Made by a program: the position numbers and the translations under genes. Below the pieces are notes generated by a model, which ran no database searches, had not been told where the DNA came from, and was given only the letters and a program-made list of their open reading frames with translations. A stretch of DNA of 64,000 bases from Rusavskia elegans (taxonomy: Eukaryota; Ascomycota; Lecanoromycetes; Teloschistales; Teloschistaceae). Numbering within the stretch: the first letter of the stretch is position 1; each line of letters begins with the position of its first letter. Positions 1 through 64,000 of the stretch are shown here, one piece after another. Location: the NCBI GenBank assembly GCA_011316305.1, contig SAUG01000047.1, positions 1-64,000 on the forward strand, written 5' to 3'.

Positions 1-234
1 GTGATCGGTTTCGCCAATGCAGCGCCAGCTCAGGAGCCTATCGTAGATTCCACGACTGTATGGTGTAATATGGCTGTTTTTCAAATCCAGAGCTTGCTTC
101 CCGAGTCGTCCGTTGCTGCATTCATTCGGAGTGATTTCCCAGTCGTATATAGTGTCTGCAATCATTCAGAACACAAATCGGGTGAGTCGAGCATATCGAC
201 TTCCTTTGGATTGAAAAGAATAGGGCCCGAAGCT
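1..234. other. Left edge, downstream of the HET gene
   Basis: This stretch lies beyond the stop codon of the minus-strand HET gene. I see no supported gene here. It is probably 3' UTR and intergenic DNA. Confidence 0.5.
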
Positions 235-2157
235 TTAGATCAATACAAACGTCTTTATGTTTTCCTCGGTCCATCCAAGCTCTTCATACGGTTCACCGCG
301 CATGCATCCGTCAACGAAACACTGAGCAACAAACCGGTAATGATTGGCACCGGCATCACATACCCTCCTCAAGACCGTAGGAGTCTTTGAGCCCTGCAAA
401 ATGCAGATCACATCGCCCTCCCTGACTGCTTCGTACGCGAGTCCGAAATTAAAGTCCTCGGATATGAAGAACTTCTTGTTGATCATGATTTTGACAATCT
501 TCTGTATCCACCGGTACGTGCTTAATTGGAGCTTGAGTGACGTGGTAGAGGGGGAATCGGTTTTTCGGAATGCTCTATCGAATTTCGGGCTGTTGTTTCT
601 GGCTTCTAGGATCAAAGATTCGTTATAATAGACGTCTAGTATGGCTTCGGGGTCGGTATAATTCAGATTGTCTGGCGTGTCGTCGGACCCGGCGCCTTCG
701 GCGAGTAAGGTCCTAAGTATCCTTGATTGCAATGTTAAGGAGGACACCGGGTAATTTCCATGGACAGGCGGCTGTATCTGCGAATGGACCCAAGCAGTAA
801 CATCTGCAAGATTAATCCAGTCGTGGAGTATTTGCGTAGGCTTGTGGTTATGAAAATCCCTGGGATGTATGGAGGAGACCGTGCTAAGAACATGACCACG
901 AACTGTGAGAGTCGTTAGATCAGTATGGGAAGACCTGGAGGTATGTTGTGAACCCCTAGAGGCATGGAACTCGGTACTGCCGACATTGTGGGTCATGAAA
1001 GGTGATGAGGGTATAGGCTTCGAAAAGTCTGGTACCCAAGATGGCAAATCCTCTTCTGATGATTCGGCACTTTTGATCGCAAGCTCTAGGACATCCAAAG
1101 AGCCGACACTGTAGATGCTTCGAACAGTTGCGTCGGTGTAGACGGATTTGATGGACTTGCCATAGGAGGGAGAAATCTGGGTTTCATCTGTTGAGTCTGC
1201 AAAGGCAAGAAACGCATATACCTTGTCGCGCGGGTTGGTGGCATCTAGGTTTCCCATGGCCTGCCATAATGTCGACAGCCATCGACTTTTCTTCGTCGAT
1301 GACAGTCCATTCCGTGATTCGAAGCGTGCCTCTCGAATGGCGAACATGGGCTTGTAACCCTTGGAGGAGTGCATGATGGATGCAGCTTCGCCAACCTCTT
1401 GGAAATCCAGATCGCAAACGCCGTCCAGCAGGTTGATGAAGATGTCCATATCCATCTCCAGGCTTCCGCAGAGGACGACGCCTCTCTGCGCGACGACCAC
1501 TTCCTGGTACACCCAAGCTCTGGTGAACCATGGCCGATTTAGAAGCCCTGCGAGTATTTTGCGTCTCCTCCGTCCAGAGTCATCGGTATCATCTTGAGCT
1601 CCGAAGCCAATCAAGTCCTTGAGAATCACTTGGTCTCCAAGGGTAGAATATTCACGTTCGACAGGCCTAAAATTCATACGCTCCGTGGCAACGACTATAT
1701 CTATTCGATCGGTGTCTTGAATATTCAGCTCGCCTAGCCATACGATGGTACGCTTTGCGCTCTGATAGATATGGGCCATGAGTTTGACCTGGGCATTCTT
1801 CTCGTCGAGGTTATGCTGGTCGATGCACAATTGATCGATCCATACCGTTCGAGGGGCAGTACTTTGCCGCAAGTGGAGTAATGCAGCGCACAAATGCTTC
1901 GTCACATGGAAGATATCTGTCTTGGGTTGAGATGGAGACGGCGATTGAGAGAGGAATGTACGTATTTGAATGGGCTGGTCCTGAGCTGTGGTACCCCATG
2001 TATAGGACAGTGCTTCATATTCTGGGGGATTGTCGAGCATCTCCCATGATAATTCACAAATAATCTCATTTGACTGAGTTGTAGGTGGGAGTATCCTGAG
2101 GAGTTTGAACTTGGGCGAAAAGGACACCTTCCCGGATTCTGAGGGTTTGGGAGACAT
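235..2157 (-). CDS. HET-domain (heterokaryon incompatibility) protein
   Basis: Single-exon gene of 640 aa with an ATG start at 2157. The HET domain fills the N-terminal third: the YEALSYTWG box is at residues 47-55, VWIDQLCIDQ at 105-114 and IVWLGE at 138-143, followed by the usual RPWFTRAWVYQE box near 210. The family mediates non-self recognition and programmed cell death after hyphal fusion in filamentous ascomycetes. The C-terminal half carries no domain I recognise, as is normal for these proteins, so the partner and specificity cannot be told. It is divergently transcribed from the ferric reductase gene with a 575-bp spacer. The domain call is secure. Whether it acts in incompatibility is unknown, because most HET-domain genes have no tested role. 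Confidence 0.9.
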   Translation of the reverse strand: MSPKPSESGKVSFSPKFKLLRILPPTTQSNEIICELSWEMLDNPPEYEALSYTWGTTAQDQPIQIRTFLSQSPSPSQPKTDIFHVTKHLCAALLHLRQSTAPRTVWIDQLCIDQHNLDEKNAQVKLMAHIYQSAKRTIVWLGELNIQDTDRIDIVVATERMNFRPVEREYSTLGDQVILKDLIGFGAQDDTDDSGRRRRKILAGLLNRPWFTRAWVYQEVVVAQRGVVLCGSLEMDMDIFINLLDGVCDLDFQEVGEAASIMHSSKGYKPMFAIREARFESRNGLSSTKKSRWLSTLWQAMGNLDATNPRDKVYAFLAFADSTDETQISPSYGKSIKSVYTDATVRSIYSVGSLDVLELAIKSAESSEEDLPSWVPDFSKPIPSSPFMTHNVGSTEFHASRGSQHTSRSSHTDLTTLTVRGHVLSTVSSIHPRDFHNHKPTQILHDWINLADVTAWVHSQIQPPVHGNYPVSSLTLQSRILRTLLAEGAGSDDTPDNLNYTDPEAILDVYYNESLILEARNNSPKFDRAFRKTDSPSTTSLKLQLSTYRWIQKIVKIMINKKFFISEDFNFGLAYEAVREGDVICILQGSKTPTVLRRVCDAGANHYRFVAQCFVDGCMRGEPYEELGWTEENIKTFVLI

Positions 2158-2732
2158 ATGTGATCACTGGGAAACGGAAAGCCTCCTTAGATTATACGAG
2201 TTGCTAATGGCAGTACTAAGACAGAGATAGAACAAATAGTGACGACGATCAAGGTGGGAATGGTGCTTACATGAGATAGAGATACTGCTTCTGCGACATG
2301 GAGGAGAATGAGCCTATCGGAGAAGTAAAGTACCGATCGACATGGAGACAGTGCGAAGAGATTACGAAATGATCAATATGTTCAGCTGTGGGCCGAATGA
2401 GGCTGTCGGTTTGAAGTTGACGAGAGTAAAACTTCGTTATAGCAGGAGCGTGCTGACATCAGCAAATATGCTTATAACAGGGAGCTGGGGGTACATATCT
2501 GCACCGTTCATGGATGGACCAGGGCCGAATATCGTTACAACCAAAAGTCACGTTTCGCTGCACCCTAAAAAGATTGGGTACATGGATCGGAATCTTCCAA
2601 CTTGTCTTGGACAAAGAACCGAATAGACATCTTCATGGAAATTGTGAGTAAAGATAGAAGCTTGGTTCGACTGTAAGTCTGAACAGTGTCCTTTACGTGA
2701 CCTCGACATACAATACAATTATATCCACCCGG
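2158..2732. promoter_or_regulatory. Divergent intergenic region, HET / ferric reductase
   Basis: This 575-bp spacer lies between two start codons and must hold both promoters. I recognise no further gene or specific operator. Open frames here are short and start at non-ATG codons or lack any similarity. Confidence 0.4.
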
Positions 2733-4657
2733 ATGCCGCTCTCCTATGGCTTCATAAGCCTCGATGAGACTCAGCTGCAACGGCGACGGCATCTTCTAGA
2801 TTTCTACGGTCAAGCTGCTCAGTTGTCTGCATTGCTTGCCCTTCTTGCCTACCAGTTCCTCTTCGTCATTCGATTACTCCTTCCTAAGCTCCGTCCATCT
2901 CCCCATAAGCACAGAAAAGAGCATGCTAGCCCGATCGTATCACATTTCCAAGCGCAATCACTAGACACCAGACGAGACTGTATCTCAATATGGCGGCGCT
3001 TCATATGGTTCCTTGGTCAAGACGTTTCTTGGGGGGCCACCAGGGCTAAAGATTCTACCAGCTGGGGTACGTGGAGAGTGATTCTGATAGCAAGCATCTG
3101 GACCATCTGGTTGTCCGTTCTGGCCGTCAAAAATACTGGTGATGGTATGTTGACCTTCTGTTTTCTCCTTCTCCTGTCTTTCCATAATTTCCCTGTTGCA
3201 TTCAGATCCCATTGAAGTCCAGATCAATGATCTCAGTTGACATTTCTGTAGACTACCTCCACCTCACCAAACGCTTCGGCATCATCGCCGCCTCCCAACT
3301 TCCTCTCCACTACATGCTCGCCCTCAAATCATCCTGGTCCCCAATCTCCTACCTAACCCGTCTCTCCCACGAAGAACTCAACCCCTACCACCGAGCCCTC
3401 GGCCGCATCATCCTCCTCTTCCTCTCCCTCCACGCCTCCTTCTACCTAAACTTCTTTATCCAGAAATCCCTCCTCACCAAACGCATCCGCGATCCCGACG
3501 TCATCCTCGGTCTCCTCGCCATCACCAGCTTCCTGACCCTCGGCACCACCGCTCTTGCCTGGGTCCGCAAAAGAAACTATTTCCTCTTCTTCCTCATCCA
3601 CGTAACCACCTCCATCCTCATCCTCCCAATCCTCTATTTCCATGTCTCCCATCTGCGAGTCTACATCCTTGAATCAGCAATCATCTACACAATCCTAATC
3701 GCCCAACGCAACACCTCGGTCAAAAACATCCCCAACGCAAAACTCACACACCTCGGCAACAACCTCCTCTCCATCACCATCCCCGTCACCCCATCATCTC
3801 TCTTCAACAACAAGAAATTCCACCCAGGCCAACATATCTACCTCTCACTCCCCTCCCAAAACCGCCTCCGCCTAAACCCCTTCACCATCGCCAACCTCCC
3901 CCAAAAAGACACCCACATCCGCCTCGTCCTCCGCGCTCTGAACGGCACAACCCGTGTCCTCTCCGACACTCTTGCTTCTTCGAGAACAACACCAACAAAA
4001 ACAAAAAACATCCCCCTCAAAATCGAAGGCCCCTACGGCTCCGCCGCCAACTTCCCAGATCTCGCCACATACGACCGAATCCTGCTCGTCGCAGGTGGTG
4101 TAGGCGCTACGTTCACAATGCCCATATATCGGGATCTAATCGAGCGGGGCATCAACAAGAACAAAGGCAAAGTGAGATTCGTATGGGCGGTGAAGAGTAT
4201 GGAGGATGCGGCGTGGGCTTTTCCGTATCTGGACGACAAAGGAACGGAGGGGATCAAATTATACGTATCTAGTAGCAGTAGCGACGGGACGAAACTACCA
4301 CCAGGTGCGCGGGAGAAGGAGGAGGATGAGGGTATTGAGTTGCAAGAGCGAGAGGGGCTTTTGAGCGATGGTGTCGTTTCCGGGATCTCTCCTTCGTCAT
4401 CATCAGAATCATCATCATCATCATCAACACCCTCAACCCTCCCTCCAAATCTCACCATCATGCCCGGCCGCCCAAACATCCACGCCATCATCAACGAAAT
4501 TTTCTCCACCCACCCAGACGACCCCCATGCACCGACCAAATTCGCAATCCTAGTCTGTGGTCCAGCGGGCATGGGGGCGGCATTGAGACGGGAAGTCGGT
4601 GTATGGGTTGGTAGGGGGAGAGAGGTATGGTGGCATAATGAGGAGTTTGGATGGTAG
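2733..4657 (+). CDS. Ferric reductase-type transmembrane oxidoreductase (FRE family)
   Basis: Two exons, 2733-3144 and 3252-4657, give 605 aa. The 107-nt intron (GTATGT donor, TAG acceptor) restores the family motif DDYLHLTKRFG across the junction, while the nearer AG at 3205 would lead to a stop. The ferric-reductase membrane domain shows two His-X13-His pairs, H184/H198 and H254/H268, which ligate two hemes. It is followed by the FAD-binding region (HPGQHIYL, then NPFTIANLP), an NAD(P)-binding loop (VAGGVGATFTMP) and the terminal CGP at 573-575. The enzyme passes electrons from cytosolic NADPH across the membrane, usually to ferric or cupric chelates. A Ser- and Glu-rich, low-complexity stretch of about 45 residues (roughly 485-530) interrupts the NAD domain. 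The start at 2733 is the first in-frame ATG. The metal substrate is not shown by sequence. Confidence 0.9.
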
Positions 4658-5235
4658 ACATCGGGATCGATGGTGTAATGTATGTATTTCAGCAACTTGG
4701 AGACAATCGATGTGATTTACGTATCGTCGATATTATACTCATTCATACTCATCCCTCATGAAAATCACAAATATCATGTGCAGCTCTCATTTCTTTGCTT
4801 TCCTATTTCCTCATCTCAAGCCCTCATAAGAGGTGAATGATATACATCGAAGCCACCTCACCGGGATCCCGCATCATGCCATCCCGTCCTTAAGTCCCCC
4901 TCCAATAACAAAAAGACCGACCACCCGCCCGCCTTTTTCATCGGTATCTCATATAAACCCAGTAAGCACACAACTCAGCCATCCAACTCGTTTTTGGAAA
5001 GCCCAGCCAGTATGCAAAAGCCAATTCGGCTTTCCCTGTTCCCTTATCGGAAAAGCAAAACAAGACCCATGGTATCATTAATATCGCAACAAAACCCCCT
5101 AGCCCTCGAAGCAGCAGCAAATGAAATGGAAACATTTTTCATCGTCACACACATACACCGACGGATACCCGATGGACTGGCGGGATCTGCCAGTCGAGGT
5201 ATCGGGGACCGTTCCCTCGACCTGAAGAGATGCAA
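4658..5235. other. Convergent intergenic region
   Basis: This 578-bp spacer lies between the stop codons of the ferric reductase and the Hos4-like gene. It should hold both 3' UTRs and terminators. I see no gene. Confidence 0.4.
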
Positions 5236-8200
5236 TCACCTGAACCCATTGACCAACCCCCCATTGGTCGAAGTCACACCGTTCTCGCCCGCCTTGCCCC
5301 ACGGATCATCATGTAACACCATAGCTCTCGTCCTCAGCTTAATACCCACAAGGTGTGGATGCCGTGGTACGATATCCATGAATTCACTCAATTTAATCCA
5401 GAACAAGCTTTTCAGGTCTTGGAATTTGGGATAGGTCTCTTGGTCCAATCGCAGGGCGTCGTGCCAGGTGAACGTGAGCGGATTGATATCGGCTTGGGAC
5501 ATTTGGTTGCGGACTTGGCGCCAGAGTGACTGTCGTTGGGGTTTACTGACTTCTTTGCGCTCCCAGGCTGTGTCTGCGAGGGTGTTGTCAGCAGATGCAG
5601 TCAGCGAGCTCACAGGTTGAGTAAATCGAATTGTCGAGCGTCGAGGCGGGTAGGGTCTGCTTACATTGAGAAAGATCCAAGTCCCTGATGGCGAGGATTG
5701 GCGCTGCTTGCACGTTCGCAATCCATCGCTCATCAGCCACATTCTCATCACAGCCTGGATCAATTTCCCCCGTGGTGACAGTATACAATGGAAGCCACTT
5801 TCTGATTTCTTGAGGCTGTCTGGCTTTTTCGGGGCTTAATTCCGCTGCTCGGCGTAAGCTGTTCGGCAAGGCGTCTCTCTGCCTTTGTTGTTCCTGTTCC
5901 TGTAGTCGGATTCGGCGTCGTTGCTCACGTTCCTCGAGCTCGGCATTTCGCCGTTCTTGCTCCTCTTGTCTTAGGCGCTCTTGCTCGGCTCGTCTTTTGG
6001 CTACCTCTTCTTCACGGCGTTTCGTGGCTGCTCGAATCTCTTCTTCCTCCTGCTCCCTTCGGGCCCGCTGTTCGGCCTGATCCATCTGCCGCTGTCGTTC
6101 CATTTGTGCTTCTTCTTGTTCCCGTGCAATCCGTTGCTCTTCTTCTCGAGCAAGCTGAGCTTGCTTTTGCCGCTCCAATTCCGCCGCTCGTCGATCCTCG
6201 GCCGCTTTGTCAGGTTTGGCCTGCCGTTGGGATCCTTGGTCGGGCCCGCTCAGCACGGGCGTACCTTCTCGAACTTGCTCATGAACCACATCGTGTTGAG
6301 CATTTTGTTGCAGCGCCGTTTCGATGCCGGACATGGGCGATGGGACCTCGCTTTGCGTGATGACCTCAGTAGGCGACTTGGTTATAGGAGATGCAGAGGA
6401 GACACCCATGTTCGCAACAGGCGCTTTGCTCGGAGGCTCGCTTGGCGATTGGACAGGCTCTGGACTGGCAATCATATTGGCTACCATGGCTGGACCAGTC
6501 CTGACAAAAGTGTCACTATGCTGAGGGTCTTGCATTACAGCGTTGCCTTTCGAGTCTACCCTCCTTTTCTTTTTCTTCTCTGCTGCACCAGTAGCCTCTT
6601 CATCACCAGCGCCTCGAAGCTGGGGGCTCGTGCTGTGCCGAGGTCGTTTCTTGCCAGGCTCGGCCCTGGAAGAATGCACATCCTTGCTTGGATCTTTCCG
6701 GACCTTTGGTATTGGGATAGGAGTCTCGCTCGCCTCTCGCTTCTTCCTTCCCGCACCTGACGTTTCAAAATCACCCGACTGACGCCGTTGCTGCTCATGG
6801 GTTGTGGTTTTAGGACCATGGCTAGCCCTTCGCTTGATGTCTTGGTTTGATTTCAGATCATTTCTTGACAATAGTTTCCTCCTTGGCTTTGTTGAGTCGG
6901 ACTTCGAGGAGAGGACTCCTGCATCGCTGACAGACCTCGCGGCCTTAGGCTTGGGCTCAGGTCGACCATTCGCGTCTGAATCCCTGTCGGACAATATAGC
7001 AGAATCTTTGACCTCCTCTGGTATTGTCAGGTGCTTGTTGGAAGGTGTTTTGAGCGAGTGTTCCCGTTTAATCTCTGGTTCCGGTGCAGTTCTAACGCTA
7101 GCTAAAGATAATTGTCGTTTATTGGACGATGAAGGGGACGTTGGTAAATCGGAAGTGGACCGGCGTCCCTCTGGTTTCTTTGTACGCACCTTACGCGGCG
7201 AACTATGATTTGACCTTCGTCCACCATTAATCTTGAAATCATCGTAAGCCTCTTTCAGAATTGCGTATTCTGCTTCCCAGTTGGAGCCTTGCCTCTCCTT
7301 AGCAAGCTCATGGTATGTGAGACCTTTGAAGATACGGCGGGTCGGATTAAACCCCCGCTGACTCACAAGCAGCTTGATAACTGGGATATGACCACGACCA
7401 ATGGATGCAAGCATCGGGGTGTTACGGCCCGGCGCGAAGTCGCTGGATTCGACAGGATCTGGATCATGTTCAAGCTGACCGATTGCAAAAAGAATTTCCA
7501 GCACCACATCATGACCACCTCTTGCTGCTACTATCACAGCATCAGTCCCAACCTCTGGACGCATCTTTAGGATGTAGTCGACAACCGACAAGTCGCCCTT
7601 GCCGCATGCTTCGCGTAGTTTTGCTGGTGTTGGGTTCACCCAAAGAAGGCTATCTTGTGTGTGCTGGCTTCTTGCTGTCCTCCGGCGCGCACCTAGACCC
7701 ATGGGAGGTGGACTTCTGCCGGTGTGGCCATCCGTGGGACTCGCAGCGGAAGCTCCGTGAGAGGACTGATCGTTGTCTCGATTGTGTACGCTATGATCCT
7801 CTGAAGGTCTTCTCGGCGTGTTGCTTTCCTTAGCTGCGACAAGTGCAGCCCGGATCTCATCGTAGTCGTCGTTGTCAGTTTTTACCAGGTCAAGCGGTTC
7901 TTCGCCTTTGGCGTTGCTTTGGCGTGGATCTAGACCTGCATTTAGTAATAGTTGCACGACCTCGAGGTGTCCATTCTCCACAGCATCGATGAGAGGTGTC
8001 TCCATGTCGATATTCTTGCAATTGGTGTCGCATCCGGCATCTAGCAGCAACTGAACAACATCAGCGAGGCCCTCCAGACTTGCGATCTGTAATGGCGTAT
8101 TTCCAGCATTGTCCGGGATATCAATGTCCTGTGGCCGCTCCTTTAGCCACTTCTTCGCCTCGTTGATGTCCATTGCACAGGCGCGAGCGAGCAGCGTCCT

Positions 8201-9172
8201 CCCATTTCTGTCGCGGTTCTTCTTGTACGACAGTTTGGCGGGTGACATGACGCTGAGGTCAGCCGATGCAACTTTCTGCAGATGTCGATGGCTGTGGATT
8301 GAACTGCTGTCATCAGAATCTCCATGGGCATCTTCTGAAGTTTTGTGTTGACGGTTTACCACTAGTGGTGGAGGTATCTTCTTCCGTTTATGCTTTTCTG
8401 ATAGATCCGCTGATTGCGTTGACAGTGCTCGCTTGCGCTGCCGTGGAGGAGACTCGGAGCGGTGACGGCCGATTTCATGATGACTCGCATTTCGGGTGCC
8501 CCGTCGCTCTTTCCGGTTTGCAGCAACAGAATTGGGATCGCTCTTTCCTCTCTTCTCTCTCTTCTTTCGGTCCTGATCGTCCGTGACGCGAGCTAATTTC
8601 CGCTTCCGTGATGGGATGTGTTGTTGTTTGACACCTTCATCCATTGCAGGGCTGGAACGACTGCGGTCGGACAATGAATCGGAGCGCTGAGACGAATGAG
8701 CTCGAGCTCCTGGTGAGGAGACTGTAGAGCTCAGATTGCTCGAAGGTGGGTTGTCCTTGATAATCTTGTCCTGCGAGGTCCGTTTACGCTTGAGTGAAGG
8801 CCTGTCGGTGCCATTGTCGTTTCTTCTGTCATTGTCGTAGACCATGTGGAAGCCATTGGTCCTTGGGTGATGGGCAGCGTCACGATCAGTCTTGTCCTCG
8901 TTCTTGATCGGTTTCCCTGTTGATCGGTGAGAGGGTTCTTGCTTGCCATCCAGAACGACCGTTTCTGCCTCTGAGTCACTTCTATCGCCGGCATTCGTAC
9001 CGTTGCTTTCAACAGCGGCTTTGTTGGACTCAGCGACTGGGATTTTCGCCGACGGGACGGTCGTGGTCAAAGCAGTGGTGTCTACATGTTGCATAATTGG
9101 GTCATGAATGGCATCTGAAGGCTGGCCATTGGCCTCATGAAGCTTAGGATCGGCCACAGGGTCATGGTTCAT
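5236..9172 (-). CDS. Ankyrin-repeat nuclear protein, Hos4-like (Set3 histone deacetylase complex)
   Basis: Exons 5665-9172 and 5236-5573 (minus) give 1281 aa. The 91-nt intron has a GTAAGC donor and a CAG acceptor, and the junction reads LSQYTAWERKEVS. The first 320 residues are basic, Ser-rich and disordered. Ankyrin repeats occupy about 325-440 (DNAGNTPLQIASLEG, then TPLIDAVENGHLEVVQLLL), with a second ankyrin-like stretch at about 515-640. A long Glu/Arg/Gln coiled coil covers about 984-1100. The conserved C-terminal segment (DERWIANVQAAPILAI to the end) is typical of fungal Hos4-type proteins. In yeast Hos4 is a subunit of the Set3 histone deacetylase complex, which represses transcription. 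Assignment rests on repeat layout and C-terminal motifs that I recognise, not on a search, so a related ankyrin regulator is possible. Confidence 0.8.
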
Positions 9173-9752
9173 TACGGTCTTGGTGGGTGATGCGCTCGTG
9201 TGGGATTCATCGTGGGCCGTAGTGAAGGGCTTCTGCTGCCTTGATGTGCTTGGTGCAGAGAAGAGAGTCAGAGGCCTCCCTTGTCCGCGTGTGAAGTTGT
9301 CGCAACTATTGGGGTGTCCCGATGGAGCCTTTGAGCGGTCTGGTGTTCAGTGGGGCAAGATTGAAGGCGGCTTTGGTGGTGGTGAGTGGTGGTGAAGATG
9401 GGTGAGTCGACTGAAGCAACGGTGTACGGTCGCATGTTTTAGAGATTGCCAGGAAGCCCCCAAACCGCTGATTGGCCCCCTCAGATGTCTGCTTGCCGTC
9501 TGCAATTCCGCCCTCACCGCCCTTTTTTAGACCAGCATTTCTTCTCTTTTTCCCCTCAAGTGTGTGGATCCACCTCCCCCCCTTTCCAGTCCTCCCATCA
9601 TTCAGTCCTTCCAGTCGCTGCATGGTCATCACACGAGCTCAGTCCTCCCAGACCTACTTGTCGCTGCAACATTCCTCCAGTCTTGCCAAGTGTGCGCAGG
9701 ACCGAAGCATCATACCAAACAATGCTACTCTGGGGAAGCGCGATCTGCCACA
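9173..9752. promoter_or_regulatory. Divergent intergenic region, Hos4-like / DFG10
   Basis: This 580-bp spacer between two start codons contains pyrimidine-rich tracts around 9520-9600, common in fungal core promoters. No gene is supported. Confidence 0.4.
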
Positions 9753-10840
9753 ATGACACCTTTGGTCCCTGATCTCGGTTCCTTGGACATCCGACAGATC
9801 ATCCAGGTTTCATTTCTCTTGGCTGCTTCCACGGTAGAGCCTCAGTCAATCCGACCCACGGTTCCACTGATTTCATTTGTTTCCTTCAGATCCTCTTGTT
9901 CAGCAGTCTCCCATCCCTCAAGACCCGATTCGTGACATACGGCTCCCGTGCCACCTCCGTCAATACCGGAGGACCCAAGGCAACTCGTCCTGAACATCAG
10001 TTGTCAACATCGCGGGCACAGTCAAGCTGGCCCGATGCGGCTCTTGACTTTGTGACCAACCTACAAGTGCCTCATGGATGGTTCCTGCACTTCTATGTCG
10101 TCTCGGTCGTATGCTCCTTGTTTTGGGGCATACAGATGCTTTCCAGGAGTTCGTTGCTCGTGGCCGTATGCGAGAACGCCGGAGCCGGAAGAACTTTGTC
10201 CATGAACCAGCTTGCTCTGATGTGGTCACTGATGGCTGTCCAAGGTCTGAGAAGGCTCGCAGAATCCATCCTGTTAGGAAAGGCTTCAGCCTCGAAGATG
10301 TGGTTTGTTCATTGGATATTGGGGATTCTGTTTTATGTAACAATGAGCATTGCAGTCTGGATTGAGGGAGCAGGTAAGCTTTCAAGGCCGTTGGACTCAT
10401 GTGAGTCTACCCCAAATTCACTCTAACTTGAGCAAATAACAGAAACGTTGCTGCACTCACAATCGCCGTTGAGAAACATCACGATTACGGCGCCTTCGAT
10501 CCGAACAATAATCGGTCTGCCTCTGTTCCTCCTTGCATCTGGCATCCAAAACGATTGTCATACATACTTAGTTTCGCTTCCCAAGTACACACTACCGGAC
10601 CATCCGATTTTCCATACTGTGGTCTGCCCGCATTACACGGCTGAATGCGTCATCTATCTGTCACTGGCGGTTTTGGGAGCCCCGGATGGAGCATGGATCA
10701 ATCGGACCGTATTCACTGCTCTCGTCTTCGTGACGTGCAACCTTGCAGTCACAGCTTCCACCACGAAAGAATGGTACATAGCGAAGTTTGGGAGGGAGAA
10801 AGTAGGATACAGATCGAGAATGATACCGTTCGTTTTCTAG
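9753..10840 (+). CDS. dfg10: Polyprenol reductase (DFG10 / SRD5A3 family)
   Basis: Exons 9753-9833, 9890-10373 and 10443-10840 give 320 aa. Intron 1 (56 nt, GTAGAG donor) joins two halves of a hydrophobic helix. Intron 2 (69 nt, GTAAGC donor) rejoins IEGA to ETLL. The protein has several membrane spans and ends in the steroid-5-alpha-reductase-type C terminus, with EWYIAKFGREK followed by RSRMIPFVF at the very end. DFG10/SRD5A3 reduces the alpha-isoprene unit of polyprenol to make dolichol for N-glycosylation in the endoplasmic reticulum. The gene converges on ALKBH6 with only 120 bp between stop codons. A weaker alternative donor at 9807 would remove the N-terminal helix and is less likely. 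Confidence 0.88.
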
Positions 10841-10960
10841 AAAAGAACCAAATCGAATCAAAACCTCACCCTCCCCATATATTCTCGTCTCTCAATGAAT
10901 GCTTGAAAAGCTATCACTTGGGTATCACTGCCACTCTAAGACCCCACTCAAACCTCCCTC

Positions 10961-11822
10961 CTACCTCTTCCCCCCAGACGACAAAAACCCCAACCCCTTC
11001 CCCAGACTCTTCACCCTCACCACATCCCTAAACGTCAAACTCACCCTCGTCCCCCTCCTCCACCTCCCCCCTCCCCCTTCAAACCTCCCTCTCCACTCCT
11101 CACCCACCATCCCCCAATTCACAACCCCGCCCTCCCCATCCCGCAACTCCTCATCAACCTCCACCTCCGCAATCCCATGCAAATGCTCCGTATACATTTC
11201 CCCCGCGCTAATCAGCAAACTGCCCGGCTCCTGAAGTATACGATACGCAGGCCTTTTATCTAGCGCCGCTCCGGGCGCCGGTTTGCGGTAAATATCTAGT
11301 ACGATTGGTGCGCTGAGGGATATGGTGGCTACGGTGGGGTGGTAGGCGGCGCCGTCTTCGTGCGGGTGGATGCCTTGGCCGGGTTTGTATTCGTTGATGA
11401 GGCAGTGGTTTGGGGCGCGGTGGGGGGAGTCGTGGAAGATGTTGGTGTTGTTGCTGTTATTGTTATTGGTGTGGTCGTTAGGTGGGGAGGTCGTGAGGGG
11501 GGTTGAGAGAAGACGGGGGATGATGGGTTCTTGTAGCCATTGTGGGAGGGGAGCGGCGAGGAGGGTATTGGATTGTGTTAAAGGGGAAGGGTGGGCTTGG
11601 AGTCGGCGGTGGGTGAGGTGGCGCCAGGTGGGGAGGGGGACGGAGTTGATCTTTTGGGTGGGTTTAGTTTGAGTTTGTTTGGTGAGGAAAGGGGGAGGAT
11701 ACTTTTTGAAGAAGTTGGGCTTGCTCGGCGGGAGAGAGGAAGTTGGGGATGTAGTAGGTTGATGGTGGAGCGGAGGGGACTAGGGACTCAGCAAGGGATG
11801 CTGGAAAACGGGTTTCTGCCAT
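10961..11822 (-). CDS. alkbh6: Alpha-ketoglutarate-dependent dioxygenase ALKBH6
   Basis: Exons 11703-11822 and 10961-11650 (minus) give 269 aa. The 52-nt intron (GTATCC donor, AAG acceptor) is in phase 0 and joins AQLLQK to INSVPLPTWRHL. The N terminus has the FLSPAEQAQLL helix. The iron-binding HxD is H137-E-D139 in the segment GIHPHEDGAAYHP. The second iron His is H198 in EHLHGI. The 2-oxoglutarate-binding Arg pair is R242 and R248 in RVSLTFR. An Asn-rich insertion (about residues 98-110) precedes the catalytic core, and the C-terminal half is Gly/Glu/Arg-rich. ALKBH6 is a conserved AlkB homologue; related proteins are implicated in alkylation-damage tolerance, but the substrate is unsettled. 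It is divergent from the nucleoside hydrolase gene (219 bp). Confidence 0.88.
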
Positions 11823-12041
11823 CGAGGTATTCCTAACGAGACTGAAGATGACATGATGCGGACGTGGAATAATGTCAAAGGTAAATCATCGACTGGCACA
11901 AGACTAGGGAGCATAGAATCGGTCAGTGTTGAACTGAGATCAAGCCCCACATTCTCACTGACGACAGCTCATCATCTTCAAGCTGTATTTTGTCAAGCTT
12001 CACGTGTCTAGAGGGATCTCAGGGATATCAGATTACCCTAG

Positions 12042-13404
12042 ATGGCAGACAAGACACCAACGCCAGTATGGCTTGATTGTGATCCAGGTAATAATACATG
12101 ACGGCACAGCGGCGAAGCAGTCAAGAGCTTCCCTTGAGATGAACATGTATTAACGTTGGCCAGGCCATGATGTTCGCCATTGTATTTCTTTGCAGAAGGA
12201 TACCTGCCTGTTAACAATCCTCATAGGACGCCTTTGCAATTCTCCTCGCTGCTCACCATCCCCATCTCGAGCTCATCGGAGTAAGCACCGTCCACGGCAA
12301 CGCATCGCTTGCTCAGACGACAGCGAATGCAGGTAGCATCCTTACAGCGCTCGGCGTTCACCATATCCCATACTATGCTGGTGCTGCAAAGCCGTTCTGC
12401 CGTGAAGCGGTCCACGCCCCAAACATCCACGGTTCGTCCTTTTCCATAGGGGTATCACGATGAAGCTTTAATGAAACACGGCCAGGGGACAGTGGTCTTG
12501 ACGGAACGGAACTATTGCCAAAAGCGCATGTTGGTCCTGTCGAAAACGGAAACGCCGTCGCTGCTATGCGTGAGGCACTCATGGCTAAAGCAGCTCCATG
12601 GCTTGTTGCAACCGGGGCGCTCACGAACGTGGCTCTGCTCTTCGCCACCTTTCCCGAAGTTGGGGACCATATCCGTGGCCTGAGCATTATGGGCGGTGCC
12701 ATTGGTAATGGCTTTACCGATGCGCCGATGGGGCATGTTCGGGGTGAGGGGGAAAGGTTCGGTAACCATACACCATGGGCTGAATTCAACATATACGTAT
12801 GTGTCTTCGCAAGGACTGCTGCTGGTTATAGTCAATGACCAAATGCTAATCTGAGAAGTGTGACCCGGAAGCCGCTCAATCGATCTTTTTAAACCGGATG
12901 GTCGCTCGAAAGACGACACTGATACCCCTTGATCTCACGCATCAGGTCCTGGCGACAAGGGCAGTCCAGGAAAAGTTGCGCCGTCGGCCTTCCAATTCTA
13001 GAGGAAAAGGAGCGTCGGATGTCCGCCAAATGTTTAACGACCTGCTTGTTTTCTTTGCCCACACGTATGCTGATGTCTTCGGTATAGCGGATGGGCCTCC
13101 CTTACACGACCCTTTGGCTGTAGCTGTGATTCTTTTCGACGAAGGTTACGAAAACCTGGACTTCGGCGACCATGAGGGTCAACGTTGGGATGTCAGTGTT
13201 GTCACTGATGGCCTCCACAGTGACGATGACCATGAAAGAGGGCAGGTTGGCCGGATCATAATTTCGCCTTCGGAGGAAAAAGGCGTTGGTGTCCGTATAC
13301 CGCGTGGTCTTAATGTCGAGGAGTTTTGGAACACAGTGGAAGATTGCCTGCGACTTGTAGATGATCATCTAGCTTCAAAGGATGAGCAAGAAGCTTTCGC
13401 CTGA
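12042..13404 (+). CDS. Inosine/uridine-preferring nucleoside hydrolase
   Basis: Five exons, 12042-12087, 12164-12171, 12227-12431, 12486-12796 and 12859-13404, give 371 aa. Exon 2 is only 8 nt. It is needed to rebuild the metal-binding DPGHDDAFA motif (D14, D18, D19), which is encoded across three exons. Later motifs are STVHGN, MGGAIGNG, the FNIYCDPEAA box (N188, D192) and HDPLAVAVIL with D274, all typical of the IUNH fold. The enzyme hydrolyses purine or pyrimidine ribonucleosides to base and ribose in nucleoside salvage. The last exon contains a longer linker than bacterial enzymes, as in other fungal members. The gene converges on PIN4 with 105 bp between stop codons. Substrate preference cannot be read from sequence. 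Confidence 0.9.
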
Positions 13405-13509
13405 GATGTCCATTTAGGCAGAAGCAGAAGTTGTTTGCCAAAGACATACCCAGTACTCGTTGTCATCTTGTGGCTCAGTGCTCCGGACGGTATCTAGCTG
13501 ACCGATACC

Positions 13510-14075
13510 TCATCGCCTCCCTTCAACCATGATGATGTGATACCCATGCCCCGTCTTGACCTCAACATACTTCGGATTCGCAGTCGTGCTCGGTTCCAAG
13601 TCATAAGCCGCCTTCTCAAACGCCGCATCCAGCGCACCTCGCGTCTTCCATCCGAGGCTGCCACCTATGCATCCCCACATCAATTCAGTAATCCTCACAT
13701 CAAATCATCGCATCCACTGTGCAGCATGTAGCGGCGTACCTTGCCTGGCCTTATCCTCCGAAAACTCCCTCGCAACATCGTCGAATTTGGCACCTTCCTT
13801 CAACTTCGTCATCGCTTCTTCTTTCTTAGAATGTTTTTCGCACTAGACGGCATCTTCTGTCACCAACGAGTCTCTTAAGGGATCCATGTGAAGGAGCTAA
13901 CTAGTATATGCCTTGCATTGATCGCTGTGGCGGACTTCAATGCTTTTCCGGTAGAGCTTCCTTCCGCGGTGGAGTCGTTCTTGCTCTTGCCGCTGGCTTT
14001 GCCTTTGGATTCTTTCTTGCTGTCGCTTGGGGGGGATTTGCCGGTGGCTTTGGTGGCTTTTGCTTTGGATGGCAT
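13510..14075 (-). CDS. pin4: Parvulin peptidyl-prolyl cis-trans isomerase PIN4 (Par14)
   Basis: Exons 13902-14075, 13740-13842 and 13510-13664 (minus) give 143 aa. The introns are 59 and 75 nt. The first 50 residues are Lys/Ser-rich low complexity, as in Par14, where this tail binds DNA and pre-ribosomes. The parvulin domain follows: ARHILCEKHSK, then [14 protein letters not shown], ending in [11 protein letters not shown]. Both splice junctions fall inside conserved motifs (HIL/CEK and RQG/GSLGW), which fixes them. The family catalyses proline isomerisation and is linked to ribosome biogenesis in nucleus and cytoplasm. An upstream in-frame extension to 14192 lacks a better start and is not conserved, so the ATG at 14075 was chosen. 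Confidence 0.93.
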
Positions 14076-14401
14076 GATGGAAATTGGTATAGTTGCGAGG
14101 TTTTGGCTTCGATGACCGTGTGAAGCAGTCAAGAAGTCACGTCGGTTGTCTTGGTGTTCAGACGACCGCACGCTAGCCTGGTTGGCGATCACTCCTCGAC
14201 GCAGTATAGCAACGTCTACCTTACAACGGAGGTGAGCAGAGCCCCATTACTGCTTGATAGAGAAGGCAGTCTCGCTCGAGTCGTATGCGAACGGAATGAA
14301 TCATGCTTCAGTTGAATGTAGGTAGGCTGATAAAGGAAGCCTTCCAGAAGGCGGTGATATCTACGAAATTTGAATCTATCTATATCCGGCTACCTATTCC
14401 A
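14076..14401. promoter_or_regulatory. Intergenic region upstream of PIN4
   Basis: These 326 bp hold the PIN4 promoter and, on the same strand further upstream, the 3' end of the DUF6536 gene. No gene is supported. Confidence 0.35.
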
Positions 14402-17166
14402 TCATTCATTCCCATCAGGATTTCGTACAAATATACGTCTCTTCAAGCCATCACGCTCTTCAATCTTTCTTTTATTGTCTTCTTCAGATTCGAGGCCGCA
14501 GTATAATTCGGCAGGAATAATCTCGTCCACCTCATCGGACGAAAAGCCTGCATGACGGAATTTCTCCCCTTCGCCCAAGTCTCCCCACTGAATACCAGCT
14601 TTGGGGAATGCTGTGAGCTGTGTCGTCGCCGCGCAACAAGCCCGGATGGAGCCGTACATTTGCGGCATAAAACCTTCGCGGGAGTAGGTGAAGGCCCACC
14701 AACAGATTCCAGTTTGTATGAGCATCAGAATAGTAGAAAGCCATATCGAATAAGCGCCGTAGACGACGTCATATCGTGAGAATTCGACGGGGTTCGAGGG
14801 ATCCGTATAATCCGACCAGATCGTTTCCTTCGTGGAGATTGACTGTCCGAGAAGCCAATGCATCAAGCTGCTGAAGACCATCATAGGATACAGAAAGCTT
14901 TTCGGAAGCTGAAGGAGATACGACTGCTTGAATCCCTCTCCCTCCACTAGCGTACAGCGTAGACGATCGCGTACACGTTCCAGTCTGCCCCAGTCATGCT
15001 CCATGGTGATCAGGGTAAAGTTGTAGATTAACAGCAGGTACATTAGCGAGTAAAGCAATTGGGCGCCGTTGGAGATGGCGAATGCTATGACCTCGCTGTT
15101 GATGCTATTCATTCCAAGACTACCCACTGCGGCTGCAGTGTCGAAGCCGCCGAAGTAGCCAAATTGGTACTTCAGGTAATGAGATTGACCTTTCTTACAT
15201 ATCTCTTCCCAACTGTATTTGTTGACTTTGCTACACTGATATTGGAACCGTTTTGCGGCGACACCAACGTAAACGGCCAACATGAGGGATATGCCAAACA
15301 TGGCGACAGAGCTTAACATGAGAATCGCCATTTGGGCCACAGCGTTCACACCAAGGTTCGCTATCAACGATTTCTTGTATTTGATTGCGATGCTGGGATG
15401 TAACAAATCCCCCGCATAATTGATCTCGTTGAACTTTTTGCACTTCTGGCAGTGGCCTATGCTGTCACCGGTCGTCGACGGCTCCACCCCAGGTCGACAG
15501 TGCTTTGGATGACACGTATGTTGAACGAGATGTCGGTGTCCGTCGAAGGCATTCACCATACACTCATTCTTGATTTGCAGGCTAGGGTCCAGCACAGATG
15601 CAGCAATGACGTCGCCAAAAGTGAGACACTTGGTTTTGATCTTCTTCCTTCCCCGAAGAACGATTGTGACCATGTATACAGCCTTGATGATCAAGCAGCC
15701 CGCGAGGATAAGAGCCGCAGACATACGAACGCTGAGGCGGCACTTCTGCTTTCCAACCCCGTCGTCGCCGTGATCGTATTTCTTGTGGGGATCCAGGTCG
15801 CAAGCAACATCTCTACCGAAACCGCAATCGCCGATGCTAAAGAGGGTAGGTTTCTCACCCGAAAAGTCCGTATTGACTTCCTTGCCCCTCATATCCTGAA
15901 TAGTAGTCGTCTTTCTATACTGGGCGCAAGGCTCTGTGTAGCTAACGGCGACCGAACCGTATGACCAGTCGTCAAGTTCGCTGGCGTAGCGGGATTCGGA
16001 TTGGGTTGGGCTTTGCGATATTGAGTAGCTGCCGGTTCGAAACGCCAACCAACACGCTCTATCGCCGGGTTTTTCTGAATCAAGGAGGTCGCGATACCTG
16101 ACGGAACTATTATAGAAGCTTCGATCCGAAGAGGTCAGCTCAATCACCGGCTTGAAGGTGATATCGCTGGGAGGCTGGTGGTAGACCGAGGGACCGATGA
16201 CGGAATTGGCCAAGAAATGAACTGGTAGTGAGGTTCCTATGAGTAGAGTCCATTGTAACCATGCCTGGACCTTTCCATGTTGTTTGTGGTTGATATTGAA
16301 GGGTGAGTTTGTTCCCACCCTGCTATCTTCATGCTTGGATAGCACCCAACGTAGCTCCTTGGTGCTCAGCGAGGTGATTAGCTGCTGGTAGGTGTTGGAC
16401 ATGCCCAAAATCATGGTTGCGGCAACATTGATGACCAGGTGTATCATTACGTTTCTTCCTTCCATACTCGAACAGGTCTTGTCACTAACGGCAGATTAGC
16501 CTATGCTTCTGTAATTCGCTCTAAGTTTCATAACTCTCCTTCGTCGACACTCTCCAGGGCGCCCAAGGAAAAGAAAAGTTCAGGCACTTACGCTTTGCCT
16601 CCAACTGAAGTTGAATTTCTGTTCGGTCGACGAGTCAGGTCTTTGAGATAGACGATGCAAATGATGGACATGATGAAGGCAAATATTGTGGTTACCGCGG
16701 CCATTGTGCGGAACGATCTGTCGGAAAGCATCTGATGTTTCCACCATCCTGGACCACCATAGGCAAAATGAGCTCCGGGATTGTCAATATCATCAGAATC
16801 GTCGCGCGAGCGGCGCCCGAATTTTGCCCATATTCCCGATGATAGTAGTCCCTTGGAACTGGCGTCGTCCGGATCAACGGCACTGGTAGAGGCATACTGC
16901 GTGTCGGTTATGGTTGAGGATCGACTACGGACGCTCGGGTGGGAAGTGATGCTCCATGGACGTAGAAGATTCAGTTGAAATTCGTCGTCATAATTGCGAG
17001 CCCAGGATCTGTGACTTTCTGCGTCCGCATCCGCACTTGAAACGAGGGTAGAGAAATTAGCATGTGGAATAAGGGTATGTAGGCAGCGGTGTTCGCCATA
17101 CCTCCATTCGCTCACGGTGGAACGACGTTTGGAAGGATCAGGAGGTGATAGTACTGATGCTTCCAT
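14402..17166 (-). CDS. DUF6536-family multi-pass membrane protein
   Basis: Exons 16592-17166 and 14402-16484 (minus) give 885 aa. The 107-nt intron has a GTAAGT donor, and the acceptor at 16485 gives the family junction ADKTCSSMEGRNV. The first 130 residues are a hydrophilic cytosolic tail. A hydrophobic segment lies near 150-180, just after GGPGWWKH, and several more spans follow. Family hallmarks are the NTYQQLITSL helix, SPFNINHKQHGK and SLPVHFLANSVIGPS, a long extracellular segment with Cys residues, and a conserved C-terminal membrane region. The family is restricted to fungi and its function is unknown. The same-strand neighbour PIN4 lies 326 bp downstream with its own promoter space. 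Confidence 0.82.
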
Positions 17167-18051
17167 GGGAAACTGGTAAGGAGGGCAAAGGAAGTGCTGC
17201 GTGGTAGTGCAAGTCTTTCTTGCACCGCGAGGCCCATGGCCAGATACCCAAGGCAGCAGTGTTCCATGGCTGCACAGGGGACGATGGGCGATTGTTGCAG
17301 CCTTGTCAATAGGCTGTGCAGTAGATTACCGCTTCCGCCCCCAATCATGGTTTGCAATCAAAGATGGTCAGACTGAAACATCAAGTGTCTCGCGAGACCA
17401 CCGTGACTAAGAGTCTGAGACTGCCTGGATTGATATCCAGCCATATCCCGTGGGAGTACTTGCAGCGAAGCCGTCCCGCTCTGATGAAGGCAATCCACAG
17501 CCATCACGGTCGGACCACACATCAAAACAATGCATGCATTATTATTGTCGCTCCTCGAGTGCGTTCTTGGGTAACTCGATCTTTGTAAACGGTCAGGGGG
17601 AGGCTTAGTCCGGCCGGTTAGAGCCCGTTCATTACTAAATTATAAGTACACCAAACTTTCTCCGATGGGGCTGGCGCTTAACGTGTCAGCCATTGGATGC
17701 CATCAATGTAGGGCTGATCGAGCCTTTGAGGGTCCCTACTCCGTACTAGTATTTCTGCAGGCTTGCAGCCCGAGGGGAGTTGAAGTCGCTTGCCAACACT
17801 TCTGTCGGTGATCTGACCTACTAGTCTAGAGTAAGGTACACAAACATCGAATCGCGTTGATCGGTTCACTGTCGTGTAGGCCACGTGAATTCCCGTGGCT
17901 GCGGAATTGAAACCGCTTGAAATCCACCGGACCACCAGACGCTTGGACCACAGCACTGCACCTCAACATGGATTGACTGATATCGCTGTAATGAGATTTT
18001 ACCGTATTACTTCGCGCTCAGAATCTCCATCATCGATGACTACCGCTGTAG
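17167..18051. promoter_or_regulatory. Divergent intergenic region, DUF6536 / dynactin p62
   Basis: This 885-bp region lies between two start codons. A CACGTG palindrome (E-box-like) is at 17882-17887. Binding is not established. No gene or RNA is supported. Confidence 0.35.
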
Positions 18052-19754
18052 ATGCCTTTCCCGTATACCTATTTCAGTTGCCCTTGTACCGATGTATCTG
18101 TACCCGTCAACAAGGGGTCTGAGCTCGAAACGAACGATGAAGAAGGACCGACATTCGATCCCAGGTCCCCGCGTACCTCTTTCTCGCTATACCCTTTGGA
18201 TCACTTGATGTACTGTGAGGATTGCCAGCAGATCCGATGCTCAAGATGTACAATTGAAGAGATTGTTTGCTGGTATTGCCCCGGTTGCCTGTTCGAGATC
18301 CCAACCAGTCAAGTCAAATCAGAGGGCAACAGGTAGGTAAGCATCACCAGTCTTCGTAACTTACAGATGTAGCTCTTCACTAACTGTTCTCTCGTAGATG
18401 TCAAAGGAATTGCTTCAACTGTCCAGTATGCTTCGCACCAATGACTGTCAATGCGCTCGAAATCCCAGATCACCCAACCAGACCCTTCATCCTTGCGTGC
18501 GGCTACTGCAGTTGGACTTCTCAAGAGATTGGTATCCAGCTCGACAAGGTCAGCCAAATGTCCACTCAGTTGTCAAAGATCTTCAACAAAAGCCTCCGTG
18601 AGACGCCTGGCAGGCCTACGATTGCTCCTGAACCCACTCTGGACCTATCAAGACCGGACAACCCAGGCACTGTCTTCGCCAATCTGAAGGCCTTCCTCAA
18701 AACACAGCTCAACGATCATCACCCAGACAATCCACTTCTAACTCCATCCGGCGATATCAACTACTCATCCCCCAACTCTCTCGCCCGAATAATGTCACTT
18801 TACACCAATCTCGGCAGTGGCTACGGCAAGAAATCTACTCAGAAACCCACCACAATGCGCGAGAGCTCATCCTTGGAAGAAGGGCTCTGTCTCACGTCAC
18901 GAACTACCGACATGGATGCCATCGCTAAGCTTCGCAATGAAGGTTATCCGAGCACCACGTCGCCATCTCAACGCGCCGAACAACTCCACACCCCTTGCGG
19001 CTTCACCTCCGACCTCCGACCCATCCCAATGCTTCTCCGGACAAAACGTGCAAAACGCTGCCGCACCTGCCGTCACATCCTTGTTAAACCAGAAGCCAAG
19101 ATCGAAAGCACCCGCTACCGGATCCGACTGCTCGCACGCAACTATATCCCCACCATTCATACTAAGCCACTTCATCGGTCCCCTTCGCAGACATCCCTTG
19201 ATCTCAACAACATCCGTCCTTTGCAGACTTCACAATTCTTGCTTTCGCTACGAAATCCCCTCTTCGACCCCATTATTGTAACGCTAGCGACGCCGAATCG
19301 TACACCAGGTCGATGGGGCCACAAAGTCACCATCCTGTGTCCGCAATTCGACATCGGCGCCAATGCGGATAAATGGGATGAAGCGTTGAGTTCCGCAACC
19401 GCAATTCAGCAGAAGACAGGACGAAGTACCCAGCGCTTCGGCGATCCTAGATTCGAATACGTGGGGCAAGAAGGAAAGGTAGCGGAGGCCGGGAAGGTCT
19501 GGGATAAGGGGAGGAATTGGATAAGCGTGGTGGTAGAGGTTGGCGTTGTGGACGTGTATGCTGGTGATAATGGGGAGGAATGGGGGGATGAAGATGAGGA
19601 TGTGCTTGAAATACCAATTTTTATAAGAGTGGAGTGGGAGGCGGAGGTGGAGGAGAAGGGCAAAGAAGGATGGAAGGAGAAGAGGGAATTGGCTTATTGG
19701 GTGGTACTGGGAGTTGGTAGAGTAGGGAGGTTGGAAGAAAGGACAGCCTCGTGA
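18052..19754 (+). CDS. Dynactin p62 subunit (DCTN4 / RO-2 family)
   Basis: Exons 18052-18332 and 18398-19754 give 545 aa, with a 65-nt intron (GTAGGT donor). The N terminus MPFPYTYFSCPC is the family signature. Cysteine pairs at C10/C12, C55/C58, C63/C66, C73/C76/C79 and, just after the intron, C95/C99/C102/C105 form the zinc-binding dynactin p62 domain. A further CxxC is in ACGYCSW, and a CRTC pair sits mid-protein in a stretch where the parallel-strand frame is disturbed in no way. The C terminus is Glu-rich. p62 belongs to the pointed-end complex of dynactin, capping the Arp1 filament and linking dynein to cargo; in Neurospora the orthologue is RO-2, needed for nuclear distribution. It converges on RPS7 with a 170-bp gap. 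Confidence 0.9.
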
Positions 19755-19924
19755 ACCACCGTGAAAGCATTGAAATCTAGCATCTCACTGCTGCTGGGCT
19801 TCAGCCTCGGGATGATGGGCAAGACACAATTCTGCAGCAGCCGAGATGTCCCCTAGATGCTCAATGCAATAATTCCTTGATCTTCAAACTCTATGGGCCC
19901 CATGGCCACCACTCTCAACCTCAT

Positions 19925-20765
19925 CTAATACTCCGCCGGTCCTCCAACTGGGAACTCAAATCCCACCCCCTTCCCAGTCAACTTTCGGTACACCTCCGCG
20001 TACGTATCCAGGCGGTAATCCACACCTCCCCTCTCCTTCTCATCCAAGATGACCTTCAACACTTTACTCCCGTCCTCTCTCGTTCGTGTGCGCTTGCCGA
20101 CGATTTCAACGGGGTACACCACATCGTGGAGGAGAGCGTCGTGTACGGCGGTCAGGGTACGCGAGTGAGGGCGTTTCTGGGTCTGCGAAGTGCGAGAGCG
20201 GGCGGAACGTTTGGGTCGGGGGAGGATACGACGGGAGGCGAGGATGAGGACGTGGCGCTCGGAGAATTTCTTCTCGAGTTCGCGGGTTAGGCTGGTGAGA
20301 GCGGTTCATTAGCATGTGGTTGAGGGGGTTTTTTTGGAACGGGATTGTAGAAGAGGAGGGTAGGTACCGTTGTTGGACTTTGTGGAAGCCTGGGAGGAGA
20401 GGGACGGGGACAAAGATGACGATTGCTTTCTTGCCGTGGCCGACATCGATCTGGGTGATACATAGGTGTTGGTTAGTCTGGGTTTTCGTAGATATGGTCA
20501 TGCCTTCCTGGATTGGTTTCATCCTCTCGATGGCCCATTTTGCATTCAAGAGGGTTCTTGATGGCTAGATGGTAGGCACTTGAAGGGATTGGAGCTTCCT
20601 TCAGCTTACCTCACGCGCAGATACGAATTGAAGAGGTCGCAGATGAGATTTCATGTCAGGGATGTTGGTTTCGAGGTCGTGGAGAGCATTTGCGATGTTC
20701 GTCTCCGTCTCATTGGGATGCTGCCTCGACGGGCTCGTCGATGCAATCTTGTTGAGGGCAGCCAT
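19925..20765 (-). CDS. rps7: 40S ribosomal protein S7 (eS7)
   Basis: Exons 20610-20765, 20368-20450 and 19925-20291 (minus) give 201 aa, the usual length. The first intron is 159 nt, long for this window, which is common in ribosomal protein genes. The second is 76 nt. Conserved segments include [55 protein letters not shown], and the C-terminal [11 protein letters not shown] with [18 protein letters not shown]. eS7 is part of the small ribosomal subunit and of the processome. The gene is tandem with the ligase gene upstream (358 bp). Confidence 0.95.
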
Positions 20766-21123
20766 GATTGCGGTGTTCGACTGTTACTGCTCTGTCGTCC
20801 ATGATTCAGTGTGCGCTCTCGCTTAGCGTTTGAAGCTAGTTTCCGCGTTTGGCCCTGTGGGGCTGAAAGGTCTCCCTAACAAAGTAACAATCATCTCGAC
20901 CCGGCTGAGCCGGCCATTGCTTCCGATGCCTTGTGTCCTACATTCACTTATTGTTGTATTCTACCATCGAGATCATTGTGATGAAGATAGAGATGGAAGT
21001 GACCGTCGATTTCCATCAGAAGGGTTGCCGGGAGGGACTCCGCACAGCTGGGTATGTATTAAAGATCAAGTTCTGTTCTTGATTTCCTTGGAGATACCGA
21101 CAAAATGTGAGCTTGTGTCGTCC
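20766..21123. promoter_or_regulatory. Upstream region of RPS7
   Basis: These 358 bp lie between the RPS7 start and the stop codon of the same-strand ligase gene. They hold the RPS7 promoter. No further feature is recognised. Confidence 0.4.
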
Positions 21124-22209
21124 TCAAACATCTCCCCCCTTTCCCCTACTTTCTATAAAAGCTTCATGCATATTCGCTACTTCGGGAACAATCAGAGACT
21201 CAATCTCTTGCTTAGGCATCTCTCCCTCAAGCTCATCTGTCTGTTCTTCTGATTGCATCAAAGAAGCCACGTTCGGTCTGTTCATCAGCGATGAGACACC
21301 AGACATACTCTTAACTCGCCTATGCATGGGCACGGTGATCCAATGCTCCTCTGCGGCTGGGGTAACGAAGACAACCTCCCACTTTCTTGTTGCAAGCAGA
21401 TTTCCGATGACCAAATGATGGGAATAGCGCTCAATTGCCTTCCTAGCTTTGGTGATCAAGATCGACGGGTCTGTCTCAAGCTTAAAGCTCACAATCATCC
21501 CCTCGGGCGCCCAACCATCGACCAAGCTGTGCAGTAACTTGGGGACTGGATCCAGATCGATGACCAATTTCTTACCCGCGGCATCGCGACTGTCAGACGT
21601 TGCCTCGCCTAAACCATCGACCTCGGACGACTGTATCTTGTGCTCGGCCATACGATCCTTTGGTACGAAAAAATCAGAGACAGCGGCAGCCAAAAAAAAC
21701 AAGCCTGCGGAACCGAGAGGTCTCATGAGAAGGGCGATTTCTTTCAGAGCCCACAGATACTCGGTGATTGTAGTGAAGGGCAGGAGGAGCAGCGTGTTGC
21801 GCTTCTTGGCATCATTGTACTTCCGAGAGACCTGGCGCATCTTGTCCTGGTATTCGGGATTGACGACAACCTCACCATGCTCACCTTCGGTAACAAAGTC
21901 GAGGAAGCAGTTGGTCGAGTGACTGTAGTGTCGAGAGTATGGTAGTAAGGAGAACTGCCGATGCAAGAAGATCACAGCGTAACCAGCCTCGAGGAAATAC
22001 TCCGCAGACGTTGCCCCACGGGTCCCGGCTGAGAAATTATCAATGAAGCGAACAGTCTGGTTCTCGAGTGGAACCGTTGTTCCGCCTGAGGTGATCAGGA
22101 CTACTCGACGGCGGTGTTCCGAGTGTTCGGAGACGAAGGCATCCGCAAGGGCAATCTGCCGCTGCAACGACCTCGGTGGAGGGTTTTGACGGAAGTATTC
22201 ATCATCCAT
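21124..22209 (-). CDS. cab2: Phosphopantothenate-cysteine ligase (CAB2/PPCS)
   Basis: Single exon of 361 aa. The first in-frame ATG is at 22209; an upstream TTG was rejected. The nucleotide-binding SGGTTVPLE box is at 41-49 and RFIDNFSAG at 54-62, both diagnostic of eukaryotic PPCS. FFLAAAVSDF and KLLHSLVDGWAP lie in the second half. The enzyme joins cysteine to 4'-phosphopantothenate, the second step of coenzyme A synthesis, in the cytosol. It shares a 683-bp divergent upstream region with the Zn2Cys6 regulator. Confidence 0.93.
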   Translation of the reverse strand: MDDEYFRQNPPPRSLQRQIALADAFVSEHSEHRRRVVLITSGGTTVPLENQTVRFIDNFSAGTRGATSAEYFLEAGYAVIFLHRQFSLLPYSRHYSHSTNCFLDFVTEGEHGEVVVNPEYQDKMRQVSRKYNDAKKRNTLLLLPFTTITEYLWALKEIALLMRPLGSAGLFFLAAAVSDFFVPKDRMAEHKIQSSEVDGLGEATSDSRDAAGKKLVIDLDPVPKLLHSLVDGWAPEGMIVSFKLETDPSILITKARKAIERYSHHLVIGNLLATRKWEVVFVTPAAEEHWITVPMHRRVKSMSGVSSLMNRPNVASLMQSEEQTDELEGEMPKQEIESLIVPEVANMHEAFIESRGKGGDV

Positions 22210-22892
22210 GATCAACTTGCTATCGGGCTTATAAGCAATGAGATACTATGAGCCTTCGGATCTAACCTACCAGGGCTTCCAGTCGTGGGGTGGGTGGCTG
22301 GGGTACAGCGAGTCGGCACATGGACTCTGATTGGCTTCGGAGCTTGCTCCGTCGCGGAGATCCCTCCGACACCTGGCAGATCGCAAAAGTTTCGCCACGG
22401 TTTGGCCCACGCCTGGATCGACAAATATGCGGTCATCTCACTCGAGAATAGAGCATTTGACGAAGATCGACTGTGTTGTTTGGACCCTGCGAGCTGGTCA
22501 ATCGTGGTTCGTTGCACCCTGAAGGACCCTGAAGGGGCTTCAGCATCAGCTTCCTAACTTTGCCATCTTTTCTGCTATCTTTCCGACTTAATTCTGCATT
22601 CTTCGTTCATACACTTGGTCTCTTCTGAATCCTTCCCATTTGATCTACCCTCCATGCAACGGCCACTATTATCGCAGGCTGTGTGACTGGTCTTAATCAC
22701 CAATTGCGCAGGCGACTAGATATACAGACTCACAGCACGCAATCGCTGGCTTTGCCACTCGATTGCTCTCATTGTCCGCAGCAGTCGTTGTTTCTCATGA
22801 GAGCGTGTCTGTCAAAGGTACCCTATCGCCCAGAAGCTTCGCTCTGCTTGAAAGACCGATTGACGCTCATCCCTAGGCCCCACACCCTTGCC
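22210..22892. promoter_or_regulatory. Divergent intergenic region, ligase / Zn2Cys6 regulator
   Basis: This region lies between two start codons. If the regulator starts at the upstream in-frame ATG at 22797, its last 96 bp are coding. Otherwise only promoters and 5' UTRs are expected. Confidence 0.35.
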
Positions 22893-25634
22893 ATGTCCGG
22901 TCATCGTCGACCGGGCTCGCGTAATGTGCTTGAGTCTGGCCAGGGAACGAAACGAGAACTTACTGAGACCCCGGTCCCGGCTTCCGATCGCTCAGTGCCA
23001 CCTTTGCAGCGCCCACTGCCATACGATCATAGTCCCAAACACAGAAAACAATCGCCGTTGCTGGCTTCGCATTGCTCGCCGCAACGTGCCGCCAAGATGC
23101 CCATACCTCGGTTGAAGAGAAACATTGACGATCCCTCGGCCGCTGGGTCCACGAACGGCGAGAACAACAAGCATCGAGTCACTCATGCATGCGAGCCTTG
23201 CAGGCAGCGCAAAACAAAGTGTAGCGGTGAGCGACCTGGATGCAAACACTGCGAAGATTTCAACATCTCTTGCACCTATGAGGATGGCAAGCGCGACAGG
23301 ACTAGGAAGTAGTTGCCCCAAGAGTCCATTGGGATTGGGATGCAGGAAATCTAATGTGATGTAGAGAATACAACTCAATGGCTGCTCGAGTTTCGGAATA
23401 CGAGGCGTTACTGCAAGATCTTGGCCATCGTGTGTGCGAAGTAGACCAGGCCATCATCCAGAGAGTCTTGAAAAAGGTAAAACCACTCTTCTATCCATCG
23501 AGATACACAGCTGACTCGGCAAAGGACAAGCAGGACATGTCTTCCGGCCTTGACGGGGTAGAAAAAGAACCATCGGGCACGGAACGTCAAGTGCCAGGTC
23601 GCCAAGGGTCCATGGAATCACTGGATTGCGTCAATGAAGACTTGAACCGTACCGCTACCTCTCGCGCGACTGGTTTCATGGGAAAGAACTCAGAGGTCAG
23701 CTGGTTGGGACAAGTCAGAGAGCGGACCGACCATTTAGACGACAACCAAGACGAAAAAGACGGCCCAGGAATGAACTTCGGCTCTGGAGTGGACGCGATG
23801 CCCGAAAGAGGGCTTGAGGATTTCCACGCCGTGAGCGAATCGACTTACCATTGTGACGACATATCGTTGCATGTACCAGATCATGTCCAAGCCTACCAAC
23901 TGCCGCCAAGAGCGATTGCCGACCTACTCCTATCCTGCTATCTCGAAAGCGTCCATCCAGCTTTCCCGATCCTTGGTAAAACAACCTTTGTGAGGCAGTA
24001 CCAGGCGTATTACAACAATCCCGCGCTTCGTACGGGACCGCTCTGGCTAGCCGTATTGAATTTACTGTTCGCCATAGCTGCCAGATATAGCCGTCTCGTA
24101 CGGGCGGAATGGATTACAAGGGCGGATGACGAACATACGTATTTTTCTCGCGCCCGGCTCCTTGGCCTAGGCGCCGACGCGTTATGGGCGCACGGAGAGT
24201 TGCAAAGACTACAGGTCACCGGTCTGACAAGCTTCTACCTCATGGCAACCAACCAGATTAACCGGTGATGTTATCGCTGTCCATTTGTTGGTAGCCTGCT
24301 GACTCAGAAACAGAGCTTTTGCCATGAATGGAATAGCAGTCAGGCAAGCCTTGACGTTGGGCCTTAACCTACGGAACCAGGATCGCACATTGAGCGACTC
24401 GTCCAAAGAAATCCGGTACCGAGTCTGGTGGGCGATTGCGGTAACGGAACGTACTTTATCTGTGATGACAGGACGTCCCACCTCTTTCGTTGAGAGTGAC
24501 TGTTCAGCCCCTTTACCTGTTCCCCTCGACGAAGAATCGTTCATGTTGTCAGACGAACCATACAAAACGCCAGCTGTCAACCAGCTGCGACGTACCTCTA
24601 CCGCTGAATCTCGATCGACCGATACGTCGTTTTCGACGTCCTCCTCGATCTCGTCGAGACACAAATCACCAAGCGATTCTTCCACGCTCAAGTCTCCCGG
24701 CGGACACACGGAAGTGGACAATGTCGCTCCGAACATTGGCTTGTTCTTCCTTTATGTCGCCAAGCTTAGCACCCTCAATGACGATATCCTGAGGCAGCTC
24801 TACCGCCCGCCTGTCCTAGACCAGTCCTGGGCAAGTGTACAATCGATGAGGTCTAAATGTCACGAACGTCTGGAGCGATGGCGTTTGGCATTACCAGCCA
24901 TCTTCGATTTCACCAAGAGCCAGCAGGACCGTGATTATTCCCGGGCGCGTATGTGCCTTGCCTTTTCCTACTACAGCACCATGATGATCATGAACCGGCC
25001 TTTTCTGTGCAAGATGGAACGGAAAATCCCGAACGAGTCAGAGAGGGGAAGAGGCATTGATCAAGCTAACGCGGTCTCTTGTATATCAGCTGCCAGATCG
25101 GTGATAGAATTGTTGCCGGACCAGCCTAATCCAGTTGGAATGTATGAAGAGACACCCTGGTGGAACATGGTCCACCATCTCATGCAAGCAGTAACCATCC
25201 TCATGCTGGAGCTCTCGGTTGGTGCTACTCATTGGCCGAATAGTGGCAAGGAGCTCCTGCATATGGCAGAAAAGGCCGTCCGCTGGTTGCAGGCTATGTC
25301 CTCCGACGACACGGCTGCCTCTCGCGCCTGGCGGCTAAGCAGTGAACTGCTTCAGAAGGTCGCTCCAAGGGTTGGAGGGAGGATCGATGACCGACTTCGA
25401 TGGCCCGGGCCACTAGATCAAGATGTGCCTATGGAGCCTGCCGCTCAAGATGGTTCTGGTTCCTCTGGCTACTTTCCGTTATCCCCCATAAGCGGAGATT
25501 ACACGGAATACGAGCCAGTCACCACCTGGGAGCCGCTCATGTTCACCTCCTATGACAACTACCTGTTTGGCAGTGATCCGTCAACGGGCCAAGCATCGCC
25601 TTCCCAGCTTCATCAGGCCCAGCGACGGAATTGA
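22893..25634 (+). CDS. Zn2Cys6 transcription factor with fungal-specific TF domain
   Basis: Exons 22893-23308, 23365-24264 and 24314-25634 give 878 aa. The zinc cluster is C100, C103, C110, C117, C120, C127 (spacing 2-6-6-2-6), followed by a basic stretch and a short coiled coil (residues about 140-175). The fungal-specific TF domain starts near residue 325 (AIADLLLSCYLESVHPAFPIL) and contains QINRAFAMNGIAVRQALTLGLN. Intron 1 is 56 nt and intron 2 is 49 nt; the acceptor at 24313 is preferred over 24307 because it keeps the conserved INRA motif and leaves a workable branch distance. Alternative starts at 22797 and 23097 are possible. The protein binds DNA in the nucleus. Its targets are unknown, and the divergent ligase gene is a coincidental neighbour as far as sequence shows. 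Confidence 0.88.
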
Positions 25635-26633
25635 TCGAGCCAGCAGCGACAGGTCATGTCTACCGAAATTAACCAATCCTCACCGCCTAGGCTATGTCAG
25701 TCAGTGCTCCTTTTGGACGGCAATCGTCCCGGCTATCGTTATGATCCCATGATTGATCTTCCATTGTTCGCATCTGCTCCTTTGCTACCACTCGTGGCTT
25801 AGTCTGGCAGACTATTCATTCAACGAAGTGAGTTTCATCCACACCACCAGAGCTTCATCCTGGACCAAAATTGGGCTTTGCATCGCAAGACCTTTTGGCT
25901 TCAAACCCCGTCAACCGCCTATTCTACCCACTACACCACATGAATTGGTGATAGAGATACCCTCCCCTTGGTACGACCTCGCACGAATACGGCAACATAA
26001 GGAGGTTGTGTGAAATTTCTCACTGGCCAGACTATTTCGGGCAGTGGGAATGTAATGTGAATAGCAATCTTTACTTAGCTACGTCTTAGATAGATAATCA
26101 GTCTGCCTGCCCAAAACTAAATAGAACTGAATCATACAGTGCGGCCCCATTGAGGTGATTACATATTCTGCATCATCACCCGGAATAATCACACGACGTG
26201 TATGTACCCTCCTCAACCCCCCTGCTTCCACATAACCCAACCTTTTCATTCCCCGTTCAACCGTTCTTATCATCTGCCCGCCCCACCCGCATGAGATCCA
26301 TGGAAGTGAAGCCTTTATATAGCGGGCACGGCAAGTACTCCTTTCCTCGCTCGTTGTATTTTGCGTTTGTACGAGATTAGAAATAGTAATCAATATGACA
26401 CCATCACTCATCAATAACGCCCCCGCTGTTCACGATCCATATAATCTCACGTGGAGGCATCAAACTCCCACTTGATTTGTGTGAGATATCCCACATCACG
26501 ATACGTAGAAATGCCAGTGATTGCTTGCATAATTATAGTCAAATCGATCTCATCAAATCACGTCCAAAAAAACAAGTCCATAAAGCGAATATTATTTTAT
26601 TGGAGTCCAGCAAAACATATATACGAGATTTCG
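25635..26633. other. Convergent intergenic region, about 1 kb
   Basis: This stretch lies between the stop codons of the regulator and of the TPR/acidic protein. The right part (from about 26330) is AT-rich. I see no tRNA, no conserved frame and no repeat. Confidence 0.4.
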
Positions 26634-27336
26634 CTACCTCAGGATATCCAGATTTTCATAAAGATTAAAGTATTCCTCCCCTTTTAGACTCAGATAGGCT
26701 GATTTCCATGCAGCTGGACCTTCGATGATGAGGATCCTCCGAAGCATTCTCCTGTCTTCGGAGTCGGAGTCGTCGTCTTCGTTGGTGTTGTCGTCTTCGT
26801 CTTCTTCTTCTTCTTCTTCTCCACCATCTCCACCATCATCGTCTTCTTCATCATCACCACCGTAATCACCACGTCCAGCCGCCATATCATCCCACCTCTT
26901 CAAATCCTCCCTACCAATCAACTCCGCCAAGGCGTCTTCCAATTCCGCGTGGTGAGCTATCTCTTCAGCCGTCTCCCTCAGATGAAGAGGCGGCTCCGCG
27001 AGACAGATATCGTCCCATTTTTTTACAGTATCCCTGCCTATCCAGTCTGCGAAGGCGTTTTCCAGATCTTGTTCGTGGGTAAGATTATGGTTCACTTTTC
27101 GTCGAGGCGTCCTCTTGCGCTCTTCCCGAGGTGCGTCGGAGTGCGCTGGCCACATGCTGAAGGATTCGGTTGGATCACCTATTGGATCCGACTTTATGGG
27201 TTCGGGAGGATCGTCAACTTCGTCGTCCTCGTAGTCCCGGGATTGCATTGGGGGTGTGGCGGGCGTAATGGTGAATGTCACCTCCTTCCCCTCGTCCTCA
27301 TCTTCCGGCTCCTCTTCCCCGCCCTCATCACCTGCT

Positions 27337-27368
<32 letters not shown>

Positions 27369-29413
27369 CTCCCCATCGTCCTTCATATCCTCACCCTCAT
27401 CCTCTTTCTCCGCATCATTCCAACTCCTATCGGTCGCCCGACTAGGTATCCTCTCTTCCTCCTCCACTTCCTGCTCCTCCTCAAGAGCGCTCCAACTCCG
27501 GTTGGTGGCTCTACTACCTCCCCGGGAGCGCTCTCCTTCCATACCCTCCAACTTGGAGAAAAAGGCCGATTTCATGCCCGATCCTAGCGAGGAGATGGCA
27601 TCGGTGTTGAAGGAATCATGCCCGTATTCCGCCTGCTTTAGAGGGCTTCTTGTTGAAGAACAGCTGGTCGATCGTTTTTGCTTGGTATCGGGGACGACCT
27701 GGAAATCTCCTCCAAATGCCTGAGATTTAAGGAGATCATTATATATACCGTGGGAAGTGTCGAGCGGGGAAATTTCGGCGCTGTCCGGAGACAGAGGATG
27801 GGTCTGCGAGATGGGTTCTTTTAAAGGCAAGAAGGGTTGTTTGTCAGTACTGTTTGTTCTATGTTTGTGTATGACGATTGTCAGGGTGAGTTCTGCGACT
27901 TACCGTTGCCAGCTTCGAAGAGCTCCTCTTCGATTTTGTCAAGTCCGTGGATGGCGGTGTTGATCGAGAGGCTTACGCCCCTTGAATGTCGAGATGGTCT
28001 TATGGGGAGGGCAATCAGCGATGATTGTCTAGTGGGTAACACCGATGACATTTCGTTCGCGAAATCTGCCGGGTGGTCACTGGCTGGGTGTATCTCTCCG
28101 TCATTGGAATCGTCCTCGTACGAGCTTTGGACAACGTGTGCGTTCGAGGCTGACGAAGGTGGTGGCGAGCTGTCACCGACAGCAGGAGAGCAAGGAAAGG
28201 CAGCTTGCGTCGGCGTCGGCAAGGCGTTGTTATCACTATTCACGGCTGGCGTTTGCTGACGCGAAGATGTCGGAGACGAGTGAGACTGTGAGCTCGCGAC
28301 CCATCCCAGCAGACGGCTTCGTTTGGTTGCACGGGTACTGGACTCGCGGTTCAAGAACCTTTCTTGTAAACCAAACCATCTGCGCTTGATGGGACTATCT
28401 GTGGTGCTATTAAAGCTGTTATCAGCACGAGTCGTAGCAGCAACATCGAGGACTCTTGCGTCTTTCACACCAATATCGTTGCCAGCTTGGCGGGTTTCTG
28501 TATTTGCTATTCGACTGGCATCCAAGTCAAGGTCAAAGATGACGCCAGCGGGAATCCCGGTCAAGGTCCATTTACCAGGTCTTTGCACTCCATGCTTGAT
28601 CCAATTCCGTTCCCATTTGGCAACTCGGTAGTTCCACTCGGCTCTTAACCACTCGAGTCTCCACTGGCCGTTGGGAAGGCGACTGCTCATGATGCCTTTG
28701 AATGGGTCCAGACGACCCTCTGAACCTTCGGAATCGTGGTGGTCCGCACCTGTCCATGTTCGGATGGTGGCCTCCGACTGCCCCGTCCAGACGTCGTAAA
28801 CCAGCTCATCCTTTTGATAAGTGTCGCCGTCGACATTCTGTGCAATGAAACACCTTTTACATTGCTTGAAGGCTTTCTTGCTTGCACTCAGCTCGATGGA
28901 GTAAAACCTTGCGATGCCGAGGCCGAACCAAGCCACAGCAGACGTCTGATCGAGAACCAGGGCTTCTTCGAAGGCTTGACCTGCGAGGTAATAAGATCCG
29001 AGGAAGGCATGAATCAGGCCGATGTTGATATAGAGGAGGGCGACCTCCCGAGGCAGCAGTATCTGGTAGGGGATCGGAGTAGGGAGGGTGAAGTCGTCCT
29101 TGGTGGGACTTGGGCTCTCATCGGTAGGGATTCGAAGAGCCCGAAGAAGCCGCTTGAACGTTCTGAGAGCGGCGAGCAATTGGAAGTCGTTGTGCTGTGT
29201 CAGACCCAAGGTCCACTGGGCCCGGATGGACGTAAGAGGGAGGGAAGGTTCATTCGTTAGCTCTGCGCTTGAGAGAGGTCCAGGAGGCCCTTCTAACGTG
29301 GACGAGGATTCGATCCTTGAAGGTGGTCCAGGCAAGGACGGCGAAACCGGCGGCTGAGATGGTGGTCGAGAGCCAAAGGTTGTGAAGGATTTGGATCGGA
29401 GGAATCGTGACAT
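26634..29413 (-). CDS. TPR-like protein with long acidic C-terminal tail
   Basis: Exons 27904-29413 and 26634-27817 (minus) give 897 aa. The donor is GTAAGT and the 86-nt intron is pyrimidine-rich before AAAAG. Only the acceptor at 27818 keeps both halves in frame (junction GNEPISQTHP); the nearer CAG would end the protein ten codons later. Residues about 65-205 hold tetratricopeptide-like helices (LPREVALLYINIGLIHAFLG, then AGQAFEEALVLDQTSAVAWFGLGIARF). The middle is Ser/Pro-rich and disordered. The second half has long Glu/Asp runs (about 620-680 and 825-860) and two related helices ending in ADWIGRD and AELIGRE. I do not recognise a named family. A scaffold role is only a guess from the TPRs. 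Confidence 0.75.
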
Positions 29414-30030
29414 GTTTAGCCTTTAACACTTGAAGACGTCGACGAGCAGTGCTGGTAGTTCGATGCAACCTGCTTCGAAAGGAAACTGCGGGGTGAGCAA
29501 GGACGGTGGATGGTAAGAAGGCAACACGAAGCCAGTATTTATAGGAGAATTCCCTCAGTCATTGCAAAGAAACAATAAGTGAATACAACGAGTGAAGGCA
29601 GCCGCATCTCAATTCACGCACCACTTCAACAGGACCCAACCGCTTTCGTCACCAGCTGATGTCCTTAGGAAAGAAGTGAGAAGACTTGATGAAGCATCCG
29701 AGAACCACAGACATGTTCGTGTGAAGCGATGTAGCAGATGAAATTGTAACATGTCTATCCCCCTCGAACCTACCATAGGTTCTTCAGATACCTGCAACCA
29801 TGTTTCCCGCTTCAAAACAACCTTGGGTATCCACCATCTGAAAGCACCTGTTGCGCCTCGAAACAAATCCACCCCTTCTTAAGCATGTCTCTGCTCCGTA
29901 GCCGCCTGTACCTTGGAGAGCAAGTCCATCCTGCTATCTCGGCGCAGGCGGATTCAAGACCAGAGAATCTGGAGCCGTGTATGACCGGAGAGTAGCTCAA
30001 TCTGGTTACTGCTGAGGGCTACTATTTCCC
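29414..30030. promoter_or_regulatory. Upstream region of the TPR/acidic gene
   Basis: These 617 bp lie between the TPR gene start and the GRR1 stop codon. They hold the TPR gene promoter and the GRR1 3' end. No gene is supported. Confidence 0.35.
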
Positions 30031-32029
30031 TCAAGAATCAGGTGGTTCTCCGTACTGGCTCCCTTCTCCGGTTTCATCTTCGTCATTCATGTCTTCATCG
30101 TCAACGCCACCGAGGCCTGTGGCATGCATCATCCCGGTCACTTGTTGGTCGGCTTCTCCATCTTCGGCTTCACGATCATCGTACATGGTTCCCTCGGTAT
30201 CGTAGATGGAAGCATGCTCTTCGTTCAGATAGTCGCGAAGCTGGTTGATCTTTGGGCCCGAGAAGACACAAAACATGTTACGCTGATGGTCCGTGAATTC
30301 TGCACGCGCATTAGCACAGACACCCATAGACGTCTCACGTTGATGCCGAGCTGTGTCTTGGGCGACGGGTGACTTGCCTGGAGGAGCTTCACGGCAAAAA
30401 GCAGTCAAATCTTCCCGCATGAAAAAGCCCTGGATACCCGTCAAACTCAGATGAGTGAGCTTTGGGCACCGGTTGAGTAGAGCGTGAATGCCCTGTCAAT
30501 GTTAGCGATGCGAGATAGGTCATCGGATGCTTCCTTACCTGCAACGTCAGATGGACACAGTAGCTGAGATGCACTCGTTCCAACAGACTGTGCGCCTGTG
30601 GCTTCAGAAGAGTGATCTCGTGGTTCATCTTAGCAAGTGCCATGATGCTCCGGTCTGTGATCGCCTGACATTTGACCAAGCCAATTCGCCGGAGCTTGGG
30701 AAGGGTAGCGAGCTGCTTGACGCTGGCATCGGTTAAGCGGTGACAGCAAGCTAGATCAATATATCGAATGCGGTTGCACATCTTCACGAGCTGGATAACG
30801 GCTGCATCAGTAATCTGCGCGCAGTGGCCAAGGTGAATATAATGTAGGTTTTTTCCCAGCCGAGTGATCGCGTGCACCGACTTATCCGTGATGTCTTTAC
30901 ACTTGGCGAGCACAAGATTGCGTAGCCGGGGCGATGTTTCGATGATCTTCTCCACAGCTTCGTCATGCAACTGGTGACAAGCCGTCAAGTCCAGGATACG
31001 CAAGCTGTCAAAGGCCAGATGTTTCGGCAGTTCCAGGAAGGCACTGTCAGTGACCAGGCTACAATGTGCAATTCGAAGTTCTCGCAATTGTCGGCCCCGT
31101 GATATTAAAGATGTGATGGATTCATCGGTGATTTGCCGGCAATTATGTAGATCGATCTCGAGCATCGCTGGGCAATGGCGAGCGACGGAGGTCACGGACT
31201 CATCGGTGATCAGGGTACAGTTGTTCAATTTCAGCTACAATGCAATCAGCGAGGCATCATGAATACTGAGCTGGACACTTACCCGCTTGAGGTGCCGGCA
31301 GCTCCGGGCAACGGCTATGAGAGACTCGTCGGTTACTTTGGAGCAATCCGTTATATTCAAGCCTTGCAGCCGTGGACAATGCTCGGCAACGGCTCCCAAA
31401 GTATGGTCGGTCACGGCATCCAGGCCTGTAATGTCCAATGCCAGCAGACTGCTGCTCCCGTTGACGATGGATACAACGCCGTGGTCGGTCAATTTAGTGC
31501 ATCCGGTCAAGGTGAGTCTCTCGATCCTCTTGCAACACATGAAAGGTTGCACCGTCCCATCGCTTATCTGGTCACTCAGATTTGAGAGGTTCAGGCGCTT
31601 AACGAGAGCGAAATAGGGGAAGTAGCTATCTTCTTTCCGTACTGCCTGGACCACGTTGAGGAGGTTTGCCCAGCTGTTGCAGAGCGGTCTGTGCCAGAGA
31701 AGATCGACGGCATTTCTTGACCATGTCTTGGATACCAGCATACAGCTTCTTAGATCCATGCTCGAACTCAACTTGGAGAAGCAAGATATGAGCAACTCAG
31801 GAGGGAGACGGCTGACGGGAGAAATGCGGTGCTCGAGCTCAATGGAGGAAGACATGGTCATGTCTCTGAGCGAGGCGACGCCCAGTGAGGATTGAGAATC
31901 GTTTCGTTGGGTGGTGAAGAAGTCGGTGTCATCGTAGACGGCACGCTCGGGGGAGCTGGAAGAGGAGGAGACGGATGTGGTCTCGTCCGAGTGCAGCGTC
32001 AAGTGACGTGGGTGCGACATGTTTTGCAT
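30031..32029 (-). CDS. grr1: F-box/LRR protein GRR1 (SCF ubiquitin ligase substrate receptor)
   Basis: Exons 31283-32029, 30539-31234, 30378-30492 and 30031-30299 (minus) give 608 aa. The F-box is at about 71-115 (SRLPPELLISCFSKL). About twelve Cys-containing leucine-rich repeats follow (repeated C..ITDESV/LTD patterns) to about residue 495. The conserved tail EAPPEFTDHQRNMFCVFSG is followed by an Asp/Glu-rich C terminus. Introns are 48, 46 and 78 nt. The last begins GCAAGT, a GC-AG intron: splicing it restores EAPP-EFT, while retention adds 26 codons without a stop. GRR1 recruits phosphorylated substrates to the SCF ligase and couples nutrient signals and the cell cycle. An upstream TTG extension was rejected. 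A second ATG lies at 32020. Confidence 0.93.
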
Positions 32030-32847
32030 TTTCGAGATGGTGACGAGAAGGTGCGAAGCGGCGGGGCAAAGGCGGACAAACAATGTCTGTACGGATGTTG
32101 GCAAGCAGGTGGTGTGTCGATTGCTGGTGGTATGAGCCCAGATATGAATGAGCGGTCAATCCAGAGCTCTCCGGGAGCTGGATTATGAGGATTGTATTGT
32201 TCGGAAGTCTGTCCTGGAGGCACAGGACCAGGTGATGGGAATTCAACAGGACCGGCTCAGAAATGGTCTGCCATTCCGAGCAGTGAGACGTCCGAGGCTG
32301 TCGGAGATTTGTTGAACTGGCTGGAAGAAGGCAGTGTGTCTCGCGACTCTTGATGTAGGAAGCTCTCCCAGCTAGAGATAGGGACGTTAGGAAGGAGGTG
32401 ATTTGTCAGTGAGGGAGGTGCGACGTCAGGTACGTAAGCCCTCCCATGTGACGATTCGATACCACGATTCGGAGGCCTGTAGCCGCAAACGAGAGAGATA
32501 TGAGGCGTCAGAACCGAGGTAAATGCTCGGAAGGTCTGGCTGTGTTTCAATTGTAGGACTATTCTGAAGCAGGAGGTCAAATAAGAGGTCGTGTTTCGGT
32601 CTCGGCGATGAAGAGCCGTTTCGTCGTCTGGCGCTCCCACTCAGCCGCATTCAACCAAAGTCCAAACCCAACAAGGGGTCCAGCATCAGTTCGCCTACAG
32701 TTTGACCCCTATCATCAACCACATCTTACACGGACGGAAACAAATGAAGACTGCTGATTGTGGAATATAGATTCTTGCCGTCATCTATTGAATCGGAGAG
32801 TACGATGAACCTCATGCACAAAGCATACACCAATGTACCCGAGACCC
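32030..32847. promoter_or_regulatory. Upstream region of GRR1
   Basis: These 818 bp lie between the GRR1 start and the stop codon of the acyl-CoA ligase gene, both on the minus strand. Open frames of up to about 127 codons show no recognisable protein. I take this as promoter and 5' UTR. Confidence 0.4.
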
Positions 32848-34756
32848 TTACTTGACCGCACCACGATCTGCCCCCTTTGCCCATTCTCTTAACACGTTCT
32901 TCTTCAACTTTCCTGTGCTGGTTTTGGGCAGCTCACCCACTATTTCCACTTCTCGCGGCACCATGAACCGGCTGATCCCACTCTTGTGCTTTGCCCATTC
33001 GATCACGTCCGGCCCTTGCAGCTCCTTCCCTGCCTGCACTGTCACGAAAGCTTTGGGCCGCTCGCCCCAATGAGAATCAGCTACTGCGACGACCGCGGCT
33101 TCCAGAATGTCCTCATGTGTTGCAAGCATCGATTCTAGCGCCACCGACGAGATGTTTTCGCCCCCTGCCTCATCTTGTCAGTATCGCGCTTGCTGCTTGC
33201 TCGGGACCATGGCCTACCACTGATGATGATGTCTTTCGCCCGGTCAAGGATTTGTGCCGCTCCATCAGGATGCCACACAGCTAGGTCGCCCGTGTGCAGT
33301 ACTCCTCCGGCGAAAAGCTTCCGCGTCGCTTCGACATCCCTGTAATAGCCCTTGGCGCAGATGTTTCCAACACACACAATCTCACCAATCTCCTTACCAT
33401 CCTTCCGAACATCCGTTATGGTACCTTCTGGCACATCGGTCTTGATCACCCGGATGGGAAGGCTTGTAACGAAGCCATGGCCCTGTCGGGCCATCTTGTG
33501 ATACTTCTCCGTATCCGGCAGGACCTCCCATACTGGCATGTGATATCCCTTGGTAATCGGTCCATATGTTTCGGTCAAGCCATAGACATGTACTGGATGC
33601 AGGTTCAGGTTGGTCATCTGCTCGAAAAGATGAGGTGTTGGTGGGCTGGCTGCCACCGTGACACGGACACCTGGTTCGGGGAGCTTTTCTGCCTCCTTCG
33701 CTGCACACAGCAGCGTATTGACCGTAGGAGCGGCATTGAAGTGGGTGATTCGTTCGTCTTTCAATAGCCTCCAAATTTCGGGGTACTCAATCTTACGGAG
33801 GCAATAATGGGTACCTCTCACCGCAGTGACCGCCCAAGGGAATGTCCATCCCGCAGCATGAAACATGGGCAACGTCCAGAGGTATCGACATCGACCAGTA
33901 TGGTAGTTGAGCCCTGACTCGATCACGTTACCCAGCGCGGCAAGGTATGAGCCTCTATGGGTGAATTCCACTCCTTTGGGCTTTGCTGTAGTTCCGCTTG
34001 TGTATGCCAAAGCAATCACGTCCTCTTCTCGGCCTACCTGTGCCTCCAACCCGTCCCAGCCTCTGTCTCCATGCTCCCGGTCAAATCTCAGCCCTTCTAG
34101 AACTGCGTCGTCGAATTGACCGCTCAGCTCGCCTTCGGTTGCATCGGTATCATCATCGACAAGTAGAGGAATGTTGGGATGCGCTTTCGCAAAGCCTTGA
34201 ATTAGGGGGAGGAATTCAGCATCCACGATGATTATGTCCACGTTGGAATGCTCGAAGATATATGCAATGTCTTCTTCCTTCAGGCGATAGTTGACACCTA
34301 TTCCCGATGCAAAGGCTTAGCTGATCCACCTAAGTGAAGGACGTATTCAAGCGTACCTACATTGACCGCCGATGCTGCAGCAATCCCGAAGATGGACTCA
34401 AGGAAGGCAGGGGTATTCGGACAGAGTATGCCAACTCTCTTGTGGCCATGCTCCTTCAGGTAGTACGCAAGTCCTTTAGCCCTGTCTGCGGCTTCTTGGT
34501 ACGACCGTCTGAGGATTTTGCCGTTGCTGGTGACATGGTAGATTGCTTCAGCCTATAAGTACTTTGATCAGCATCCAGATAGATATCAAGGACTGCGCAT
34601 AATTACCTCTGGCTCAATTGCGGCGGCCCTTGGAAGGAACAAGGTTGGGCACAAGGTGTGAACATTATGGCCGTGCTCAAACCCCGTGGCTTGAGGGGTC
34701 GGTGTTGGGAGAAAGTGCGCTGCGAGTTTCGAAATTCGCGATCTTGGGCCAGACAT
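32848..34756 (-). CDS. AMP-forming acyl-CoA synthetase / ligase
   Basis: Exons 34607-34756, 34357-34552, 33218-34297 and 32848-33164 (minus) give 580 aa with introns of 54, 59 and 53 nt. Adenylation-superfamily motifs are in order: TSGTTAKPKG at 215-224, YGLTETYGP at 354-362, TGD at 451-453, DRAKDIIISGGENISS from about 467 (built across the last intron) and the catalytic Lys K561 in KTSTGKLKK. The enzyme activates a carboxylic acid as acyl-AMP and transfers it to CoA. Overall form resembles medium-chain fatty acyl-CoA ligases, but the substrate is not fixed by sequence. There is no C-terminal SKL, so peroxisomal import by PTS1 is not indicated. The start codon lies only about 110 bp from the mutated transposon block, so its promoter is short or transposon-derived. 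Confidence 0.92.
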
Positions 34757-34865
34757 GATTGTTTGCGCAGCATCAACGACCGGAGCGCCTCACCTCATAA
34801 TTACCTTACAGTCGTATTCAAAACCCTGAAGTTCCGGCCGAGGGCGGGGGACCTAGGGTCGATTA

Positions 34866-37560
34866 ATTAGCGAACTATACTAAAATTAACTATAAATCCC
34901 CATCTTACTTCTATAGCTATAGAATTTATAATTTATATATCTAATTCGGCTAAATTAAAACTCGTAATAGTATTTTATTACTAATTTCTAGCGGTTATTT
35001 CTAGACGCTATTATCTAATTCCTTATTCGTCGTTACTATATTTCTACTATTTTCTTCTGCTATTTATATAGATATTCTCTGTCGTTTAACCCGCGGTAAA
35101 TCTAATAAAACTATTATTAATAACTTTTAAAATCGTATATTCTTTAACTAAATAGAAAAATAAAACGAAATTAAAAAAAAAAAAAAATAGCGATATTATT
35201 ACTAAATCGAAAGAGCTAAATAGAAAATCGGTCTTTTTCGATAAAAAAAATTTTAAATAATTAAAATTTTTTTTAAATTAAAAGCCGCTAGTCTATTAAA
35301 ATTAAATATAATAGTTTTTATATAATTTCTATAGTATTATTATTAGCTAACTATTATTTAATAAAGTTTTTAAAAAGTTTTACTATTCTAGAAAAATCGT
35401 TTATTATATCGCCGACTAAAAATTTAATAAATTAAAAGAAAAATAGTACCGGTATATAGCTAAATAAAGGTTTGATTAAATCGTCTATTTAAATAAATCG
35501 GCGGTTTATAAACGAATAGATTCGGCCTTTTTTTCTTTTTATTAATTTAATATTAATTCGGTTAGATAATAGAAAATTCGAATAAAATTATATGAATATA
35601 TTTTATAAAATTAAATAGAATTTTAAAAATTCGAAGAAATAATATATCTTTCTAATAATATATATAATAGAATTATTTATAATAAAAATTAATTATAAAA
35701 ATTATACGAACGAGTTTTTTAATTAATTTATTAGATAATATATTCTATTTCAAAAAGATTTCGATAATAATTTTCATTTAATACAAGTATTAAATAATAC
35801 GAAATATTATTATAACGCCGAATTAAAAAATATATACGTCGTTATAGACGTTATATTAACGTTTCTATTTCTATATTTTTCGAAATTTAATTCTATCGAA
35901 ATTTCATTTATATTACTAAAGGTATAGATAAAAAAAAACTATAGATTCGTAGATATTTATAATAAAAAAAAGAATTTCCAAATTTTTTAAATAACGCTAT
36001 AGAGTTTTAAATATAGAATAGCGAGCTAGCAGGCCAATTTTATAATATAGATTACATTTAAAGATTTTAAATAAAAATATATAGAAACTATCGCGAGAAA
36101 TTAATTAAATCTAAGCTGATTATATATATAAATAATTTATTTTTCCTTTAAAATTTCTATCTATTTTACTTTAGATTATTATTTTTTTATTTAATTTAAT
36201 ATAATAGATTCGATTATTTAAATTTTATATATTATCTTTATTAAATAATTTTTTATATCTATTTTACCACGTCTAAATTTATATAGTCTATTATAAAAGA
36301 TTATCCGCCGGTTTAATATTAAAACTAATATAGAAAAAAAGTTATTCTAAAAAGAATTTAATTAAAAACGAAAAAAAATAGCTACTAGTTTTTACGTTGT
36401 CTATAAAATTCGTTAAATTTTTTTTTAAATAAATTTAATAATACTAGATTTTATTTTAAATACGTTCTATTTCTTTTCAAATAAAAGTTCCGTTTTTAAT
36501 TTTATAGTACTATAAGGTTATAGCCAAGATCTTTAATAGAAACGAAGATATTTTATAACTTTCGCGTCTTTACCGGTCTAATACGAAAAAGATATTTGTT
36601 ACATCCAAGATTCCACGGAAATATTTACGTTTATTAATTAAATAAACGGATTAATAGTTTAATTTAATTGGAATTACTAGAACTATAGAACTATTTCTAT
36701 TTTGTAAATCGACTCTATCGGACGTATACCGCGTATCGGCTTTTTTATTATATATATTGCTTTTTATAGTTTAGTAGATGGTTTCTTTCGTTAATCGTTA
36801 ATATAATTACTAAATACTACTTTTTTTTATCTTTTATAATTATTTACGTAACGAAAACGTCTCGTAATATTATAATCTTACTTTTACGATTATAAAAGAC
36901 TAGTTATAATAATCTATACTAGAGTTTCTTTATTATTTAATAGTTCGGACTATGTTTATAGCTATAGCTAGATTTGAACGTAACGTTTTCTAATATATAG
37001 AAATATTATATTTTAACGATTTTAAAAAATAGATAAAAATCGAATTTTTATCTAACTAATATTATTTAAACGACCCGCGGAAACTTTAGTCGATTCGGAA
37101 ACTATTCGGAATATTATATCGAAAGACTATATAAAAAGATTTAGTATTTTTTTAATTAAAAAAACGAAACTTTAATTTATAAAAACTATTAATAATATAA
37201 ATAAAATTAAAATCTAATTTATAACTAATTTTTTCTAGATACGAAATAATAGTTATAATAAAAAAATAATCTTTAATATTATAAAGATATATAGAAACTT
37301 TTATTTAGATATTCTATAATTTATAAAATAAAATTTAAAAATCAAATAGAAATTAAAATAGATAAAAATCGGAAGCTATCTATTTAGTATATCTAAGAAA
37401 TTAGGCGAAATAAAAAAATATAAAAGTTTTTTATCCCAAAGTAGCTAATTATAAAGAAAGTAATAATTATAGATAAAATTCTATATCTATTTAAAAGATT
37501 TTAAAAAATATTAAAAAAATTAGAAAAAGATTTACTTTTATCGGTTTATATTTAAAAAGA
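34866..37560. other. Unassigned RIP-mutated sequence
   Basis: This is AT-rich, heavily mutated DNA between the gene block and the first recognisable reverse transcriptase. It may hold the LTR, gag and protease of the + strand gypsy element that follows, but I could not recognise any motif here. Confidence 0.4.
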
Positions 37561-40083
37561 CTACGAAATTTTTATTATAGATCCGAAAAAGCTATAAACT
37601 AGATTAATTTACGAATTAAATTATAAATAATCGAAACTATTAAAATAATATATTAATTATAATTTTTAAAAAAATATATACGCTATTTTAAATCTAGAAC
37701 CAGATAACTAATTTTATTTATATTACAAAAAAAACAGTAATTTACGATTTTATATTAAATTTAGACGATTTAATATAGTAATATAAAAAGATAAATATCT
37801 TTTTCTTTTTCTAGTAGATTTAGAAAATAAAATAGAAAAAGTTAAATAATTTATAAAACTTAATTTTAGAGACGCTTTTAACCTTTTTAAAAAAAAATAG
37901 AAAACCGCGTTTAAAATAAAATATAGATTATTCGAATATTTAATAATATTTTTTAATTTAATAAATATACCGATTTTACTATAATAAATAGTTATTAAGA
38001 TATTATATAAATATTTATATATATTTATAATAGTATATATAGATAATATACTAATAATTTCGAAAACGAAAAAAAAAATATAAATAATATATAGTTAAAA
38101 TATTATAGATATTTCGAAAATATAATTTTAAAATAAAAAAAAAGTCGGAATTTTTTAAAAAGAGATAACTTTTCTAGATTATATTATAAAGCCGGAAAAT
38201 ATTGAAATAAAAGTAAATAAACTGGCCGATTCGAATCGGATTTCCGTCGAATTAGCGAATATTCGACCCGATTTTAATAATCCGATCCGAATCCGATTCG
38301 ATTATATAATATATTTAATATAATATTATTATAATAATAAAGATTATATATTTAAATAATATATTTTCTTGAATTAAAATCTCTCTAGCTAACGTGGTTA
38401 ATAAATTAGAATTTTTTTTAGTAAATTCGTTTAAAAGTTATACTAGTTTTAATCTTTTATACTAGATTTTAGCGCTAAAATCTAGTTTTGGCAAATCGAA
38501 TTGGATTACGATTTAGAATTCGAAATTCGGTCGGATCGAATTAGTTAATTCGGGTTCGAAATCCGATCCGACGGCAAATCTAGAAAAAACTAAATTTAAA
38601 ATAATAAAAAAATAACTAATATCTAAAAATAAAAAGAATATATAAATTTTTTTAAAATTTACTGAATTCTATTAAAATATAATAAAAAGATATACTAAAA
38701 AAGCTGTTTTTTTTATAAATTTATTAAAAAATAATATAACGTTTTAATAGAAAAAAATCGAAAATAAAATTTTTAAAAATTTAATTAGAATTTTATATAC
38801 AAAAAAGTTTTAGAAATTTTCAATCTAGAAAAATAAAGATTTATATATATAGATATTTTAAATAGAACGTTTAGATTTTATATAATATAGAAAAACAGAT
38901 TTCTAAAATATTAATTAAAAAAATTAATTATTATAGAAGTTAATAATATAGTAATAGATGATAAACTACTAGTAATTATAGCAAGTTTTATATATTAGAA
39001 AATCTATATTAAAGATATATTAGAAAAAGTAATTGTTTATATAAATTATAAAAATCTTCTATTATTTCTATTAGATAAAAAATTTAATTAAAAATAACTA
39101 CAATAGATAAAGAAAATAGTCTATTACGATTTTAAAATAAAATATATTAAAAATACAGATAATATAATTTTAGATATATTAAATAGAAAAATAGATTATA
39201 AAATAACGAAAAAAATAAATAGACTATTTTTAAAAAGGAATAGTAAAATTTTTAAAAAAATAAAAATTTCCGAAAAAATAAATAATATTATTAAATAGTT
39301 ATATTATTATAAAAAAGTAAAATATTAGAAAATTATAAAATTATTAAAAAAAATTTAAAAGAAATTAAATATAAAAATATTCAAAAAATACGTCGAAAAA
39401 TATATAAAAAATTATCTAAAATATATAATAGTAAAATAAAATAAATAAAATCTAAAAGAAAAATAATAGCTAGTATAAATTTTTAATTAATTTTATTAAT
39501 AGATTATAATAGATTTCGTAATAGAATTATCGAAATTAATCGATCTATTAATATAAATTACGTATAATATATTCCTAATAATCGTTAACGAATTTACGAA
39601 ATACGTAAAGTTTATATTATATAAAATAATTATAATAATAAACTAATTTATTTTTCGTTTATTAAAAACAGTTTTCTATAAAAATAAAATCTTAAAAAAA
39701 TTATTTTAGATAGAAATAAACAGTTCGTATTAAATTTGATATAAAATTTAATATAAAATATAGAAATCAAATAAATAATATTAATATCTTTTTACTTTTA
39801 AATAGACGATTAAATAGAATAAATAAATTTAATTTTCGAATTCTATTTAAAGATTTATTACTTTAAAAAAAAAGAAAATTAAATTAAATTCTAAAACGAC
39901 TATAGTAGATATAATATAATTATAATAATATTGAAATAATAAATAGAATGCTATATAAATCTATATAGAGAAAATATAATATAGATCTAGAATTGGTTCC
40001 ATAACGCTAATCACTTTAGATTAACGTCCGCTAATATAATAAAAATCTAGTTAATAAATAACCGTAACAGTTACCGGCTTCGA
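37560..40083 (+). mobile_element. Ty3/gypsy pol relic, + strand
   Basis: This is a RIP-damaged pol reading left to right. Reverse transcriptase is clear at about 37740-38065: LRFYIKFRRFN, then KTAFKIKYRLFEYL, then the catalytic box as YIDNILI (usual YVDDILI). The frame is interrupted by a hAT-derived element at 38218-38582, before which LDYIIKPGNIEI is readable. RNase H follows at about 38940-39090 (VYINYKNLLLFL for the usual VYTDHKNL.YF), and weak integrase similarity lies at about 39480-39790. Stops are TAA/TAG. The LTRs of this copy were not identified. Confidence 0.75.
38218..38582 (-). mobile_element. hAT-derived MITE, inverted copy
   Basis: This is a 365-bp element with GGGTCGG/CCGATCC-type subterminal repeats. 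Its left end (TAAACTGGCCGATTCG) matches the reverse complement of the right end of the full hAT element at 54511. Its right end (ATCCGATCCGACGG) matches the reverse complement of that element's left end. It has no coding capacity. It sits inside the reverse transcriptase of the + strand gypsy relic. I could not read a convincing 8-bp target duplication. Confidence 0.7.
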
Positions 40084-40088
40084 AAAAT

Positions 40089-40914
40089 TGTAACGTCTCT
40101 ATATATTAGAAAGCGTTACGCTCGAGTCTAACTATAGCCGTAGACGTAGTTCGAGCTAGACTGACCGTCGGGTCGGGTTTTAAACTCGGGTTAACTAATC
40201 CGATCCGATCCGAATCGGATTAGGAAATTCTACGGTTCGATTCAAATCGAATCTCGAATCGGATTATATAATCCGATTCGATTCGACTTACTCGCTAAAC
40301 CTATATACTCGTATAACTCTAGTATAAAAGTTATACGAATTATTTAAAAATTTTTTAATTAATTAACTACGCTAGCTAAAAAGATTCTAGTTAGATTAAA
40401 TATATTAGTTTAATATACTATCTATATAAATCATTTAATAATAATATATATATATATTTATTATATATATAGAAGGTTTAACGGATATCCGGGTTCGATC
40501 CGGATTCGACTCGGACCCGACCGCTTAGCGAGTCGAACCGATTCGACCCGAAGTGGCCAGTCTAGTTCGAGCTACTAAATAGTAAAGAAATCCTAGCGAA
40601 GGTTAATAAAACTAGTTTTATATAACTATAAAGATGAAATCTCGATATTATAAAACGTCTTTATTATATAATTAATTATAAAAAAGGAATAGAATAGTAT
40701 TTAGTAATTATATTAACGACTAATAAAGGAAGCTATCTAATAGAAATAAAAAACGATATATATAAATAAAAGTAGTCGCTATAGCTAAAGATAGCCGTAG
40801 GTATTTAGTACCGATTTATAAAAGCGGCTTTTATAGTTAACGCGGCTCTATACTAATTAGTTTCTCGTCTAGTTAATCTAGCGCCGATACTCTTATATAA
40901 TTATAGATATAATA
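40089..40914 (-). repeat. LTR of the 408-bp family (3' LTR of the minus-strand gypsy), interrupted by a MITE
   Basis: This LTR starts TGTAACGTC and is about 410 bp once the MITE and its target duplication are removed. It matches the LTRs at 49039-49446 and 53898-54306 along its length (for example around CTCGAG, AAATAGTAA and GCGTCTTTATTAT). On its right the minus strand reads a polypurine tract (AAAAGGGGCCG) directly before the LTR, which makes it the 3' LTR of the minus-strand element extending to the right. Confidence 0.8.
40157..40564 (+). mobile_element. hAT-derived MITE with 8-bp target duplication
   Basis: This is a 408-bp non-coding element, inverted ends TAGACTGACC and GGCCAGTCTA, flanked by GTTCGAGC at 40149-40156 and 40565-40572. 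Both ends carry CGGGTCGGG/CCGATCCGA-type repeats. Uninterrupted copies of the host LTR at 49.1 and 53.9 kb show the empty site. Left and right ends match those of the full hAT element at 43943-54511, so it is probably a deletion derivative moved by the same transposase. Confidence 0.88.
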
Positions 40915-43434
40915 CGGCCCCTTTTATATTACTTTTCTAAATTTTTTTAAAATTATTTAAATATTTTTAAAATATTTTTTTAATATCTATATATTTTTTT
41001 CGTCGGAAATTTTTTTTTATTTTACTAGAAATTTATCTGTTTCCTTTTTTTCGTTAATTATTTTCTTAATTTTATATTTTTTCTTTTTTTTAATAATTTT
41101 AGTATTTTACTAACGGTATTTTATATAGAATTTTTTTAAATAGACCGACGTAGAATTTAGAGAAAATTTCTATAGCCGATAGTTTTAACTATACTATAGT
41201 ACTTTTAATATTCTATATCTTAAAAACTCCTATATATAATTTATTTAATTTTCTATCTATTAGACTTTTAGTTAATAAAAGAATTTTATTTTCTTTTTTA
41301 ATATTATAGTTTTTTCTAGATTTATTTACCTTTATTTTAATTCTATTTTTTACTTTTTAGATTTCTAATTTAGTTTTTTTCTAGTTATTTTTTATTTTAT
41401 TTTCGAATATTTAGGCCGCGGGGTTTCTAGTATCGGAAATCATTTCTTGCTTTAACTTTTTACTATATAATAATTCGTCGGATATTATTTAAATATTTTC
41501 GTTATATAACGAATTAATTACTCTCTATACCGTAGATAAAAATTAAATCTAATCTTTTCCTTTTTCGAACTAGTAAATTCTAAGATAAACTTTTAAAATT
41601 TAATTTATCCGTTTCGTTTAGCTATCGATTTATAGATAAAAGAATATTAATATTATTTATTTTTTTCTAACTATTTATATCAGTCCTTTTATAAAGTTTA
41701 ATATAAAGTGTTTATCTCTATCTATTATAATCTTTTTTACGATTCCGTTTTTATATAAAATTGTTTTTAATAATATAAAAGAATATTATTCTACTATTAT
41801 CGTTATTTTATAAAAGATAAATTTTACGGATTTTATAAAACTATCTATAATTGTTACTATTATATTATATAATATTCAACTATATAGATTAATCGATTTA
41901 AATAGTTTTATTATAAAATTTATAGCGATTTATTAATATAGTTCTTTTAGTATCTAAATAGAATATAATTTGCTAATTTATTTTAATTAATTCTTTTTTA
42001 CTATTATATATTCTAGGCAGTTTTTAATATATTCTTCGACGTATTTTTTAAAAATTTTTATATTTATTTTTTCTTAGATACGTTTTAATATTTTTATAAT
42101 TTTTTAATATTCTAAAGTTCTAGAATTATAAACCTAGCAGATAATATCGTTAATCTTTTCGAAAATTTTTACTTTTTCTAAAATATTACTATTTCTTTTT
42201 AGTAATAGTTTAATTATTTTTTCTACTATTTTATAATCCGTTTTTCGATTTAGAATATCTATAACTATATTATCTATATCTTTAATAAATTTTATATCGA
42301 ATTTATAGTATATAATTTCTTTTATCTATTTTATTTATCTTTAGTTTAATTTTTTATCTATTAAAAGTAATAGAAGATTTCTATAATCTATAAAAAATAT
42401 TACTTTTTTTACTATTTCTTTTATATATATTTTCTAATATACTAAACCTATAAAATTACTAGTATTTCTTTATCTATTATTTTATATTTTACTTCGATAG
42501 ATATTAACTTTCTAGAATAGTATTCTAGCGGTCTATCTTTTTATATTATATATAATTCGAATATTCAATCCAATACGTCTATATATATAAACGTTTATTT
42601 ATTCGGATCGAAAATTCTAAAAGCGTTTTTATTATTAAAATTCTATTTAAATTTTTTAAATATCTCGTTTTCGATTTATATCTATTAAAAGATTCCATTA
42701 TTTTATAATAAATCTATAAAAGAAACGATTTTCTTTACGTATCCTTCTACTATATTCTAGTAAAAATCTATAAATCTAAAGAAGTTTTAAATATCTTTTT
42801 TACTTTTTAGAATCGGCTATTTTTTAATTACTTTTAGTTTATTAGCTTCTATTATAATACTTTCCGGTTTAATTATATAATTTAAAAAGGTTACTTTTTT
42901 TTTTAAAAAAATTCTAATTTTTTTTCTTTAACTCTAAAATTATATTTTCGAAATATCTAAAGTATTATATTAATATATTTTTTTTATTTATTTTTCGTTT
43001 TAGAAAATATTAGTACGTTATCTATATAAATTATAATAAAGATATTAAAATAGTTATTTAGTTAATTTATTTTGGTTTTGGTATCCGATGAACCAATAGT
43101 TCGGTAAATAAATCAAACGTTAATATATTAGTATTAAATATACGGTAGCAGAACTTGTATTCCAGTTTAATTAACGTAAATAACGATTCTATAGAATTTC
43201 AATTCAAATTTACTTAATAATATAACGTATTCTTCTACCGATGATTTAATCAACGTTAAAATAATTATATATTATTTTATTAATAGTTTATTATATAGTC
43301 GCAGGCGTATTTATTAATCCGAAAAATATTACTAAATATTCGAATAGTCCGTATTTTATTCTAAATACTATTTTCTATTTATCCTTTTTTTTAATTTTTA
43401 GTAGATTAAAGACGTCCTTTAGATTAAATTTTAT
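40915..43434 (-). mobile_element. Minus-strand Ty3/gypsy relic, downstream part of pol
   Basis: Read on the minus strand from 43434 down, the reverse transcriptase resumes in mid-domain (NLKDVFNLLKIKK, then KYGLFEYL) and is followed by YIDNVLIFSKTK near 43030, RNase H near 42530 (YSRKLISIEVKYKIIDKE) and integrase near 41800-41570 (GIVKKIIIDRDKHFI for the usual SDRD..F, with ERINQ-like sequence after it). The first part of the reverse transcriptase is at 62389-62500, on the other side of an 18.95-kb insertion. A further 150-200 bp disturbance at about 43060-43250 breaks the frame. The polypurine tract and 3' LTR lie at 40915 and below. Confidence 0.85.
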
Positions 43435-43672
43435 TGTGAGCGCCAAACGCGTTATATAGACCTTGGAGATATAATTGGAACGCTTGGAAACGAGGCTCGC
43501 CGCCTAGTCGCTAGAGCGTCGCTAGCGTATCGGATTTCGATTCTTCTTCGCTTTTTCCTTTCCTTTATTACTAGATTATATTCCAGCTTTTCTAGAATAT
43601 AAATTAGTTCTATAATATATCTTTCGTCTGATCTATAATTATATACTATTCTAGAAATACCCCGTCTAAATA
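43435..43672 (+). repeat. 5' LTR (238 bp)
   Basis: It begins TGTGAGCGCC and ends before position 43673. It aligns without length change to 62151-62388, sharing AACGCGTTATATAG, CTTGGAAACGAGGCTCGCCG and CGCTAGCGTATCGGAT. Differences are mainly C/T and G/A. Confidence 0.92.
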
Positions 43673-44899
43673 GTTCTAATTTATTATTTAAACGTTTTTA
43701 GCTCGGTATATATTATTTATAGTACGAGTATATTAATATCGATATATAGTACTCGTAGTAGTTATAGCCGTAGTAAAGCCCTTTAGATAGAATTATAATA
43801 AGCTAGCGCTAAAGCTTTTAAACCGCGGATTATAGACGTTACGGATTAACCTAATAAATATAATCTATTTATACCGAAGACGCCCGACGAAGAAAACCCT
43901 GGATTATTCTCTATTATTTAAAAAACCTAATCGGAACCCTATTAGACTGGTCGTCGGATCGGATTTTTCTATAGTTCGACTCGACTCGAATCCGAATTAG
44001 AGTCGGATATTCGGGTTCGATTTGCTAAAATGCTAAAATCGTATATAAAAGTATAACTTTAGTATTAAAATATAATTCTTCTTATATATTATACTATCTA
44101 TAAATCTCTATATTTTTCTAATAATATACTAAAGACTTTAGATATTCCTAATATTAACGTATCCTAATATTAATATATACTATTTATTAATATCTATTAA
44201 ATAGTTAATACTATTCGTATTATTATTTAATATTTATATATCTATATTATCCTTTTATATTACTATTATAGAAATCTAAAATAAAATATCTGATATAAAT
44301 ATTAATCTTCGCCTCTTTATTTTCTAGACCGATACGTCTAGCGAAGACCTTTTTACTAGATTCCTGTTAAGTAATATCTATCCTAGTTAATCTGCAAGCC
44401 AGCTTCCAAACCGATCTATAATCGGAATTCTAATTAAATTTAATTATTTATATAAAAAGTAATAATAGATTATTAAAAATATAGTAAATAAAATTCGAGC
44501 CGACTATCTAGGACTAGTATTTCGGGATAATAATAAATTTATTTAATAGAATATAGATTACTATTAAGATTTTTAATAATAGTAATCTAGTACTCCTATC
44601 GCTATAGATATTAAAGATAGGATTCGAAAGAAAATAGCCGATTTTCTATAGACGAAAAAGGCTATAGTATAAAGATAGTCGTTTTAATAGAATAAATTCT
44701 ACTAGATAGCTTTAATAATAGATAGCCTATCTAATTTTATATATAAATACTATTTTAAGGTTTTTAACTATTCTATAGCCTCCAGTTCTTTAAATATATC
44801 TACTATAAAAAAATATCTTTCGATTAATAGTTACTACGGATCCAAGCGACGTAATTTATAATCTATTATTAAGATATTACTTGTCCGCGTAAGTAGTAA

Positions 44900-46745
44900 A
44901 TAGTAATATAAAGAGATAATATAAAGCTTATTTATTTAATAATAGAAGAAGAGCTATATTAAACTAGATTTTACTTTCGATTAAAACGTCTGGAATAAAT
45001 ATCTATATAAGACTTTCTTAGATCTAAATCTACTAATCCGGACTATCGAAAACGAGAATTTTAGGAAACTACTATAAATACTTTGTCTGGATATATAGCT
45101 ATTTAAGTATATATAATTTATAATAATAATTTTTAATAAATATAAAACTATCCGCGATAGAATCAAGTCTGATTTAAAAACCGTAGGACGTATTTTACTT
45201 ATATTAGATATTTGGTCTAGTTTATAGAAGGTCGCGTATTTAGAAGTAATTATATATTAGATTAATATATAGTTTTAACTTTAGGAACGTCTATTTAGAT
45301 TTATATTTCTATCTATAAATTACTCCGGTCGTTTATAGTAACAAGAACTATTAATACTTTTAGAGTTTTTCTAGTTTAAATAGCAGCTTTTAGATATTAT
45401 TATCGATAATACTAGCTCTAACTCTACGTTAAAAAAAGAGTTTAAAAAGATTCTTAGTCGATTTAATAGTCGATAGGATCGACTATAAAACTCGCTACCT
45501 TGCCTAATTTATATAGTTAATCTAGTAACCTAAATCTTTATTAAAGTTATTAGATTATAAATATTAGGCGATAACTTTATCTATTAGCTAGATAATAAGT
45601 AAATAATAACTATTGGTACCGGTCTATTAAACGTCGTAAAAAAAGTAATATACGTAGGTAATATAAATTGAATGATTTTTATACTAATAGTATTTTTAGA
45701 TTCGCGCTATTATAATCTATTCCGATATCTCTTTTTAATATAAACTTCGCTTTAAAAAATTTTAGAATAGGGCCGATTCTGATTTTCGCGCTAGAAATCT
45801 TATTTAAGATATTCGTATTTGATAGAATTCGACTTATTTTATAATTTATAGGATATATCTACTTCGCTAAACTATTAATAAATTCTTTAAAGAAAATTCG
45901 CGAGACCTATAAATATAAGAGATTATCTTTAATATAGATAAATAGTAATCTGTTTTCCTTATAGGTAGTATACTGTAACCGTTCTATAAAATTACTTTAA
46001 TAGTTTCGCGAATTACCGGCGTTAGAATTTATCTAGTATATCGACTTTATAGTAAATTTTACGATTTCTTTACTAAAGTATAGGAAGTTATAAAGACTTC
46101 GAACTATTTTTAAAAGATAATAGTATTAATAGCTTGCGAAAAGGCTTTTACTAAACTTACTAAGTATTATTCTCGTACTAAAAATAAAGGAAGACTAATA
46201 TATAATCTTGCGAATATTTTTAATTCTATAGTAAAACTTAACTTTTATCGAAACTAGAATATTATTAAATAGAAGAAAGATATAGAAAAATATTCGGGGT
46301 ATATAGATAAATATCGGAATAAGTTTAAAAAATATTTTAATAAATACTATAGGACTTCTATTAATCTACTAAAGTATAGAGCCTGCTATAGAAAGGAAAA
46401 TAGAATAATATATAATAGTAATATATTATAAATATACTAACTAGATAATAGCCTGCTATAATTATTTTAAATAGTTTTCTTTAATAGTTCTAGCGTCTTC
46501 GAATATCTGCTTCCGAAGCTAATCGATACCTTCGCGCTAATATTACCGAAGATAATCTAAACTGGATATTTTAGAAAGATAATATTTCGAATTTTCTAAA
46601 ATTAGTATAGATAGCTCGCGATATTTTTTCCTATCTAATATCCTCGGTCGGAATTAAACGGACTTTTAGTCTCGCTAGAAGAGTTTATCGGTAGAATCGA
46701 GCTTAAATAACTCTATAGTATATAGAGCAGACGATAATAATTAAA
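44900..46745 (+). pseudogene. hAT transposase relic
   Basis: This is a RIP-damaged frame. Readable parts include the start of the catalytic core (LILDIWSSL near 45190-45230, the usual D.W.SPN) and the IIDNTSSNST box near 45400 (hAT DNASSN motif). The C-terminal region reads YNLANIFNSIVKLNFY near 46200. The dimerisation domain near 46610-46690 reads ARDIFSYLISSVGIKRTFS then LARRVYR (usual IPASS..ERLFS). Stops are TAA/TAG at expected Gln or Trp codons. The N-terminal zinc finger could not be recognised, so the start is approximate. Confidence 0.85.
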
Positions 46746-46939
46746 TATTATAATCGTACTATAGATTTAGATTCCGACGAAATATTAGAAGAGCTATAGA
46801 ATATATTTAATCGAGTAGAAATAGAGGATAACGCTATACTTCTGGAAAGGAATCTATTTAAAAAGAATTTTAAAAATATATTTGATAGATTGATCTAGTA
46901 TACTTTTTATTTAATATCAGTATAGTAATATATATAGGT

Positions 46940-47900
46940 AGTATATTCTTTCTAGACTATTATTCCTCGATCTATATAACTAGTTAAATAGTTTAATACT
47001 TCCTTCTATATCTTTATCTTTATCTTTTTCTATATTTTTATCGTTATTTACTTCCGCCTCCTCTTCTATATTTTTATCCTGACTATTAAAATTAATATTT
47101 CTAGCTAAACCTTTATTATTTCTAAATTTAATATTATTCTATATAGAAGAGTATTTCTCTACTATCTGATTCTTTTTATTAACTTTAACGATATTATCGC
47201 TATTTTTATTTTCCTTTTTATAAAGAAATTTAATATACTTATCAACCGTATTCCCGCTATAATCAAATTCTTTAGTAAATACCGTCTATTTTTCTAGGGG
47301 GTCTCGAGTTCTAGCAGACTAAAATTCTTAGAGGTCGGTATAATAGATTACTCGTTATTAGATAAAATTAACGATTAGGGCTATATACTTCGTTAAAATT
47401 ACTCTATTCGGACCGTTAATAGCGATATTAGATTAGAAAAATATTAGAAATAAATATTCCTATACTAGATAACTCTATTTATATTCGATATATTACTCTA
47501 ATATATTATTTTACTCTATTTCTACTTTATCTATTCGATAGTTATTGCTTTTTCCGTATCTTTTATAAAAGTTTTAGTACGTAGATCGTTTTCGTAATAT
47601 AATACTATATATAGATTAGTGTTTAGTATAGTATATATTACTTTATTATATTACTATAGATTTCTTTTTCGACTTTATAGTCTATTTTCTAATCTCTAGC
47701 GTTTTATTTTAATACGGCCTTCGTTTTTATATCTACGCTTTTCTAGAAATCTATTCCTTTAAGTTTTTTAATATATTTATATATTATAATACGGTCTATA
47801 CTCTGTTTCTTATAGAATTTATATTCGGTATCGGATTATTTTTTACCGCGTTTATAGTTTACGACTGATTTAGATTTCGTAAATAGTAGTTTTGATTTAG
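46940..47900 (-). pseudogene. Unidentified minus-strand reading frame inside the hAT transposon
   Basis: On the minus strand, from about 47280 down to 46950, about 105 codons read almost open (two TAG). The sequence starts near FTKEFDYSGNTVDKYI and ends in a Lys/Glu/Asp-rich tail (EEEAEVNNDKNIEKDKDKD). A second partly open stretch in another frame extends upstream to about 47900. I recognise no family. It is convergent with the transposase and lies between it and the histone-like frame. It could be a second transposon gene or a remnant of another insertion. Confidence 0.4.
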
Positions 47901-48207
47901 ATATAATAGATGGTATACTAAGTAATATAGTAGGGTAATATAATCAGTAGCTATAGAATTATCTAAAGATTCTAGGTATTATAGTAATAAAATATACTAG
48001 AAGTTTATAGAAATATATAGACTCGTTTAGAGTCCTAATCCTCTAGCTATAATATAGCCGACGATTATCTAAATAACTTTACCTCTAATCTTCTATTTTT
48101 TAATAATTAACTACTATAATAAAATATTAATATACTATATACCGTATCGTATTATACTTTATTTTATCGTTAGTTTTTCGTTCTTTTCGTTCGTCGTAGC
48201 GTAATAT

Positions 48208-48792
48208 ATAGCACGTACGAATCTAAATAGAAATAATATATTAAAGTAATATAATTAATCGTATAATAATACTAAAACTGTTCTAGATAAAAAATTAATT
48301 CCGTCCTATAGAAATATAGCGAAGACTCGAGGAAATGGAATCGAGAAAGGTAAAGAGAAAGATAAAAGGAAATTTTATAATACTATAATATAGATAATAT
48401 TCTAAGATAATATATTCTAAATAGTCTGGCTAATAATCTATCGAAAGAAATATAAATAGAAGTTTAGAACCGTCGTTTTTCGAGAAATCTATAGATATTA
48501 GAAGGGCTTCGAACCTTTTATTTCTAAAGTACCTTTCGCTAGACTATATCGCGAAATCTTTACAGACGTCGCTGCCGTAAATATAAATAGAAAAATCGAT
48601 AGGATATAAAGTATAGCGTTAGTAGCTTTATAGAATACGATAAAGAGATATATAATTACTTTTCTAATAAATAAATATATTACTTTACTATATTATTATA
48701 TATATCCGACTCTATTTATTTTTTATAGATTATTAACTAGCCGTAATCTATATCAAGCGCGTTACTATTTAGTAAAAGGACGTCAGGTTTAT
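48208..48792 (+). pseudogene. Histone H3/CenH3-like histone-fold relic carried in the hAT transposon
   Basis: One continuous frame of 195 codons broken only by TAA/TAG. It begins ATA-GCA-CGT-ACG, which is MART after reversing one RIP change, the H3 N terminus. A Lys-rich tail of about 85 residues follows. The fold begins at 48466: FREIYRY then KGFEPFISKVPFARLYREI, matching H3 [27 protein letters not shown]. A loop longer than in H3 precedes RI-SIALVAL-N (H3 RFQSSAVMALQE), then RYIITFL, and NLYQARYYLVKG at the end (H3 DIQLARRIRG). Three internal stops fall where Q is expected (RYQK, RIQS, ALQ). Loops 1 and 2 are longer than in canonical H3. Not functional now. Whether the ancestor was a true H3 variant or a divergent histone-fold protein needs profile searches. 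Confidence 0.65.
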
Positions 48793-49038
48793 TAAAAGGT
48801 TAATATAAAATCTGGAAGTCTGGCCGAAAATATAACGATAGCTAGTTAATAATAAGTTTTAAAAGATTGAAAATTCTAGAGGAGAAATATACGTCTATAG
48901 AATTATTTAGAAAAGAATAATACTATTTATATAGTACCGATATATAAGCTAATATTTATAGATAACCGTTATATAAACTAATATTAAATAGAATATATTA
49001 CCGTTTTATATTATCTGTAATTACTTTCGTATTTAATT

Positions 49039-49446
49039 GTAACGTCTTTGTATATCAAAAGGCGTTGCGTTCGAGTCTAGCTACAGCCGTGGACGTAGTC
49101 CGAGCTATTAAATAGTAAGGGAATTCTAGTATAGATTATTATAACTAATTCTATATAACCGTAAAGGTAAGATTACGATATTATAAAGCGTCTTTATTAT
49201 AAAATAATTAAAAAAAGAATAGTAGAAACGTATTTAATAATTATATTAACGACTACTAAAAGAAACTATCTATAGAAATAATAAACGATATATATTATAA
49301 GAATAGCTGTAGTAGCCGATAGGTAGCCGCCTACTAAAAGTTCTATCTAAAGGAACGGCTATAGCGGCTATAGACGGCTATAGATAATTAGATTTATTTA
49401 TCTAGCCAATCTTCTAGAGTATTTATATAGAATTATAGATATAATA
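49039..49446 (-). repeat. LTR, left copy (408 bp)
   Basis: Starts TGTAACGTCTTTG and ends ATATAATA. It is paired with 53898-54306 and is also similar to the interrupted copy at 40089-40914. Confidence 0.9.
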
Positions 49447-49870
49447 TAGCCCTTTCTATATCGTTTTTTATCTAGTCCGAATTCCGTCTACGGGATATAT
49501 AAAGGTTAACCTTTTCCCTTTTCTTTTTTCTATTAATACCTCTATTATATATTCTCGAAAAAAAAACCGATTAAAGTCTTTTTATCGTATTTAGTTAAAA
49601 GGTATTATAATACCTTTCCTTTATTTTCTATATTCCCGAGATTCTTTAAAGGAATATAAGATCGAGGTTAATAGTAATATTTATAGCGAGTATATACGGG
49701 TTTAGAGATCCTATAATCTTCTAATCTCCGATACTATTTATACTATTATACTTTTTTCCTTTTTATCTCTTTTTTTTACTAACCGTTTTCTGGGGAAATA
49801 TTTTAAAGATAAAAAGAATAAACTTCGTTCTAATATTATAAACGTTCTTAATAAATATTCCGAAGTCTAC

Positions 49871-50052
49871 TATTATGGAACAAGCTTTTATAAAGCCGAA
49901 AGATATATAATAAATTGCCCGATTAGATTTAGTACGGCTCGCTAGATTAGATAGCGGCCTTGGCACGTACCTTTTATACCCGCAGGCTTTTTCTATAGAA
50001 TAACAATCCTTCTACCACCTAATTATTATCTATATTTAACCTCGTTATAATA
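49871..50052. repeat. 182-bp LTR, left copy
   Basis: Partner of 51583-51764. Outer flank TCTAC. A short minus-strand open frame at 49763-49966 straddles its left boundary and is therefore not a gene. Confidence 0.85.
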
Positions 50053-51582
50053 AATAATAGTAATAATCGGGTCTTTTCTTCTACGTTATCTATAGGACTT
50101 TTAGTTCTAGTTTCTAGAATAGCCAGTTACCTCTGAAGTATTATCAGTTTTTCTAAAAAAATTACTAGTTTACCTATATAATTACTAGTTCCCGTAGAGT
50201 TTCTAGTAATTTTACCTGTATCTTCTACGCTTCCGAATATAGTTTTTATTTCTCTATCGAGACCTTAACGAGATCTTTAGTCTTCCAAACCTCTTCCGCC
50301 GAGATTCTAGGCCCTTCTATACCAGATTTTTACTCGAAATCCCTATCTTTTTCTAGTAAATATACGCTAAATTCGCCGGGATTAATATAAAGGTTAATCC
50401 GCCTCCTATTAGTATACTTCTAAACCTGAACGACGCCGAGAAAGTCGATTTTTTCGAAGGATTACTAGCTATACGCGCTTAAATCGCTTAAATTAAAAGA
50501 GAAAACTTTCTTCTACCTTGTATTTCTACCTTGTAAAAAATTATACTCTAGCGATAGTAAAAAGAAACTTTTAGATAGTAATAGTTTAAATAACGTATAG
50601 CGAAAGCGAGATAGAAATTCTTCGCCTAGGTTAATTAAATATACGACGAATTCAAATTTCAGTATCCCTATAAATATAAGTATTATCCGGAGAGATTCTC
50701 GTTAAATAGTTAATTCTATAGATATATCGAAGCCTTATATATAAAGAAATCGGCCGAGATATCTCCTTCTATAACTCCTATACCTTAATAAACCCCTTAT
50801 TCGGTATCTCTATCTCTATTAATTAAGTATAAATTACCTTTATCTCCTCCTAATACGCTAATTTCTGTACTAAAAATAGCTCCAATATACGAGAAAACCT
50901 CTATTCTAGTATAAACTATCGAGATCGTATTTCTAGCGACTCCTATAACGCTTCCGTAAATACCTGCCCCCTCGTACTATCGAGAAATCTCTGCCCTAGC
51001 ACCTTTTATCTCTACTAAAACCACTATTTAATACGAGAAGTCTCTATTCGTATATCTGCTATCTTAAAAACGCGCTTATATAACTATTACGTAGCTGTTT
51101 ACTAAATTTAGCTTAATATAGCCGGGACTCTGTTTAAAATCAAACCGGTTAATTAGAAAGCTCGACCTAAAAGCTCTAATTTAGCTTCTATCGAATATAG
51201 TAAAAGCCAGTTAATTAGCTGCTTTTAAATCGAACTACGTAAACGCTTTTGCCGCTAGTCCTACTAACTCCGTAGTCTCCGCCTTTTCTACTACGCCTTC
51301 TACGTTTCTACTTCCTAAACTACCTCGTTAGTACTAATTTACGTTACCCTATTAGCTACGAACCTCGCCGCCGCCGCCGCTAATTACGTTATAGTTATCG
51401 AAAAAGAGTTTAGAAAATATAGTATATAACTAATGGATTAGAATTATTATAGAGATATTAGTCTAATTACTAGAAGAGTTCCGATACGATTACTATAGCT
51501 CCTATATAATATAACCGTCTGCCCTCTTGCCGGCGCTTATTATAGTATCGAAGGCGATACCTTTTTCTCTTTTTAAGGTATT

Positions 51583-51764
51583 TATTATAGAGTAAGCTCT
51601 TATAAAGCCGAAAGGTATATAATAAATTACTCGATTGAATTTAGTACGGCTTACTAGATTAGATAGCGGCCTTGGCACGTATCTTTTATACCCGCAGGCC
51701 TTTTCTATAGAACAACAATCCTTCTACCACCCAATTATTATCTATATTTGACCTCGTTATAATA
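51583..51764. repeat. 182-bp LTR, right copy
   Basis: Partner of 49871-50052. Ends GTTATAATA, followed by TCTAC. Confidence 0.85.
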
Positions 51765-52949
51765 TCTACCGTCGTATCGAGTTCTTTTTAGATTCCGAAA
51801 AGGAAATTCGTAATTAGCGCCTTATCTAGGAATCAGATTTTCGCCGACTTTTTAGAAAGTAAAAACGTTTTATTATTTATTATCGCGCTTTAGACAAGCG
51901 TAAAAGTAATCTTGTCGTTTAAAAATAATACGTTCTATCTCGCTTTAACGAATTTAACGATTCTATAGCGTTTTACTCTTCCGTTAGTTTTACGCTAGCC
52001 GCGTAAAGGGCTTCCGTTAAATTAATACCTAGATTCGATTTAGATAATTTAGATCGTTTTCTAAGAAATTTCGACTTTTCCTAGCCTTTAGAGACTACGG
52101 GGTTTTAAAAAAGGTCTAATAAAAAGCTCTTTTACCGCTATTTCTTTTTTAGAGTTCCGAATTATACGTTTATATTATAAATTACTTCTAGATCTTCTAA
52201 AATTTATTTTAACTTTTATTTTTCAGCTACTATCTTATCCTATAATAATAGAGATAGATACTAATTAAAGTTTTTATTTTTTAGTTAAATATTTAGCGTA
52301 GAGTCTGGTATTTCGTTTATATCCTAGTTTTATATTTGGTTTAGTTTATATTTATTTTTTTCTATAGCCTTAACTATATTATAATATATTTTCCAGATAT
52401 AGTCTATCTATAACTATTAAATTATCTTTTAGCTTTTATCGTATTTTAATACTAACTATTATAGGAGGTAATAGTATTTTTATTAAATTTTTATTTTCTA
52501 TACTTTATTTCCTTTTTTGAATTTTTTATCCAGATTTTTGATTTATTTATAGTCTATAGTTAACGCGACGTTTAATTTTTTATATAGGAAATTTTTATAA
52601 ACTAGAAAATATATTATTTATATTTTTATCCTTCTACCGATTATATTTTCTTCTATTATTATACCCGAGATTAATTCTTTCTATTTGTTTCCGAGGACGA
52701 TATATTATCTTAAACTATTAATTATTATAAAACTTATTATTCCGATTAGTCCGTATTTTATTTTAATTTCGATATCTATAATTCTATTATCTTTTTTAGT
52801 ATATTTTTAGAGATACCCTATAATTTAGTCGTATAATCCTTTTATAATCTTATTTTCTTTCTCTCTATTTACGAAAACTATTATTTAATAACCTCCGATT
52901 TTAATTTTAAACGCTGTAGTAAAAGGTTTTTCGGTTTTATATAGTTTAA

Positions 52950-53890
52950 ACTCTACTATTAGTCTTTCTATTTTTTTCGCTCTCTTTAGTTCTATAGAAT
53001 ACTATTCTAATCCTTTTTTATCCGATAGATAGATTAGGTAATAATCGTTATAGCAGATTATCTAGCTTTCCGCTATATATTTTCTAGCTTTTTCTTCGGA
53101 TAATTCCTCCGTTATATTAAACTAATATTTAGTTACTTCTATTATTTCTTTAGTTAAATAATTTCTTTTTAAATATTTTATCTTTCTGTATAAATAATAA
53201 ACTTTAGTCCGTAATTTTTTAGACTCGGTAGTATTAAATTCTATTAGATTTCCTTTAGGCTATCTTTTAATAGGTCCTATTTTATTAAATATCTATTTAT
53301 CTAAATACGTTTTATACTATCTAATATTAATTCTAGTCGCTAGTTCGATAAGAGATACTAGCGAGTTCGGTTTTTTAATTACTACTATAGTTTCTTTAAT
53401 TTTTATATAGAGTTTTTTATAAAAGTAAACTTTTAGAATTAAGTCCTCCTAGTCTATTATATAAGCTAATATTCTAAAATAAATAACGTAGATAGCTACT
53501 AACTTTTACTACTTTAGAACTATTAGTTTCCTTTCTATTATTCTATTTTTATTATTATCTTCGAAGGTTTCTTTTATAGCCGTAATCAGATTGCCGAAGA
53601 TATAAAAGATCTATAATATTTTATCTTCCTTTTAATTTTCCGGATTATTAAAATAATCTTCTATATAGAATAATATCTAATTAAAAACTACTTTTCTAAA
53701 TTTAATATCGTAAATAGAACTTTAATTATTTTACTAGGAAACTGATTTATATATAATATAAAATAGATATTTATCTAGATAATCTAAGATTTTAAAAATC
53801 TTCTTTCTTCTTTATAGATATTAGAAATTACCGCTTTAATAGTATTATTTCGATCTATAGAACGGGATAATAAGACCGATATAGTAAGTC
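52950..53890 (-). pseudogene. Ty3/gypsy gag relic, minus strand
   Basis: Directly inside the right LTR the minus strand reads a gag-like protein: IYFILYINQFPSKIIKVLF near 53740, then further blocks ending near 53200 in KGNLIEFNTTESKKLRTKV-like sequence. Spacing and composition match retrotransposon gag (QFPDD.IKV.F...L..). Interrupted by TAA/TAG. The family is recognisable but not the exact boundaries. Confidence 0.6.
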
Positions 53891-53897
53891 GTTAAAA

Positions 53898-54306
53898 TAT
53901 AACGTCCCTGTATATCAGAGGGTATTACGCTCGAGCCTAGCTATAGCTATAGGTATAGTCTAAGCTACTAAATAGTAAAGGAATTCTAGTATAGATTATC
54001 GTAACTAATCCCGTATAACCGTAAAGATAAGATTAAAATATTACGAGGCGTCTTTATTATAAAGTAATTAAGAAAAGAATAGTAGAAACGTATTTAATAA
54101 TTATATTAATAATTAACGAGAGAAACTATCTATAGAAATAATAAACGATATATATATTAAAAGTAGCTGTAGTAGCCGATAGATAGCCGCCTACTAAAAA
54201 TCCTATTTAAAGGAACGGCTATAGCGGCTACGGACGACTATAGATAATTGAATTCGCTTGTCTGGCCAATCTTTCAGAGCACCTCTATGGAATCGTGGAC
54301 GTAATA
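53898..54306 (-). repeat. LTR, right copy (409 bp)
   Basis: Starts TATAACGTCCCTG (TG to TA by RIP) and ends GACGTAATA, followed by TTAAT. It is less mutated at its right end (CTTGTCTGGCCAATC) than the left copy. Confidence 0.9.
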
Positions 54307-54519
54307 TTAATTATCGAACACGATTATAAGTCGGGTCGGATCGGGTTTTCGGATCGGATTTTTAGATTAAAATCTATAACTCGATCCGAAAGTCGAATTA
54401 GAATCTATAACCCGACCTAACCGTTTAGCGGGTCGAATCCGGGTCGGGTTACTAAAATCGGGTCGGGTACCCGACGGTTCGACGGAAACCCGACCCGAAT
54501 CGGCCAGTCTAAACCCTGT

Positions 54520-57500
54520 AGTAACTTTATCGCTAGTATATTAGAAGATTATATTATCTCCGGCGGCCAAATCTATTAATAGCAGCCGTCTAATAATTAG
54601 TTCCAATCTAATAGAAGTACTTCTTTAGAAACTTTTACTTCTAGAAAATTTAATCCCGGTTAGCCGCCTAATAGTAGTAATAACCCGAATAACCCGAATA
54701 ATAGTAGAGATAACGGCGATAATTCCGATAATAATAAAAAACTTTAAACCTTAAAGATTTAAATAGTAGTAAAAAAGAAAACTCTTTTAAAAATATATTA
54801 TAAAATAGAAACTTTTCGCGTAATAGATTCGAATTATATTTTAGATAATAATTAACCTTCCTTTAAACTAGTTATTAGGTATTCGCGAGCGCTTTAAGCT
54901 TCGTTAAAGTTTAAAATTAAAGAGCCTGAAAAGTACGGCGATAAAATAACTTTTAAAAAATATTATAAATAGGTCGAATTCTATAGAAATTAGTTCTATA
55001 AATCCGATATCTTATCTGCCTATACGGATTAAATTCGATAGGCCTAGAACTTCGTTAAAAGTTAGAAGTTAAATCGTTAGCTCGAAAAGAAGGAATCCTT
55101 TATCGATAAAAATACTTTTAATAATATATTATAAAATAAATTTATCGATTTTCTTTTAAATTTTACTATCGATTCTAAATCTTATTTATTAGATACCGCG
55201 ACGAAATATCTTCGTACGATCTAGAATAAGGACTAGGATATCCTGGAATTCTATAATTTCTTTATATTACTAGAGGCCTAGCTATTTTCTTTATTAGAAA
55301 AATAGTATTCGATCTTTTTTTTTTTTAGAATTTATTTAGAATTATAGCGTGCTATACGCGTTTAGGGCGCGAAATTAAAAGATTTCGACTATAACGAATA
55401 GATAGCTTAAACTACTCGATAGAAAAATATAAATAAGGCGACGTTAGATTAGTAGTAGAATTTTTCTATTAATAGATCTTATCCGCCGCCGTATAGTAAA
55501 GAGAATTCTCGAGGATTTAAAAATCGAAACCGGAAAAGCCGATCGCGGGGTAGTCGGAATAGTATCGATAGAAGAAATACTTCTAACGTCGGTAATAACG
55601 ACTCTAGAAAGTATAAATAGGATAATAAATCTGGTATATATTTTATATATAGTAGTATAAATTATTAGTCTAAAAGTTATTCTAAAAACTAAAACTAAAG
55701 TTAAAGTAATTAGAGATCTAATAACTCTCGTAGTAATAGTAGTAGGTCTTTTAAAAAGTCTATCGTTAATACGACGAAAGATAATCCTAGTAATACTAAT
55801 TAATTAAAAAAACAGAAGAGCCTATTATAGATTTAATAACAGCCTAAAATAAATAAATTAAAATAAGAAACGGCCTTCTAATAAAAGTATTTATCGAGTT
55901 ACCAGTAAAGGAATATAGTAGAATTAAAATATTTCTAGATCTAAACTTCTAGATTAACGTTATTTTTTAATCTTTTCATATTTAATACGATCTGGAACCC
56001 GTTTAAAAAGTAGAGAAACCCTACTTTTAATAGATTAGAAGTTAGCGCGCTGCCAGTTATAGAGTATATAACTTAAACTAGATAACGATAGATAGTTAAA
56101 ACTGTCGGGAAATATATATATCGCGATTCTACGTTTTAGATACAACCGATAAATACGGTATCTTTCTAGATATACTAGCTTTATATCAAGTATATATAAT
56201 TATAGATCTAGGGTTAAAGTAATAGCGATTTTCTATCTATAACGAAGTAATATAAGATAACCAGACAGGTAGAAAGCGGTTAATCTATTTTAGTATCGAT
56301 TTACCGATAGTTTTTATTCGTACGTTATAGACCGAAAAGTATATATTAGTATATATAATATCGATTACTGCCGTATATATAAAATCGGATATTAATACCG
56401 CCGTATATACGAGATCCGATAACGATACTGCCGTATAGGTGGAAGCTAACGATAATAAAGATAAAGACGATAAAGAAATATAGTAGACCGAGCCGATCCC
56501 GGAACCTATATATAAAGAAATCGAGATTTATAATATAAAATTAGTAGAATTTTTACCGCTGTTTAAAGATACCGATTATATAATTGAACTAGATAGGCAG
56601 GTTTCGCTATATAACCTAATCTACAGCCTATCTAAACGTAAATTTAACGAGCTATATAATTACTTAGATAGCGCTTTAAAGAAAAGCTAGATTCGCTATT
56701 CAACGTCTTTTATAGAAGCTCTAATTTTTATTATACCGAAGAAAGATAGTAGTCTTCGTATATATATAGACTACAGAGGCTTTAATAAAATAACGATTAA
56801 AAACCGTTATCTTTTATTTTTTATCTCTAAAATCCTAGATCGATTATCAAAGGTAAAGTACTTTTCTAAATATAATATTAAAGATATCTACTATTAAATC
56901 CGAATTAAAAAAGATAACGAGTAGAAGACTATATTTCGTACGAAGTATAGATATTTCGAATATTTTATTATACCTTTCGATCTTGCTAACGTATCTATAA
57001 TATTCTAAGCCTATATTAACCGGGCTTTAAAAGAGTTAGTTAACGTTTACTATATAGTTTACCTGAATAATATTCTAATCTTTTTTAATTCGAAAAAGAA
57101 ATATTAGAATTATATCCGATAGATTATTCGAAAGCTCTATAATATATAGCTATACCTTAACTTTAAAAAGTATACTTTTAATATTAAAAGTATAGAGTCT
57201 TTAGGCTTTATCGTATTTATAGAAGATATATTAATAGACTCGGAACGAATAGTAACTATTAAGGAATAGTCGGTCCCGAAGATTTACTATAAAGTATAGG
57301 TCTTTTTAGAGTTCGTAAACTTTTACCGGCGTTTTATTTACTAATATTCTCGGATTATAGCGCCTCTAATAAGTTTACTTATAGGAAACGTTACCGGAAA
57401 GAAGTCGGAACCGTTTCGCTAGACTATCGAAATCTAAAAAACTTTCGAAAAACTAAAATATACTTTCGATATCGCCGAAATATTATAGTATTTCGATCCA

Positions 57501-59720
57501 GAAAAAGAAATCTATATCGAAACTAATATTTCTAGACTCGGGATAGCTGGAATTATATTTTAATCTAATAAAAATAATCGCTAGCGTCTAATTACGTTCT
57601 AGTCGAAAAAGATAATTCCTGCCGAATATAATGATAAAACGTATAATACCGAATTACTTACTATTATTAAAATACGAAATATATATAATAGTCTGGATAG
57701 ATTATAATAACCTTCGAGATTTTATAAAGATTAAAAAACTTACCGTTCGATAATGTCGCTAGATTATTAAGTTAGCTGCTATAGATTTCGATATCTTCTA
57801 TTATCTAGAAAAAATTAATCTAGCTAATCCGCTATCTAGAAGGCCGGATTATAAAAATATTAATTTTTAAATCTAGATAATATTACCTATATTTTAGCGG
57901 AAGCTAAACTTTACTAGCCGGAAACCTAGTAGCGAACCGTTCTCTATATAAAAGGTTCAAATTAATTATATTTTACGCGGCCGTATAACTAGAAGATTTA
58001 GAAAACCTTTAGTAGAGCTAGAAAACTCTAAAGATAATAGAATTAACCTTATACTACTATAAAAAAGACGCGATATATTTCGGATATCGAAATTACCTCC
58101 GGGTATAATAGGCCGCCGACGCGATAGTAATAGATTAGCAACGACTATCTCCGATAAAAGATACGATAATAGAATAAATTCTGTCGCTAGAAATATATAC
58201 TACAGTCTAGGTATCCTATATTAAACGGCGCGAAAGGCTGCTATTAATAAAATAGTTTATAGTAAAATAACTTCTAGTATACGCGATATATTTATATAGT
58301 TTTAAAGTCGAGACGCCGACGTATAGAAACGTATATAGACTATCTAGTATAAATAAAAGAAAAAAGCCGAGCTATATAATATAGAAATAGAGATTAATTT
58401 TCTCTTTTATAAAATATCCTTATATATACCCGAAGATAAAATACTATATATAAGTTTTTAATAAAATACTATAATAATTCTATTGCTAGATATTTTAGAT
58501 ATTAGCGAATCTGGTCGCTTATTCGTCGCAGCTATAGCTGGCCGAAATTATTTGAATATATTAGAGAGTATATTAAAACGTATAATATCTATTAACGAGT
58601 TCAAGTCTATAGATATAAATTATATAGAAAGTTTTAGAATCTCCTATATTCTATATAGCTATAGAAAAAGATAGAGATAAATTTTATTACTAGATTACTA
58701 CCTACTCGATATTCTCGGAGCGTAGTAGATTTAGTACTTATAGCCGTCGATCGATTTACTAAAATAGCGAGAGATATCCTTTATTATAAGATAATTAACG
58801 CGAAGGATCTTACGGAACTTATTATCGATAAACTTTAATATAAAGGATTTATTTCTAATAGAATTATCAGCGATAGAAAATCGCTATTTATAAATAAATT
58901 CTGGTCGGAAGTCTATTATTATCTAAAGATTAAATATTATTTAAATACTATATTCTATCTTTAAATAGATAGATAGATTAAAAGATAAAATCAATTGCTA
59001 GATTATTATCTAAAAGTATATATTTATAAAAAATAAAAAAACTAGGCTAAATTCCTACCTTTAGCTAAATTCGCCTATAATAATAGTAAATATAATATTA
59101 TAAAGATATATTCTTTCGAGGCGTTTATAGACTATAATCTAGATATAACGTTCGAAGGTATTAAAGATAACGCCGTAGAAAGAAAAATAGTAAAAATAAA
59201 AGTACTAGCAGTAAAGGAAAGAGTCGTAAATTTATAAAAAATATACGAATCGATATATATAAATCAAAATAAAGTTTAAATAAACCAGATTAAATATTAT
59301 AATAAAAAATATTAATAGATAGAATTTAAAGTTGGCGATTTAATACTATTATCTATAAAGAACCTAAAATTTAAATAATCGAAAAAGATTACCTCTAAAT
59401 TCGCAGGTCTATATCGGATTTCGAAGTATATAGACTTTTAGATTTATCGGTTAATTTTTCTAATTAGATTAAAGATCTATAATATCTTTTATATATTTTT
59501 ATTAGAAAAGTCCTATCGCCGTTAAAATAGCGAATTACTAGAGTACCTATTACCAGAGTTTATTAATAATAAGAAAAAATAAAAGATAAAAGCTATTTTA
59601 AATAAAAGGTTTATAAGACCTAAGAAAAGCGAGAAGTTAAAAGCGGAATATCTAATTAAATAAACTAGTTGGCTAAAGAAATATAATTCCTAGTAGCTAT
59701 AAAAAGATTTTAAAAATATT
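54520..59720 (+). pseudogene. Ty3/gypsy gag-pol relic of the 238-LTR element
   Basis: This is the best-preserved polyprotein in the block. Gag includes KIKEPEKYGDKITFKKYYK near 54920 and a degenerate zinc knuckle near 55640. Protease similarity lies near 55930 (IFLDLNF-INVI). Reverse transcriptase runs from about 56590: PKKDSSLRIYIDYRGFNKI, KYRYFEYFIIPFDLANV (usual MPFGLTNAPATF), then IVYLNNILIFF at 57055-57090 (usual YLDDILIF). RNase H is near 57480-57700, integrase near 58730-59100 (SNRIISDRKSLFINKFW, then EFAYNNSKYN). Nearly every stop is TAA or TAG at a Gln or Trp position. The N-terminal end of gag is interrupted by the hAT transposon. Confidence 0.88.
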
Positions 59721-60118
59721 TAGAAGCTTATCGAAGTATATAATTAAAATAACCCTCTAATAAAAAAGCGTAAGCTAGAACGTAATAAAAAAAAAAGTAG
59801 GATTTAATAAAAGTAAGCTATAATTATAGACGTTAGACGTTTATAGAATATATATATAATATATATATATAGAAGTAGATTTTTATAATTAATAAAATTC
59901 GTTCGAATTATTCTATAAAGTCTATAATACCTGTATTTTTATTTACTATAATACGGATTTTATTTCCTCGTCTTTAGATATCTATATTAGCGTAAACGAC
60001 CTAGCTTTATAGTAAATTCCTATTCCGGGCTGTCCTCCTATTCTATAATAGGCAGGGGAGATAGAATAGGCGCAGAGAAAATAATTTCTTTTAATACTAT
60101 AGAAAAGATAGTCTATAG

Positions 60119-60560
60119 AAGCTTACGGACTAAATTAAAAGTATCGAAAGATATTAAACTACTTATCGAAAAGATCGCCTAAAAGGCCGAGGTACCGATA
60201 GTTTTAATTTCTAGAAGTTAGGATCCGGATACCTCCGGCGCCCTCGAAACTATATACGAAAAAGTTAACGGAAACTATAATAGAGCGATAGACGAGAAAA
60301 TTAACGGAGATTATAATAGAACGATAGACGATAAAACTTTTTCTTTAATAATACGCGGAGAGGTAACTCGATATAATTTATTATTATTAAAATTATCGAC
60401 GGCGCGGAATCTATCTAGAGGTATTATAGATAGAGGTATCGTCTTATACGAAAAGATTTCGATAATAGCCGGTATAGGTTATTCGATTATTAGCGTCGAA
60501 TATCCTACTATAGGCGTTCGAGTCGGAGCGGATCTATCTACTATATTATCTAAAGTTTTA
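60119..60560 (+). pseudogene. Third reading frame between pol and the 3' LTR
   Basis: About 145 codons in one frame with only two internal stops (TAA, TAG), ending at a TAA near 60560. It contains a short repeated unit (EKVNGNYNRAIDE / EKINGDYNRTIDD) and an Ile/Gly-rich stretch. It follows pol by about 400 bp and precedes the 3' LTR of the same element. I recognise no domain. It might be an extra retrotransposon gene or a remnant of another insertion. Confidence 0.45.
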
Positions 60561-61884
60561 TAAACGGTACTAGAAGGGAATATATAATATTTATATTATT
60601 CTATAACCGGAGATACTATAATCCGAAAAGCGTTACTCGATTTTATAGTAATATATTAGCGATTAGCGATTAGCTATTTTATTTAGAAGATTATAGATTA
60701 TATCTAGAAAATCTAGATCTACCGTTGCCGAGCGTAATACGGCTATAGATATCGGAGCTGCCGCTAGGATACTAATAGTATCTACCCCGAAGGATAGAAA
60801 TCTAGATACTATCGGTAGAGTAGAGCTTTTACGACGCGAGTAAGAGATAAATAGAGACGGTAACGATAAACCGAAGCCGCGTAGGAAACTAAAGCCGGGG
60901 GAAAAGAATATAACTAGAAGGTATTAGGATTTAAAATCTTTAATTTCCGTTTCTAATAGAGCTTATCTATTTTATATAGCTATATTCTCTCGGACTAAAC
61001 TTTTATTAGTATATTCGTAGGCGTTAAAACGTTAGATTATTGAATTTAAAATCTCTATAAACTATTTTAGGGTATCGGAATTACAGATAAGATTATAAAG
61101 TATCGCGTTAGAGATCGAGATATACTTAAGGACGTTTATAATATCTAGGACCAGCTTCTTTATAAATTTACGATTATCTAAAAAAAGTTCTTTCCTATTT
61201 TAAATAGTAAAACGATAGACGTTTATTATTTATTTTACAGCTAAATTAAAAGTATAAAAAATCTATTATAGTTAGCTTTAAACTAATATAATAGAAGGAA
61301 CTATACCGTTTTATAATTAAATAATTTCTTTCTATCTTTTTTATTTTTTAAATAAGTATTGGTAAAGTAGTTTTTCGAATATTTAAAGATTGGGCGTAAG
61401 CGATTTATATCGCTATAATCGCTAGTCGCGTAGCGTAAATATCTAATATATAGTAGAGAAGATATATCTATATATATAAGATAGAAAGACTCGTATAAAT
61501 AGATAAATTATTAGAATAAGTAAAATATAGAAAATTAGAATTTCTACTAAATAAGATATTATTATATTATCGCTAGCGCGTCGGAATCGTATCGTTTCGA
61601 ACGTTTATTTACTATTTAAAATTCTCGAATATTTATATTAGATTCAAGTTCGATTATATTTATTAGAGCTTTTATCTAATATTATTTATAATCGCTATAT
61701 ATATATAAATACGCGAGTATAGTATATATCTACGGGTATAGTATATTCTCTAGAAAATATATACTAGAGTAATATTATATTATTTATTTAACGGTACTAT
61801 AATATAGTAGTAGAACGTCTAGACTATATTATAATCCTTGGCAAACTTGTTCGGATTTACGAAATAAATTCGAACAATTTTATT

Positions 61885-61938
61885 AAAAACTACTTTCTAG
61901 AAAATCTAGGTTCGATTTCTAGTAACGCTATTTTTTTT
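61885..61938 (+). other. tRNA-like B box followed by a T8 run
   Basis: GGTTCGATTTC at 61909-61919 matches the RNA polymerase III B box and sits in a possible T arm (CTAGG TTCGATT TCTAG). Eight T residues follow at 61931-61938, a normal pol III terminator. No matching 5' acceptor strand or A box was found upstream, so this is not a complete tRNA. It may be a tRNA fragment or a SINE tail. Confidence 0.3.
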
Positions 61939-62150
61939 AACTTTATTCTAGTATATATTTATATAACTAAAATATAATTATATTCAGATCGCGATAGATT
62001 ATAATAATAGCTAGAAAGTAATTCTTTTTTTTATCTTTTTTAATTTATATAGATAGCTATATAATTAATAGATTTATTTTATAAATACTATAAAATATAT
62101 AGACAGATATAATATAATATTAAAAACAATATCGCTAAAAAGGAAGTAAT

Positions 62151-62388
62151 TATAAACGTTAAACGCGTTATATAGGTCTTAGAAATATAATTAGGACGCT
62201 TGGAAACGAGGCTCGCCGTCTAGTCGTCAGAACGTCGCTAGCGTATCGGATCTCGATCCTTTCCCGTTTTTTCTTTTCTCTTATTACTAGACTATATCCC
62301 AGCCTTTCTAGAATATAAGTTAGTTCTATAATATATCTTTCGTTTGATCTATTATTGTATACTGCTCTAGAAACATCTAGTTTTAACA
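62151..62388 (+). repeat. 3' LTR (238 bp)
   Basis: This is the partner of 43435-43672. It ends in TTTTAACA, followed by TTTAT. Its first bases TATAAACG correspond to TGTGAGCG in the other copy, the change expected from RIP. The short open frame on the minus strand here lies wholly within the LTR and is not a gene. Confidence 0.92.
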
Positions 62389-63003
62389 TTTATAAACTAT
62401 TTTACTTTTTCTATTCTACTTTTAAAGTCTATAAAAAATAGAAAAGAATATTTATCTTTTTATATTACTATATTAAATTATCTAAAATCGATATAAAATC
62501 GGAAATATCTATTCTTTTTAGAAATAAATATTATCCGGTTATTTTATTATAAGTTTAAAATAGCGTATATATTCTTTTTTAAAGTTATAATCGCTATATT
62601 ATTATAATACTTTTAATTATTTATTATTTAATCTATAAATTAGTTTAGCTTTTAGTTTATCGTAGTCTATAATAATAATTTTATAATCTTTTTAAATATA
62701 AATCGATAAAAGTAATTTTTCTTCCGGTTCCTTTAATACGTCCTGGAATTTTTAATTAATTATAGAATTTTATTCGAAATAACTAATTTCTTTTTAATCT
62801 ATTATTTCTAGATAAAAATATTATAAATTTTTTTTATTTCGGCTAGTCTTTTAGATATTCTAAATAGATTGCTTTATATTTTTACCCGTATTATTATCTA
62901 TTCGATTTTTAGATTCTATTTCGTAAATTAAAGGATTCCGAAATATACATTTTAATAAATTTTTATAATATCGAAAACTATTCTTTTTTTATTTCTATTA
63001 CTC
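62389..63003 (-). mobile_element. Minus-strand Ty3/gypsy relic, upstream part of pol
   Basis: On the minus strand, about 62500 down to 62394 reads FNIVI-KDKYSFLFFIDF then IEKVK-FI, the start of a reverse transcriptase (usual LNAVTRKDKYPLPLID.L). The domain stops exactly at the TTTAT duplication and continues at 43434. Sequence further right to 63003 should hold protease and gag but was not recognised. Confidence 0.8.
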
Positions 63004-64000
63004 TGTTATAAGCACAGGCGGCGTGTTTTCGGAAACGCGATAGTATTCAGTATAGCATTGGATTTTCTATTACGTTTCGACAGATATAGATATATAAGAC
63101 GGCTTTAGTATTAGTATTAAAAAATATCTTAGTAGTTTTAGTAAATAAATATTATAAATACCCTGATTCTAGTTATTTTAGTAAATAAATACTCTAAAGG
63201 TAGATTATTTTAGTTATTTCGGTAAATAAATATACTAAAAGAAAGTTAGTTTAGTTATTTAAATTAGTAAATAACTTAAATAATAGAGGATTTTATTATC
63301 TATATAGATTTCGGACTCGACGCTTTTATAGCTCGTATTTAATTTATTAGTTATCGCTATATATTACTCTAGTAATTAAACTAATTTATTTTTATATTAA
63401 TTTAAATAATTACTCGTTATACTTCCGTTTATAGATATACTAATAAATTTAATTAATTTTGGAAGATATCAGACCCTTCGGTAGCTTTATAATACTTTAA
63501 ATACCTTTAGAATATCTGTCGCAGATCAATATTAAACCTCTATTCTAAATACTTTCAGCTCTATAGTAAATAAATCTAAATCTAAAAGAAAAGAAATCCA
63601 GATAAAAAATAAAAGTAGTAATAAAGAAGTCAGTATTCCTATTACTAGTTATCGCAACTATAGTATTAAAGTTAATAAACCCGATAAATACTATAGAGAT
63701 CGAAATAAACTAGAGGACTGGCTTATATAATTAGATATATACTTCGTATTCTATTCTATATCCGAAAAAAAAAGACCTTTTTCGCTATATCCTACCTTCG
63801 AAGACAAGCCTAATATTGGATAAAATCTCTCCTTCGTTAATATATAGACAACGATACGGACGAGAAACGTATCTTCGTATAGTTCGGAAAATTTAAAAAA
63901 TCTATTTATAATATTTTTAGAATTTTAAACGAAATCCTAACTACTGAACGCTTTATTTAATACCTTCAGCAGAAGAACGCAGCGTCTGACTATACCGTAC
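63004..64000 (+). mobile_element. Further Ty3/gypsy element, 5' end, cut by the window edge
   Basis: A probable LTR begins at 63004 (TGTTATAAGCACAGG), followed by gag on the + strand from about 63700: DRNKLEDWLI-LDIYFVF, then KTFFAISYLRRQA, then DNDTDEKRIFV and EILTTERF to the last bases. Stops are TAA/TAG. The 3' boundary of the LTR is not fixed (somewhere near 63455). This element apparently interrupts the upstream half of the minus-strand gypsy. Confidence 0.7.
63129..63280 (+). repeat. 41-bp tandem repeat, about 3.5 copies
   Basis: The motif TAGTTATTT..GTAAATAAATA recurs with starts near 63129, 63170, 63211 and 63252. The GTAAATAAAT core is at 63141, 63181 and 63222. It lies within the probable LTR of the right-edge gypsy element. 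Confidence 0.6.

What the first reader, a model, noticed from the sequence alone, without database searches (positions are those of the whole stretch)
48208..48792. Histone H3/CenH3-like gene relic carried inside a hAT transposon
Seen: one frame of 195 codons, stops only TAA/TAG, starting MART-like (ATA for ATG) and containing recognisable H3 blocks in the right order, aligning to the alpha-N helix, helix 1, helix 2 and the C-terminal LARRIRG block. Three internal stops sit exactly where H3 has Gln. The frame lies between the hAT transposase and the transposon's right end, inside one 8-bp target duplication. Known: CenH3 proteins differ from H3 in a longer N tail and longer loop 1, and both are seen here. 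Inference: the transposon carried its own histone variant, perhaps to act on chromatin at its insertion sites or to escape silencing. I know of no described hAT with such cargo, though I cannot search.
Basis: partly seen in the sequence, partly recalled or inferred. Interest (0 to 1): 0.88.

Follow-up and report, generated by a model that had tools for sequence, protein, structure and literature searches.

The report
Jumping gene carrying a histone gene
In what looks like a lichen-forming fungus, a large family of mutated jumping genes carries its own version of the DNA-packaging protein histone H3; such cargo was already described in some plant-disease fungi, but here it looks like a long-standing part of the jumping gene rather than a recent theft from the host.

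Summary
Window 48208-48802 holds a RIP-mutated H3-like gene inside a hAT transposon (43943-54511, 8-bp duplication), with at least 54 related places in the genome. Against host H3 the window frame scores 27.2 bits; the best of 1000 codon shuffles scores 4.1. The gene model needed correction: part of the 'long tail' is intron read-through, and the true C-terminal H3 block lies in frame +1 behind a 58-nt intron. With exons joined, 9 of 10 copies match Pfam Histone, best 1.1e-12. It is H3-like, neither plain H3 nor CenH3.
Known: the hAT-H3L of P. tritici-repentis (PMC3538342) and RIP-mutated H3-hATs in six Mycosphaerellaceae (PMC6710886). New: a probable Teloschistaceae host (Lecanoromycetes). 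Two deep lineages, A and C, differ by transversions about 8% in the transposase and 10% in the central-ORF/H3 module; B joins a C-type transposase to an A-type module. The histone therefore probably rode in the common ancestor and the module is exchanged as a unit. A silencing-related function is only inferred. Every copy read carries stops.

The parts
43935..43942 (.). left copy of the 8-bp target-site duplication, AACCCTAT
   Evidence: the right copy differs by one G/A, a RIP-type change
43943..54511 (+). hAT element (type A), ends TAGACTGG...GGCCAGTCTA; about 5.3 kb without the nested insertion
   Evidence: same ends and 8-bp duplications read in C202 (L009), C179 (L010) and C187 (L027)
44194..46891 (+). 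hAT transposase region, RIP-degraded
   Evidence: homology to the C179 copy; in the C179 copy the C-terminal piece hits PF05699 Dimer_Tnp_hAT at 4.8e-7, above its cut-off
46951..47644 (-). central ORF on the other strand (approximate ends carried over from the C179 copy), Asp/Lys-rich end, no Pfam match
   Evidence: reading of the C179 copy; no family
48208..48245 (+). H3-like gene, putative exon 1 (reads I-A-R-T-N...)
48246..48311 (+). putative intron 1, 66 nt (GTAATA...TATAG); holds the 1-base and 6-base length differences between A/B and C
48312..48390 (+). putative exon 2, Lys/Gly-rich histone-like tail; a second intron may lie in 48391-48450, ends uncertain
   Evidence: inference
48451..48670 (+). 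putative exon 3: alpha-N, helix 1, long loop 1 and the first part of helix 2 of the histone fold
48671..48728 (+). putative intron 3, 58 nt (GTAAGT...TATAG in the C179 copy; donor mutated in the window)
48729..48802 (+). putative exon 4 in frame +1: rest of helix 2, loop 2 and helix 3 (KRVTI..KD block); the gene end beyond is uncertain
49038..54306 (.). nested insertion with 416-bp terminal direct repeats (retrotransposon-like), flanked by TTAAT; not part of the hAT
   Evidence: in other copies the hAT sequence runs on directly (e.g. L010, L011)
54512..54519 (.). right copy of the target-site duplication, AACCCTGT

Best explanation
This is a RIP-inactivated copy of a three-gene hAT transposon: transposase, a central ORF on the other strand, and an intron-containing H3-like histone gene. 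The histone is a long-held accessory gene of this hAT lineage, not a recent capture from the host. Shown: the gene is H3-derived, sits inside the target duplication, and occurs in two lineages whose transposases and histone modules have diverged to a similar extent. Shown for the copies compared: type B joins a C-type transposase to an A-type module. Inferred: the intact ancestor expressed the histone together with transposase, it could pair with host H4, and it changed nucleosomes on the element or at target sites. My most likely mechanism is a histone that is a poor substrate for the host's heterochromatin marking, because the residues read at the usual K4 and ARKS positions do not match H3 (this depends on the exon model). 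The function step I put at about 0.3.
For: Histone homology; exon-joined X-masked rows match PF00125 in 9 of 10, best 1.1e-12, and PDB H3 at 2.7e-14 from before alpha-N to helix 3 with only loop 1 gapped. Element: five complete copies read with 8-bp duplications: window, L009, L010, L027 and L032. Co-divergence: transposase transversions A against C 7.9-9.6% over 3 A and 4 C copies; module A against C 9.3-10.7% over 2 A and 4 C copies. Exchange: B against C transposase 1.3-2.5%, B against A module 1.1-1.4%, close to values within one type. Coding constraint: in exons 3+4, third-position transversions 19 of 96 against 21 of 198 at positions 1+2, p=0.045; the two fixed length differences in exons 1 and 2 are 3 and 12 bases, while the 1-base and 6-base ones fall in putative intron 1. 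Published relatives: ESTs exist for the P. tritici-repentis H3L (PMC3538342, passages).
Against: Codon-position evidence is weak: over all putative exons p=0.082, with an earlier exon model p=0.34, and exon 4 alone p=0.52. Transversion divergence of the whole frame (70/553) is not lower than that of flanking DNA (42/272 upstream, 17/165 downstream). Among the 20 copies there is no third-position excess. Introns rest on sequence signals alone. No intact homologue was found (those searches are word-limited). A single-sequence fold of the frame, made before the introns were recognised, was poor (pTM 0.40, helices merged). No expression data. For B only one copy (L032) was compared in transposase and module both.
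Confidence: 0.72

Rival explanations
1. Recent transduplication: a hAT captured the host H3 gene or transcript and multiplied it, as PMC6710886 proposes for Mycosphaerellaceae; RIP then destroyed the copies.
For: Published interpretation for similar elements (PMC6710886, parts 1-4 of 7 read). The element profile scores host H3 best among the five host proteins compared.
Against: Module and transposase show similar divergence between lineages A and C. The element gene differs strongly from host H3 in loop 1 and through much of the core. Its putative introns include one inside helix 2, where the host H3 reads on without an intron (L001).
Confidence: 0.12
2. Dead passenger: the H3-like gene was acquired long ago but does nothing for the element; it is only dragged along.
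For: Codon-position tests are borderline or not significant; the frame diverges about as fast as its flanks.
Against: The histone fold is still recognisable to helix 3 in both lineages although they differ by about 10% transversions. Fixed length differences in exons 1 and 2 are multiples of three. A deletion copy that lost the transposase keeps the module (L027).
Confidence: 0.22
3. Element-encoded centromeric histone: the long loop 1 marks a CenH3 that steers insertion to or from centromeres.
For: Loop 1 is 6 residues longer than in host H3, 4 longer in host CenH3 (by eye).
Against: The profile prefers host H3 to host CenH3 (40.3 against 33.2 bits and 37.5 against 30.4). PMC3538342 reports that the related H3L belongs to neither group.
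Confidence: 0.05

Closest known systems
H3L-carrying hAT element of Pyrenophora tritici-repentis (PMC3538342; passages read)
   Same: hAT transposase, central ORF of unknown function and H3-like gene between terminal inverted repeats; about 5.6 kb there, 5.3 kb here (C179 copy); H3L fits neither H3 nor CenH3; forms without full transposase occur.
   Different: There 26 nearly identical, mostly intact copies with ESTs in Dothideomycetes; here every copy read carries stops, the host is probably Lecanoromycetes, and two deep lineages plus a chimera are seen. Sequence homology to the P. tritici-repentis element was not testable here.
H3-carrying hAT families of Pseudocercospora, Cercospora and Sphaerulina (PMC6710886; parts 1-4 of 7 read)
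   Same: hAT with 8-bp duplications, H3-like sequence, many RIP-inactivated copies in AT-rich blocks, element H3 far from the host H3.
   Different: There elements of about 9.5 kb with one or two H3-like copies, read as an intron-less transcript capture about 100 Mya; here about 5.3 kb, one H3-like gene with putative introns, and a central ORF.
Core histone H3 (PF00125)
   Same: Histone fold from alpha-N to helix 3, including the KRVTI..KD block.
   Different: Long loop 1, different tail, strongly diverged core.

Membership tests
hAT DNA transposon | 8-bp target-site duplication | tested here: met
   five copies read, three exact and two with one mismatch; for the one C copy examined (L057) no duplication was found because its left end was not located
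hAT DNA transposon | terminal inverted repeats | tested here: met
   TAGACTGGCC...GGCCAGTCTA in the C179 copy; same ends, with point differences, in the window
hAT DNA transposon | hAT dimerisation domain (PF05699) | tested here: met
   29.9 bits against cut-off 21.4, E=4.8e-7, C179 copy, X-masked
hAT DNA transposon | RNase-H-like catalytic core | tested here: inconclusive
   PF14372 at E=0.0012, 19.4 bits, below the cut-off of 27; the N-terminal piece matched no family
histone H3 | histone fold with H3-type sequence | tested here: met
   all 60 chains shown are named as H3 or histone-domain proteins
histone H3 | conserved ARTKQTARKS tail | tested here: inconclusive
   MART-like start, but N at the K4 position and N-I-L-K/R-S instead of T-A-R-K-S; depends on the exon model
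CenH3 | longer loop 1 | tested here: met
   +6 against host H3 (by eye)
CenH3 | closer to CenH3 than to H3 | tested here: not met
   33.2 against 40.3 bits and 30.4 against 37.5 bits
published hAT-H3L elements | transposase, central ORF and H3-like gene between one pair of ends | tested here: met
published hAT-H3L elements | sequence homology of transposase and central ORF to the published elements | not tested
   the published element sequences were not held here

The most novel reading that the evidence does not exclude
A hAT lineage older than the split of Lecanoromycetes and Dothideomycetes has a histone H3 variant as a regular gene, exchanged between transposase types as a cassette with the central ORF, and uses it against heterochromatin silencing. 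The published 'independent captures' would then be descendants of one element lineage.
Probability: 0.2. Interest if true: 0.85.

Novelty: new member of a known kind. Interest (0 to 1): 0.5.

Why it matters
A transposon that brings its own nucleosome component would be an unusual weapon in the contest with silencing. The known cases were explained as captures of a housekeeping gene. Here transposase and histone module differ to a similar extent between two lineages and the module is swapped between them, which makes it testable whether the histone is an element gene under selection. It also extends the phenomenon, as far as the searches here show, to a probable lichen-forming host in another fungal class.

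Tried and rejected
Tried without result: protein database searches for an intact homologue with two X-masked alignments, none at E<=1e-6 and none at E<=0.01; these need shared 5-residue words, so the negative is weak. Single-sequence structure prediction of the frame with stops read as Gln: pTM 0.40, helices merged, not used further. Pfam for the central ORF: none. Target duplication of one C copy (L057): not found.

My first exon model gave no codon-position signal.

Literature: eight searches of an open-access library. PMC6710886: abstract, background, results and about the first half of the discussion (parts 1-4 of 7). PMC3538342: passages. PMC4994206 and PMC8616336: passages, nothing further on H3-hATs in them. 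No report of such an element in lichen fungi was seen in these searches; subscription papers are not covered.

Full report
Setting. The window lies in a 44.16-Mb, 217-contig genome. Its first 34 kb are gene-rich at about 50% GC; the rest is AT-rich, mostly 12-35% GC. In the C179 element copy CpA and TpG are strongly depleted (0.17 and 0.15 of expectation) and TpA is raised (1.61), unlike the gene-rich half (1.14, 1.11, 0.62), as expected from RIP. A host protein of the window is 95% identical to one from Xanthoria sp. 2 TBL-2021; the named close hits are Teloschistaceae or related lichen fungi as far as I recognise the names. Xanthoria is Lecanoromycetes, Teloschistaceae. The exact species is not known.

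The frame. Translation of 48208-48792 gives 195 codons and 9 stops, none of them TGA. The masked window frame alone is below the Pfam cut-off (E=0.025) but hits PDB H3 at 1.3e-5. Across copies the signal is firm: PF00125 in 7 of 8 rows, best 1.5e-7; profile against PDB H3 4.5e-9; a PF00125 search of the whole genome lists three element copies over the cut-off. Codon shuffles reach at most 4.1 bits against 27.2.

Gene model. Scanning host H3 against all frames of window 34-64 kb gave a second hit in frame +1 just downstream: the loop 2 and helix 3 block. In the least mutated copy (C179) the two frames are separated by 58 nt beginning GTAAGT and ending TATAG, and the split codon then reads in phase. 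Joining exons 3 and 4 without touching any stop raised Pfam from 1.5e-7 to 1.1e-12, with 9 of 10 rows matching, and PDB H3 to 2.7e-14 over H3 residues 40-130. Upstream, a 66-nt stretch beginning GTAATA and ending TATAG holds the 1-base and 6-base length differences between A/B and C copies. Donor and acceptor letters vary among the RIP-mutated copies: donor GT in 9 of 16 A/B rows, fewer among the 9 C rows. Whether another intron lies in 48391-48450 is open.

The element. The window copy runs 43943-54511 between AACCCTAT and AACCCTGT. A nested insertion at 49038-54306 has 416-bp direct repeats, 82% alike, and TTAAT on both sides. Complete copies without it: L010, 5298 bp, TTTAGAAC/TTTAGGAC; L009, CTTCTATT twice, and L027, CTCTATAA twice (read by eye). 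L027 lacks the window's 44337-46956 (transposase region) but keeps the module. The transposase matches PF05699. A central ORF on the other strand lies between transposase and histone gene and has no family.

Copies. Two capped searches (40 of 394 and 40 of 336 candidates scored) give together 54 distinct places with the module. A further search with lineage C scored 40 of 369 candidates; of its 11 loci read for H3 (L046-L056), 10 have a clear profile match, and L056 shows only the start, at E=0.13. Transposase rows: A 39, of which 23 have a listed H3 place within 8 kb; B 40, of which 12 do (some B-list rows are C elements, see below). Twelve further loci were fetched to see what lies downstream: seven hold the H3 frame, five do not, being truncated or interrupted (L034, L035, L039, L040, L044). 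Not every remaining row was checked. All H3 frames printed carry stops.

Lineages and exchange. By transversions, which RIP does not make, the transposase of A differs from B by 7.7-8.3% (3 A copies) and from C by 7.9-9.6% (3 A, 4 C copies), while B and C differ by only 1.3-2.5% (1 B, 4 C copies), close to the spread within a type (A 1.0-1.7%, C 2.0-2.9%). The module (central ORF to beyond the histone) shows another pattern: A against B 1.1-1.4%, and both against C 9.3-10.9% (2 A, 1 B, 4 C copies). The low A-B divergence includes the non-coding stretch between the two genes (4 of 406), so it reflects exchange rather than constraint. In the histone frame no informative transversion site sets the B copies apart (16 sites, 20 copies). 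B is therefore best read as a chimera, and one B-transposase locus (L043) even has an A-type right end. Because A and C differ in transposase and module to a similar degree, the module was probably already in their ancestor.

Selection. In exons 3 and 4, fixed A/B-against-C transversions are 11/99, 10/99 and 19/96 at codon positions 1-3 (p=0.045). Over all putative exons p=0.082. A-against-B transposase as a yardstick: 47/706, 38/705, 69/704, p=0.0024. The histone is thus compatible with coding constraint, not proof of it; the whole frame diverges about as fast as its flanks.

What is known. PMC3538342 (passages) describes a 5.6-kb hAT with transposase, central ORF and H3L, 26 H3L copies, ESTs, and H3L fitting neither H3 nor CenH3. 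PMC6710886 (parts 1-4 of 7) describes hundreds of RIP-inactivated H3-hAT copies in P. fijiensis and five relatives, read as capture of a transcript and as independent of P. tritici-repentis. The finding is thus a new member of a known kind. The probable host class, the putative introns, the two lineages and the module exchange are what it adds, and they argue for an old element gene.

Mechanism. Shown: an H3-derived gene as part of the element, kept over a substantial divergence. Inferred: expression, pairing with H4, incorporation into chromatin. On the exon model the tail reads N at the K4 position and N-I-L-K/R-S where H3 has T-A-R-K-S, in both lineages. If true, such a histone would be a poor substrate for K9-directed silencing (general knowledge of H3K9 methylation, recalled), which is the mechanism I think most likely, at about 0.3.

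Noticed in passing
window 49038-54306: Nested insertion with 416-bp terminal direct repeats (49032-49447 and 53892-54307 as aligned, 82% identical) flanked by TTAAT, apparently a RIP-mutated LTR-type retrotransposon inside the hAT.
   Followed up: partly
window 49871-50052 and 51583-51764: Two 182-nt direct repeats, 91% identical, inside the nested insertion; not explained.
   Followed up: no
L004 (C214:42716-42916, minus strand): A further H3-like open frame of the host genome with a diverged sequence, over the Pfam cut-off and without stops in the match; scarcely related to the element histone (4.5 bits).
   Followed up: partly
L027 (C187): Element copy with its own 8-bp duplication that lost the transposase region but keeps the central-ORF/H3 module.
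   Followed up: partly
L032, positions about 3880-5630 on the reverse strand: Type-B copy carries about 1.75 kb of AT-rich DNA with long inverted repeats between transposase and module; similar spacing lies in some other B copies.
   Followed up: no
window 5588-9172, minus strand: Host ankyrin-repeat protein whose relatives are named Set3 complex subunit; used to place the organism.
   Followed up: yes
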